Assembly (NCBI GenBank): GCA_027063745.1
Contig: JAMORG010000025.1
Location: forward strand, 1-47,258
Origin: Sulfurimonas sp.
GTDB taxonomy: Bacteria; Campylobacterota; Campylobacteria; Campylobacterales; Sulfurimonadaceae
Reading direction: 5' to 3'
Length of the DNA: 47,258 nt
Under the pieces are notes generated by a model. The model did not search any database. It had not been told where the DNA came from and saw only the letters and a program-made list of their open reading frames with translations. This document shows, piece after piece, positions 1-47,258 of the stretch (the stretch's first letter is position 1; every line of letters starts with the position of its first letter). A program made the position numbers and the translations under genes.

Positions 1-2
1 AG

Positions 3-257
3 CAAAATAGCTATACTTTTAAAGTCGTTGATATCAACAGAATGGAGTTTAAAGAGCTTACGCCAGATGAGAGGCTCCAAAATTTTGACAAACTCTGGGC
101 AAAAGATGATGACTTACGTATCATTATCAAAGAGTATGCAAAACTTGCAGGTATGGATGAGAATGAGGCAGTTACAAAAGCACTGCACTACTCTCAAAAG
201 CTCAAAGATTTTAAAAATATGAAAAAAAGACTCAAAGGAAAACCCGTTGTCGATTAA
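3..257 (+). CDS. C-terminal part of an unrecognised protein (left edge)
   Basis: The reading frame is open from the left window edge, so this is probably the 3' end of a longer gene. An internal ATG at 42 would give a 71-residue protein, but it has no convincing ribosome binding site, and the residues before it (YTFKVVDINR) look like ordinary protein. The visible part is charged and probably helical, with a lysine-rich end. I do not recognise the family. Its last 11 bases overlap the start of the following glycosyltransferase, which suggests translational coupling and a shared transcript, perhaps in surface-polysaccharide synthesis, but no function can be assigned. Confidence 0.6.
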   Translation, partial: QNSYTFKVVDINRMEFKELTPDERLQNFDKLWAKDDDLRIIIKEYAKLAGMDENEAVTKALHYSQKLKDFKNMKKRLKGKPVVD

Positions 258-1005
258 GAATATTTCTGTTGTTATGATTGTTAACAATGCTCAAAAAACT
301 CTTGATGTCTCACTCTCTTCACTCAAGGAGTTTTCCGAGGTAGTGGTCTATGAAAACAACTCAACAGATGAAAGTGCAAAGATAGCAAAAAGCTATGAGA
401 ATGTGAAGTTTATCTCAGGTGATTTTATAGGCTTTGGACCGACAAAAAACCGTGCAATAAGCTACGCTTCAAATGAGTGGATACTCTCACTTGACAGCGA
501 TGAAGTACTTTCGCAAGAGTTTGTAGAGAACCTTAAAAAAGAGAATCTTGATAGCAATGCTCTATATACAATTCTTAGAAGTAACTACTACAAAGAACTG
601 CAGATCAAACACTGTTGGGGTGATGATATCATCGTTCGTCTCTTTAACAAAAACAGAACAAAGTTTACTGACAAAAAGGTACATGAAAAGATTATTGATG
701 ATGGTTTTGAGATAAAAGCACTCAAAGGTGAGGTAAAACACTACCCATACTCTACAGTATCGGACTTTATCGTAAAGCTTGATAAATACTCTACTATTTA
801 TGCAGAGGATAATGTCGGTAAGAAAAATTCATCACCACTCAAAGCATTTGCAAACGGCTCTTTCTCCTTTTTTAAAACCTACTTTATCAAAGGTGGTTTT
901 TTAGATGGCTATGCAGGGCTTATTATCGCCTTTTCTCATATGGCAACAAATTTTTACAAGTACATCAAACTTTATGAGTTAAACAAAGAGCTAAAAGGCA
1001 AGTAG
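247..1005 (+). CDS. family 2 glycosyltransferase, LPS core WaaE/KdtX type
   Basis: Predicted to transfer a sugar from a nucleotide donor onto lipopolysaccharide core at the inner face of the cytoplasmic membrane. The 252-residue protein has a GT-A nucleotide-binding start (VVMIVNNAQKTL), the ENNSTDES segment near residues 36-43, and an acidic DSDE metal-binding motif at 83-86. The last 60 residues are aromatic and hydrophobic, as in WaaE-like proteins. The start is TTG at 247, chosen because AAAGGAAA lies about six bases upstream; an ATG at 274 would remove the first beta strand. The 3' end overlaps the convergent GT9 gene by 15 bp. Family assignment is firm; the acceptor sugar is unknown. 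Confidence 0.85.
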   Translation: MSIKNISVVMIVNNAQKTLDVSLSSLKEFSEVVVYENNSTDESAKIAKSYENVKFISGDFIGFGPTKNRAISYASNEWILSLDSDEVLSQEFVENLKKENLDSNALYTILRSNYYKELQIKHCWGDDIIVRLFNKNRTKFTDKKVHEKIIDDGFEIKALKGEVKHYPYSTVSDFIVKLDKYSTIYAEDNVGKKNSSPLKAFANGSFSFFKTYFIKGGFLDGYAGLIIAFSHMATNFYKYIKLYELNKELKGK

Positions 1006-1956
1006 CTCTTTTTTCACTGCTTCAAACATCTCTTGGCGCTTCTGCTCATCTGTTGGCAGCATATAGTGTTTTTGCAGTTTTGCATCGCCTATGCTTTTCC
1101 AACGCGAAGCACTTGCAAACTTGCTGTCACCAAAAAAGGTCATCGTAGCACAGCCTACAAGCGAAGCCAAGTGGTATGTTCCTGTTGACGTTGAGACAAA
1201 CAGTTTAAATTGACTCAGCAGCTTTGCAAAGGTCACAATCCCATCAAGTGATAGATAAAAGACGACATCTTCGCCACGGAGACGGTTTTGCATCTCCTCA
1301 TAGAGCTCTTTTTCATCCGGTCCAAAGGTAAGCACTATCTGATACTTTTTATCTGCTAATTTTGTACGAATAAGCTCTTCATACTCATCCAAGTTCCAGT
1401 TTGCATCACTTGAACCGCCAAAACCGACATGAAATGCAATAACATTGCGTGAGATCTCATAATTTACACAAAAAACATCATAAACTTTCTTAGCATCTTC
1501 AAATTGCAGCAGTGGCTTTGGAAACTCTAAAGTAATGTCAGGAAACAGCGCCTGCGTGAGCGCCAAGTTATATTCAAACTCAGCCATCTTTACTTCACTG
1601 CGTCGCTGCACAACACGCTTGTTGTAAAATATCTGCGCTATCTTTGTTGCCGGTGCTATTCTTTGAGGAATAGAAGCTAAAAACTGTGCAAGTGCCACGC
1701 GAGTGTTTGAAAAGAGAGTCACAGAGGCATCTATCTTTGCCTCACGCAACTTGCGTGAGAGTGCAAGAACTGAACTCTTACCATCATCGACTATCACCTC
1801 ATCGATAAAATCACATGACTCTGCCAAAGCACGGTTAAGCGGTGCTACAAGAGCAACAATTCTGTTTTTTGGATTGTAATGTTTTAAGACATAAAAACTT
1901 GGCAGTGCCGTTATAAAGTCACCAAGCTTGTCTGTTCGTACAACTAATATATTCAT
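991..1956 (-). CDS. family 9 glycosyltransferase (heptosyltransferase-like)
   Basis: A 321-residue GT9 protein, the family of ADP-heptose:LPS heptosyltransferases. The N-terminus has the typical LVVRTDKLGDFITALP signature. A C-terminal STSTGTYHLASLVG segment replaces the usual SGPMHLA donor-binding loop, so the exact donor is uncertain. Its neighbours synthesise ADP-heptose and include waaF, which supports a role in inner-core LPS assembly. It diverges from the glycoside-hydrolase-like gene across only 37 bp and ends inside the convergent GT2 gene. It carries four copies of the TGCGTGAG motif, two as a tight inverted pair. Confidence 0.85.
   Translation of the reverse strand: MNILVVRTDKLGDFITALPSFYVLKHYNPKNRIVALVAPLNRALAESCDFIDEVIVDDGKSSVLALSRKLREAKIDASVTLFSNTRVALAQFLASIPQRIAPATKIAQIFYNKRVVQRRSEVKMAEFEYNLALTQALFPDITLEFPKPLLQFEDAKKVYDVFCVNYEISRNVIAFHVGFGGSSDANWNLDEYEELIRTKLADKKYQIVLTFGPDEKELYEEMQNRLRGEDVVFYLSLDGIVTFAKLLSQFKLFVSTSTGTYHLASLVGCATMTFFGDSKFASASRWKSIGDAKLQKHYMLPTDEQKRQEMFEAVKKELLAF
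1741..1759. repeat. inverted pair of the dispersed CTCACGCA/TGCGTGAG motif
   Basis: CTCACGCAACTTGCGTGAG is a perfect 9-bp inverted repeat around a single C, inside the GT9 coding region. It is the tightest inverted arrangement of the motif in this window. Confidence 0.8.
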
Positions 1957-1980
1957 AAAGTTATTTTATCTTAAAATGGC

Positions 1981-1986
1981 TATAAT
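1981..1986 (+). promoter_or_regulatory. -10 element (TATAAT) immediately before an ATG
   Basis: A perfect TATAAT ends 7 nt before the ATG at 1994. Transcription from it would start at or next to the start codon, which fits a leaderless mRNA. No ribosome binding site is visible and no clear -35 is seen. Confidence 0.5.
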
Positions 1987-1993
1987 TGCACTT

Positions 1994-3283
1994 ATGAAAA
2001 AACCGTTCTCATGGGATGACTATTCCGACCAACCGGCACTATTGCAAGACAAGGCTTATAAAAAGCGTATGCGTAAGCGTGAGCTTGGCTCACTGATAAA
2101 GATGTTTTTTACAGCTCTTTTTATACTTCCTCTCTCACTTTTTGCAACTCCTTTTGTAAAACGCAAAGAGATAGACTCAAAACACTTTATCTCTTTGGGC
2201 GTTGATTTTCAAAGAGAGCCTCACGCAACAAACGAGATGATTGAAGAACTTGGTGTAGAGAACATATTAACACGCTTTAAACTGTGGGAGATGGAAAAAC
2301 TACCTCAGCTCAAAACATTTTTACAAGAACACAAAAATAAAAAGATTACCCTAAAGATCTTGCAAGATAGAGAACACATCGAAGATTTAACCCTTACAAA
2401 AGAGCACCTCACGCAGATTTTCTCAGAGCTAAATGAGCTTGTAGATATCTTTGAGATAGGTTCAACCATCAACCGTGCAAAGTGGGGATTTTTCTCACCG
2501 CGTGAGTATCTGGCATTTTACAAAGTTGCCTATGATCTCAAAAGCAAATTTCCAAAGATCAAACTCCTTGGCAGCGAGGTTATAGACTTTGAGTTTCACT
2601 ACACGGCAGCAACACTCTTTAACTTTTGTAAGTGCAGATATGACGGCATTGCAGCACTTTTGTATGTGGACAGACGGGGAGCTCCTGAAAACACACAGCT
2701 AGGACTTGCCCTAACAGACAAACTAGCCCTCCTTAGTACTATGGTCTGGCTGAGCCCAAAAACAAAACAAGAACTTCACATCACAGAAGTAAACTGGCCG
2801 CTAAAGGGTACTGCTCCCTATGCACCTACAAGTGAATACGAGTGCGTGAGCGAAGAGGCCTATGCCAACTATATGCTGCGCTACTATCTGCTAAGCTTTG
2901 CAACGCAACAAGTCGACTCTGTCAGCTGGCACCAGCTCATAGCGCCTGGATATGGCCTTGTAGACAATCGAGATGGCATCAAAAAACGCGAAGCCTTTGA
3001 TACTTTTAGATATATGATACAAAATCTCAAAAAGGCGCAGTTTTTACGCCTGGATATTAAGCGTGACTACTATATCATCCAGCTATGGGTTGATGAGAGA
3101 CTACTACAGATTCACTGGTCACTAAAACCTACAACACTTAAAAATGAGGATTTTTTTGAAGTCTATTCTAAAACAGGTAAACGCCTTAAAAATGAGATAC
3201 TCGACATCAATGAATCACCTATTTACATTTTCATCACAAAAGAGGTGGGTAAAAAAGTCAATGCAAGTGAGCGTATAGCATGA
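1994..3283 (+). CDS. membrane-anchored glycoside-hydrolase-like protein (clan GH-A-like)
   Basis: A protein of about 429 residues with a basic N-terminal tail, one hydrophobic anchor (FFTALFILPLSLFATPF) and a periplasmic domain. An alternating strand/helix pattern, FEIGSTINRAKWG for a possible acid/base region, and LHITEVNWP for a possible nucleophile Glu on a late strand suggest a TIM-barrel clan A hydrolase. This is fold-level inference; no substrate can be named. The start could be ATG 1976 or 1928; 1994 is preferred because TATAAT at 1981-1986 would lie inside longer versions. It overlaps waaF by 4 bp (ATGA), which ties it to LPS core assembly. Confidence 0.7.
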   Translation: MKKPFSWDDYSDQPALLQDKAYKKRMRKRELGSLIKMFFTALFILPLSLFATPFVKRKEIDSKHFISLGVDFQREPHATNEMIEELGVENILTRFKLWEMEKLPQLKTFLQEHKNKKITLKILQDREHIEDLTLTKEHLTQIFSELNELVDIFEIGSTINRAKWGFFSPREYLAFYKVAYDLKSKFPKIKLLGSEVIDFEFHYTAATLFNFCKCRYDGIAALLYVDRRGAPENTQLGLALTDKLALLSTMVWLSPKTKQELHITEVNWPLKGTAPYAPTSEYECVSEEAYANYMLRYYLLSFATQQVDSVSWHQLIAPGYGLVDNRDGIKKREAFDTFRYMIQNLKKAQFLRLDIKRDYYIIQLWVDERLLQIHWSLKPTTLKNEDFFEVYSKTGKRLKNEILDINESPIYIFITKEVGKKVNASERIA

Positions 3284-4263
3284 GAATATTAGTAGTACTA
3301 CCAAACTGGCTTGGTGATGCCGTTATGGCAACTCCTGCCATTGAGCTTTTGGCACAAAAACACCTAGGAGCTCGCTTTGTTTTTGTAGGCAGTTATGTAA
3401 GCATTGAGGCACTCAAACACCATCCACTCTGTGAGCATGCCATTGTCGATGAGACAAAAAAAGCATCTTCTAGACTGTTGGCAACCTACAAACTCGCGCG
3501 TGAGATAGGCAGATGCAATCTTGCAGTTACATTTAGAAACCAGCTTCACTCATCACTCCTGCTCTACTTTACAGGTACTGTTGTTACTATTGCAAGACGT
3601 TCATGGCACTCGCGCTTTTTACTCTCGCATACTCCAAAAATTGCAACAGACCAACACCTTGTCAAACAATATGCAAAACTTGCGATGGTTGATATCAATA
3701 ATTTTAGTGAAAATGAAATCGGCCCGCTAAAGCTCTACATAGAACCAAAACAGTTTGAAAAACCGATGCTTGGCATCAATGCTGGAGCGACCTACGGCAG
3801 TGCAAAGAGGTGGTATCCTGAGCGCTTTGCAGCAGTAGCTGCTCACTTTAGCAACAGGTATGACATCATTATCTTTGGTGGACCAAATGAAGTTGAGATG
3901 GCAGCAGAGATAGAGCAAAACCTTAAAAAACTGAATGTAGCAAACTTTACAAACCTCGCAGGTAAAACAAGCATTGAAGAACTCTGTGCAAATATCGGAG
4001 GCTGTTCACTCTTTATAACCAATGACAGCGGACCTATGCACGTTGCAGCAGCCTATCAGGTACCAACCGTTGCTATCTTTGGACCGACAAAATATAAAGA
4101 GACATCACAATGGATGAATGAAAAGAGTGTGATTGTAAGACATGAGATGGATTGTAGTCCATGTATGAAGCGGGAGTGTCCGCTAAAACATCATGAGTGT
4201 ATGACAACTATCACAGCCTCAGAGGTTATTGAGGCTGTAGAGAGTTTGGATTTAAAAGACTAA
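3280..4263 (+). CDS. waaF: lipopolysaccharide heptosyltransferase II
   Basis: Transfers the second L-glycero-D-manno-heptose from ADP-heptose to the first heptose of the LPS inner core at the cytoplasmic face of the inner membrane. The 327-residue length and the motifs fit WaaF: the N-terminal LPNWLGDAVMATPA segment, the donor-binding TNDSGPMHVAAAYQVP near residue 247, and a C-terminal cysteine-rich CSPCMKRECPLKHHEC stretch. The start overlaps the preceding stop by 4 bp, indicating coupling. Its TAA overlaps the stop of the convergent YfaZ-like gene by 4 bp, leaving no room for a separate terminator. ADP-heptose is made by genes on either side. Confidence 0.92.
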   Translation: MRILVVLPNWLGDAVMATPAIELLAQKHLGARFVFVGSYVSIEALKHHPLCEHAIVDETKKASSRLLATYKLAREIGRCNLAVTFRNQLHSSLLLYFTGTVVTIARRSWHSRFLLSHTPKIATDQHLVKQYAKLAMVDINNFSENEIGPLKLYIEPKQFEKPMLGINAGATYGSAKRWYPERFAAVAAHFSNRYDIIIFGGPNEVEMAAEIEQNLKKLNVANFTNLAGKTSIEELCANIGGCSLFITNDSGPMHVAAAYQVPTVAIFGPTKYKETSQWMNEKSVIVRHEMDCSPCMKRECPLKHHECMTTITASEVIEAVESLDLKD

Positions 4264-4865
4264 AAACCCACCTTAAATCCAACATACCAGTAAGAGTTAT
4301 AATTAAAATCACCACCATTAGAAGCGTAACCTTTATGTGATTTGTAATTAGTATCGATAGAACGGTACCCTAATGTAATGTTGCCATTTTTTATGATTTC
4401 AATATCATAACTTAGACGATACTCTAAAAAGCTATCTGCATCGCTAAAAGCCAATGTACTTGGTGCATAATAGAGCTCACCATTTAAATGCATAGGAACA
4501 TAAGAATTCGCAGGAATTTTATATGCAAACTCTAAACCTAAAGGAACAGATACAAAATCTTTTGTAAAGTTTACTTTAGCACCCATACCAACACGCATAC
4601 CGTGATTTCCAACAGTACGCATCATTAAAATATTACCTTCAAAATATGGATCTAAATCTGCATGTTCATTATCAGAATGGTCTTCATCTACATTCAAAAA
4701 CTTTGCCCCTACAAACATTGTATTTGGCTCAACTGCATCATTAAACTGTCCTACATCAAACTTACCACTAATCTCTAAATCTTTATCATTAATATTGATC
4801 TCACCTGTATTCATTGCAAAAGCAGTTAATGCTGATGCTGTTAAAAGTGTTACTTTCTTTAACAT
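4260..4865 (-). CDS. YfaZ-family-like outer membrane protein
   Basis: A 201-residue exported protein with a short signal peptide (LTLLTASALTAFA-like, residues 4-18) and alternating polar/hydrophobic beta segments. It ends in a terminal Phe (GFKVGF), the usual C-terminal signature of outer-membrane beta barrels. The overall pattern resembles the YfaZ precursor family, whose function is unknown. Its ATG overlaps the hldE stop by 7 bp, with GGAG at the right distance inside hldE, so it is probably co-translated with the heptose genes. An outer-membrane role next to LPS synthesis is plausible but not shown. Confidence 0.7.
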   Translation of the reverse strand: MLKKVTLLTASALTAFAMNTGEININDKDLEISGKFDVGQFNDAVEPNTMFVGAKFLNVDEDHSDNEHADLDPYFEGNILMMRTVGNHGMRVGMGAKVNFTKDFVSVPLGLEFAYKIPANSYVPMHLNGELYYAPSTLAFSDADSFLEYRLSYDIEIIKNGNITLGYRSIDTNYKSHKGYASNGGDFNYNSYWYVGFKVGF

Positions 4866-6289
4866 GTTGCTCCTTGAATTTTCTCTATTGTTTTTGTTGT
4901 ACTTTTGCCATCGACAAAGTCCACAAGTTTCAATTCACCAGCAAATTCTGTACCGACAACCTCTTTACCTTCATAGTCACCGCCTTTTACTAAAACATCT
5001 GGCTCTATCATCTTGATAAGCTCATAGGGAGTATCATCTTCAAAAGGCACCACAAAGTCCACAGCTTCAAGTGCAGCAAGCAGGTAAGCTCTGTCTTCAG
5101 CAATGTTTACAGGACGCGTTGGGCCTTTGAGGCGTGATACAGAGGCATCAGAGTTGAGTCCTACAATTAGGACATCACCAAAGCTCTTTGCAATTTGCAG
5201 ATACTTTACATGACCAACATGCAATATGTCAAAACATCCATTTGTAAAGACAACTTTTTTACCCTGCTTCTTATAGCGCTCTACTATCGCTTTTATCTCA
5301 TCAAATGTTTTAATGTGTGCATCAGAGGTACTTTTATGCAAACTTGCCTCATACTCTTCTATCTCATCAATGGTAACTGTCGCACTTCCTATTTTACCTA
5401 CAACGACACCGGCTGCAAGGTTAGCAAACTTCGCCGTCTCATCAATATCTTTGCCTGCTGAGAGTGCATAGGCGATGGAAGCTATGACCGTATCACCCGC
5501 ACCTGTTACATCAAAGACCTCTTTTGCAACTGTCGGAAAGCGTTTGAGCTTCTCATCGTAGATAGCGATTCCATCTTCTGAGAGAGTGATAAGAGAGATA
5601 TCAAGCTCACACTCACTTTTGAGCTTTAAGAGTGCCTCCTTAAGGCTTTCTTCATCGACTATCTCAATGCCCGTTGCCAGTTGCGCCTCTTTTTTGTTTG
5701 GTGTAAGAAGAGTTGCCCCTCGGTACTTGGAGAAGTCACTCCCTTTTGGGTCCACCAAAACACGTACACCATTTTTTCTTGCGAGTTTGATAACATTTTG
5801 ACAAAGCTCTTCAGTCAGCACGCCCTTTCCATAGTCTGAGAGGATCACTGCATCATACGAAGCAATCTCTTCACGCAGCTTATTTACTATCTTCTCTACC
5901 GATGCAGCTTCAATGTCTTCTTTACTCTCTTTGTCATACCTGAGCACCTGTTGACTTACCGCTATGACACGACTCTTTTTAGATGTTTTTCTTCCATGCT
6001 GTACTATGAGTCTGCTCTCATCGACATCTATCTCACGCAACATCTCACGCAGCTCTTCACCATTGGCATCATCACCGATAACGCCGGCAACACTTACATC
6101 AGCCCCAAGTGCTTTGAGGTTGTTTATAACATTACCTGCTCCACCAAGGACTGTTGTTTCTTTGTTGATATCTACCACCTGAACAGGAGCTTCGGGACTT
6201 ATTCGCTCACAACTCCCCCAAAGGTAGTGATCTATCATCAAATCACCAACGACCAAAATATTTGGCTTTGCCTCTTTTAAAATATTCAT
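4859..6289 (-). CDS. hldE: bifunctional heptose 7-phosphate kinase / heptose 1-phosphate adenylyltransferase
   Basis: Catalyses two steps of ADP-heptose synthesis: phosphorylation of D-glycero-D-manno-heptose 7-phosphate at C1, and, after GmhB removes the 7-phosphate, adenylylation of the 1-phosphate. Residues 1 to about 315 are a ribokinase-fold kinase with the GAGDTV anion-hole motif. Residues from about 340 to the end are a cytidylyltransferase-fold domain with TNGCFDILHVGHVKYL (HxGH). The 476-residue length is normal for the fused enzyme. It starts 1 bp after hldD ends and overlaps the YfaZ-like gene by 7 bp, giving one hldD-hldE-yfaZ-like transcript. Confidence 0.96.
   Translation of the reverse strand: MNILKEAKPNILVVGDLMIDHYLWGSCERISPEAPVQVVDINKETTVLGGAGNVINNLKALGADVSVAGVIGDDANGEELREMLREIDVDESRLIVQHGRKTSKKSRVIAVSQQVLRYDKESKEDIEAASVEKIVNKLREEIASYDAVILSDYGKGVLTEELCQNVIKLARKNGVRVLVDPKGSDFSKYRGATLLTPNKKEAQLATGIEIVDEESLKEALLKLKSECELDISLITLSEDGIAIYDEKLKRFPTVAKEVFDVTGAGDTVIASIAYALSAGKDIDETAKFANLAAGVVVGKIGSATVTIDEIEEYEASLHKSTSDAHIKTFDEIKAIVERYKKQGKKVVFTNGCFDILHVGHVKYLQIAKSFGDVLIVGLNSDASVSRLKGPTRPVNIAEDRAYLLAALEAVDFVVPFEDDTPYELIKMIEPDVLVKGGDYEGKEVVGTEFAGELKLVDFVDGKSTTKTIEKIQGATC
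6032..6051. repeat. direct pair of the CTCACGCA motif in hldE
   Basis: Two copies of CTCACGCA lie 12 bp apart (6032-6039 and 6044-6051) in direct orientation. They encode non-repeated residues of the kinase domain, so the repeat is at the DNA level. Confidence 0.75.
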
Positions 6290-6290
6290 C

Positions 6291-7298
6291 TTACTTTTTC
6301 ACTTCTGTTTCGTAGATGCGTTTTATCTCAGGTACATAGGCTTTTATCCCATCTTCCATCTCATATGCAGGTTCGTATCCTAAATACTCTTTTGTATCTT
6401 CAATGTCTGCTTGTGTAAAGAATTGGTATGAACCTACATAAGGATTTGGGATATACTCACACACAGCACTCGTTCCAAGCTCATGCTGCAGGATATCTAC
6501 AATATCTTGAAAACTTCTTGCTTTTCCTGTTCCAACATTATAGACACCGCTTTTTTTCGGCTGCATCGCTTTGATATTTGCCTGAATGATATCTTCTATA
6601 TAGATAAAGTCACGAAGGATCTTGTCACTTCCTTCAAAAAGACGTGGATTTTTACCGGCTAAGAGTTGATGACCAAATTGAAGCACCATTGATGCTGTAG
6701 TGTTTTTAAAATACTCTCTTGGACCATATACATTAAAGTAACGAAGTCCTACTATAGAGATATCAGAACTCTGCATATACTCATTTGCAATATTATCCAT
6801 CATCACTTTTGAAAAACCATATACATTGTTTGGCTCTTCATGTCCTACTTTAAAAGTATCACTGCCGCCATAGGTTGCGGCTGAAGATGCGTAGATCATA
6901 TTCGCATCATGACGCACGGCAAGATCTAACAGATCTTTAAAAGCATTGACATTTGTCTTTATCATAAGATCCTGCTCAAGTGCTGTTGTGTCAGAGATGG
7001 CTGCCTCATGAAAGATATAGTCAAACTTGTAGTTTACTTCCAGATCCAGTAAAAGATCTTTGTCGTTAATATCTCCGCTGATTACCTCACCGCTAAAACC
7101 CAAAAGATTTTTAAAATGTCCAAAAGATTTAAGGTTCCCGTTACTAAGTGTTTCTCCACTACGAAAAGTATCAAGAACCACTACTTTTGCATCAGGATGA
7201 TTCTCTTGAAAGTAAAATGCCAGGTTTGAGCCGATGAATCCTGCTCCACCTGTGATTAAAATTGTTTTATTGTTTAAGTCTATATCTGTATATTTCAT
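6291..7298 (-). CDS. hldD: ADP-L-glycero-D-manno-heptose 6-epimerase
   Basis: Final step of the pathway: epimerises ADP-D-glycero-D-manno-heptose at C6 to the L-glycero form used by heptosyltransferases. The 335-residue short-chain dehydrogenase-type epimerase has the NAD(P)-binding GGAGFIG motif at 17-23 and the catalytic YGFSK (Tyr160, Lys164), with Ser residues near 138. AAAGGTGAACTT precedes the ATG. It is the first gene of the hldD-hldE-yfaZ-like run and is divergent from the cytochrome c gene across 124 bp. Confidence 0.95.
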   Translation of the reverse strand: MKYTDIDLNNKTILITGGAGFIGSNLAFYFQENHPDAKVVVLDTFRSGETLSNGNLKSFGHFKNLLGFSGEVISGDINDKDLLLDLEVNYKFDYIFHEAAISDTTALEQDLMIKTNVNAFKDLLDLAVRHDANMIYASSAATYGGSDTFKVGHEEPNNVYGFSKVMMDNIANEYMQSSDISIVGLRYFNVYGPREYFKNTTASMVLQFGHQLLAGKNPRLFEGSDKILRDFIYIEDIIQANIKAMQPKKSGVYNVGTGKARSFQDIVDILQHELGTSAVCEYIPNPYVGSYQFFTQADIEDTKEYLGYEPAYEMEDGIKAYVPEIKRIYETEVKK

Positions 7299-7386
7299 AA
7301 GTTCACCTTTTATTCACTGAGAATAAATTAATTTTAATAAAATAATACCTTTAAATTCATTAACAAGTATTTAAGAAACTTACTAT

Positions 7387-7392
7387 TATAAT
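7387..7392 (+). promoter_or_regulatory. -10 element of the cytochrome c gene
   Basis: A perfect TATAAT lies 30 bases before the ATG at 7423, followed by an AAGGAAATGAA ribosome binding site. I see no clear -35, which is common in this phylum. Confidence 0.55.
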
Positions 7393-7422
7393 GCATATGA
7401 AACTTTAAATTAAGGAAATGAA

Positions 7423-7710
7423 ATGAAAAAATTAGTAATCGCTTCAATCGCAACTTTAGCAATGGTAACTGCAGCATCTGCAGCAGTAAACTTAAAAGCA
7501 TGTGCAGGATGCCATGGTGCAAACTTTGAGAAAAAAGCTATGGGTAAATCTAAAGTAGTTGCAGATATGACTCACGCAGAGATCGAAAAAGCTCTTTTAG
7601 GTTATAAAGATGGTTCTTATGGTGGACCAATGAAAGGTATGATGAAAGGGCAAGTTGCTCGTTATTCAGACGAAGATCTTAAAGCTGCTGCGCAAACTTT
7701 AGGTAAATAA
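7423..7710 (+). CDS. small periplasmic c-type cytochrome (c553-like)
   Basis: A 95-residue class I cytochrome c. Residues 1-20 form a signal peptide with an ASA/A cleavage site. Cys27-Ala-Gly-Cys30-His31 is the single heme-binding motif, and Met residues in the GGPMKGMMKG segment can supply the distal ligand. It should carry electrons in the periplasm, plausibly to the cbb3 oxidase whose assembly genes ccoS and ccoI lie downstream on the opposite strand. It is monocistronic, between a TATAAT and a strong terminator. One CTCACGCA motif lies in the coding region, read as T-H-A. Confidence 0.92.
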   Translation: MKKLVIASIATLAMVTAASAAVNLKACAGCHGANFEKKAMGKSKVVADMTHAEIEKALLGYKDGSYGGPMKGMMKGQVARYSDEDLKAAAQTLGK

Positions 7711-7717
7711 TTCTGTA

Positions 7718-7750
7718 TATAAAGAGGCTCTTGCCTCTTTATACTTTTTT
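7718..7750 (+). terminator. rho-independent terminator after the cytochrome c gene
   Basis: Perfect 11-bp stem (TATAAAGAGGC / GCCTCTTTATA) with a TCTT loop, followed by CTTTTTT. The T-run is only on the + strand side, so it serves the cytochrome gene. Confidence 0.88.
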
Positions 7751-7758
7751 CTTTTGAC

Positions 7759-7983
7759 CTATTCTGGTCTGTAATTCTCTTTTTTCTTTTTTAACTCTTC
7801 TTTTTTCTTCTCAAGACGAGCAGCATCATTTAACTCATCTACATCATCAAAGAGTGCCGAGTTTAAAAACTTCTCTTGATCATCAAACTGCCCTTTTTTT
7901 ATAGCCCACATAAGTGCTACAACTGCTATACTTCCTAAAAAAACCGATACACCCAGCATCATCCCTATTACCCAACTATCCAT
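7759..7983 (-). CDS. ccoS: cbb3-type cytochrome oxidase assembly protein CcoS
   Basis: A 74-residue protein with one N-terminal membrane segment (residues 5-28), a short FDDQE-type patch and a lysine/glutamate-rich cytoplasmic tail, the layout of CcoS. CcoS is needed for cofactor insertion (heme b and CuB) into the cbb3 oxidase. The gene starts 2 bp after the ccoI stop, the usual ccoI-ccoS order. The structural ccoNOQP genes are not in this window. Confidence 0.88.
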   Translation of the reverse strand: MDSWVIGMMLGVSVFLGSIAVVALMWAIKKGQFDDQEKFLNSALFDDVDELNDAARLEKKKEELKKKKENYRPE

Positions 7984-7985
7984 CT

Positions 7986-10379
7986 TTAGTCCTTATATCC
8001 TAATTTTATACGCATTGAGTTACCAACAACAAGCAGTGAAGAGATACTCATAGAAATAGCTGCCACCAGTGGTATGACATATCCGGCCATCGCAAGTGGA
8101 ATGGTTATGGCATTATAAACAAGCGAGAGTGCGAGGTTCTCTTTTATCATCAAAAATGTACGACGAGAGATCTTAAAACTGTCATAAAGCGCTGCAAACT
8201 TGTCATTGAGTAACACAACATCACTCACCTCTATGGCAATGTCACTACCATTACCCATCGCAATGGCGATATCACTCTGTGCAAGAGCTAAGATATCATT
8301 CACTCCATCACCAGCCATGACAACACGATGCTTCTCTTTTTGGAGTTTTTCGATGTAAGCAGCTTTATCCTGCGGAGTCAGTTCTGCTACAAACTCCTCT
8401 GTACCTACCATCTCTGCTACTTTTTTTGCACTGCGCTCATGGTCTCCAGTGAGCATAATTATGCGAACACCAAGCTTTTTAATAGCTGCAATAGTCTCTT
8501 TTGCATCCTCACGCGGTAAGTCAAAAAGCTCAAACTTTGCCAAAAGCTCGCCATCATAGGCAAAGTAAAATTCACTGTACTCACTCTCACTTACAACATC
8601 TAACCCTATGGTCTGCATCAGTTTTGCATTGCCGCCGGCAAGCATCTTGTCCTTATACATTGCAGTAATTCCCTGTGAAGGAACATTTTGCAGGCTCTCT
8701 AGCTCATAACAGCTCAAATCTTCATCATAGATCTCATTTGCTACTGCTTTTGCTATAGGGTGTTTTGAGTTTAGTAGCAGTGAGTAAAGAAGTGACATAT
8801 CAAAATCTTCGTAGCGTTTTTGCTCTACTACTTTTGGTCTTCCTTGAGTAATGGTTCCTGTCTTATCCAATACCAAAATATCAGCATTGGCCATTGTCTC
8901 TAAAAGAGCTGCCTCTTTAAAGAGTATGCCCCGTTTTGAAGCGATGGAGAGTCCTACAAGAGTAGCTACAGGAGTAGCCAGAGCCAAGGCACACGGACAG
9001 GCAATGACAATCACAGAGATTGCTATCATAAATGACTGCTCAAAATTATGAGAGTAGAAGTACCATCCTAAAAATGTAAAAAGCGAAAGAAGTAAAATAG
9101 TACTTGAGAAATACTCACTCAAACGATTGGCAAGCTGCTGAATACGCGGCTTGTTATTCATTGCATTTTCCAAAAGTGAGACGATATTACTAATAGTAGA
9201 GTGAGCATAGTCCCGTGTTACACGATACTTGATATCCGCATCGATACTCACCGTTCCACTCACAATAGCATCACCCTTTTGTTTGAAGATAGGCTCACTC
9301 TCACCTGTTAGACTTGACTCATCAAAAGTTCCACTGCCATCTACAACTTCACCATCAAGAGCTACTCTGTCCCCTGCACCAACGACTACGATATCATCTA
9401 CTTTTACATCGTTGACATTTTTAGTCACTATCTTCTCATCTTCTACAATTTTCACATCACTTGGAAGATGCTTGTTCATAATATCTAGCGTATCGGCCAC
9501 ACTCTTTTTACTGAGTGCCTCTAAGAACTTTCCAACAAGCACAAAGGTTACAATCATCGTCACCGAATCAAAGTAGGCCTCTCCGCTTCGCGTGAGCGTA
9601 ATGTAGATAGAGTAGATATAGGTCAGCAGTGAACCGGTGGCAACAAGGGTGTCCATATTGACCGTTTTTGTCTTAAGTCCGTAGTACATTCCTCTAAAAA
9701 ACGGCCAGCCACTATAAAAAAGAACAGGCGTTGAGAGTACCCACTCACCAATATTTAAAACATGCTTTACATCATCAGAGATGCCGGTAAAGTAACCAGC
9801 ATACTGTGCTACCATAATGGTCATCATATTCATTGTGGCAAAAACAGCAACGGCAATACGCAGATAGTAATCTTTTCGCTCTTTATTGGCTTTTTCTTCT
9901 TGAAGAGAGGCATCATACGGGTAGGCATTGTAACCGATTGCACGAATCATATCTATAATTTCAGAAAGTTTTACAACATCATCATCCCAAACAACTTTTG
10001 CTTTATTGTTTGTATAGTTGATATTTGTCGCAATGACACCATCCATATTTTCTAAAGCTTTTTCATTGAGCCACACACAGGCTGCACAGTGAATCCCTTC
10101 AATAATCAAAGAGACTTCAGAGAAGCCCTCTTTGTTTACCTTTACATAGCGTTCATAAAAAGCAGGAGAGTTAAAGTTTGCAGAGTCTTCATACTGCTGT
10201 GATGGAGGAGCGAGTTTTTCATCACCAAGCTTTTTGTAAAAACCATCAAGGCCTTGTTCACTTAGGAGATGATAAACTCCCTGACAGCCATTACAACAAA
10301 AATAATGCCCATCATCTTCAATCATTACATCTTCGCTAAACTCGAGGTGACAGTGGTCACATTTAATTTTCTTGGACAA
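7986..10379 (-). CDS. ccoI: copper-translocating P1B-type ATPase for cbb3 oxidase assembly
   Basis: Exports copper across the inner membrane for the CuB site of cbb3 oxidase. In order: a Cys-rich N-terminal zinc/copper site (CDHCH at 7-11, CCNGC at 28-32), an HMA domain with Cys98-x-x-Cys101, membrane helices from about residue 170, the transport motif CPCALALATP, the phosphorylation site DKTGT, the HP motif (SKHPIAKA) and the hinge GDGVND. Length 797 matches CcoI/FixI. It is followed at once by ccoS, which identifies it as the assembly ATPase rather than a resistance pump. Its start overlaps the asparaginase-like gene by 17 bp. Confidence 0.93.
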   Translation of the reverse strand: MSKKIKCDHCHLEFSEDVMIEDDGHYFCCNGCQGVYHLLSEQGLDGFYKKLGDEKLAPPSQQYEDSANFNSPAFYERYVKVNKEGFSEVSLIIEGIHCAACVWLNEKALENMDGVIATNINYTNNKAKVVWDDDVVKLSEIIDMIRAIGYNAYPYDASLQEEKANKERKDYYLRIAVAVFATMNMMTIMVAQYAGYFTGISDDVKHVLNIGEWVLSTPVLFYSGWPFFRGMYYGLKTKTVNMDTLVATGSLLTYIYSIYITLTRSGEAYFDSVTMIVTFVLVGKFLEALSKKSVADTLDIMNKHLPSDVKIVEDEKIVTKNVNDVKVDDIVVVGAGDRVALDGEVVDGSGTFDESSLTGESEPIFKQKGDAIVSGTVSIDADIKYRVTRDYAHSTISNIVSLLENAMNNKPRIQQLANRLSEYFSSTILLLSLFTFLGWYFYSHNFEQSFMIAISVIVIACPCALALATPVATLVGLSIASKRGILFKEAALLETMANADILVLDKTGTITQGRPKVVEQKRYEDFDMSLLYSLLLNSKHPIAKAVANEIYDEDLSCYELESLQNVPSQGITAMYKDKMLAGGNAKLMQTIGLDVVSESEYSEFYFAYDGELLAKFELFDLPREDAKETIAAIKKLGVRIIMLTGDHERSAKKVAEMVGTEEFVAELTPQDKAAYIEKLQKEKHRVVMAGDGVNDILALAQSDIAIAMGNGSDIAIEVSDVVLLNDKFAALYDSFKISRRTFLMIKENLALSLVYNAITIPLAMAGYVIPLVAAISMSISSLLVVGNSMRIKLGYKD

Positions 10380-10854
10380 CTTGAAACTTCCCTAATGTTC
10401 TATTTTTTTTGAGTTCTTGCCATGGACGGGTATAACCATTCATACAGATATAAACACCTGCCATCTCTTGTGTCTCGGCAAAACCTATTGCCATTCCAAG
10501 GTTAAAACTCGCTTCTGACCTATCTATAATATAAGGCTTCATTGCCCCCGTGAGCACAATAACCCTGTCATCAAAGATGGCATCTAAAAACTCTGCAGTC
10601 TCATCAATGGTATCAGTACCATGAACGATGACAAACTCCGCCTCATCAGATTCAGCAATAATACTTGCAAGCATTTTTCTATCATCAATGGTCATATCAA
10701 GACTATCTTTGTAAACCACCCCTGCAACCATAAAGTGATGCTTTATAGAGGCCATTATCTCATCTATGGCATCATTGTCATAAGGAACTTCAAGCTCCCC
10801 TGTCTCTTCGTTGTATCGTTTGTTAAATGTTCCGCCACTGTTTAATATAAGCAT
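10363..10854 (-). CDS. single-domain asparaginase-like protein
   Basis: A 163-residue protein equal to the N-terminal catalytic domain of L-asparaginases, which normally run to about 330 residues. The key residues are present: Thr9 in SGGTF, His78-Gly-Thr80-Asp81-Thr82, and Lys106 in TGAMKP. The C-terminal domain, which completes the active site at the dimer interface, is absent. The end is clean and overlaps ccoI by 17 bp, so it is not an obvious recent frameshift. The start is ATG 10854 because GGAAG lies 5 bases before it; a start at 10866 would precede that site. Substrate is uncertain. Confidence 0.75.
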   Translation of the reverse strand: MLILNSGGTFNKRYNEETGELEVPYDNDAIDEIMASIKHHFMVAGVVYKDSLDMTIDDRKMLASIIAESDEAEFVIVHGTDTIDETAEFLDAIFDDRVIVLTGAMKPYIIDRSEASFNLGMAIGFAETQEMAGVYICMNGYTRPWQELKKNRTLGKFQVVQEN

Positions 10855-10856
10855 AT

Positions 10857-11372
10857 TTACTTCCAAATCTCATCTAGTTTATTTACTATCTTTGTCGCTT
10901 TTGATTCTTTTACCTGAGCAGTTTCATCAAAAAGATATGTCTCACGCAGTCCGGCATTGAGCCCTGCTTCAATATCTCTCTCTTTGTCTCCAATGATAAT
11001 GGAATTTGCCAAATCCACATCAAACTCACGCGCAGCTTCAAGAAGCATTCCCGGTTTTGGTTTACGACAACTACACTCTCCTGAGAGCTTTGGATGGTGT
11101 GGACAGTGATAGACTTTTTCTATCTTTATATCTCTTTTGTCAAACTCACGTATCATCCACTCTGTAAGCTTTGAAAAATCTGCTTCGCTGTAGTAACCCC
11201 GAGCAATACCTGACTGATTTGTCACTACAAAGATCATATACCCTTGCTCTTGGTAATGCTGACAAAGCTCAAAGATTCCATCTATAAATTCAAAATCTTC
11301 TTGCTTGTAGAGATACTCTTTTTCTACATTAACAACACCATCACGATCTAAAAAAAGAGCTTTTTTCGACAT
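10857..11372 (-). CDS. gmhB: D-glycero-beta-D-manno-heptose 1,7-bisphosphate 7-phosphatase
   Basis: Removes the 7-phosphate from heptose bisphosphate between the two HldE reactions. A HAD-superfamily histidinol-phosphatase-like protein of 171 residues: the nucleophile motif is FLDRDGVVN (Asp9, Asp11), then VTNQSGIARG, a zinc-binding loop with CPHHP and CSCRKPKPG, and the IIGDKERDIEAG magnesium motif. It directly follows gmhA (stop and start adjacent) and is followed by the asparaginase-like gene with 2 bp between the reading frames. Confidence 0.95.
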   Translation of the reverse strand: MSKKALFLDRDGVVNVEKEYLYKQEDFEFIDGIFELCQHYQEQGYMIFVVTNQSGIARGYYSEADFSKLTEWMIREFDKRDIKIEKVYHCPHHPKLSGECSCRKPKPGMLLEAAREFDVDLANSIIIGDKERDIEAGLNAGLRETYLFDETAQVKESKATKIVNKLDEIWK

Positions 11373-11966
11373 TTACGCCTCTACTCCGTCACCAAAAACC
11401 TCTTTTTCAATAATATCACAGATGATATGCCCTATCAATATGTGTGACTCTTGAATTCGAGGTGTAGAGTCTGATGGAACAATAAGCGCGATATCTGCCA
11501 TAGCACCCATCTTACCACCATCACGACCTACTAGTGCAACAGTAGTGATGCCTTTTTCCTTTGCTACTTCAAAAGCGTTGATAATGTTTTGTGAATTTCC
11601 TGAAGTAGAGATTCCAAAAAAGATATCACCTTTTTGACCCATACCTGCAAGCTGACGTGAGAAGACCTGGTCATATCCATAATCATTTCCAATAGCCGTA
11701 AGGTTTGAAGTGTCTGTTGTAAGGGCAAGGGAAGGTATCGAAGGTCTGTCAAACCCATAACGTCCAACCAACTCTGCTGCAATATGCTGCGCATCGGCTG
11801 CACTTCCGCCATTGCCTGCTAAGATTGTCTTTTTGTCACTCTCTTTATAGAGTTTCACACAGAGTTTTGCAACGGCTTCTATCTTCTCTAAAAGCTCTTC
11901 ATTCTCATATATTGCCTGTTTTGTCTCGTATGATTTTTTAATTTGATCTTGTATATAGTTTTTCAT
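11373..11966 (-). CDS. gmhA: sedoheptulose 7-phosphate isomerase
   Basis: First step of ADP-heptose synthesis: converts sedoheptulose 7-phosphate to D-glycero-D-manno-heptose 7-phosphate. The 197-residue SIS-fold protein has AGNGGSAADAQHIAAELVGR, the SGNSQN phosphate loop and the HILIGHIICD C-terminal helix. ATG 11966 is chosen because TTAGGTG precedes it and the length then matches the family; an upstream start at 11990 would add residues with no homology sense. It is the first gene of a gmhA-gmhB-asparaginase-like-ccoI-ccoS run of closely packed genes. Confidence 0.95.
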   Translation of the reverse strand: MKNYIQDQIKKSYETKQAIYENEELLEKIEAVAKLCVKLYKESDKKTILAGNGGSAADAQHIAAELVGRYGFDRPSIPSLALTTDTSNLTAIGNDYGYDQVFSRQLAGMGQKGDIFFGISTSGNSQNIINAFEVAKEKGITTVALVGRDGGKMGAMADIALIVPSDSTPRIQESHILIGHIICDIIEKEVFGDGVEA

Positions 11967-12063
11967 TTTTACACCTAAAATTGTATGCAAAATAATAGCA
12001 TAGAATTGGTTATATAAAGATGATGAAAAAGGAGTTAGCGGGATTTTATAAAAAGAGTGTGAA

Positions 12064-12084
12064 ACAGAGAGACAAACTCTCTGT
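12064..12084 (-). terminator. probable terminator of the aclBA operon
   Basis: ACAGAGAG / CTCTCTGT forms an 8-bp stem with a 5-base loop; an alternative longer pairing uses the following CTCTGTT. On the minus strand it is followed by CTTTTTATAAAAT, so it terminates the aclA transcript. Confidence 0.65.
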
Positions 12085-12106
12085 CTCTGTTAAAAGAGGA
12101 GAAGTC

Positions 12107-13924
12107 TTAGTCGATCTTCTCAGCTTTTTTAACATCGTAAAGAATATCATCCATTGGGTGACGATACATTGGCATTGCAAGACGTTTTTCATCAAGTACA
12201 TGACCGATGAAACCGATTGAACGACCAACGATGAAGAATGCGTTAAGAGTACCAGACTCGATAAACTCATTGATCTCTTCTTCGCTGTATCCAAGCGCTC
12301 TCCACATATCTACCATTAGTATTCCAATAGTACCATCAACATTTAAGATAAGGTTCTCTTTCTTAGATGTAGTAAGTGCTTCAACAGTTCTTGCATAATC
12401 AAGAAGCGGTGTAGCTGGGAAGTGCTCAGCTGCATAGTTCATAAGACCAGTTACACGTAAGTCTGGGTTTTTAAGAGACTTGATACGGTGACCGATACCT
12501 GGAATTGGCACCCCTTCTTTTTTCATGTATGATAAGAACTCTTTTGGAGAAAGATTGTTATCATCAGCATATTTAAAGTATTTCGCAGCACCGTCAATAG
12601 CACCACCAAAACGTGGACCAATTGTTAAAAGACCAGTTACAAGTGATTCAACAACAGATTTTCCAGCACGTGCAGTTACTTTTGCATTGTGTGCACCAGA
12701 TACTGCCGGACCATGATCTGCAACAGTCTTAATTACTGTCTCAATGAAATCTGTAGCCCATTTTGGATACTGTTTTTTGAACCATAGAAGTGAAATAACA
12801 TCACCGATACCTTTACCAGTGTCAGGAGTTGCAACGCTAGAGATTGGGAAACCTGCGTAAGTTGCTTCTTCACCACGATCATCAGAGATAGTACAGATGA
12901 AGTTTTTAGGACGACGATTCTTAGGAATGATGTTGATTTCAGGCTCTTCAATCTCACCAATAACACCCTTCGCTTTAAGATCTTCATAAACCTCTTTGAT
13001 TTTTGCTGGAAGATCATTGAATGTCGCAGGTACGTGAATACCAGCTTCTGCCATAGCTTTGTTTTTCGCTTCAGCAGTTTCCATATCACCATTTGCAGAT
13101 GCACCTGCGTGACCGAACTGAACACCAGAGTCATAATACTTAGCAATAGTACCGATACACCATGCGATGATTGGCTTAGTGATCTTACCAGATTTAACAG
13201 CTTCGATAACTTTGTACTCTTCAGTACCACCAACTTCACCAAGTAAAATCATATACTTAACATCTGGATTTTCTTGCATACGAAGTAAGTTGTCGATGAA
13301 AACAGAACCAACGAAACGGTCACCACCAATAGCAACACCCTCTGCGATACCATCTGCATTGATAGCGATGATGTTTGCAAGCTCATTGAAAAGTCCACCT
13401 GAACGTGTTACAAGTCCACAAGAACCTGCACGGTGAAGTTTAGAGTTAATGATATTCTCAATTGTACCACCGATATTAGCGATTTTAAATGCACCCGGAG
13501 CGATAGCACCAACAGTAGCTGGCCCGATAACAACAACACCAAGCTCACGTGCATAAGCATTCATACCACGAGCAAGTCTTTCAGGAATACCTTCAGCTGT
13601 AATCATGATAGTTTTGAAACCACCAATGTTAAGTGCTTCCATAGTTACATCATAAGCAGTTCTGAATGATGCGAAGTTTAAAAGTACATCAGCCTGTGGC
13701 TGAGCAGCTTTTGCTTCTGCGGTACTTTTATAGATAGGAACCATAATCTCATCCCCACCCCAAAAGAACTTCTCGAACTTGTTTGAACTCGTTGGTGCTA
13801 CGATAGCTGCAACAGATGGAGTCTCTCTCTTAATTGTATAATCATAGTCAAGCATTCTTTGGATAGCTGTTTTGTTGTTGTTCCAAAAAATAGCTTGTGT
13901 ATCTCTAGTAAATAATTTTCCCAT
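12107..13924 (-). CDS. aclA: ATP-citrate lyase, large (alpha) subunit AclA
   Basis: With AclB it splits citrate, using ATP and CoA, into acetyl-CoA and oxaloacetate, the key step that lets the reductive TCA cycle run for CO2 fixation. Residues 1 to about 330 resemble the succinyl-CoA synthetase alpha subunit, with the phosphohistidine loop GHAGA (His272). Residues from about 340 on are a citrate-synthase-like lyase domain with GIGHRI (His479). The 605-residue length matches the heteromeric bacterial enzyme. It lies 9 bp after aclB and ends at a terminator. It contains none of the dispersed TGCGTGAG motifs. Confidence 0.96.
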   Translation of the reverse strand: MGKLFTRDTQAIFWNNNKTAIQRMLDYDYTIKRETPSVAAIVAPTSSNKFEKFFWGGDEIMVPIYKSTAEAKAAQPQADVLLNFASFRTAYDVTMEALNIGGFKTIMITAEGIPERLARGMNAYARELGVVVIGPATVGAIAPGAFKIANIGGTIENIINSKLHRAGSCGLVTRSGGLFNELANIIAINADGIAEGVAIGGDRFVGSVFIDNLLRMQENPDVKYMILLGEVGGTEEYKVIEAVKSGKITKPIIAWCIGTIAKYYDSGVQFGHAGASANGDMETAEAKNKAMAEAGIHVPATFNDLPAKIKEVYEDLKAKGVIGEIEEPEINIIPKNRRPKNFICTISDDRGEEATYAGFPISSVATPDTGKGIGDVISLLWFKKQYPKWATDFIETVIKTVADHGPAVSGAHNAKVTARAGKSVVESLVTGLLTIGPRFGGAIDGAAKYFKYADDNNLSPKEFLSYMKKEGVPIPGIGHRIKSLKNPDLRVTGLMNYAAEHFPATPLLDYARTVEALTTSKKENLILNVDGTIGILMVDMWRALGYSEEEINEFIESGTLNAFFIVGRSIGFIGHVLDEKRLAMPMYRHPMDDILYDVKKAEKID

Positions 13925-13933
13925 CTCTTCTCC

Positions 13934-15274
13934 TTACTTCTCTTCTAATGCCATACGCACGATATCTGTAACGTGTGTCTCTGGACCATATACTTCAATG
14001 TTAAGACCAAGTCTGTCAGCTGCCTCTTTGATGTCTTTTAAACCTTTTTCATAGTTTGGTCCACCACGACGAACATAGATTTTAACACCAACATCTTTCA
14101 TTTTGTCCGCATACTTTTCAAATGCTTGGATGATACCTGTAAATGTTTTTGCAACATCAGTAAAGTTTGCAATCGCACCACCGATGATTAAGATTTTATC
14201 ACGACCTTTTGGATCTTTCTCACGAGTCATAAGATCTAAAATAGTCTCAGCGTAGAACTTAGTCTCACCTGTAGTAGGTCCTCCAGAGTACTCACCATAG
14301 TTAGCAAGATCTTCAATACCTGCAAAGTCTGCAATAGTGTCAGCATAAACAACTGAAGCACCACCACCGGCAACCATAGTCCAGATTCTAGCTTCTGGTT
14401 TAAGAAGTGTAAGCTTTAAAGATGCACCAGTTTTAGCATCAGCCTCTTCAATAGCTTCAACTTCTGGAGATTTAGACTCCATACCAAATGCAGTAGGATA
14501 CTCAACATCACCCCACTCTTCTACCATCATAAAACCAGCAGTATCATCAAGCTTAGCAACCATATCTAAAAGCTCGATTTTTGTACCTTGCATTACAAAC
14601 GGGTTGATCTCAAGGTATGCAAAGTTAAGATCACGGTATGCTTTAAAGAAACCGATTGCAAATTTTGCAAAGTTTTCTTTGTCTTCTTCTTTTACATCTG
14701 CAGGAATGTTTGCTTTGATTTTCTCAGCAATCTCTTCTTCAGTTGCAGTAATTGGGAATGCTAATTCAGTAACTTTTTCATCCCAACCCTCTTCAACTTC
14801 CATACCACCTTCAGCTGACATATAAAGAACATCTTCATCACCAACAACAGTAGCAGAAATATAGTACTCTTCATCTTGAGAGTGTGGAGTAAATGGCTCA
14901 ACAATGAAGTGAGTTAATCTATCTACTTTTGGCTCACCAGTCGGAGTGTCACCATCAAAAGAAAAATATACCGCTACATCTTCTTTTGCTTTTTCATCAA
15001 TCCATGCTGCTGCTTTTTCTAAAGTAACATCACCTGGTTTTTGATCTTTAAAAAGAACTAAACCATTTTTACCACGCTTACCAAAAAGCATATCTGGTTT
15101 AACAACTAATGGCTTTTCTTTTAACCATGGTTTCTCTTTTGCAGCTTCAAGTAGCTCAGCACCTGAAGTTACTAAAACTGTTTCGTATGAATAAGTAAAA
15201 TCTGGAAAGTATTTATTCCAGTGTTTTGCTAAAATTGACTTTGCGTCGTATTCTCGTATCGCTTTTTGAGCCAT
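13934..15274 (-). CDS. aclB: ATP-citrate lyase, small (beta) subunit AclB
   Basis: ATP-grasp subunit of heteromeric ATP-citrate lyase, related to the succinyl-CoA synthetase beta subunit. It phosphorylates the AclA histidine and binds citrate. The 446-residue protein has an N-terminal ATP-grasp region (KPLVVKPDMLFGKRGKNG) and a C-terminal flavodoxin-like region with AGGGASVVYADTI and EYSGGPTTGETKFYA. GGGAG precedes the ATG. It is first in the aclBA operon. Together with aclA it is the strongest marker that the host is an autotrophic reductive-TCA campylobacterotum. Confidence 0.95.
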   Translation of the reverse strand: MAQKAIREYDAKSILAKHWNKYFPDFTYSYETVLVTSGAELLEAAKEKPWLKEKPLVVKPDMLFGKRGKNGLVLFKDQKPGDVTLEKAAAWIDEKAKEDVAVYFSFDGDTPTGEPKVDRLTHFIVEPFTPHSQDEEYYISATVVGDEDVLYMSAEGGMEVEEGWDEKVTELAFPITATEEEIAEKIKANIPADVKEEDKENFAKFAIGFFKAYRDLNFAYLEINPFVMQGTKIELLDMVAKLDDTAGFMMVEEWGDVEYPTAFGMESKSPEVEAIEEADAKTGASLKLTLLKPEARIWTMVAGGGASVVYADTIADFAGIEDLANYGEYSGGPTTGETKFYAETILDLMTREKDPKGRDKILIIGGAIANFTDVAKTFTGIIQAFEKYADKMKDVGVKIYVRRGGPNYEKGLKDIKEAADRLGLNIEVYGPETHVTDIVRMALEEK

Positions 15275-15361
15275 AGAAACTCCCTATTTTGATATTTGTG
15301 GCTAATTCTATCATAACTCATTTAATAAATATCTTTGCCCTCTCTTAAGTAGGGAAATGCT

Positions 15362-16552
15362 CTAGTTTTTGTTTAATTTAGTAACATCAGCTTTATATAA
15401 GACCTCACCTCTGTAACGTATTGTTACATCTGAATCTTTATTACTGTTTAGTGGTAGGCTTTTTAGTCTGTAAGCGTTACATTTTTCAATGCCATAAAAG
15501 CGAAGTCGACTCTGCATTTTTGCATCTGTATCAATACACTTTATATTTTTACTTTTAAGTGCGTGAGCCAACTCCTTTGCTACATCCATATTATAAATAA
15601 AATTCTTTTTAGGATTATCCAAAAGAAGATACAACTCTTTATTAAAAAAAACAACCATAGTATTGGCCAGAAGCAAGACAAAAGCCGTTACAAAAATAGT
15701 ACGATACACTTTTCTATGTTCTTTTAAACGTACCCGATAAGAGCTGGCAAATGTTTGTGCCGCCAAAGGCAATGCAATGATAAGGTAAGGTGCAAACTCT
15801 ACGATATCTATTTTTTGTCTAAAGGATGTTATTAAAGAAAACAGCAGAGCCGTTGTTGAAACATACCACAGCATATCTTTTTGACCAGTCAGATAACGTC
15901 GATACAAAACATAGAAAAGATAAATAAAAATAACAGGTGTCAATATGGCACTATAAAGACCTATAGTGTCTAAAAAGTGTCCTCGAGGATAACCATGTAT
16001 AGTAAACCCGTACAGATAAATAGATACAAGATACAAACATAATGTATAGAGTGCAAAATATCTCTTTTTATGTGTAAGAGCAAAAATAAACAAACCTAAA
16101 AAAAGATATGCAAAACCTCCGTCAATCAAAGCATAGAAAAATAAAAGAGCATACATTCCTTTTTGACTCAGTTGAGCAATATAGAAAAAAAGTAAAAGAC
16201 CAAATATCAAAAAACCAGCATGTGAAAACACCACAGCAGCACTTACCACACCAGGCAAAAGAACAAAAGTCAAAACAAGCCAAATTCTATTTCTTTCATT
16301 GGAAATATATTGCTTAGAGAGCTGATAGATTAAAAAGATACTTGCAAAATGGAAAAATAAAAAAGGAAAGCGCAGAGCAAAATCATTATGGCCAAAAAAC
16401 TTCAAAGATGTAGCAACTATCTGTTGTAAAAAGCTTGTTTCATTATAGAGTAAGTATGCTTCTGAAGAAGATATAGAAAGACGAGATGATTCAAAAAGTA
16501 ATATAGCAGCATCTATTACAACTATGAGCAATAAGATGAGTCGATATTTCAT
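15362..16552 (-). CDS. multi-pass membrane glycosyltransferase, GT39/ArnT-like
   Basis: A 396-residue protein with about ten membrane segments. The first loop carries an acidic residue (SSSEAYLLYNETS), and HNDFALRFPFLFFH is typical of the polyprenyl-phosphate-dependent GT-C transferases (PMT/ArnT superfamily). It would add a sugar from a lipid-linked donor to lipid A, protein or glycan on the periplasmic side. The substrate is unknown. Its ATG overlaps the stop of the upstream amidotransferase by 4 bp. The short soluble C-terminal domain lacks features I recognise. Confidence 0.7.
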   Translation of the reverse strand: MKYRLILLLIVVIDAAILLFESSRLSISSSEAYLLYNETSFLQQIVATSLKFFGHNDFALRFPFLFFHFASIFLIYQLSKQYISNERNRIWLVLTFVLLPGVVSAAVVFSHAGFLIFGLLLFFYIAQLSQKGMYALLFFYALIDGGFAYLFLGLFIFALTHKKRYFALYTLCLYLVSIYLYGFTIHGYPRGHFLDTIGLYSAILTPVIFIYLFYVLYRRYLTGQKDMLWYVSTTALLFSLITSFRQKIDIVEFAPYLIIALPLAAQTFASSYRVRLKEHRKVYRTIFVTAFVLLLANTMVVFFNKELYLLLDNPKKNFIYNMDVAKELAHALKSKNIKCIDTDAKMQSRLRFYGIEKCNAYRLKSLPLNSNKDSDVTIRYRGEVLYKADVTKLNKN

Positions 16553-17118
16553 AATTTTAAGAAATTTCCTATCATCTCATGCCCATACTCACTCATAATA
16601 GATTCAGGATGAAATTGAACACCAAAGATATCTTTATCTTTTACCTTTAAAGCCATTATCTCCTCATCATCAGTTGAAAATGCAGTAGGTTCTATTGTAT
16701 CTGGCAATGTGTTTTTATCAACGATTAAAGAGTGATAACGTGTTGCTCTAAACTCTTTTGGAAGATCTTTAAAAATTGCAAAATCACCATTTTGCTTCAT
16801 TATAGAGGTCTTTCCATGCATCATATTTTTAGCACGAACAACATCCCCTCCAAAAACCTGAGCAATGCTTTGATGTCCCAAACAGATACCAAAGATAGGT
16901 ACTTTATCTTGAAAATGACGGATAACATCAAGTGTCACACCTGCTTCATCTGGAGAAGCTGGACCAGGAGAAATGATGATTTTTTCCGGATTAAGTGCCT
17001 CTATCTCTTCTACACTCATCTCATCATTACGGATCACTTTTAAGTCAGCACCCAATTCACGGCAATATTGAACAATATTGTAAGTAAAACTATCATAATT
17101 ATCTATCATTAAAATCAT
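16549..17118 (-). CDS. glutamine amidotransferase of anthranilate or aminodeoxychorismate synthase
   Basis: Class I glutamine amidotransferase that supplies ammonia to the TrpE or PabB partner. The 189-residue protein has MIDNYDSFTYN at the start, the oxyanion/nucleophile segment GICLGHQ (Cys79) and the His-Glu pair in FGVQFHPESI. Start 17118 is used because GGAG lies 8 bases upstream and the protein then begins at the conserved strand; 17166 would add an unrelated leader. TrpG and PabA cannot be separated by sequence here, and no trpE or pabB is adjacent. It overlaps the GT39-like gene by 4 bp. Confidence 0.88.
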   Translation of the reverse strand: MILMIDNYDSFTYNIVQYCRELGADLKVIRNDEMSVEEIEALNPEKIIISPGPASPDEAGVTLDVIRHFQDKVPIFGICLGHQSIAQVFGGDVVRAKNMMHGKTSIMKQNGDFAIFKDLPKEFRATRYHSLIVDKNTLPDTIEPTAFSTDDEEIMALKVKDKDIFGVQFHPESIMSEYGHEMIGNFLKL

Positions 17119-17206
17119 CTGTTCTGACTCCTCGGAAAAACACTTGCAAAAAATTATATAAATCAATTTATTTTTATAAAGTGATTATACCAAATAAATA
17201 TTTAGC

Positions 17207-18268
17207 CTACTTTAGAATATTTTTTTCTTTTGATTTGGATTGTAAGTTATCTCCAGTATCTAAAAGGATTGCAAGCCATTTTGTATTTGCATTGGCATTA
17301 AATATTATCTTTGCCATAATGGTAAGTGGAATTGAGAGCAACATTCCAACCATACCAAGTAACCATCCCCAAAAAATCAAAGATAAAAAAACCACCAAGG
17401 TTGAGAGACCTAAACCTCTGCCCATGATTTTTGGTTCTAAAATAGAACCTATAACAATATTGACAAAAAAATAAAGCAAAGAGACTAAAAATGCACTAAA
17501 AGCTCCAAGCTGTACCAGTGTAATAAGTACCGCCGGAATAGCTGCAAGAATGGAGCCGATATTTGGTATAAAGTTAAGTAAAAAAGCCAATACTCCCCAT
17601 AAGAATGCATAGTCCGTTCCTATTAAGCTCAGACCCAACCAAATAATAAAACCTGTAAAAAGGGATATAAGTGCTTTGATGACCATATAACTTTTAATCT
17701 GAGAAAAAATCTCATTGATATGCTGCATGGTTTTTTTATGACCATCCATGTAGAGTATCTTTTTTACAAAGTGTTGAGATTCCAAAAGCATAAAAGTCAC
17801 CGTTAAAATAACTACAAAACCATTTGTAAAAAGTGCTCCCAAACTTTCAATCAAAGAAGTTACAAAATGCATTAATTGTTTTGTATTTAAGATATTTGCT
17901 ATCTCACTTACTGGAATTTCTATACCAAAATTTTCTGCTGCGTGAGAGATATCACTATAATAACTTGTAAGCTTTTGAGCATAATTATCAATATTTTGAC
18001 TAAATTCATGTACAGAAGTACCAATAAGTTTTGCCATCATTACCAATACTATCAAAAAAGCAGATATTACAAGGAATATGGCAATAATTTGAGGGACTCT
18101 TTTAGCTACTAAAAATCCATATGCAGGAGAGAGGATAATCGCTATAAATAAAGAAAGCAAAAACGGTACAAGAATAGGGGTTATAAACTTTACACCGGCA
18201 AAAACTACAACTATTGCAGCCACCACGATGATATAGTAACCAACAAAACTCTCTTGTGTTTTTTGCAT
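17207..18268 (-). CDS. AI-2E family (PerM-like) transporter
   Basis: A 353-residue inner-membrane protein of the AI-2 exporter-like family, which includes TqsA and sodium/proton exchangers; the substrate cannot be inferred. It has two N-terminal helices (residues 8-50), a central extramembrane region, then the conserved C-terminal core with NFIPNIGSILAAIPAVLI and ILEPKIMGRGLGLSTLVVFLSL-type motifs (positions about 245-310). It starts one base after the stop of the DppC-type permease, so the two are probably co-transcribed. Confidence 0.88.
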   Translation of the reverse strand: MQKTQESFVGYYIIVVAAIVVVFAGVKFITPILVPFLLSLFIAIILSPAYGFLVAKRVPQIIAIFLVISAFLIVLVMMAKLIGTSVHEFSQNIDNYAQKLTSYYSDISHAAENFGIEIPVSEIANILNTKQLMHFVTSLIESLGALFTNGFVVILTVTFMLLESQHFVKKILYMDGHKKTMQHINEIFSQIKSYMVIKALISLFTGFIIWLGLSLIGTDYAFLWGVLAFLLNFIPNIGSILAAIPAVLITLVQLGAFSAFLVSLLYFFVNIVIGSILEPKIMGRGLGLSTLVVFLSLIFWGWLLGMVGMLLSIPLTIMAKIIFNANANTKWLAILLDTGDNLQSKSKEKNILK

Positions 18269-18269
18269 C

Positions 18270-19085
18270 TTATGCCTTTATCTCTTTTTTATTGGTGAGT
18301 GTTTGGAGATAGTTTGAGATATTTATCAGTGAAAATGTTACAAGAAAAATCATCAAGCCCGGGAAAAAACTCACCCACCATGCAATCTCTATAACATCTT
18401 TTCCACCACTTAAAATCGTACCCCAACTCATCTGCGGTGCAACGATACCAAGCCCTAAAAAACTAAGCCCTGATTCGGCAAGTATAGCACCCCCTACTCC
18501 AAAAGTAAAGCTTACAAAGAAGATAGGTGCTAGTATTGGTGCATAATATTTTAGAAGTATTTTGCTTTTTTTTACTTTTGCTATATCTAAGATCTTTATA
18601 TAGGGCTGTGAGCCTATTTTAAAACTCTCAGAACGGATAAGTCTTGCTGTCGTCATCCATCCCGTAATGGAAATAACCACAATAAGTACCCATACCGATG
18701 CATTTACATAAGAGACAAGTGCCAAAAGTAAAAAAAAGGTAGGAAAGGTCAAAAAAAGATCTACTAAAACAACAAATGCTTTATCAATCTTTCCTCGAAA
18801 ATATCCAGCAACAGAACCTAGAATAAGTCCGATAAAAGATGCGACAAGTGCACTCCCTACCCCGATAGAAAGTGAAACCTTACCACCTTCTATAAGACGA
18901 GCTAAAATATCTCGTCCCAATCTGTCTGTACCAAAAGGATGCAAAAAAGAGGGCTCCAGCAAAATAGCATGAGGATCTAAGATATAGGGATCTTGCGTAT
19001 ATACAAAACCTCCAAAAAAGGAGAAGATAAAGAGAAAAAGAAGTAAAAAAATACTAAATTTCGGCACTTTACTGTTTGATTCCAA
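18270..19085 (-). CDS. DppC-type ABC transporter permease, orphan
   Basis: A 271-residue permease of the oligopeptide/dipeptide/nickel class (DppC, OppC). An N-terminal helix is followed by the periplasmic HPFGTDRLGRDILARL signature, then five membrane segments with the cytoplasmic ATPase-coupling EAA-like loop (about residues 180-200) and FLGLGIVAPQMSWG. No partner DppB, binding protein or ATPase is nearby, so its transporter is completed elsewhere. The TTG start at 19085 overlaps the end of flgK by 17 bp; a GTG at 19067 is an alternative. Neither has a strong ribosome binding site. Confidence 0.85.
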   Translation of the reverse strand: MESNSKVPKFSIFLLLFLFIFSFFGGFVYTQDPYILDPHAILLEPSFLHPFGTDRLGRDILARLIEGGKVSLSIGVGSALVASFIGLILGSVAGYFRGKIDKAFVVLVDLFLTFPTFFLLLALVSYVNASVWVLIVVISITGWMTTARLIRSESFKIGSQPYIKILDIAKVKKSKILLKYYAPILAPIFFVSFTFGVGGAILAESGLSFLGLGIVAPQMSWGTILSGGKDVIEIAWWVSFFPGLMIFLVTFSLINISNYLQTLTNKKEIKA

Positions 19086-20943
19086 GAAGTGTTTGCATCA
19101 TCTGATCAATAGTTGTAATGACTTTTGCAGCTGCACCATACGAAGTCTGATATTTTATAAGATTTGTCATCTCTTCATCTATACTTACTTTAGAGACAGA
19201 ATTATATTCCATCTCTGTTGCATTAAACTGAGCCGTTACCGTGTCATTTCGTGTAATAGCTGAATTTGTAGCAATCCCGACATAGGTTGCCGTAATATCA
19301 AACATTCCATAAATAGTAGTATCATATACTTCACTGTCAACTTGAAACTTATAAGATTCAAACTGTTGTTGAACCATATCAAGTGCCAAACGACTATCAC
19401 CTGCTGTTGAAGAGTATCCGGCACTTATCTTTGTAGGATTATCCTCAAACTTATTGTTTAAAGATATATCACGAGCATTATGCCCATCTAAATAACGTCC
19501 AAGCCCTAAAGCCCCTGCAAAGTTACTGCCAGATGAGAAGTTGTCATTTTCCAGTTTGTCCGCTATTGCAAATGTATAACCCTTTGATTCGGCATCAGGA
19601 TTTACCATTAACTCTAATCGTAAATCACCATTTGCTGCCGTTTGAAAGTTAAAAAGCAAATAATCATCGATATCATTGTTTGCATTTGAATCATTGTTAT
19701 CATCAATATTCGCTTGAAGTTGGCTCTCTATAGAGTTACTGCTTCCTTTCATGGTCGTAGCATAGTCTATCGTCATTTCTCTTCTTGCAACTTCATTTCC
19801 GTCAATATCATATACAATAAGATCAAATGCACCCGTATTTATGTTTAAGTTCGAATTGACTAAAGGAGTGTCTTTATTGATAGTCACTAGGTTTGAGTCC
19901 ATCTTTGTTGTAGCATTTTGTGCATACAGATTATTTGTTGCCTCTATTAAGCCTTTTGCAAAAGCATCAAGATCTGTTACTGTTTTTTGCAGTATTCCAT
20001 CCACTGGCATACCACTTGTTGTATCAATAGCTCCACCACGAAGAGCAAAAATAGCACCCACACGACCACTTCGTATATCCTCTTCAATAGGAATCAACAC
20101 CCCATCTTGACGTTCATAGCTTACACTGTAAAAGCCATATTCATTATTATCATTTGTTACTTTAAGAGGATGATAGCTACTTCCATCAACTATATTAAAA
20201 CCATTGACGCTCAGAGTGTAACTTCCACTACGCGTGTTGGAATTGGAATCTATTTGAATATTTGATTCAAGTTGCCCTTGTTTTACCTTTGCACCTATAA
20301 GCCGTGATAAACTACGCTCTATAACATTTCTTTTATCACGTAGATCATTTGCAGTATATCCTTCACTTGACTCTGCGACTTCGATGGATATATTTAAATC
20401 TGCCAGCTGTTTTGCAAGAGAGTTTACTTCATCAATATTTACTTTTAGTTGTTCATTAAGCTGCATTTGTAAACCCAGAGCCTGCTCTTGTGTCTGAGCG
20501 ATATGCTTTGTCAAAGTCTCTGTCTGCTTTGCCAAAGCAACTTTTATAGCATCATTATCAGGGTTGTCTGCAAGCGTTTGCCACATATTGTAGTACTCGG
20601 CAAGGTCTGCTTTTATTCCAACACCATCAATCTCGGGAAAGTAGGTAGAGAGCTCTTCAAGTGTCTGCTTTTCAAAATCACTGTACTCTTTATCACCAGA
20701 TATCGTGCTGTATCTGTCAAATACAAAATTATCAAAAATTCTTTGAATATCTTGTATCTCTACACCGTTTCCCACTTGTCCTGGCATTGTTTGGAGTGGT
20801 GTTGTAGCTGCACTTACAACACGCTGACGAGTGTAGCCCTCACTCTCGGCATTTGCAATATTATGTCCCGTCGTATCTATACCAACTTGCGCTGCACTTA
20901 AACCAGAGTATCCAATTCCAAGTGTATTAAAGATAGATCCCAT
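19069..20943 (-). CDS. flgK: flagellar hook-associated protein 1
   Basis: Joins the hook to the filament through the hook-associated junction. The 624-residue protein has the N-terminal rod/hook signature (GYSGLSAAQVGIDTTGHNIAN-type heptads, residues about 11-31) and the matching C-terminal coiled-coil segment (EEMTNLIKYQTSYGAAAKVITTIDQMMQTLL-like, last 35 residues). The middle is variable, as usual. AAGGG lies 7 bases before the ATG. It follows its putative chaperone flgN after 2 bp and is the last flagellar gene of the run. Confidence 0.93.
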   Translation of the reverse strand: MGSIFNTLGIGYSGLSAAQVGIDTTGHNIANAESEGYTRQRVVSAATTPLQTMPGQVGNGVEIQDIQRIFDNFVFDRYSTISGDKEYSDFEKQTLEELSTYFPEIDGVGIKADLAEYYNMWQTLADNPDNDAIKVALAKQTETLTKHIAQTQEQALGLQMQLNEQLKVNIDEVNSLAKQLADLNISIEVAESSEGYTANDLRDKRNVIERSLSRLIGAKVKQGQLESNIQIDSNSNTRSGSYTLSVNGFNIVDGSSYHPLKVTNDNNEYGFYSVSYERQDGVLIPIEEDIRSGRVGAIFALRGGAIDTTSGMPVDGILQKTVTDLDAFAKGLIEATNNLYAQNATTKMDSNLVTINKDTPLVNSNLNINTGAFDLIVYDIDGNEVARREMTIDYATTMKGSSNSIESQLQANIDDNNDSNANNDIDDYLLFNFQTAANGDLRLELMVNPDAESKGYTFAIADKLENDNFSSGSNFAGALGLGRYLDGHNARDISLNNKFEDNPTKISAGYSSTAGDSRLALDMVQQQFESYKFQVDSEVYDTTIYGMFDITATYVGIATNSAITRNDTVTAQFNATEMEYNSVSKVSIDEEMTNLIKYQTSYGAAAKVITTIDQMMQTLLGIKQ

Positions 20944-20945
20944 GA

Positions 20946-21374
20946 TTATGCCCTTACTTCAAGAATTGCAGCTTCTTTTGATGCTACTTTTTTATACCCT
21001 TGCATCTCTGTAGGAACAAGTCTTTCTAAAAAATCATTATATAAATTACTTACTATCAAAACGAATTTCGCATATTTTTTATTGATATCTTTTAAATTAT
21101 TTAACTCTGTTTTTAGTTCATCCAAAAGAGTATGTTGTTCTTGCGTGAGCAGATTTGGAAGGTCTGTGTTGGGATTTTGTTGTATAAGAAGAGCAATTTC
21201 ATGGTCAATCATTGCTTTTTTTGCTTCAAAACTTTTTAGCTTTTCCTCTTTTAGCGACAATCGTTCAAACTGGGGGTCGTGCTTTGCTGTTTTTATATCT
21301 TCAATATCTGCTGCTGTTATCGCAATTAAATCTCGTAAATCTTCTAAAGCACCTTGTAAATGATGAGAAAGCAT
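20946..21374 (-). CDS. FlgN-like flagellar export chaperone
   Basis: A 142-residue helical protein rich in Lys, Glu and Leu, with three long predicted helices and coiled-coil character (residues 5-60 and 80-115). Size, composition and position between flgM and flgK match FlgN, the cytoplasmic chaperone that keeps FlgK and FlgL export-competent. Sequence conservation in this family is weak, so the assignment rests mainly on context. The stop lies 2 bp before the flgK start. Confidence 0.65.
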   Translation of the reverse strand: MLSHHLQGALEDLRDLIAITAADIEDIKTAKHDPQFERLSLKEEKLKSFEAKKAMIDHEIALLIQQNPNTDLPNLLTQEQHTLLDELKTELNNLKDINKKYAKFVLIVSNLYNDFLERLVPTEMQGYKKVASKEAAILEVRA

Positions 21375-21397
21375 CTCACACCCCCGTTATTTTATTT

Positions 21398-21607
21398 CTA
21401 AAGTAACTCGTCCGCCATTTTTGTTGCTAATGCCGTCAAGTCCACTTTGTACTCGCCAGAGTCTATAGACTCTTTGAGTCTCTCTATCTTGGTTTGACCG
21501 CTCTCTTTTGAGCTAGTCACCTTTGCGTTTTGTTTTAGTTCTTTGTTCTCATTTGCTACCGTGTTATAAGCACGTCCTGCGACTGAACCATTTAGTGATG
21601 AAATCAT
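21398..21607 (-). CDS. flgM: anti-sigma-28 factor FlgM
   Basis: Holds sigma-28 (FliA) inactive until the hook is complete. The 69-residue protein has a disordered N-terminal half (NTVANENKELKQNAKV) and the conserved C-terminal binding region (KIERLKESIDSGEYKVD, then ALATKMADELL). AAAGGAAAGATT precedes the ATG. It lies 75 bp after the FlgJ-like gene, more than the other spacings in the run, and a sigma-28-like -10 sits in that gap, so it may have its own autogenous promoter as well as read-through from flgI. Confidence 0.85.
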   Translation of the reverse strand: MISSLNGSVAGRAYNTVANENKELKQNAKVTSSKESGQTKIERLKESIDSGEYKVDLTALATKMADELL

Positions 21608-21649
21608 AATCTTTCCTTTAAAGCATACTCATAGTTTTTCTATACTTCT

Positions 21650-21657
21650 ATATCGAC
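21650..21657 (-). promoter_or_regulatory. sigma-28-like -10 element upstream of flgM
   Basis: GTCGATAT on the minus strand, about 43 bases before the flgM ATG, closely resembles the FliA -10 (CGATWT core). An AAAGTTT -35-like element lies upstream, but the spacer is 16 instead of about 11 bases, so the promoter call is tentative. Confidence 0.4.
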
Positions 21658-21682
21658 AAATTTATGATTTCCTAAACTTTTT

Positions 21683-21991
21683 TTAAGAACTTTTTTGACT
21701 TAAATAATCATAAAGCATCTGCGAAAATCCAAAGCTTCCCGCACTTGCTTTTGCAAGTTCTTCTCTGTACATAGATTTATAAATCTTATCCCCTGGGTCA
21801 TTTTGATCTGAGAAAAGATTTTTTTCATCTTTCATGGCGTTATCAAGAAGCATTTTTACAATAATAGACTCAAAAGCATCTGTCTGCTCACGCAGCGCTT
21901 CATTCTCTGCTTTTTCATCTATTTTTGGTATATCTCTGTTTTGTGAAATCAGTTGTGATTGAGCATTGAGTGCATTTATTCCATAGTTCAT
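21683..21991 (-). CDS. flgJ: rod-binding protein, FlgJ N-terminal domain
   Basis: A 102-residue protein matching only the N-terminal rod-cap domain of FlgJ, with no C-terminal peptidoglycan hydrolase domain, as is usual in this phylum. Visible features are EALREQTDAFESIIVKMLL-type helix at 31-50, ENAMKDE-like acidic stretch, and the YKSMYREELAKA segment around residue 72. It should cap the growing flagellar rod in the periplasm. Its ATG overlaps the flgI stop by one base (TAATG). Confidence 0.85.
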   Translation of the reverse strand: MNYGINALNAQSQLISQNRDIPKIDEKAENEALREQTDAFESIIVKMLLDNAMKDEKNLFSDQNDPGDKIYKSMYREELAKASAGSFGFSQMLYDYLSQKSS

Positions 21992-23037
21992 TATATTACC
22001 TTTAACTCTGCAGAGATACTTCCAGCACTCTTCATAGCTTCCAAAATAGAGATAATCTCTTTTGGAGTAGCCCCTAGTTTTTGAAGTGAACGCACAAGGT
22101 TTGCAACCGTTGTTGTTCCCTTTTTTGTATATACTTCATTCTCATTTAAACCGATAACAAGATTTTTATCTACTTCCATAGAACCTTCCGGTTTTGAGAT
22201 ATTATCCTGTTCAACTATCTTTATCGTGATATCCCCCTGCGTGAGGATAACAGGACGCAGTTCTATATCTACACCAGCAACGATAGTTCCAGTTTTTTCA
22301 TTGATGATGATTCTGTTTTTTGGTTTATAGTCCATATCTATGTTTTGAACCTCAGCCAAAAACTCAATCATAGATCGGTTTTTTGGGCGTTTGAGACGAA
22401 TACTGCGTGAGTCAAGTGCTACGGCCACCTGTGTATTATAAAAAGCATTGATCGCTTTTTGAATAGCAACAGCATTAGAAAATCCAGCCTCTTTGAGTGA
22501 AAGTGTCGCATACTCTTTGTGAAACAGATCTATATTTATCTCACGTTCGATAAAACCGCCATTATAGACGATACCTGTTGTCGGATGCGACTCAGCACCG
22601 GCACCTCGGACATTACGCCCACCGATGCTTACCGGTCCCTGTGCAAGTGCATAGATCTTACCATCAACCCCTTTTAGCGGTGTCATAAGCAGTGTTCCAC
22701 CCTCTAAACTCTTTGCATCACCGATTGAAGATACGGTAACATCAAACTTGTCCCCCTGACGGGCAAATGGTTTCATCGTAGCAGTAACAACAACCGCTGC
22801 AACATTTTTAGACTTGATATCGATTGGATTCATATCGATGTTCATCGCTTTGAGCATATTTGAAATTGACTGGAGTGTAAATTTTGAAGTAGTACCATCT
22901 CCGGTCTTTTTCAGACCGATTACAAGAGAGTAGCCGATAATCTGATTCTCACGCACACCGACAATGTTTGAGACATCATTTATCTTTGTTGCGTGAAGAG
23001 AGAAAACAAAAAGAAAAAAAGTAAGTAGTATTCTCAT
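21991..23037 (-). CDS. flgI: flagellar P-ring protein
   Basis: Forms the periplasmic P ring around the flagellar rod. The 348-residue protein has a cleavable signal peptide (LTFFLFVFSLHA, residues 4-16), then DVSNIVGVRENQIIGYSLVIGL, the GGRNVRGAGAE region and a conserved C-terminal end with NLVRSLQKLGATPKEIISIL. Length is normal for the family. It heads the flgI-flgJ-flgM-flgN-like-flgK run and is preceded by a sigma-54-type promoter that lies across the rsmD stop codon. Several dispersed TGCGTGAG motifs fall in this gene in different frames. Confidence 0.95.
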   Translation of the reverse strand: MRILLTFFLFVFSLHATKINDVSNIVGVRENQIIGYSLVIGLKKTGDGTTSKFTLQSISNMLKAMNIDMNPIDIKSKNVAAVVVTATMKPFARQGDKFDVTVSSIGDAKSLEGGTLLMTPLKGVDGKIYALAQGPVSIGGRNVRGAGAESHPTTGIVYNGGFIEREINIDLFHKEYATLSLKEAGFSNAVAIQKAINAFYNTQVAVALDSRSIRLKRPKNRSMIEFLAEVQNIDMDYKPKNRIIINEKTGTIVAGVDIELRPVILTQGDITIKIVEQDNISKPEGSMEVDKNLVIGLNENEVYTKKGTTTVANLVRSLQKLGATPKEIISILEAMKSAGSISAELKVI

Positions 23038-23071
23038 TAAGCCTCATCCTTGTTTTATATACAAGGATTAA

Positions 23072-23088
23072 AGCAACTCCTATTCCAT
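23072..23088 (-). promoter_or_regulatory. sigma-54-type promoter of the flgI operon
   Basis: On the minus strand TGGAAT-AGGAG-TTGCT gives GG-N10-GC (GG at 23086-23085, GC at 23074-23073), close to the TGGCAC-N5-TTGC consensus, with the downstream TTGC exact. It lies 36-50 bases before the flgI ATG. Middle flagellar genes of this phylum are known to use sigma-54 with FlgR. Confidence 0.65.
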
Positions 23089-23679
23089 CTCTGATTTTTG
23101 ATAATAAGAGAGTGTCGTTTTTCCAAATTTTTTGGATTTTTTGAGATGATAAGGCCCAAGCTCTGTAGGAAGTTCTAGCCCACTCATATGCTCCACTATA
23201 ACCATATTAACATTCTCTGGTGGTAGGTTTTTAATAAGTTCCATTGTTTTATCATAAATATCTTCCATCCCCTCACGGATGCTAAAAGGCGGGTCAATGT
23301 AGATATAAGCAGACTCTTTTGCTTTTTTAAGACGAGTCATCACTTGGCCAATATTTGTAAAACTGTCTCCTGCAAAGACCTCGCAGGCTGATGGGTCAGT
23401 CTGTGCTATGTTTTTTTGCAATACACGCAGAGCATCTCTGTCTTTTTCCATAAAATAGATCTTCTTTGCTCCACGACTGAGTGCCTCAAGACCGATAGAT
23501 CCCGAACCGGAAAAGACCTCAACAAAGTTTGCATCGACTATGTCAAACTGCAAGGTATTGAAAAACGACTCTAAAACAATCGCTTTTGAACTTCGTGTCG
23601 TTGTTTTTGAAGGAAGCTCCAAACTTTTACCCTTATATTTACCAGCAACTATCTTTTTTGTTAGTTTATTACTTTTCAT
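23080..23679 (-). CDS. rsmD: 16S rRNA (guanine966-N2)-methyltransferase
   Basis: Methylates G966 of 16S rRNA using S-adenosylmethionine. The 199-residue protein has the start motif GKYKGKSLELP, the SAM-binding EVFSGSGSIGLEALSRG, and the catalytic IDPPF near residue 125. It is the last of five overlapping genes: its start overlaps the preceding 130-residue unknown by 11 bp. Its 3' end lies under the flgI promoter, so the two units are tightly abutted but probably transcribed by different sigma factors. Confidence 0.93.
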   Translation of the reverse strand: MKSNKLTKKIVAGKYKGKSLELPSKTTTRSSKAIVLESFFNTLQFDIVDANFVEVFSGSGSIGLEALSRGAKKIYFMEKDRDALRVLQKNIAQTDPSACEVFAGDSFTNIGQVMTRLKKAKESAYIYIDPPFSIREGMEDIYDKTMELIKNLPPENVNMVIVEHMSGLELPTELGPYHLKKSKKFGKTTLSYYQKSEME

Positions 23680-24061
23680 AAAATGCTTTCACCGCTCTTA
23701 AAATATTCTCTTTATACTCTTGCGTGAGCGCATCAATACGCTTTTCTAAGATTGAAAAGTCCATACCCTCATCTTCAAGGTACTCCTGTTTGAGTATCTC
23801 TTTTTCATTCTCACGACTCTCTTGTTTGTAAAGCTCCCTATAACGACGCTCCAGTGCCAAGATAAGCTGTGATTTTGAAAATGGTTTTACAAGGTCTGCT
23901 TCAGGTGTACTTCCTATATAAAAACAGCGTTTATCATCACCTATACAAGCTTCATCTCGAATCACCAGATCACTTTTTTTTGAACTACTGATATAGTTTT
24001 TTAAAAAAACTTCCAATGATTTTTGTAACAGGGGTGACTGACACGCAACAGCAACTTTCAT
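23669..24061 (-). CDS. unknown protein with a degenerate receiver-like N-terminus
   Basis: A 130-residue protein I cannot assign. Residues 1-75 alternate strands and helices as in a response-regulator receiver fold: MKVAVACQS at the first strand, DLVIRDE in the middle, and a KPFSKSQLILALE end (Lys59-Pro60-Phe61) like the conserved Lys-Pro of receivers. The acidic pocket after the first strand and a clear phospho-acceptor Asp are missing, so phosphorylation is unlikely. Residues 75-130 are helical and charged. It sits between an exonuclease and rsmD with overlapping or nearly overlapping ends. Confidence 0.6.
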   Translation of the reverse strand: MKVAVACQSPLLQKSLEVFLKNYISSSKKSDLVIRDEACIGDDKRCFYIGSTPEADLVKPFSKSQLILALERRYRELYKQESRENEKEILKQEYLEDEGMDFSILEKRIDALTQEYKENILRAVKAFYEK

Positions 24062-24065
24062 CTCT

Positions 24066-24782
24066 TTATCCTTCTAAATAATACGTAAGTGAATAGCGTA
24101 AATCGCTATCTAAGTCTTCTAAAGCAAGCAACCACTTCAAATAGGCAAAATCTTCCTGCAGTATCTCTTCAATATAGCGCCCCTGATATTTGCCAAAGGG
24201 GAACTTCTCCAAAAGTACATTTTCAAAACTAAGCCTAGCCATCGTATCAAGATCAATCTCCTGATGCAGATAATCATAAAGCATCTTTATCAAGAGTGCG
24301 TCATGCAGAGCATGATGTGCGATTAAAGCATCTTTGATGCCACAAAGAGCTTTGTATTGATTCTCTTGGCGATAGAGTTTTAGCTCATATCGTAAAAACT
24401 CCAGAGTAAAGATCTCACACTCCTGTATCGTGTGCTTTACAAGCTTTTTTGTATCTATAATTGTACCATTCCAAGACAAACCGCCTGCACTTAAAAAAGC
24501 AAGAACAAAAGAGGCATCATGCACCACCAATGTATTTGTCTCTTTGTTTAGCTCAAAGAGCGTCTTATATACAGAACTCTCACGCAAAGGTTTTGCTTTT
24601 GCAATCATCTCATTTGTTATATTATGCAAAGCTGAAGCTTTTGCGGGAATCTTCTTAGCTTCATTGACAAGAGTATAGTCACTTTTTAAAAACTCATCTT
24701 CTTCAAAACAGAGCAGTCCCAAAGAACAGATTTTATCATCAGACTCAAAACCAGTTGTCTCTATATCTAAAAAGATCAACAT
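24066..24782 (-). CDS. DnaQ-like DEDDh 3'-5' exonuclease with a C-terminal DUF3820-like domain
   Basis: A 238-residue protein. Residues 1 to about 175 are a DEDD exonuclease: FLDIETTGF (Asp6, Glu8), an Asp in VVHDASFVLAF, and HHALHDALL for the last His and Asp. Residues about 195-235, with FPFGKYQGRYIEEI and FAYLKWLL, resemble the small domain (DUF3820) often fused to such exonucleases. Probably acts on DNA or RNA ends; the exact substrate is unknown. It is not the full-length polymerase III epsilon arrangement by context. The start overlaps the upstream membrane gene by 7 bp. Confidence 0.82.
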   Translation of the reverse strand: MLIFLDIETTGFESDDKICSLGLLCFEEDEFLKSDYTLVNEAKKIPAKASALHNITNEMIAKAKPLRESSVYKTLFELNKETNTLVVHDASFVLAFLSAGGLSWNGTIIDTKKLVKHTIQECEIFTLEFLRYELKLYRQENQYKALCGIKDALIAHHALHDALLIKMLYDYLHQEIDLDTMARLSFENVLLEKFPFGKYQGRYIEEILQEDFAYLKWLLALEDLDSDLRYSLTYYLEG

Positions 24783-25324
24783 TTTACAACCTTAACAACC
24801 TTACAGCGAGCACTCAAAAACACAAAAGAAAAATAAGCAGCTACAGCTATGAAGAGATAAAGTGTATAGATGCTAAACCAGTCAAAGAGAGTAACACTAC
24901 TACTCAAAAGATAATTCAGTATAACTGCCAAAACTATCTCGGCTGCAACCAGCCAAATAAGCAGCATAAACCATCTGCGCCAGACTTTTACAAGATCTCC
25001 ATAGCCTATTGTCTCTATAAATGCTGTGTTTGCTTCTTTTTGACACACCTTTAACTTCAATACATACCCACCATAACAACGGTTAAAAAGATACTTGACA
25101 CTTCGAAAAAGTGCTATTAAAAGAGCAATATTTAACGAGACAACAAACCAAAAGTGCCAAATATCATAAAGCGCTGCAAGCACTTCATCATCTAATGTCA
25201 GCATGCCCTGCCGTACATAGATAAAGAGTGTGGCAACTCCACTTATAAACGCAGCAATAAAAAGCGTACACAAAACAACTCGAACAAGCCAGAAGAACCA
25301 AAGAGAAAAATAAAACTTATTCAT
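24776..25324 (-). CDS. unknown integral membrane protein with four predicted segments
   Basis: A protein of 182 residues with hydrophobic segments at about 8-35, 55-80, 120-145 and 150-172, aromatic-rich, with short charged loops. I do not recognise the family. ATG 25324 is preferred: it overlaps the previous stop (ATGAATAA, 8 bp), whereas the longer start at 25345 lies deeper in the upstream gene. It is the second of five overlapping genes ending with rsmD; nothing in the context fixes a role. Confidence 0.65.
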   Translation of the reverse strand: MNKFYFSLWFFWLVRVVLCTLFIAAFISGVATLFIYVRQGMLTLDDEVLAALYDIWHFWFVVSLNIALLIALFRSVKYLFNRCYGGYVLKLKVCQKEANTAFIETIGYGDLVKVWRRWFMLLIWLVAAEIVLAVILNYLLSSSVTLFDWFSIYTLYLFIAVAAYFSFVFLSARCKVVKVVKC

Positions 25325-25748
25325 TTGTATTGGCGAATTTCCCAAGCATTGTGTGGTAATGTTCCAGGTTCATAAAACTCTTTTCAAAACGAAAACGAAT
25401 AACAAACTCAACAACTTGCTCACGCAGTTTTTCATCAACATTCTCAACCCGACCAAAATAGGCAAGTGAGATATTTTTACTCTTGACCTTGGCATCTTTA
25501 TCATAGGATATTGCCAAGATTTGAAGGTATTTCCCCTCTTTTATCTCGCCTAGATTCTCTTCACTGAGTGATACACCCGAGAGATTAATCGCCTTGAATT
25601 TAAAAATATCCGAAAAGTTATGTATCTTTTTATCAATGCCTATTGTCGAAAAAAGTTTTTGTAGTTTTGTAAGGTTCTCTTTACGAGCAAGCTCATATGA
25701 TGATATTTGACTCGTAATCTTTTTTAGTCTCTCTAACGCTGAACTCAT
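25317..25748 (-). CDS. unknown soluble protein
   Basis: A 143-residue protein beginning MSSALERLKKITSQISS, with a helical N-terminal third and a mixed strand/helix remainder ending in HYHTMLGKFANTNE. No signal peptide or membrane segment. Family not recognised. ATG 25748 is chosen because AGGAAG lies 5 bases upstream; longer versions would run through the promoter region shared with murA. It heads the overlapping five-gene unit and diverges from murA over 95 bp. One dispersed CTCACGCA motif falls in its C-terminal half. Confidence 0.65.
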   Translation of the reverse strand: MSSALERLKKITSQISSYELARKENLTKLQKLFSTIGIDKKIHNFSDIFKFKAINLSGVSLSEENLGEIKEGKYLQILAISYDKDAKVKSKNISLAYFGRVENVDEKLREQVVEFVIRFRFEKSFMNLEHYHTMLGKFANTNE

Positions 25749-25803
25749 CTTACTTCCTACTGTCATTGCTTTATTAGTTAATCGAAGTATAGCAAATTTA
25801 AGA

Positions 25804-25809
25804 TATAAT
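25804..25809 (+). promoter_or_regulatory. -10 element of murA
   Basis: TATAAT, 34 bases before the murA ATG, with AAAGAGAATT as ribosome binding site. The upstream -35 is not clear. Confidence 0.45.
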
Positions 25810-25843
25810 ATCATAACAAATTATCTAACAATTAAAGAGAATT

Positions 25844-27115
25844 ATGGACTACTTACACATTAAAGGCTCATCGAAATTAAAAGGCAGCATCGAGATATCA
25901 GGTGCTAAAAATGCTTCTTTACCACTTATTGCTATGAGTATCTTGGCAAAAAACACTGTAATCATTAAAAACCTTCCCTCAGTTGCAGATATCAAAACAC
26001 TTTTAAAACTTTTAACAAACCTTGGTGCAAAATGCAACTTTGAAGACGAGCATGTAGCGGTTGATACAAGTTCCATCAATGAAACAAAAGCAACCTATGA
26101 CATTGTAAAAACAATGCGTGCTTCTATTTTGGTACTTGGACCATTACTTACTCGTTTTGGGCACTGTGAGGTCTCACTCCCTGGCGGGTGCGCTATTGGT
26201 CAGCGCCCAATTGACTTGCACTTAAAAGCACTTGAACAGATGGGTGCAGAGATTGATATTCGTGCTGGCTATATTGAAGCACGTGCTCCTCAAGGACTGC
26301 ATGGCTGTGAGATCATCTTTGACAAGATTACAGTTACCGGAACTGCAAACATTGTCATGGCTGCAGCTTTGGCACATGGTGAGACAAGCATTATAAATGC
26401 AGCACGTGAACCTGAAGTCGTTCAACTGTGTGAAGTACTTGCAAACAGTGGCGTAGAGATTGAAGGTATAGGAACTGCCGTTTTGAAGATAAAAGGAAGT
26501 GATGGAAAACTTTTAGAGATAGATGAGTTCGAGATCATTCCAGACAGAATAGAAGCCGGAACATATCTCTGTGCCGGTGCTATTACCAACTCTGAACTGA
26601 CTATTAACAAAGCAGAACCAAAACACTTAGACTCGGTACTTGCGAAACTTGAAGAGATGGGCTTTTGTCTTACCATAGAAGACAAAAGTATAACCATTCA
26701 CCCTATTGACAAGCCGATAAAACCGGTAAAAATAGTAACACAGGAGTATCCTGCATTTCCGACAGATATGCAAGCACAGTTTATGGCACTTGCAACGCAA
26801 GCTGAGGGTGTCTCTATCATAGAAGAGCGTTTGTTTGAAAACCGTTTTATGCATGTAAGTGAACTCCAACGCATGGGAGCAGATATCTCTCTCAATGGCC
26901 ATACTGCAACGATTAACGGTAAAAGCAAACTCACCGGTGCAGATGTTATGGCAACAGACTTGCGTGCTTCAAGTGCACTTGTTTTAGCAGCGCTTATCGC
27001 CGAAGGGGAAACTGATATTCATCGTATCTATCACTTAGATCGTGGGTATGATGCTTTGGAGAAGAAGTTAAAAGCAGTAGGCGCTCAGGTTGAACGCCTC
27101 AAAGAGAAGGCCTAG
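25844..27115 (+). CDS. murA: UDP-N-acetylglucosamine 1-carboxyvinyltransferase
   Basis: First committed step of peptidoglycan synthesis in the cytoplasm: transfers enolpyruvate from phosphoenolpyruvate to UDP-GlcNAc. The 423-residue protein has Lys22-Asn23 in [10 protein letters not shown], the catalytic Cys116 in [11 protein letters not shown] (the fosfomycin target; Asp here would give resistance, so the enzyme has the sensitive form), and [12 protein letters not shown] near residue 367. Length is typical. Its TAG overlaps the stop of the convergent hspR by 4 bp (CTAG). Confidence 0.97.
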
Positions 27116-27489
27116 TCGCCTTCAAAGATTATCATCTCATAGAGACTGTTTTTTGTAACAAGTGCTTTGTCACGTGAGACAGAGCGGGCATTTTTCGCAG
27201 CTTCAACCTCTTGACGAAGTTCAGCTATCTCTTTTTCCATCTTATCAACTGTCTCTTTCATACGTAAAATGATATCAACACCTGCTAGATTCACACCTAG
27301 CTCACGTGTAAGACGTAAAATCAACTTAATCTTATCAATATCACGCTGTGAATACAAACGGATACGTCCGTTTGAGCGGGATGGTGTAATTAGATTCTCA
27401 CGCTCATACTGACGTAAAGTCTGTGGGTGAATATCAAGAATTTTCGAAACTATACTGATTAAGTATACTGGTTCATCATAGTGGTGCAT
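27112..27489 (-). CDS. hspR: heat-shock repressor HspR (MerR family)
   Basis: Represses chaperone operons by binding HAIR operators. The 125-residue protein has a MerR-type winged helix-turn-helix ([26 protein letters not shown]), then [15 protein letters not shown], and a C-terminal coiled coil (about 75-105). ATG 27489 has AAGGAG 5 bases upstream; an in-frame GTG at 27495 is inside that region. It follows cbpA closely, the known cbpA-hspR arrangement of Helicobacter and Campylobacter, so it should regulate its own operon. HAIR-like sites are visible upstream of cbpA and grpE. Confidence 0.93.
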
Positions 27490-27498
27490 ATTCACTCC

Positions 27499-28434
27499 TT
27501 ATATTGTTTTTGGTAACTTCTCTTTCATCATCTCAACTAACTCACTGTCGAGATCCTCAACTTTAGGGTTGACAATGTTTACTTTGAGATATAAGTCACC
27601 ACGTTGTTTTGTTTTTCTATTCATCGCTCCCATACCTTTAACACGGAAACGCTGACCGTTTTTCGTATTTTGCGGGATTTTGAGTTTTATCTCTTTCTCT
27701 AGCGTCTGTACAGCAATTTTGTCACCAAAGAGAGCTGCATAGAGAGGAATATCTATAGTTTTAACCAGGTCATCCCCTTCTCTCTCATACTCTGGAGACG
27801 GTGCAACTGTGATTTTTAAAAGCAAGTCACCTTTACGACCGTTTTGCGCATGTCCTTTTCCTCTGACACGCAGCTTCTCCCCTGTTTTTACACCGGCAGG
27901 AATCTTAATGTCAAAACGCTCTCCATTAACGGAAACAGAGTGTGTTCCACCTAAAATAGCTACGCTAAATGGAATTGTAACATTTGCTTCAATGTCAAGA
28001 TTTGGCTCTTGATGGAAACCTCCACCAGCTCCGCCAAAGCCACCAAAACCACCGTCAAATCCACCACCAGATGAATATGTTCTGCGACTTCCGCCAGCTC
28101 CCCCTTGGCTAAATCCACCAGAGAAGCCGCCTCCGCCACCGAACATCTGACGAAGGATCTCATCAAGGTCAACATTTGCTCCTTGACTTTGAGAGAAGTC
28201 ATGGAAGTTTTGACCACCAAACATCGCATCACCATACATATCATACTGCTCTTTTTTCTCTTTGTCACTGAGAATCTCATAAGCAGCATTAATCTCTTTG
28301 AATTTCTCTTCACAGTTAGACTCTTTACAGATATCCGGGTGATACTTTCTTGCTAATTTTCTATACGCTTTTTTAATCTCCGATTCACTTGCATTTGGAG
28401 ATACTTCAAGTGTTTCATATAATGATTTACTCAT
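27499..28434 (-). CDS. cbpA: DnaJ-family co-chaperone CbpA
   Basis: A 311-residue class II J-domain protein that stimulates DnaK ATPase. J domain at residues 4-68 with the HPD motif at 32-34; a long Gly/Phe-rich linker (about 88-140) with Ser and Gln; two C-terminal beta-sandwich substrate-binding domains starting near [17 protein letters not shown] and [18 protein letters not shown]. The zinc-finger cysteines of true DnaJ are absent. It is first in the cbpA-hspR operon, behind a promoter overlapped by a HAIR-like operator, so it should be heat-induced. Confidence 0.93.
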
Positions 28435-28489
28435 AATTTACATCCTATATATTTTAAATTTTCTAAAAACTGTTCTTAATTTTGACAAT

Positions 28490-28519
28490 ATTATATCATA
28501 TAACTTGAGCCAATGTCAA
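28490..28519 (-). promoter_or_regulatory. promoter of cbpA-hspR
   Basis: On the minus strand a perfect -35 TTGACA (28519-28514) and a perfect -10 TATAAT (28495-28490) are separated by 18 bases. The predicted transcript starts near 28482, giving a leader of about 48 bases. Confidence 0.75.
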
Positions 28520-28524
28520 TCAAC
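28504..28524. promoter_or_regulatory. HAIR-like HspR operator at cbpA
   Basis: CTTGAGC-N7-AATCAAC matches CTTGAGT-N7-ACTCAAG at 11 of 14 positions with the exact 7-base gap and lies over the -35 and spacer of the cbpA promoter. Two further TTGAG half-sites follow at 28525 and 28538. Confidence 0.65.
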
Positions 28525-28640
28525 TTGAGACAAAAATTGAGTTAAAGTGACGCAAGGTTGAAAATAAACAAGAAACAAGAGGATATAAATAAAAATTAAA
28601 AAAAGAAAATCTAGAGATGAAGATAAAATAAAGACTAAAG

Positions 28641-28670
28641 AAAGTCCAGAGCTCTTTGCTCTGGTACTTT
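28641..28670 (-). terminator. probable terminator of purH
   Basis: CCAGAGC / GCTCTGG forms a 7-bp stem with a TCTTT loop, extended by AAAGT/ACTTT with one bulge. It starts 8 bases after the purH stop, and the minus strand continues U-rich (TCTTTAGTCTTTATTTT). The stretch between it and the cbpA promoter (28550-28640) holds only an A/G-rich tract. Confidence 0.7.
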
Positions 28671-28677
28671 ATGTTTG

Positions 28678-30216
28678 TTAATGTAAGAAGTGTCTCACAC
28701 CTGAGAAGTAAAGGCTCATACCATGCTCATCAGCAGCAGCAATAACCTCATCATCACGGATAGACCCACCAGGCTCAATCACATTTTTTACACCTGCTGC
28801 TGCTGCAGCGTCAATAGAGTCTCTAAATGGGAAAAATGCCTCTGACGCAAGCGCAGCACCTGTTACATCTAGCCCCATCTCTTTAGCTTTTTTAAGCGCA
28901 CACTGTGCAGCATCAACACGGCTAGTCATACCCATACCAACAGCTACCATAGCAGCAGCTTTTACATATACCACACAGTTTGATTTTGTAAGACTTGCTA
29001 CTTTGTAAGCGATCTCAAGATCTTTCATCTCTTCTGGAGTTGCAGCTTTTTTACTTACAAGTTTTGCATTTTTAACTTCATCATCATTTACTTTGTCAGC
29101 ATCTTGGAAAACAAATCCGCCATCAATGTGTTTAAAATCTTTTTTATCATTTGCAAGTACAAGTTTATCACTTCCCATCTCAAAAAGCTTGATACGCTTC
29201 TTCGCAGCAAATACCTCTTGCGCTTCTTCAGTGATACGACCAGCAATAACTACCTCTAAAAAGATCTCATTCATCTTAAGAGCTAACTCTTTAGTCACTA
29301 CACCATTTACTGCTACAACACCGCCAAATGCAGAAACAGGGTCACACTTGAGTGCTTCAGTGTAAGCATCTACAAGATTATCACGAATTGCAAATCCACA
29401 AGGGTTTCCGTGTTTTGTAATACATACAGCATTGTCATCACCAAATGCCGCTGCGATTTTAATAGCACCGTTTAGGTCATTGAGGTTGTTAAAGCTTGCT
29501 TCACCTTTAAGTGTTTTAAAGTTGTTGCTAAAGTGCTTGTCAAACTCATAAAGTGCACCTTTTTGGTGTGGGTTTTCACCATAACGAGTATCCATCACTT
29601 TCTCACCTACGATAAACTGCTTTTCACCAAACCCTTCGTTAAAACGCTCGTTCATATAATTTGCAATCATAGAGTCATATGCAGCAGTATGCTCATACGC
29701 TTTTATCATATAGCCACGTCTAAACTCTTTTGTATTTTTCTCATTTTCAATCGCATCGATTACTTCTGCATAATCTTCAACATTTGTAACAATGATTACA
29801 GAGTCGAAGTTTTTTGCAGCTGAGCGAACCATTGCAGGACCACCGATGTCGATGTTTTCAATAATCTCATCAAAATCATCAGTCTTCTCGATTGTCGCTT
29901 TAAAAGGATAAAGATTGACACAAACAAGGTCAATCGCTTCAACACCAAGCTCTTTTGCCTGATCTAAATGACTCTGCTTGTCACGACGATGCAAAATTCC
30001 ACCATGAACGTAAGGGTTTAGAGTCTTTACACGCCCCTCAAAACACTCAGGAAACTTTGTTACTTCATCTATTTCAATAGCATCTACGCCATTTTCACGA
30101 AGCAGTTTGTATGTTCCACCAGTAGAGATAATCTCATAACCGTTTTTTACAAGCGATTTACAAAAATCAACCACACCTGTTTTATCACTAACACTGACCA
30201 ATGCTCTTTTTTTCAT
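28678..30216 (-). CDS. purH: bifunctional AICAR formyltransferase / IMP cyclohydrolase
   Basis: Last two steps of purine synthesis: formylates AICAR with 10-formyl-tetrahydrofolate and closes the ring to IMP. N-terminal cyclohydrolase domain (residues 1 to about 190, starting [14 protein letters not shown] with [13 protein letters not shown]) and C-terminal transformylase domain with the active-site Lys-His in [10 protein letters not shown] and a final [12 protein letters not shown] motif. The 512-residue length is normal. It is monocistronic, diverges from pfkA across 88 bp and has a terminator just downstream. No dispersed motif copy occurs in it. Confidence 0.97.
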
Positions 30217-30304
30217 CTCAAGCCTTACATTAAAATATTGGTGCCATTTTATCTAAATAGAGTTTAGAAGATGGTAAACTTAAAAAAACTCTTGAGGAAA
30301 ACCT

Positions 30305-31273
30305 ATGAAGAATATAGCAATTCTCTGTTCTGGCGGTGATGTATCTGGAATGAATCCGGCAATCAAACACTTTGTGGAATACTCTATAAAAAAAGGACTC
30401 ACGCCTTTTTTTGTCTATAATGGATATGAGGGATTGATAGACAATAAGATTATGCAGGCAAATTATGAAGATGTTGCAGGCATTATTAACAAAGGCGGTA
30501 CAAAGATTTTCTCCTCACGCTCCAAACGTTTTATGCAAAAAGAGTACAGAGCACAGGCAAAAGCAAATCTTGATAAACACAACATAGATATGCTAGTAGT
30601 TTTGGGTGGAGATGGATCATTTCGTGGTATGGAAGTATTTTACAAAGAGCATGGTATTAAATTTTGTGGCATTCCTTCTACAATAGATAATGACATAGCA
30701 GGAACATCTTACTGTCTTGGTGTCGATACGGCACTTAATGTCATCCGCAATGCCATAGACTCCATTCGTGATACTGCATCCTCTTTTGGTAGAGCATTTG
30801 TTATAGAGACAATGGGCAGAGAGTGTGGCTATCTGGCACTTGTCTCTGCACTCACCTCTGGTGCTGAACTCTGTCTTATTCCCGAAGTACCTTATAGATT
30901 GCAAAATTATGAAAACAATTTTCAAAAGCAGATACAAAATGGCCGTCGCTACTTTATCGCTGTTATTGCAGAAGGGATTGCAGATGAGTCTCAAAAAATT
31001 GCCCAATGGTTTGAAGAAAAAATCGGCATAGAGTCACGCATCTCTATTTTAGGGCATATTCAAAGAGGTGGCAATCCGACAGTCTATGACAGACTCATGG
31101 CTTACAAGTTTGTCTCTCACGCAATAGATGCACTTTTAAATAATCAAACAAATTCCGTTGTCTGTTTTAATGAAGATGGATTTTCTTATAAAAGTATTGA
31201 CGAAGTTGCAAAACGAAAATATAGACTTGATAATACATTACTCAAAAGTCTTAAAGAGATGCAAGATGTATAA
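30305..31273 (+). CDS. pfkA: 6-phosphofructokinase, ATP-type
   Basis: Phosphorylates fructose 6-phosphate to the 1,6-bisphosphate. A 322-residue protein of normal bacterial length: nucleotide motif GGDVSGMN at 10-17, GGDGS at 101-105 (the Gly typical of ATP-dependent enzymes, where PPi enzymes have Asp), catalytic TIDND with Asp128, the MGRECG and GHIQRGGNPTVYDR motifs. The residue before TIDND is Ser rather than the usual Gly. GAGGAAAACCT precedes the ATG. Many relatives such as Campylobacter jejuni lack this enzyme. It overlaps the next gene by 8 bp. Confidence 0.92.
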   Translation: MKNIAILCSGGDVSGMNPAIKHFVEYSIKKGLTPFFVYNGYEGLIDNKIMQANYEDVAGIINKGGTKIFSSRSKRFMQKEYRAQAKANLDKHNIDMLVVLGGDGSFRGMEVFYKEHGIKFCGIPSTIDNDIAGTSYCLGVDTALNVIRNAIDSIRDTASSFGRAFVIETMGRECGYLALVSALTSGAELCLIPEVPYRLQNYENNFQKQIQNGRRYFIAVIAEGIADESQKIAQWFEEKIGIESRISILGHIQRGGNPTVYDRLMAYKFVSHAIDALLNNQTNSVVCFNEDGFSYKSIDEVAKRKYRLDNTLLKSLKEMQDV

Positions 31274-31577
31274 GCTCAGCTATTTCGTTCCAAAAGAGGC
31301 AAAAGAGAGTACAAAAGAGGCTCTTTTTAAGGTTGGTGCCGGTAAGTTTAGAAACTATGACTGCTGCTCTTTTGAGAGTGAAGGCACAGGACAGTTTCGA
31401 GCACTAAATGGTGCAAATCCATACATTGGGAAAATAGATAAAATAGAGTATGTACAAGAGTATAAGATTGAGATGATTTGTGAAGATGCTCTTATAAAAA
31501 AAGCTATAGAGGCTTTAAAAGAAGCACACCCCTATGAAGAGGTGGCTTATGAGGTGATCAAGCTAGAAGAGTTCTAG
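31266..31577 (+). CDS. stand-alone NIF3/YqfO insert-type domain protein
   Basis: A 103-residue protein matching the CutA/PII-like domain that is inserted in larger NIF3-family proteins such as YqfO: LSYFVPKEAKESTKEALFKVGAGK, YDCCSFESEGTGQFRAL, GANPYIGKI and the terminal EAHPYEEVAYEVIKL. Function of the isolated domain is not known; a trimeric ligand- or metal-binding role is inferred from fold relatives. ATG 31266 lies within the end of pfkA (8-bp overlap), so it is translated with pfkA. Its TAG overlaps the stop of the convergent DUF302 gene (CTAG). Confidence 0.8.
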   Translation: MYKLSYFVPKEAKESTKEALFKVGAGKFRNYDCCSFESEGTGQFRALNGANPYIGKIDKIEYVQEYKIEMICEDALIKKAIEALKEAHPYEEVAYEVIKLEEF

Positions 31578-32161
31578 AAGTCACCGTTTGCAGCACGAGC
31601 TGGAATCTCTTCCATCGCAACTTTAACTTTTGCAGCAAGCTCTGCCATCTCATCTGGTAGTGGATAACCACCGTGAATTGCAAGAGTAAGATCCATAGTG
31701 ATTAAGTAAGCATCACCGTTTCCATATTGAACATACATAATTCTACACGGCATAAATCCACCAAAATATCTAGAGTAGTTTAGGAAAACTTTTGCAATAT
31801 GAAGTGAACATAAAGACCAAATACGAGCCTCTTTTACTTCATTTGGTTTTGCATCTTCTTTTGTAAACATTTTAACATAGCCAGTTACACGCATGTTATA
31901 CTCTTCAGCAAGCGCAGTAATCGACTCTTTTACGTCATCACCAGTGATGTCTTCGGCAACTTTGTACTCTTTCATCATAGCACGTGCCGGATCACCATGT
32001 TCAACAACTTCTGTAAACATTGCATCATATGCATCCATAGCACCGTCATCAAGCTTATGTTGACCAGTTACAGCTGTCCATCCCATGTGCATTGTTGAAC
32101 ATCCTGTTGCAAAAAAAGCAATTCCGATTGCCAATAATGCTGTAATTATACTTTTACGCAT
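31574..32161 (-). CDS. DUF302-family lipoprotein, paralogue A
   Basis: A 195-residue predicted lipoprotein: hydrophobic signal with lipobox FATGC, Cys21 as acylation site. The rest is a DUF302-like domain, seen in the SLCSLHIAKVFLNYSRYFGGF stretch (positions about 125-145), MPCRIMYVQYGNG and the final LPDEMAELAAKVKVAMEEIP. DUF302 proteins are of unknown function and are often linked to redox or stress settings. The start at 32161 has AAAGGAATTAAA. It is a close paralogue of the gene just upstream (32295-32873) and both end in RAANGDF. Confidence 0.78.
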   Translation of the reverse strand: MRKSIITALLAIGIAFFATGCSTMHMGWTAVTGQHKLDDGAMDAYDAMFTEVVEHGDPARAMMKEYKVAEDITGDDVKESITALAEEYNMRVTGYVKMFTKEDAKPNEVKEARIWSLCSLHIAKVFLNYSRYFGGFMPCRIMYVQYGNGDAYLITMDLTLAIHGGYPLPDEMAELAAKVKVAMEEIPARAANGDF

Positions 32162-32191
32162 TTTAATTCCTTTGTATCTAAATTCTGTGAG

Positions 32192-32197
32192 ATTATA
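32192..32197 (-). promoter_or_regulatory. -10 element of DUF302 paralogue A
   Basis: TATAAT on the minus strand, 30 bases before the start codon, preceded by an AT-rich region with TTAACT. The gene therefore probably has its own promoter rather than depending on its paralogue. Confidence 0.5.
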
Positions 32198-32288
32198 CAC
32201 TTATTAATATAAAAGTTAATTGAGATTTAAAATTAGATTTATGTAAGAAAAAGATAAGTATTGCTAATATAACAGAAGCGTCTTGTGC

Positions 32289-32307
32289 CGGTGATTAAAA
32301 ATCACCG
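32289..32307 (-). terminator. small hairpin spanning the stop of DUF302 paralogue B
   Basis: CGGTGAT / ATCACCG is a 7-bp perfect stem with a 5-base loop that contains the stop codon. There is no T-run after it, so a terminator role is uncertain. Confidence 0.35.
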
Positions 32308-32873
32308 TTTGCAGCACGAGATGGAATTTCATCCATAGCAATTTGAACTTTTTTAGCAAGCTCTAGCATCTCTTTTGGAAGTGGAGCTCCACCATGAATA
32401 GCAAGTTCAAGATCCATAGTAACTAAGTGTCTCTCACCATTTCCATACTCAACAAGCATAATTCTACATGGCATAAAACCACCGAAGAATCTTGAATGAT
32501 TTAAAAATACTTTTGCGATATGAAGTGAACATAAAGACCATATACGAGCCTCTTTTACTTCATCTGGTTTTGCATCTTCTTTTGTAAACATCTTCACATA
32601 ACCAGTCACACGCATATTGTACTCTTCTGCAAGTGCTTCAATAGACTCTTTTACATCATCACTCTCAATATCCTCAGCAACTACATAGTCTTTCATCATA
32701 GCTTCTGCTGGATCACCAGTTTCAATTACCTTTGTAAACATGTTCATATATGCCGGCATTGCTCCTGCATCCAAACTTGTTGCTCCTTTTATCATTGGAC
32801 CAAACTGTACATAAACAATAATTGCACCTGCAATAACTAAAGCACCAATAAGTGCTAGAATATTTTTAATCAT
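32295..32873 (-). CDS. membrane-anchored DUF302-family protein, paralogue B
   Basis: A 192-residue protein with one N-terminal membrane segment (residues 4-25, no lipobox) and the same DUF302-like domain as the next gene. The central block from about residue 75 to 150 is nearly identical between the two, including YNMRVTGYVKMFTKEDAKP and EARIWSLCSLHIAKVFLN, while the anchors differ completely. This suggests tandem duplication with a swapped or rebuilt N-terminus, or gene conversion of the middle. AAGGAAATAGA precedes the ATG. Function unknown. Confidence 0.75.
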   Translation of the reverse strand: MIKNILALIGALVIAGAIIVYVQFGPMIKGATSLDAGAMPAYMNMFTKVIETGDPAEAMMKDYVVAEDIESDDVKESIEALAEEYNMRVTGYVKMFTKEDAKPDEVKEARIWSLCSLHIAKVFLNHSRFFGGFMPCRIMLVEYGNGERHLVTMDLELAIHGGAPLPKEMLELAKKVQIAMDEIPSRAANGDF

Positions 32874-32904
32874 TCTATTTCCTTGAGATTTATATTTGTG
32901 TGGA

Positions 32905-32910
32905 ATTATA
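32905..32910 (-). promoter_or_regulatory. -10 element of DUF302 paralogue B
   Basis: TATAAT on the minus strand, 31 bases before the ATG, in the same setting (TG just before it, TTAACT further upstream) as in paralogue A. Confidence 0.5.
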
Positions 32911-32949
32911 CAGTGAAAGATATAAAAGAAAGTTAATAGTATAAATTAA

Positions 32950-32976
32950 ATTTTCTTATAGCTTATATAAGAAAAT
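32950..32976. repeat. AT-rich 11-bp perfect inverted repeat
   Basis: ATTTTCTTATA / TATAAGAAAAT around GCTTA. It lies 40 bases upstream of the -10 of DUF302 paralogue B and after the purL terminator. It may be an operator or a second weak terminator. Confidence 0.55.
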
Positions 32977-32997
32977 CTAAATTTTTAAGAAGTTTGT

Positions 32998-33019
32998 AAC
33001 AAAGGGAAATCCCTTTGTT
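32998..33019 (-). terminator. probable terminator of purL
   Basis: AACAAAGGG / CCCTTTGTT is a 9-bp perfect stem with a 4-base loop, 9 bases after the purL stop. The minus-strand sequence after it is only moderately U-rich. Confidence 0.6.
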
Positions 33020-33028
33020 TAAAAGTAA

Positions 33029-35242
33029 TTACAAATCTTGTTCAACAACTCTTTTAAAAGTATTATAGTAGTTGTCTTGAAGCTCATCCATACTCATCTC
33101 TACATTGTTGATTTTTATTTTACTGCCGCCAACAACACCTATTTTCTCACAAGCAAGACCGTTAAGCATTGCTTCAAATGCTTCTGCATTCTCAGGTTTT
33201 ACTTCAATGATAGCACGGTGCATAGATTCAGCGAAGATATCTCTCTCATCCTCAACGCTCATGCTCACATTACAGCCAAGACCTGAAGTAGCTGCCATTT
33301 TTGCAAGCGCAATAGCCACACCACCACTACTTGCATCTTTTGCACACTCTAAAAGATGTTTTTTATTTGCTTCGATAACAAGGTCCCAAAGTGCAAGCTC
33401 TTTTGCATAGTCAATCTCCGGCATATTTCCGGCAACAACACCACAGATCTCTTTCATATAAAGTGATCCGCCAAACTCGCTTTTGCTCTTACCTACAAGA
33501 TAGAGCAGATTTCCCTCTTCTTGAAAGTTTGACATTAAAACATTGTTTTGGTCATCATTTACACCAACAGTAGCGATTGACGGTGTAGGAAATACAGAAA
33601 CACCGTTTGTTTCATTATAAAGTGAAACATTTCCACCGATTACCGGAGTAGTAAGCTCGGCACATGCCTCTTTGATACCAAGACATCCTTCTCCAAACTG
33701 CCACATAACTTCAGGGTTTTCAGGGTTACCATAGTTAAGACAGTCTGTAATTGCAAGTGGACGAGCACCACTCATGGCAACATTTCTACCAGACTCAATA
33801 ACAGCTGCGGCAGCTCCTTGTTTAGGGTCGATATAACAGTAGCGTACATTACAGTCAGCACTCATAGCCAAGGCACGGCCATTCTCTTTTACACGAATAA
33901 CAGAGGCATCAAGCTCTCCACCTTTTTTGATCGTGTTTGTTTGTACCATAGAGTCATACTGTGTATATATCCAAGACTTATCTACTACTTCCATAGATTT
34001 TGTAAGCTTTTCAAATGCCTCTTGATTTTCTACTTTTGGAAAGTCATTGATAGTAGTATCTTTGATAAGGTCAAGATACTGAGGGCGCTTCATTGGACGG
34101 TTTAGCTCAGGTGCCTCTTCAGAAACAGGATCTACCGGAACTTCGGCAACTTTTTCACCATGCCAGAAAAGTTCCATATTCCCAGTATCAGTCACTTCTC
34201 CGATAACTGCCGCATCAAGATCCCATTTTTCAAAGATTTTAATGATCTCTTCCTCTGTACCTTTTTTAGCACAAAGAAGCATACGCTCTTGAGACTCTGA
34301 GAGCATAAAGTCATACGGAGTCATACCCTCTTCACGAGCAGGAACTTTGTCAAGATGCATAATCATACCACTTCCACTACGACCTGCCATCTCAAAAGAT
34401 GAAGAGGTAAGCCCCGCAGCTCCCATATCTTGAATACCAACAACATGATCGGTTTTAAAAAGTTCCAAACAAGCTTCAAGAAGCAGTTTTTCAGTAAAAG
34501 GGTCACCCACCTGAACAGTAGGACGAAGTGATTTTGACTCTTCAGTAAAGCTGTCAGAACTCATAACAGCACCACCAAGACCGTCACGACCTGTTTTTGC
34601 ACCAACATATAAAACAGGGTTACCTATACCTTCTGCTTTGCCATAGAAAATTTCATCACTTTTTGCAAGTCCGAGTGTAAATGCATTTACCAGAATATTT
34701 CCATTATAACACTCATCAAAACTTGTCTCACCACCGATAGTAGGAACTCCCATACAGTTACCATAACCACCGATTCCTTCAGTTACACCACGAACGAGGT
34801 ATCTTTGATGTTTTGAGACGTCATCTTTACCTAAGATATTTCCAAAACGAAGTGCATTCAGATTCGCTACCGGACGAGCACCCATAGTAAAGACATCACG
34901 CATAATTCCACCAACACCAGTTGCAGCACCTTGATAGGGTTCAATAAAACTCGGATGATTGTGTGACTCCATCTTAAAGACAGCAGCCATTCCATCACCA
35001 ATATCAATAACACCGGCATTCTCACCAGGACCTTGAATAACCCATGGTGCAGATGTAGGAAAACCTTTGAGGTGTATCTTTGATGATTTGTATGAGCAGT
35101 GCTCAGACCACATTGCAGAAAAGATTCCAAGCTCTACAAGATTTGGCTCACGCCCTAAAATCTGCTTAATATGCTCATAATCCTCTAAAGAGAGTTTATG
35201 ATTTGCTAACTGTTCTTCTATATTTTCTAGTTGTTGGCTCAC
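33029..35242 (-). CDS. purL: phosphoribosylformylglycinamidine synthase subunit PurL
   Basis: Fourth step of purine synthesis: ATP-dependent amidation of FGAR to FGAM, with PurQ and PurS supplying ammonia. The 737-residue length is that of the small multi-subunit form, not the 1300-residue single-chain form. Visible are [10 protein letters not shown] near residue 46, the ATP/metal segment [19 protein letters not shown], and [20 protein letters not shown]-like sequence around residue 275. purQ and purS are not adjacent. It is followed by a hairpin terminator. A TATAAT lies 35 bases before the start. Confidence 0.97.
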
Positions 35243-35276
35243 GGGAGTTTCCTAAAATTTTGGTTTTTAAAGTCGG

Positions 35277-35282
35277 ATTATA
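35277..35282 (-). promoter_or_regulatory. -10 element of purL
   Basis: TATAAT on the minus strand, about 35 bases upstream of the purL ATG. No good -35. Confidence 0.5.
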
Positions 35283-35305
35283 TCAAAATGTCGGTAAAAG
35301 TTATT

Positions 35306-35830
35306 TTAATGGAAGGCATAATCTGCTTTTGTACGGATATTTTTCTTTAAAGAGTAGATGTTTTTATAGGTAATATCCTCTATCTCATACTCTTTTTGAC
35401 CATTTGGCAATTTTATCTTAAACTCATCACCTATCTCTTTTCCAAGCATAGCCTTTGCAAGCGGTGAATGTACTGAAATGAGTCCGTTTTCAGGTTCACT
35501 CTCAAGTACTCCGCATATTGTATAGACTTCTTCTTCATCACTCTCAAGATCTATGAGCGTAACAGTAGAACCAAACGAGACACGCTTATGATCATGCAAT
35601 GATGGGTCAATAACCTGTGCATTTTGAATCATTTTATTAAGGTAAAAGAGGCGCTTATCTATAAAACGCAACTTCTCTTTCGCAGCTTGATAGTCGGCAT
35701 TTTCACTTCTGTCACCAAGTGCAGCTGCAACAAGTTTCTCTTGTGCAGTCTTTGGTTTTTCTACTTCTAAAAGGTATTTAAACTCTTCTGTAAGAGCATC
35801 ATATCCTTCTATACTCATCGGCTCACGCAA
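35306..35830 (-). CDS. transcript cleavage factor, GreA/GreB family
   Basis: Rescues backtracked RNA polymerase by stimulating transcript cleavage. N-terminal coiled coil with acidic tip GDRSENADYQAAKEKL (about 39-54), closer to GreB (DRSENADY) than to GreA (DLKENAEY), followed by an FKBP-like C-terminal domain with SPLAKAMLGKEIGDEF. At 174 residues it is about 16 longer than GreA through a C-terminal extension after EIEDITY. TTG 35830 is the start: AAGGAG lies 7 bases upstream and the family begins with REPMS-like residues; ATG 35818 lacks such a site. The start overlaps a CTCACGCA motif. Confidence 0.88.
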   Translation of the reverse strand: MREPMSIEGYDALTEEFKYLLEVEKPKTAQEKLVAAALGDRSENADYQAAKEKLRFIDKRLFYLNKMIQNAQVIDPSLHDHKRVSFGSTVTLIDLESDEEEVYTICGVLESEPENGLISVHSPLAKAMLGKEIGDEFKIKLPNGQKEYEIEDITYKNIYSLKKNIRTKADYAFH

Positions 35831-35841
35831 AGGACAACTCC

Positions 35842-36168
35842 TTAATGATGAAAACCAATAATATAGTACGTCTCTTTATTTGGCAGTTTTTCCAAAGTTA
35901 CTTTATACTTTTGGCTAAAATGTTTGATCTTTTCATGTGCTTCTTGGGCAAGTTCAGGTGTTGGAGAATCAACCTTTATTTTTAGGTGTTTTGTAGTGTT
36001 TGAAAGTGCCACATAAGCATTATTGACTTTTAAATGGTCGTTTAAATCTAAAATATGTTTTTCAATTTTTTCATACCCTGGTGTATTATCTTGAATCTCT
36101 TTGAGCTGTTCAATAAGTGTTTCATTTGGTGCATAACCTAACTGTATTAAGAGTGCTTCTCTATCCAT
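35842..36168 (-). CDS. unknown small soluble protein
   Basis: A 108-residue protein of alternating helices and strands (GYAPNETLIEQLKEIQD, HLKVNNAYVALSNTTKHLKIKV), ending in YYIIGFHH. No signal, membrane segment or cysteine motif. I do not recognise it. AAGGAAAAGTTTT precedes the ATG. It lies 11 bp upstream of the Gre-factor gene on the same strand, so they are probably co-transcribed, and it diverges from the HDOD gene across 148 bp. Confidence 0.7.
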   Translation of the reverse strand: MDREALLIQLGYAPNETLIEQLKEIQDNTPGYEKIEKHILDLNDHLKVNNAYVALSNTTKHLKIKVDSPTPELAQEAHEKIKHFSQKYKVTLEKLPNKETYYIIGFHH

Positions 36169-36249
36169 AAAACTTTTCCTTTAATTTTGTAGTTGAAAAA
36201 ATAATATCAGTTTTTTGTAAATATTCAGTATTGATTTATCTATTGATAC

Positions 36250-36255
36250 TATAAT
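36250..36255 (+). promoter_or_regulatory. -10 element of the HDOD gene
   Basis: TATAAT, about 62 bases upstream of the ATG at 36317, within the 148-bp divergent gap. No convincing -35. Confidence 0.4.
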
Positions 36256-36316
36256 TATGAAATAATTAAAGATGTGTAACACTTTTATTTTATATTTTAA
36301 CAAAAAGAGAGCTAAA

Positions 36317-37117
36317 ATGACTGAAGCAATACTCAAAAAAATCAAACAACTTCCACCACTGCCAGAATCTGCCATGCAGATAGAAGCGGTTTATCAAGAT
36401 CCGAATTCTACCTTTAACGATATGGTAAAAATCTTAGAAAAAGACCCCCTTTTAACAGCAGATATCCTCAAGGCTGCAAACTCTCCACTCTATGGTTTCT
36501 CACGTGAGATTACAGCTATTTCTCAAGCAGTAGGTCTTTTTGGAATGGGAACGGTTCGTGGCTTTGCTCTTGCAAGTATTGTCAAAAAAAGCTTTAACCT
36601 TGACCTCTCACCTTACGGTATCACTGATGAAATGTTCTCAGAACTCTCAAAAAAACAAAATGCACTCGTTACATCATGGTGCCTACGCAAAGAGAACAGA
36701 CTCATGGGTGTTCTCTCCCCTGCAGCCTTTTTGGTCGAGATTGGAAAAGTACTTATCGCTCAACAAATAATGGCTGATAATAAAGAAGCAGAGTTTCGTG
36801 ATGCACTAGCAGAGTTACAAGATGTTGAAGCAGCGGAAAAAGAGATCGTTGGTGTAGATACACCGGAAGTAAGTGCAACAATCTTTGAACAATGGAAATT
36901 TGAAGAGAACCTTGTTGATGTTATCCGTAACGCTCAAGAGCCGCAAAATGCAGCAGATGAAGATAAAAAAGCTGCGCAAATTCTAAAAGTAGTACGCGTT
37001 GCAGTACCAATAAATGGGAAAGTTACACCAGAGAGTGTTGAGGCGGCCAAAGCTCTTATAGAAGAGTATGATCTTGACATGGAAAGCTTTGACAAGGCTA
37101 TAGAGGCATTTTTATAA
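36317..37117 (+). CDS. HDOD-domain signalling protein
   Basis: A 266-residue protein with an HDOD domain, residues about 8-200: IKQLPPLPESAMQIEAVYQDP, DMVKILEKDPLLTADILKAANSP-type segment near 40-62, and the following helices. HDOD proteins act in signalling and stress or cell-cycle control and usually lack the catalytic HD residues. ATG 36317 is chosen because AAAGAGAG lies just upstream; an ORF extension to 36272 passes through an AT-rich leader. The stop is directly followed by the TTG start of rnr. Confidence 0.85.
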   Translation: MTEAILKKIKQLPPLPESAMQIEAVYQDPNSTFNDMVKILEKDPLLTADILKAANSPLYGFSREITAISQAVGLFGMGTVRGFALASIVKKSFNLDLSPYGITDEMFSELSKKQNALVTSWCLRKENRLMGVLSPAAFLVEIGKVLIAQQIMADNKEAEFRDALAELQDVEAAEKEIVGVDTPEVSATIFEQWKFEENLVDVIRNAQEPQNAADEDKKAAQILKVVRVAVPINGKVTPESVEAAKALIEEYDLDMESFDKAIEAFL

Positions 37118-39058
37118 TTGAAAAGCATTAAATCTCTACTCATCAAGCTCACGCATGGCGTGAGCCAACAAGATCTCTCTCCCGAAGAAATTACATCTGT
37201 TAAAGAGTGGCTGGCACAAGGCTATCTCACGCAAGAAGACAATCGCTATAAATTCAACTCGAAATATCGTGCCGGTACACTTGGACTTGTGCAAAAAGGT
37301 ACTGCATATCTTCATGTCATAGGAGAGAATGTCAAAGACCTCTATATCGAAGAGGTCGGTAATGCAACTGAAGGTGATCTCATTATTGCAAAACGGCTGC
37401 TTGGCAAGCGTGGTACACCAAGTGCAAAAATTGCTGAGATTGTAGGGCGTGAAGTCAGTTTTTCAGTTGCTTATATTATTGAAAAAGAGGGGAAAAAATC
37501 TCTTGTTGACCTTAAAACCGACTACCCAATCGGAGCAGAGCTCACGCAAGAGGAGTTAGTTAAGCATTCACTTGGAGACCTCTTTAAGATTGATAATCAA
37601 GAAAACACCATTATGGAATATCTTGGTAATCTCAAAGATCCAAAAGTAGATGAAAGAATAGTTCTTGCACAGTTTAACAAACATGATGAGTTTGAAGAGG
37701 ATGTTTTGGAGATTGCCAAATCATTTCCTCTTGTAGATGCAAAAAAATACCCAAAAAGAAAAGACCTGCGTGAGCTTGATTTTTGTACTATTGACCCTGT
37801 AACTGCAAAAGACTTTGATGATGCAATCTACTGGGATGAAAAAAATACAACTCTCTATGTAGCAATAGCTGATGTAAGTGAGTATGTTACTCCCTTTGGT
37901 GCGCTTGACAATGAAGCGATTTACAGAAGCTTTTCTATCTACCTGCCACACCGTTCTATTCCTATGCTGCCACGCCAGTTAAGTGAAACACTCTGTTCAC
38001 TGCAACCTCATGTTGACAGACTTGCTTATGTTTTTGAGATGAAACTTGATCTGAACAAACTTGAGGTTGTTCACTCTGATGTCTATGAAGCCCTGATTCA
38101 TTCAAAAAGACGTTTTAACTATGAAGAGATAGATGCTTTTTTTGAAGGAAAGCTCAAAGCACAAAACAGTGATGAAGCACGAATTCTCTCTATGCTTACA
38201 AAATTGCAAAAGGTCACTGATGCCTTAAGAAAAGAGCGTCTAAAAGTCGGTTTTGATTTTCACTCTACCGAGATAGAGATGCAACTTGATGAGCAGACAA
38301 ATCTTGTAGCAACCACAGTGGCAGAAGAGACACCTTCACATGCACTTATTGAAGACTGTATGCTCTTAGCCAACAAAGAGGCAGCTTCAAGATATGAGCG
38401 TGGTATCTTTAGGATTCACGAACCGCCAAGTCAAAGCAAGCTACAAAGCCTCTATCAGGAGCTCTCTGCAATTGGTATCAATGTAGAGATAAAAAGCACT
38501 ATTCGTGAGACTATTGTAAACATTCAAGCACAGGCACGTGAGATGGGTCTTGAGAGTGAAGTTGATACACTTATCATCCGTGCACAGATGCAAGCGCGCT
38601 ATGCACCGCTTAACTCCGGACACTTTGGTCTTGGTTTTGATGCATACACACACTTCACTTCACCTATTCGTCGCTACTCTGACCTTATCGTGCACAGGTT
38701 GCTTAAAGCAATTGCAAAAAATGACAAAGAAGAGGGCTCTTATGTTTTAAGAAACATTGAGACTTTAACAATGACCATCAGTGAAAAAGAGCGTGAAGCA
38801 AGCACTATTGAGATGGACTATAAAGCAAGAAAATATGCACGCTGGGCAGAATCACAACTTGGAAATGAATTTAAAGCAAAAATAACTGCAACAGATCCTG
38901 AACTTCGAGCAGATCTCAATGATGAGATCGTCGGTGCACGTCTTTATATAACAAACAATGAAGATGTCGTTCTTTTTGAAAATGTACGTGTAAAAATAGA
39001 GCGTGTTGATTTAGCTCGTGCTAAAATCTATGCTGCTATCGTAGGAAAAGCTGACTAA
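37118..39058 (+). CDS. rnr: ribonuclease R (RNB-family 3'-5' exoribonuclease)
   Basis: Processive 3'-5' exoribonuclease that degrades structured RNA. The 646-residue protein is shorter than the 813 of E. coli, as is common in this phylum. An N-terminal region with cold-shock-like strands is followed by the RNB catalytic domain from about residue 215, with IDPVTAKDFDDAIYWDE carrying the metal-binding Asp residues, then YTHFTSPIRRYSDLIVHR near 510, and a C-terminal S1-like part. Start TTG 37118, immediately after the HDOD stop. Four dispersed motif copies lie in the first 660 bases, two as an inverted pair. It overlaps holA by one base. Confidence 0.93.
   Translation: MKSIKSLLIKLTHGVSQQDLSPEEITSVKEWLAQGYLTQEDNRYKFNSKYRAGTLGLVQKGTAYLHVIGENVKDLYIEEVGNATEGDLIIAKRLLGKRGTPSAKIAEIVGREVSFSVAYIIEKEGKKSLVDLKTDYPIGAELTQEELVKHSLGDLFKIDNQENTIMEYLGNLKDPKVDERIVLAQFNKHDEFEEDVLEIAKSFPLVDAKKYPKRKDLRELDFCTIDPVTAKDFDDAIYWDEKNTTLYVAIADVSEYVTPFGALDNEAIYRSFSIYLPHRSIPMLPRQLSETLCSLQPHVDRLAYVFEMKLDLNKLEVVHSDVYEALIHSKRRFNYEEIDAFFEGKLKAQNSDEARILSMLTKLQKVTDALRKERLKVGFDFHSTEIEMQLDEQTNLVATTVAEETPSHALIEDCMLLANKEAASRYERGIFRIHEPPSQSKLQSLYQELSAIGINVEIKSTIRETIVNIQAQAREMGLESEVDTLIIRAQMQARYAPLNSGHFGLGFDAYTHFTSPIRRYSDLIVHRLLKAIAKNDKEEGSYVLRNIETLTMTISEKEREASTIEMDYKARKYARWAESQLGNEFKAKITATDPELRADLNDEIVGARLYITNNEDVVLFENVRVKIERVDLARAKIYAAIVGKAD
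37147..37165. repeat. inverted pair of the dispersed motif in the start of rnr
   Basis: GCTCACGCATGGCGTGAGC is an 8-bp perfect inverted repeat with a 3-base loop, spanning codons 10-16 of rnr. It could fold in DNA or in the rnr mRNA. Confidence 0.75.
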
Positions 39059-40026
39059 TGTACAAAAATGAGTTTGACAAACATATAAGAAACAAAAGTA
39101 TATCAAACTCTTTTGTTTTCTTTGGAGAGAGTCATTTTCTCATCGATATGTACACAAAAATGCTCTCAAATGTAGAAGAAGCCAACATTTTGCAACTCTA
39201 CCATGATGAGTATGACTTTCAGAGTTCAAAAGCACATCTCTCTCAAGCTTCTTTATTTGGTGACAGAAATATTCTCATCATAAAAAGCGAAAAGAAAGTA
39301 CCAAAAAAAGAGCTTGACACACTTTTGGAGCTCTGTGTAAAAAATGCTGACAATATCTTTATCTATGCCTATTACGGAAGTGACCACAAGAGCTATGCAA
39401 ATGCAAAAAGTTTTGCGAAGACAAAAACAATGGCAGTACGTTTCTTTCATCCAAAAGAGCATGAGGCTCAAAACATTCTCTTCCAGCTTGCACAGGAAAA
39501 AAATATCAAAATTGACAAATATGCACTTGCACATCTTTTAAAAGTTCATAATAACAATCTCTCTTTAGCCGCAAACGAATTGGAAAAATTTACAATTTTT
39601 GATAGAGAAATCAGCATAAAAGACATAGATACTCTTGTGTTTGGCTTGGGTGAAATAAATCTTGATACACTTATAGAAAAGTTATTACAAAAAAAAGATT
39701 TTAAAGATGATCTGCAAAATATTTTAGAACACGGAGAAGACGAAATACGTATCATCACTGCCATTACAAGCTATCTTACACAACTCTATATGTTTAACAT
39801 TTACATTCGCGTCAATGGTGCTCCAAATGCACTTGAGATCTTAGGCTACCCTGCTCCAAAATTTGTCATTGAGAAAAAAGCTTCACAAGCCATAAAAATA
39901 AAACCTCAAAGCTTCTATAAACTTCATAGACTCCTGCTTGAGAGCGAACTTGCAATGAAAAGTGCCCATATCAATAAAGAATCCATTCTCCTCTCAACAC
40001 TTATACGTTTTCAAAAAAATCTTTAG
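39058..40026 (+). CDS. holA: DNA polymerase III subunit delta
   Basis: The clamp-loader delta subunit, which opens the beta clamp. The 322-residue protein has the N-terminal AAA+-like fold beginning YKNEFDKHIRNKSISNSFVFFGE (positions 2-24) and a middle region with LHLLKVHNNNLSLAANELEKF-like sequence around residue 165, typical of HolA (NxxxLxxELEKL). The lack of intact Walker motifs is normal for delta. The ATG shares one base with the rnr stop (TAATG), so the two are co-translated. Confidence 0.88.
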   Translation: MYKNEFDKHIRNKSISNSFVFFGESHFLIDMYTKMLSNVEEANILQLYHDEYDFQSSKAHLSQASLFGDRNILIIKSEKKVPKKELDTLLELCVKNADNIFIYAYYGSDHKSYANAKSFAKTKTMAVRFFHPKEHEAQNILFQLAQEKNIKIDKYALAHLLKVHNNNLSLAANELEKFTIFDREISIKDIDTLVFGLGEINLDTLIEKLLQKKDFKDDLQNILEHGEDEIRIITAITSYLTQLYMFNIYIRVNGAPNALEILGYPAPKFVIEKKASQAIKIKPQSFYKLHRLLLESELAMKSAHINKESILLSTLIRFQKNL

Positions 40027-40043
40027 ACATACTTAAACACAAC

Positions 40044-40058
40044 TAATAATCATTCTAA
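40044..40058. promoter_or_regulatory. PerR-box-like operator
   Basis: TAATAATCATTCTAA matches TTATAATNATTATAA at 12 of 14 defined positions and lies directly upstream of the -10 of the Fur-family gene, where it would allow autoregulation. Confidence 0.65.
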
Positions 40059-40075
40059 TTTAAAGATTCTTACTG

Positions 40076-40081
40076 TATAAT
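40076..40081 (+). promoter_or_regulatory. -10 element immediately before the Fur-family ATG
   Basis: TATAAT ends 6 bases before the ATG at 40088. No ribosome binding site is visible between them, so the transcript may be leaderless. Confidence 0.55.
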
Positions 40082-40087
40082 ACGCTT

Positions 40088-40489
40088 ATGAATAATTTTA
40101 CAGATTTACTAAGAGCACACAACTTAAAAGCAACACCTCAAAGACTCGAAATTGCAAACACCCTTTACAATCAGGGACATGCAAATGTTGAAGAGCTTTA
40201 TGATACATTGCTAAAAAAGTTTCACTCAATATCACTTGCTACCATTTATAAAAATATAAACCTTATGATAGAGAATGCTTTTATCCAAGAGGTAAAGATT
40301 CCAAATGCAAAATCTGTATATGAACTAACAAAAGAGACACACTCACACTTAGTATGTAAAAAATGTGGAAATGTTGAAGATATTACACTAGATCTTCGCC
40401 CTGTATGTGATCTTGCTATGCACTCTACAGAGTTCCAAATAGATAAAGCAGACCTTGTTTTCTCCGGTCTTTGTAAAAAGTGCCAATAA
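40088..40489 (+). CDS. Fur-family regulator, PerR type
   Basis: A 133-residue Fur-family repressor: winged helix with KATPQRLEIANTLY and SLATIYKNINLM, then the metal-binding dimerisation domain with ETHSHLVCKKCG and a second CxxC (GLCKKCQ) for the structural zinc. The residue after CGNVE is Asp, matching PerR Asp104 where Fur proteins have Glu. This predicts an iron- or manganese-binding peroxide sensor. A PerR-box-like sequence overlaps the promoter region. Assignment to PerR over Fur is inferred from one residue plus the operator. Confidence 0.82.
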   Translation: MNNFTDLLRAHNLKATPQRLEIANTLYNQGHANVEELYDTLLKKFHSISLATIYKNINLMIENAFIQEVKIPNAKSVYELTKETHSHLVCKKCGNVEDITLDLRPVCDLAMHSTEFQIDKADLVFSGLCKKCQ

Positions 40490-40525
40490 CTCCTTTTCTT
40501 TAATATCCCCTCAGCACTCTTTTTG

Positions 40526-40531
40526 TATAAT
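40526..40531 (+). promoter_or_regulatory. -10 element of prs
   Basis: TATAAT 33 bases before the prs ATG, with a normal leader and AAAAGGAAA ribosome binding site. This contrasts with the leaderless arrangement of the preceding gene. Confidence 0.55.
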
Positions 40532-40564
40532 TGCGCATTAATTTACTCCTAAAAGGAAATACCA

Positions 40565-41491
40565 ATGCGTGGTTATAAGATTTTTGCCGGAAGTGCAAGT
40601 GTTGATTTTGCAAAAGAAGTTTGCTCAATTTTAGATGTCCCTTTAGCAAAAGCTGATGTTAAAAAGTTTAGTGATGGAGAGATTTCTGTTCAAATCGCTG
40701 AAAGTGTTCGTGGTCGTGATGTTTTCATCGTTCAATCTACAGGTGCACCCTCAAATGACAACCTTATGGAACTTCTAATCATGACAGATGCACTGAAGCG
40801 TTCATCTGCACAAAGTATTACGGCTGTTGTTCCTTACTACGGTTATGCTAGACAAGATAGAAAAGCCGCTCCTCGTGTACCAATTACAGCGAAACTTGTA
40901 GCTGACATGTTCCAAACTGCAGGAATTGACAGAGTAGTGACAATCGACCTTCACGCAGGTCAGATTCAGGGATTTTTCGACATTCCGGTTGACAACCTTT
41001 ATGGTTCTATCACTTTTGAGCATTACATCAAAAGCAAAAATCTGAAAAACCCTATCATCGCTTCTCCGGACATTGGCGGTGTTGCACGTGCAAGATACTT
41101 TGCAAAGAGAATGGGTCTTGAGATGGTTATCGTTGACAAACGTCGTGAGAAAGCCAATGAGAGTGAAGTTATGAACATCATCGGTGATGTTGAAGGCAAA
41201 GATGTCATTATGATTGATGATATGGTAGATACTGCCGGTACTATGGTAAAAGCAGCAACTGCACTTAAAAATAAAGGTGCTACAAGTGTAATGGCATGTG
41301 CTACACACGGAGTTCTCAGTGGTAAAGCATATGACAATCTTGACAATGGTGAACTGGATGAACTCATCATCACAAATACACTTGAGTCAAAACCGCATAA
41401 AAAGATAAAAGTGCTCACAGTAGCACCACTCTTTGCTGAAGTTATCAGAAGAGTTTATCACAACGAAAGTGTTAACTCGCTCTTCGCATAA
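40565..41491 (+). CDS. prs: ribose-phosphate pyrophosphokinase
   Basis: Makes PRPP from ribose 5-phosphate and ATP for purine, pyrimidine, histidine and tryptophan synthesis. The 308-residue class I enzyme has [51 protein letters not shown] and the PRPP loop [14 protein letters not shown] near 220. The PRPP it makes feeds PurH/PurL pathway steps elsewhere in the window. lepA starts 28 bases after its stop. Confidence 0.97.
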
Positions 41492-41519
41492 TATTTTAGA
41501 AATACAAGGAAATAAAACC

Positions 41520-43310
41520 GTGCAAAACATTAGAAACTTTTCAATCATAGCGCACATTGATCATGGTAAATCAACACTCGCAGATAGAATCATCCAAGAG
41601 TGTGGAGCTGTAAGTGAGCGTGAGATGAGTAGCCAGATGATGGATACTATGGACATTGAACAAGAGCGCGGTATCACCATAAAAGCACAGTCAGTTCGAC
41701 TTGACTATGTAAAAGATGGCCAGCACTATATTCTTAATCTTATAGACACACCGGGGCATGTTGATTTCTCTTATGAAGTCAGTAAATCTCTGGCATCTTC
41801 TGATGGAGCACTGCTTATTGTCGATGCCGCACAGGGTGTTGAAGCGCAAACTATTGCAAATGTTTATCTTGCCCTTGACAATGACTTAGAACTTATTCCC
41901 GTTATTAACAAGATAGACCTCCCCGCAGCCGATCCTGACAAGGTAGCAGAAGAGATCGAGACATCTATTGGTATAGATGCAACAGATGCTGTACTCGTGA
42001 GTGCTAAGACAGGAATAGGAATACGTGAGCTTATCGATGCTATCGTTGAGCGTATTCCAGCTCCAAAAGGCAACCCTGAAGGTCCGACAAAAGCCATTAT
42101 TTATGATTCATGGTTTGATCAGTATCTTGGAGCTTTGGCACTTGTTCGTGTATTTGACGGCGAGATAAAAAAAGGTCAGACTATTAAGCTTATGAGTAAC
42201 TCTGAAGAGCACCAGGTGCTTGACCTTATGTATCCACACCCTCTTAAAAAGATCAAAACGCCTGCTATTAAAAGCGGAGAGATCGGTATTGTCGTTCTAG
42301 GTCTTAAAGAGGTAAGTGTTGTCAATGTTGGTGACACTATAACAGATGCTAAAAACCCATGTGCCCAGCCTGTTGGTGAGTACGAACCTGCAAAACCTTT
42401 TGTATTTGCAGGCCTCTACCCAATCGATACAGACAAGTTTGAGGAGTTGCGTGAGGCACTTGAGAAGTTAAAGCTCAATGACTCGGCACTCTCTTATGAG
42501 CCAGAGACCTCTGTGGCACTTGGCTTTGGTTTTCGTGTAGGATTTTTGGGAATGCTGCATATGGAGGTAGTAAAAGAGCGTCTTGAGCGTGAATTTGGAC
42601 TTGATCTTATCGCTACTGCACCATCAGTTGTCTATCATGTCTATCTTACAGACGGAAGTATGGTTGAAGTACAAAACCCAAGTGAACTTCCAGAGATTCA
42701 AAAGATAGATCGCATTGAAGAGCCATATGTAAAAGCAACGGTTATTACACCAAGTGAATATCTTGGAAATATTATGAATCTTCTTGTCTCAAAACGTGGT
42801 ATTCAAAACAAGATGACCTACCTCAATGAAGAGCGCGTTATGCTTGAGTATGAGATTCCTATGAATGAAATAGTAGTTGACTTTTATGACAAGCTCAAGT
42901 CTATCTCTAAAGGCTATGCTTCATTTGATTATGAACCAAGTGAGTTTAAACCAGGTGATCTTGTCAAACTTGACATCAAAGTTGCCGGAGAGGTAGTTGA
43001 TGCCCTTAGTATCATAGTCCCTCGTGACTCTGCAGTCAGTCGTGGCCGTGCACTTGTAAAACATATGAAAGAGATCATTCCTCGTCAGCTCTTTGAAGTA
43101 GCAGTACAGGCATCACTTGGCAACCAGGTAATCGCGCGTGAGACAGTCAAATCCATGGGGAAAAACGTAACTGCAAAATGTTACGGTGGAGATATCACTC
43201 GTAAAAGAAAACTCCTTGAGAAACAAAAAGCGGGTAAAAAACGTATGAAGGCCATAGGCAAAGTACAACTCCCGCAAGAAGCATTTATGTCTGTTTTAAA
43301 AATGGACTAA
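41520..43310 (+). CDS. lepA: elongation factor 4, ribosome back-translocase GTPase
   Basis: Translational GTPase that acts on stalled or mistranslocated ribosomes. With the GTG start at 41520 (AAGGA 9 bases upstream) the protein is 596 residues, the usual LepA length; a longer ORF back to 41433 runs inside prs and is rejected. GTPase motifs: [36 protein letters not shown]. The LepA-specific C-terminal domain ([22 protein letters not shown]-like, then [24 protein letters not shown]) is intact. comF follows 11 bp later. Confidence 0.96.
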
Positions 43311-43321
43311 AAGGCTCTTTT

Positions 43322-43900
43322 TTGAAATGTCTGCTGTGTGAGAACTACTCCCTCACACAGCATATTTGCAAAAGCTGTCAAGAGCAGTTTTTACAACCCT
43401 CTCTTTATAAACGAACTCTTCCAAATGGCATAGAAGTCTTCTCATTTTATAGATACGAAGAGATAAAACCACTCCTTTTTACAAAACATACAGATTTGGG
43501 CTATCATATATATACACTTTTAGCAAAACTCAGTTTTAGAGAGTTTGCACAGGAGTTCAAATGGAGTGGTTATGTTGTCTCTATTGCCATAGATGATAAT
43601 ACAAAAGATGGCTATGCACATACCGCAATATTAAACAAGGCCCTTGCCTGCACATCTATAAAACCACTCTTTCATAAACTGCATGCACAAAACCCTATCT
43701 CCTACTCCGGTAAGTCACGTGCATTTCGCCAGGCAAATCCAAGAAATTTTAATGTAAATGATTTTAGAGAAAAGGAGGTAATTGTAGTAGATGACATCAT
43801 CACAACAGGAAGTACCTTGCGTGAGGCGACAGATAGACTTACAAAAGAGAACAAAGAGGTTCTCTTTTGCCTGACACTCTGCGATGTCAGTAAAAAGTAA
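43322..43900 (+). CDS. comF: ComF-family phosphoribosyltransferase-like protein
   Basis: A 192-residue protein of the ComF/GntX family, needed for natural transformation in several bacteria, probably in single-stranded DNA handling. N-terminal zinc ribbon CLLCENYSLTQHICKSC (Cys residues at about 3, 6, 17, 20) and a type I PRTase loop VIVVDDIITTGSTL near residue 155. Start TTG 43322, giving the complete zinc ribbon, with AAAGG 6-7 bases upstream. It is close behind lepA. Its presence is relevant to the uptake-sequence hypothesis but does not prove competence. Confidence 0.87.
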   Translation: MKCLLCENYSLTQHICKSCQEQFLQPSLYKRTLPNGIEVFSFYRYEEIKPLLFTKHTDLGYHIYTLLAKLSFREFAQEFKWSGYVVSIAIDDNTKDGYAHTAILNKALACTSIKPLFHKLHAQNPISYSGKSRAFRQANPRNFNVNDFREKEVIVVDDIITTGSTLREATDRLTKENKEVLFCLTLCDVSKK

Positions 43901-43903
43901 AAC

Positions 43904-45925
43904 TTAGAAAAGTCCTTTTAAAAGATTGCCAACATCTTTTGAAAGATGTTTTTGCAGCTCTTTTGTAACTGCTTTACTAGCCTCTTTTTTCAAAAGATCT
44001 TTTGCATCTATGCTGATTTTTGGTTTGTTGATATCACCTTTGAGCTTGATTGTAAGAGGGTGTTTATTTGCAACAATAGCAATTACTGAATCAATATACT
44101 GTTTTTTAGAATCTATATATGTATTTTTTGTAACGATTGAAGATGTGTTTGAACGAAGATCAAGTGATGCTAAAATTTTCTCTTTGTTGATTTTTGCACT
44201 TACATCACCGCCAAAACGTTGTTTATAAAGATCAATCTTAGCATACTGTTTTGTAAGATCAAGCACTGCATTTCTGGTAAACAGACCATCTGTAATCTTA
44301 CCGACAAAGTTACCCTGTGAAGCTGCTAGATTATAATCCAGTGTAGCTGTGATGTTTGACTTGAGTACTTTTGGATAGATAAGCATATCTAAGATATCCA
44401 ATGTCTGCAATCCTTTTAAATCTGCATGAAGATCATCATTATGCAGTTTTGCATCAACTGCACCCTGAGCAATATTTGAGTGCATTGTAATATCAAGATC
44501 TTTTGCTTTTACAATATCTCCATTGGCTTCAAAACTTCCCTTTAAGTGTCTCTCTGTTGCAAAATAGAGCTTATCAAGGTCTGGTACTTTTACTCTGTAA
44601 TCACTTTTAAGAGATGCATCTTTAAGATTGAACTTTGCACTTTGTATATATAGATTAGCAAGAGTTGATGCTAGTGTGAGCTGTGTATCTGCTATATTAT
44701 TTTTAATATGTGTTGTTGTATCACTTGCAAATGTTGTTTTTGGCATACGAGATTTAAACTTATACTCTTTTGTTATAAATTTTGAATCAAGTACTCCTTG
44801 ACGAATTTTTGTTGTTACCACACCCTTGAGATGTTTTGGATCTGCATTGGTAATATCAGCATGCATGTCAAAGTTACCATCAGCATAGTGTGGCTGTTTT
44901 ATCATATAGAGTAGTTTTTGAAGCTTAAGCCCTTTAATGTCAAGCTGTACTGTTTTTGGCGCAAAGTCAGCTAAATTGGCAACAAATGTAGTCTTTGATG
45001 CAGCTATATCACTTTTTCCATCAACAACAAGTTTTGCTTTGTTCCCTTTTACTGTACCATTTAGATGAAGTGGGCCACGGACATCTGCATTGGTCAGAGG
45101 TTTAAGCACAGCCAACTCTTTTACATCTACACCATAGACTAAATCAAGCGCCAAAGGTTCTGGTTTTACATTACCGCTTGATGTGATTTTTGCAAGGTTA
45201 GAGAGAAGTGTGTATTTATAATCAATATCATCACCTTTGAGTTTTGCATCTAAGTTCATAGAGAAGTCCGTCTTTGGAATAGTGATGTTAAAATCTTTTT
45301 TCATAACAGCAGTGTTAAGCTTTCCATCTTTTGTCACTAAAAGTACATCACCATCAAGATTATGTGCAGCAATCGAATTGAAATTCAAATCAAGATTGAC
45401 TTTTGCACTGGCATACTCTTTTTGTTGTAACATATGCAACAGTGCCGGCAGATCCAAGTTTTCAACTTTAGCAATAATTTTAGAAGGGTTGAACTCTTTT
45501 AGTGTTACAGAGTAGTTAGTGTTACTTTTTGCAACATCACTGCTCCCTTTTACATCCAAAAGCGTACTATCCCCCTTTATAGTCCCCTCAGTCATAAAAC
45601 TATCTTGCAGCTCCATTGATGTCAATGGTTTGAGCGTTTTAAGCTCTTTAAGATCTACCTTATACTTTAGGTTGAGTGCTTGTGAAAAAGGAGAGTATTC
45701 TCCTTTTAGAGCTACTGTATTGTTTTTATTTAAAACAAGTAAGATATCGATATGGCTCATACTCAGTGAAAAACGCTCCAAAGTGCTTGGGAGCTTTGTC
45801 TGTTCTTGTATCTTCGCCTCGACAATAGGCTTGATAAGTCCATTTCCAAATGAAGTAAACGCTACAACATAAACAGCTCCAACAAGAGCTATAACAAGTC
45901 CTAAGAACCAATATATATATTTCAT
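43904..45925 (-). CDS. AsmA/TamB-like inner-membrane-anchored protein with internal repeats
   Basis: A 673-residue protein with one N-terminal membrane segment (4-24) and a long periplasmic beta-rich region. Three similar blocks can be seen, each starting with a strand like LxLxYxVDxKELxxLKPL (near 70, 240 and 400), followed by LNGTVKG/EGTIKG-type strands, a segment ending in LPALLHMLQQKEYA or LQKLLYMIKQPHYA, and a D-rich turn. This is the repeated beta-groove design of AsmA-like proteins, which move lipids between membranes. The C-terminus has KGDINKPKISIDAKDLLKK. Not a recognised named member. It is convergent with comF (3-bp gap). Confidence 0.72.
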   Translation of the reverse strand: MKYIYWFLGLVIALVGAVYVVAFTSFGNGLIKPIVEAKIQEQTKLPSTLERFSLSMSHIDILLVLNKNNTVALKGEYSPFSQALNLKYKVDLKELKTLKPLTSMELQDSFMTEGTIKGDSTLLDVKGSSDVAKSNTNYSVTLKEFNPSKIIAKVENLDLPALLHMLQQKEYASAKVNLDLNFNSIAAHNLDGDVLLVTKDGKLNTAVMKKDFNITIPKTDFSMNLDAKLKGDDIDYKYTLLSNLAKITSSGNVKPEPLALDLVYGVDVKELAVLKPLTNADVRGPLHLNGTVKGNKAKLVVDGKSDIAASKTTFVANLADFAPKTVQLDIKGLKLQKLLYMIKQPHYADGNFDMHADITNADPKHLKGVVTTKIRQGVLDSKFITKEYKFKSRMPKTTFASDTTTHIKNNIADTQLTLASTLANLYIQSAKFNLKDASLKSDYRVKVPDLDKLYFATERHLKGSFEANGDIVKAKDLDITMHSNIAQGAVDAKLHNDDLHADLKGLQTLDILDMLIYPKVLKSNITATLDYNLAASQGNFVGKITDGLFTRNAVLDLTKQYAKIDLYKQRFGGDVSAKINKEKILASLDLRSNTSSIVTKNTYIDSKKQYIDSVIAIVANKHPLTIKLKGDINKPKISIDAKDLLKKEASKAVTKELQKHLSKDVGNLLKGLF

Positions 45926-46052
45926 CTCTCAATACTCCAAAAAATAGTTATATAATGATACTATATATTAGAGTGTTTTTAGTAACAAAAGAAGAGTTTT
46001 ATAGTTGATATTGATAGACTCAAGTTAATTTACTAAAAATATTCAATTATTA

Positions 46053-46073
46053 CTTGACATTGTTGCACTCAAT
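46053..46073. promoter_or_regulatory. HAIR-like HspR operator at grpE
   Basis: CTTGACA-N7-ACTCAAT matches CTTGAGT-N7-ACTCAAG at 11 of 14 positions with the exact gap and overlaps the -35 of the grpE promoter. A separate perfect ACTCAAG half-site lies upstream at 46018-46024. Confidence 0.7.
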
Positions 46074-46082
46074 GTGTATAAT
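46054..46082 (+). promoter_or_regulatory. promoter of grpE-dnaK
   Basis: TTGACA (46054-46059), 17-base spacer, TATAAT (46077-46082): a full-consensus housekeeping promoter. The leader to the ATG at 46120 carries AAAAAAGGAGA. Confidence 0.85.
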
Positions 46083-46119
46083 ATGCTTAACTTTTTAAAA
46101 AAGGAGATTTTTAACAATT

Positions 46120-46662
46120 ATGGCAAATGAAAAAAATAATGAAAATATAGAAAATGAAGAGAATATAGATTCCCAAGAGAGAGAGGCTCAATCACAAGAG
46201 CCTCAAAATGAACTAGAAGTGTTAGAACAAGAGCTTAATGAGTGTAAAGACAAATATGCTCGCGTTCACGCAGATTTTGATAACATCAAAAAAAGATTAG
46301 AGCGTGAAAAATACACAGCAGTTGAATATGCAAACGAAAAATTTGCAAAAGATATGATTCCTGTAGTAGATTCACTCCAGATGGCACTCAAGTCTGCTGA
46401 GGCAGATGCACCGGCTGAAGAGTTGATTGAAAAACTAAAAGAGGGAATCGAACTGACTCTTAAACAGTTTATGACTGCTTTAGAGAAACATGGAGTAACA
46501 AGGGTATCTCACGATGAACCGTTTGATCCAAACATTCACAATGCAGTACAAAGCGTTGATCATCCAGAGATAGAAAGTGGTCAAATCGTTGAGACTTTCC
46601 AAACTGGATACAAATATAAAGAGAGACCATTGCGTGAGGCGATGGTTGTAGTTGCAAATTAA
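46120..46662 (+). CDS. grpE: nucleotide exchange factor GrpE
   Basis: Releases ADP from DnaK. The 180-residue protein has an acidic disordered N-terminus (Asn/Glu-rich, residues 1-35), a long coiled coil with ADFDNIKKRLEREKYTAVEYAN and the C-terminal beta wing with HNAVQSVDHPE and TGYKYKERPLREAMVVVAN. It is first of the grpE-dnaK operon; hrcA, often upstream in relatives, is absent and replaced by an AsmA-like gene on the other strand. Control is therefore likely through HspR at the HAIR-like site. Confidence 0.95.
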   Translation: MANEKNNENIENEENIDSQEREAQSQEPQNELEVLEQELNECKDKYARVHADFDNIKKRLEREKYTAVEYANEKFAKDMIPVVDSLQMALKSAEADAPAEELIEKLKEGIELTLKQFMTALEKHGVTRVSHDEPFDPNIHNAVQSVDHPEIESGQIVETFQTGYKYKERPLREAMVVVAN

Positions 46663-46707
46663 CAATTAATTTGCAGCAATGCGACATAAGTTGCAAAAGA
46701 TATGCTA

Positions 46708-46724
46708 AAAGTATCTTATACTTT
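46708..46724. other. small hairpin between grpE and dnaK
   Basis: AAAGTAT-CTT-ATACTTT is a 7-bp perfect stem in the 111-bp gap, without a T-run. It may be an RNA processing or partial attenuation site; no independent dnaK promoter is evident. Confidence 0.35.
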
Positions 46725-46773
46725 CAGCAGAAATAAAAAATAAAATTTAAATTTGAAAAAAAAGGAAGTTAAA

Positions 46774-47258
46774 ATGAGTAAAGTAATAGGTATAGATTTA
46801 GGAACAACAAACTCTTGTGTAGCAGTTTATGAAGGCGGGGAAGCAAAAGTTATCCCTAATGCAGAAGGTAAAAACACTACTCCATCGGTAGTAGCATTTA
46901 CTGATAAAGGTGAAGTTCTTGTAGGAGATCCTGCAAAACGTCAAGCTATCACAAACCCTGAGAGAACTATCTCTTCTGTTAAGAGAATCATGGGTCTGAT
47001 GATGAATGAAGAGAACGCTAAAATCGCTCAAGAAAAAGTTACATATAAAATTGTAGACAAAGATGGTATGGCAGCTGTTGATGTTGCTGGTAAAGTATAT
47101 ACACCACAAGAAATTTCAGCGAAAATTCTTGCAAAACTAAAAGAAGACTCTGAAGCATATCTTGGTGAAAAAGTTACAGACGCTGTAATTACAGTACCTG
47201 CATACTTCAATGACAGCCAAAGAAAGGCAACAAAAGATGCAGGTACAATCGCAGGTCT
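46774..47258 (+). CDS. dnaK: molecular chaperone DnaK, N-terminal part (cut by right edge)
   Basis: The first 161 residues of Hsp70: [13 protein letters not shown] phosphate loop at 6-18, [20 protein letters not shown], and [22 protein letters not shown] near 140-161. The gene runs off the window. AAAGGAAGTTAAA precedes the ATG. It is second in the operon after grpE; its J-domain partner CbpA is encoded at 28 kb under the same predicted HspR control. Confidence 0.97.

Follow-up and report, generated by a model that had tools for sequence, protein, structure and literature searches.

A grpE-dnaK promoter with a candidate tandem HspR operator in a Sulfurimonas bacterium in which no HrcA/CIRCE arm was found

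Results

Two HAIR-like operators on the grpE-dnaK promoter

The grpE-dnaK promoter of this Sulfurimonas genome carries two HAIR-like inverted repeats, O1 and O2, and comparison with related genomes suggests, with a probability of about 0.84, that they form a tandem HspR operator—one through which the promoter would be repressed by HspR and released by heat, in a bacterium without the HrcA/CIRCE arm. The window, meaning the whole stretch of DNA analysed (47,258 bp), is all of contig 25 of a 1.6-Mb genome that is 82% complete and divided among 131 contigs. The promoter and its genes lie at its right-hand end:

46004..46024, + strand: O2, HAIR-like operator GTTGATA-N7-ACTCAAG, 11/14, at about -85 to -65 from the inferred start
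46053..46073, + strand: O1, HAIR-like operator CTTGACA-N7-ACTCAAT, 11/14, at about -36 to -16 from the inferred start
46054..46059, + strand: -35 hexamer TTGACA, read from the sequence
46077..46082, + strand: -10 hexamer TATAAT, separated from the -35 by 17 bp, read from the sequence
46102..46106, + strand: AGGAG, likely ribosome-binding site of grpE, from the sequence
46120..46662, + strand: grpE, 180 aa (NCBIfam NF010747, 182.7 bits, cut-off 176)
46774..47258, + strand: dnaK, 5' part, ending at the contig edge (an open reading frame named from its sequence)

The consulted part of PMC7464140 gives CTTGAGT-N7-ACTCAAG as the HAIR consensus, and sites were scored out of 14 against it. Both operators have exact 7-nt spacing between their arms, and they stand 49 bp apart, start to start, with a joint span of 70 bp (about -85 to -16). 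The left arm of O1 contains the -35 hexamer. A preliminary description of this DNA had reported a full-consensus TTGACA-N17-TATAAT promoter, which can be read directly at 46054-46082 (a 12/12 match), overlapped by an 11/14 HAIR-like operator with exact spacing, which is equally present at 46053-46073. It had also noted ACTCAAG at 46018-46024 as a further half-site; the motif is there, but it is the right arm of the complete O2 rather than a mere half-site. The observation of operators in the grpE promoter is thus confirmed, though it had been understated.

Perfect TTGACA/TATAAT promoters with a spacer of 15-19 bp occur three times in the window, at 46054 (+), 28519 (-), and 37089 (+), and two of the three are the HspR-type promoters of grpE-dnaK and cbpA-hspR. 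The third, TTGACA-N18-TATAAT at 37089 (+), falls at the extreme end of an open reading frame (36272-37117) and just 5' of the next (37118-39058). An Rfam scan of the window gave no match.

Taken singly, neither O1 nor O2 is remarkable, because the counts of such sites in the window are near or below chance: a loose HAIR pattern (at most three mismatches) matched 25 times against 42 expected, and sites of at least 10/14 numbered 18 against 25.5 in simulated windows. Sites of at least 11/14 numbered 8 against 3.6 simulated (sd 1.8), but not one of 100 simulated windows held two of these at a distance of 48-50 bp. Across the whole genome, a strict HAIR pattern was found in 19 places, versus 5 for the reversed pattern, with none on the contig of the window, and was set aside as unhelpful. 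The counts of single sites in the window, together with the coincidence of the O1 left arm with TTGACA, speak for a simpler account in which O1 is merely a strong sigma-70 promoter with a chance ACTCAAT in its spacer and O2 is likewise due to chance. What decides in favour of the operator pair is its conservation across 38 genomes.

Conservation of both operators across Sulfurimonadaceae

We compared the grpE promoters of 38 Sulfurimonadaceae genomes—the genome itself, 24 of the same genus, and 13 of other genera—all of which have grpE. The named loci closest to that of the window belong to Sulfurimonas, with GrpE identity of up to 88%. O1 was kept in 38/38. O2, at a weighted site score of at least 11.7, was found in 36/38, at an offset of -49 from O1 in 32 and of -50 in 4, and fell below this threshold in the remaining two. 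Averaged over the family, the site score for offsets from -75 to -21 peaked at -49 with 11.63, the next highest value being 8.27 (mean 5.66, sd 1.41); the weights were chosen after the family sites were known, so that these weighted scores are descriptive. In shuffled versions of the family upstream regions, the median probability of a site as good as O2 was 0.000, and 0.5 for the worst promoter.

Conservation was concentrated in the arms of the repeats. Information per column in O1 was 1.86 bits in the arms and 0.94 in the spacer; for O2 it was 1.50 in the arms, 0.69 in the spacer, and 0.81 in the flanks. The conservation of O1 must partly reflect sigma-70 constraint, because its left arm doubles as the -35. 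Its right arm, on the other hand, falls between the -35 and the -10, in a spacer for which sigma-70 makes no sequence demand, yet reads RCTCA in 37/38 family promoters while the adjoining N7 drifts, and O2 lies outside the core promoter altogether but at a fixed distance in 36/38. A strong sigma-70 promoter decorated by chance is thus a very improbable account of the pair.

Absence of detectable HrcA and CIRCE from the family

The preliminary description held that hrcA is missing before grpE, and reading the upstream region agrees: no hrcA lies upstream of grpE in the window. With profile A1, built from 22 hrcA genes adjoining grpE, HrcA was detected in 218/348 genomes of the order and in 0/38 family genomes, including the genome itself (82% complete). 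For eleven of the 38, a single contig is listed; the HrcA and HspR counts for the family cover these 38, with 29 further family genomes (G348-G376) outside them. CIRCE gave a parallel result, the pattern occurring in 191/348 order genomes but in only 2/38 family genomes versus 1/38 for a reversed-pattern control, and nowhere in the genome itself. No CIRCE-like repeat of at least 13/18 was present at +25 to +45 from O1 in any of the 38 family grpE promoters, and at 30 family groES promoters the best match to CIRCE was 12/18. Searching the full genome for hrcA and CIRCE had been suggested as a check: neither was found in this 82% complete genome, HrcA was found in 0/38 family genomes, and the combination of a perfect CIRCE with an hrcA elsewhere was seen neither in the genome itself nor in the 38-genome HrcA search.

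These results bear on whether a dual HspR-HrcA circuit of the Helicobacter/Campylobacter type might be present, with hrcA and CIRCE hidden in the missing part of the genome. An assembly of 131 contigs at 82% completeness leaves room for this; however, the lack of HrcA throughout the 38 family genomes, 11 of them single-contig, the empty +25 to +45 interval in every family grpE promoter, and the near absence of the CIRCE pattern from the family argue so consistently against it that we give a hidden dual circuit hardly any credence, marginally less than the chance origin of the operators considered above. Loss of the HrcA/CIRCE arm remains our preferred reading.

The choice of search model matters here. 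An open reading frame of about 258-292 codons lies directly 5' of grpE at one or more loci in 15/21 other families sampled, and six such frames tested against NCBIfam all matched the HrcA model NF003033, two above its 248-bit cut-off and four below. The Pfam HrcA model matched none of these six. PF01628 was accordingly rejected as a test for hrcA, as 0/348 order genomes exceeded its cut-off though HrcA-family genes exist there, and its null result in the genome itself was discarded because the model misses HrcA genes present in the order. Two weak PF01628 matches (L006 and L007) were likewise rejected as HrcA, since their translations read as SecD-like and DHH-like proteins. Claims of hrcA absence in Campylobacterota that are based on Pfam are, by the same token, unsafe.

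In family f8, one grpE locus (L073, genome G007) has a CIRCE-like repeat of 17/18 upstream of grpE, and this 96% complete genome gave no match either to A1 or to the HspR of the window. In genus g19 of family f14, nine genomes (G013, G031, G046, G111, G123, G133, G298, G322, and G328) had HrcA matches in 0/9 and at least one CIRCE-pattern match in 9/9; this could reflect an HrcA that has diverged or moved, or sites that persist as relics.

HspR and the other promoters with HAIR-like sites

The predicted repressor is encoded in the same window, behind an operator of the same type:

27112..27495, - strand: hspR, MerR-family heat-shock repressor, 127 aa (NF047375 HeatShock_HspR, 117.3 bits, cut-off 105)
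27499..28434, - strand: cbpA/dnaJ-type co-chaperone gene directly upstream of hspR (DnaJ-type matches, all under curated cut-offs)
28490-28495, - strand: -10 hexamer TATAAT of the cbpA-hspR promoter, part of a perfect TTGACA-N18-TATAAT
28504..28524, - strand: HAIR-like operator GTTGATTGACATTGGCTCAAG of the cbpA-hspR promoter, enclosing the -35
28514-28519, - strand: -35 hexamer of the cbpA-hspR promoter
28536..28556, - strand: extra upstream HAIR-like site of the cbpA-hspR promoter, CTTGCGT-N7-ACTCAAT, 12/14

This hspR is the sole MerR_1 match in the genome (82% complete), and HspR was detected in 38/38 family and 324/348 order genomes. In Streptomyces, hspR sits in the dnaK operon; here, by contrast, it belongs to a separate cbpA-hspR unit. 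The hspR gene (-) converges with a gene that reads as murA on inspection (25844-27115, +), the two overlapping by 4 bp at 27112-27115. Because hspR adjoins this murA-like gene, the unit here is cbpA-hspR without rarA; in H. pylori, according to the consulted part of PMC6102357, the unit includes rarA.

Like HAIR sites mark the cbpA-hspR promoters of the family, most of its groES promoters, and clpB of the genome itself. A site of at least 11/14 lies within 150 bp upstream of every one of the 30 cbpA genes examined in the family, and in these 30 promoters the operator is mostly of the CTTGATTGAC type, around the -35. The extra site at 28536-28556 lies 32 bp from the conserved cbpA-hspR operator; at 12/14 it contrasts with the second-best cbpA sites of the 29 other family promoters listed, which reach 10/14 at most. 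For groES, detected in 40/46 family genomes (a draw only partly overlapping the 38), a site of at least 9/14 was read by eye beside the -35 in 27/30 promoters examined, the other three (L150, L153, and L157) having no clear HAIR there. A groES match was not obtained in the genome itself at its 82% completeness. Its clpB has CTTGACA-N7-GCTCAAT over the -35, the gene being identified by TIGR03346 with 596 bits on the N-terminal part (the whole-protein cut-off of 1232 was not reached). A genome-wide search with STTGA-N9-RCTMAA returned 27 matches versus 16 for a backward control, and the five of these that lie outside open reading frames of at least 100 aa are O1, O2, the cbpA-hspR site, the clpB site, and L246, a match of no clear meaning.

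This set of sites also bears on the identity of the factor at O2. HspR might act together with another repressor or activator, O2 being a site for that factor, or for the divergent gene (43904-45925), instead of for HspR: O2 does lie in the gap between two genes that diverge, with 79 bp separating it from the 45925 start, and a weak 9/12 promoter-like match faces the divergent gene. Yet O2 and the cbpA-hspR operator are inverted repeats of one kind, and in other families (L066, L067, L068, L081, and L089) a site at -48/-49 occurs without any long upstream reverse-strand open reading frame. We consider such an additional factor unlikely, and HspR the probable occupant of both operators.

Distribution of the operators in families with and without HrcA

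To place the family in the order, we scored 149 grpE promoters, 83 HrcA-less and 66 HrcA-bearing. Six loci with no recognisable -35/-10 were dropped (L190, L087, L200, L225, L226, and L227; four are from HrcA-bearing members of f14), L073 was retained despite its short upstream sequence, and six further fetched grpE loci (L048, L050, L056, L078, L082, and L098) stood outside the scoring. O1 was present in 78/83 HrcA-less and 61/66 HrcA-bearing promoters; because HrcA-bearing families carry it too, O1 is characteristic of the order in general rather than a consequence of HrcA loss. In those families it is mostly accompanied by a CIRCE 34-35 bp downstream, and a CIRCE of at least 13/18 at +25 to +45 from O1 was found in 57/66 HrcA-bearing versus 1/83 HrcA-less promoters. 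The upstream site showed the opposite distribution, the best site (at least 11.7) falling at -48 to -50 in 59/83 HrcA-less and 2/66 HrcA-bearing promoters. Elsewhere, it lay at -27/-28 (f20), -49 to -52 (f10 and f11), -60/-61 (f21 and f22), -46 (f16), -35 (f13), or -26 (two promoters of f6), or was absent. In f20, the hrcA promoters (L055, L058, and L207-L212) show a second HAIR-like site at -27/-28 from O1 in 8/11, about 21 bp, or two helical turns, nearer O1 than in Sulfurimonadaceae.

A set of 33 named Campylobacterota loci gave a similar picture, although it shares some genomes with the 149 promoters and the two are thus not independent. These loci were taken from 80, leaving out other phyla and L294 (Epsilonproteobacteria, no upstream sequence). 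All 18 loci without HrcA in a roughly 4-kb locus have O2 at -48 to -50, whereas among the 15 with HrcA, one of which (L290) has no measurable O1, the best upstream site of at least 11.7 fell at -48 to -50 in none.

On a DnaK tree of 87 rows, retrieved by tblastn with the dnaK fragment of the window and labelled from the locus only for named rows and from the genome search for the others, accounting for the HrcA label takes 8 changes, of which starred branches force 5 or more, with gain and loss not distinguished. Repeated loss of hrcA is the simpler reading, because hrcA heads the operon in most families sampled. For the association of O2 with HrcA loss, the starred branches provide only 4 phylogenetically independent pairs, and exceptions run in both directions: the HrcA-less f23 and f14 are without O2, and some promoters of f11 and f10 combine HrcA with an O2 near -50. 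The idea that O2 is an adaptive answer to HrcA loss was therefore not adopted, the counts being suggestive and the 4 pairs neither proving nor refuting a link. Helical phasing of the O2 spacings (28, 49, and 60-61 bp) was also set aside; at 10.5 bp per turn, it gave p = 0.010 over 11 families and 0.143 over distinct spacings.

Discussion

A proposed one-repressor heat-shock circuit

The preliminary description had proposed that grpE-dnaK is controlled by HspR alone or mainly, and the comparison supports this well, with hspR in 38/38 family genomes, HrcA in 0/38, and the CIRCE pattern in 2/38 against 1/38 for the control. From this arrangement, we infer that HspR binds, that O1 and O2 cooperate, and that the promoter is repressed and then released by heat. 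In unstressed cells, HspR would sit on O1, at the -35, and on O2, 49 bp farther upstream, so that about 70 bp would be covered and RNA polymerase would be barred from a sigma-70 promoter that matches the full consensus and is presumably strong. Inactivation or titration of HspR by heat or misfolded protein would free the grpE-dnaK promoter, along with cbpA-hspR, groES, and clpB; hspR (27112-27495) would itself be among the released genes, standing as it does behind an HspR-type operator. In other species, HspR senses heat by titration by chaperones or by intrinsic sensing. More tentatively, and with rather less than an even chance of being right, lineages without HrcA/CIRCE might have two HspR units clamped over the 49-bp tandem, cooperation between HspR and HspR replacing that between HspR and HrcA in Campylobacter; if so, several Campylobacterota lineages would form a natural series of repressor-network simplification.

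The proposed arrangement predicts a one-repressor heat-shock circuit in Sulfurimonadaceae whose parts are common to the two-repressor circuit of Campylobacter and Helicobacter, and the order offers natural lineages with and without HrcA for asking what a second repressor adds.

Comparison with known systems

Parts of this picture are already in print. The accessible part of PMC10490939, a study that includes Sulfurimonas genomes, describes HrcA as absent in acidophiles of Epsilonproteobacteria, so that HrcA absence in the group has been partly reported, and a vent metagenome study, as far as its available text goes, discusses hrcA and hspR of Nautiliales and not Sulfurimonas promoters. Among the part of the open-licence literature matches that was listed, no description was found of the paired operators, the fixed distance between them, or the corresponding loss of CIRCE.

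One close likeness is to C. jejuni, for which we draw on the consulted sections of PMC7464140. There, HspR protects -16 to -111 of the hrcA-grpE-dnaK promoter, which contains several HAIR-like sites; the present promoter likewise has more than one, and O1 (-36 to -16) and O2 (-85 to -65) both fall within that footprint span. The Sulfurimonas grpE promoter thus looks like the C. jejuni layout minus its HrcA part: in C. jejuni, hrcA heads the operon, and HrcA also acts on a CIRCE-like repeat, covering the start site of the promoter, whereas here there is no hrcA at the head and the repeat is absent. The layouts also differ in how the sites are placed relative to the core promoter: the HspR sites of C. 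jejuni grpE-dnaK are described as lying upstream of it, and O1 overlaps the -35. Such overlap is reported in C. jejuni for the cbpA and clpB promoters, which are controlled by HspR only, and not for grpE-dnaK (PMC7464140). At the C. jejuni groE promoter, HspR is recruited to weaker sites nearby by a HAIR of high affinity (PMC7464140).

In H. pylori, the consulted part of PMC6102357 describes HspR covering about 70 bp, the same span as O1 plus O2, but from one central HAIR with no further copies, whereas HAIR-like sites here stand at both ends of the 70 bp; H. pylori, moreover, has a parallel HrcA arm, and none was found here. The dnaK operon of Streptomyces, as cited in the consulted parts of PMC6102357 and PMC7464140, is likewise under HspR and multiple inverted repeats, three there rather than the two seen here. 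Set beside these systems, the proposed control by HspR alone amounts to a variation on the HspR/HrcA circuit already known.
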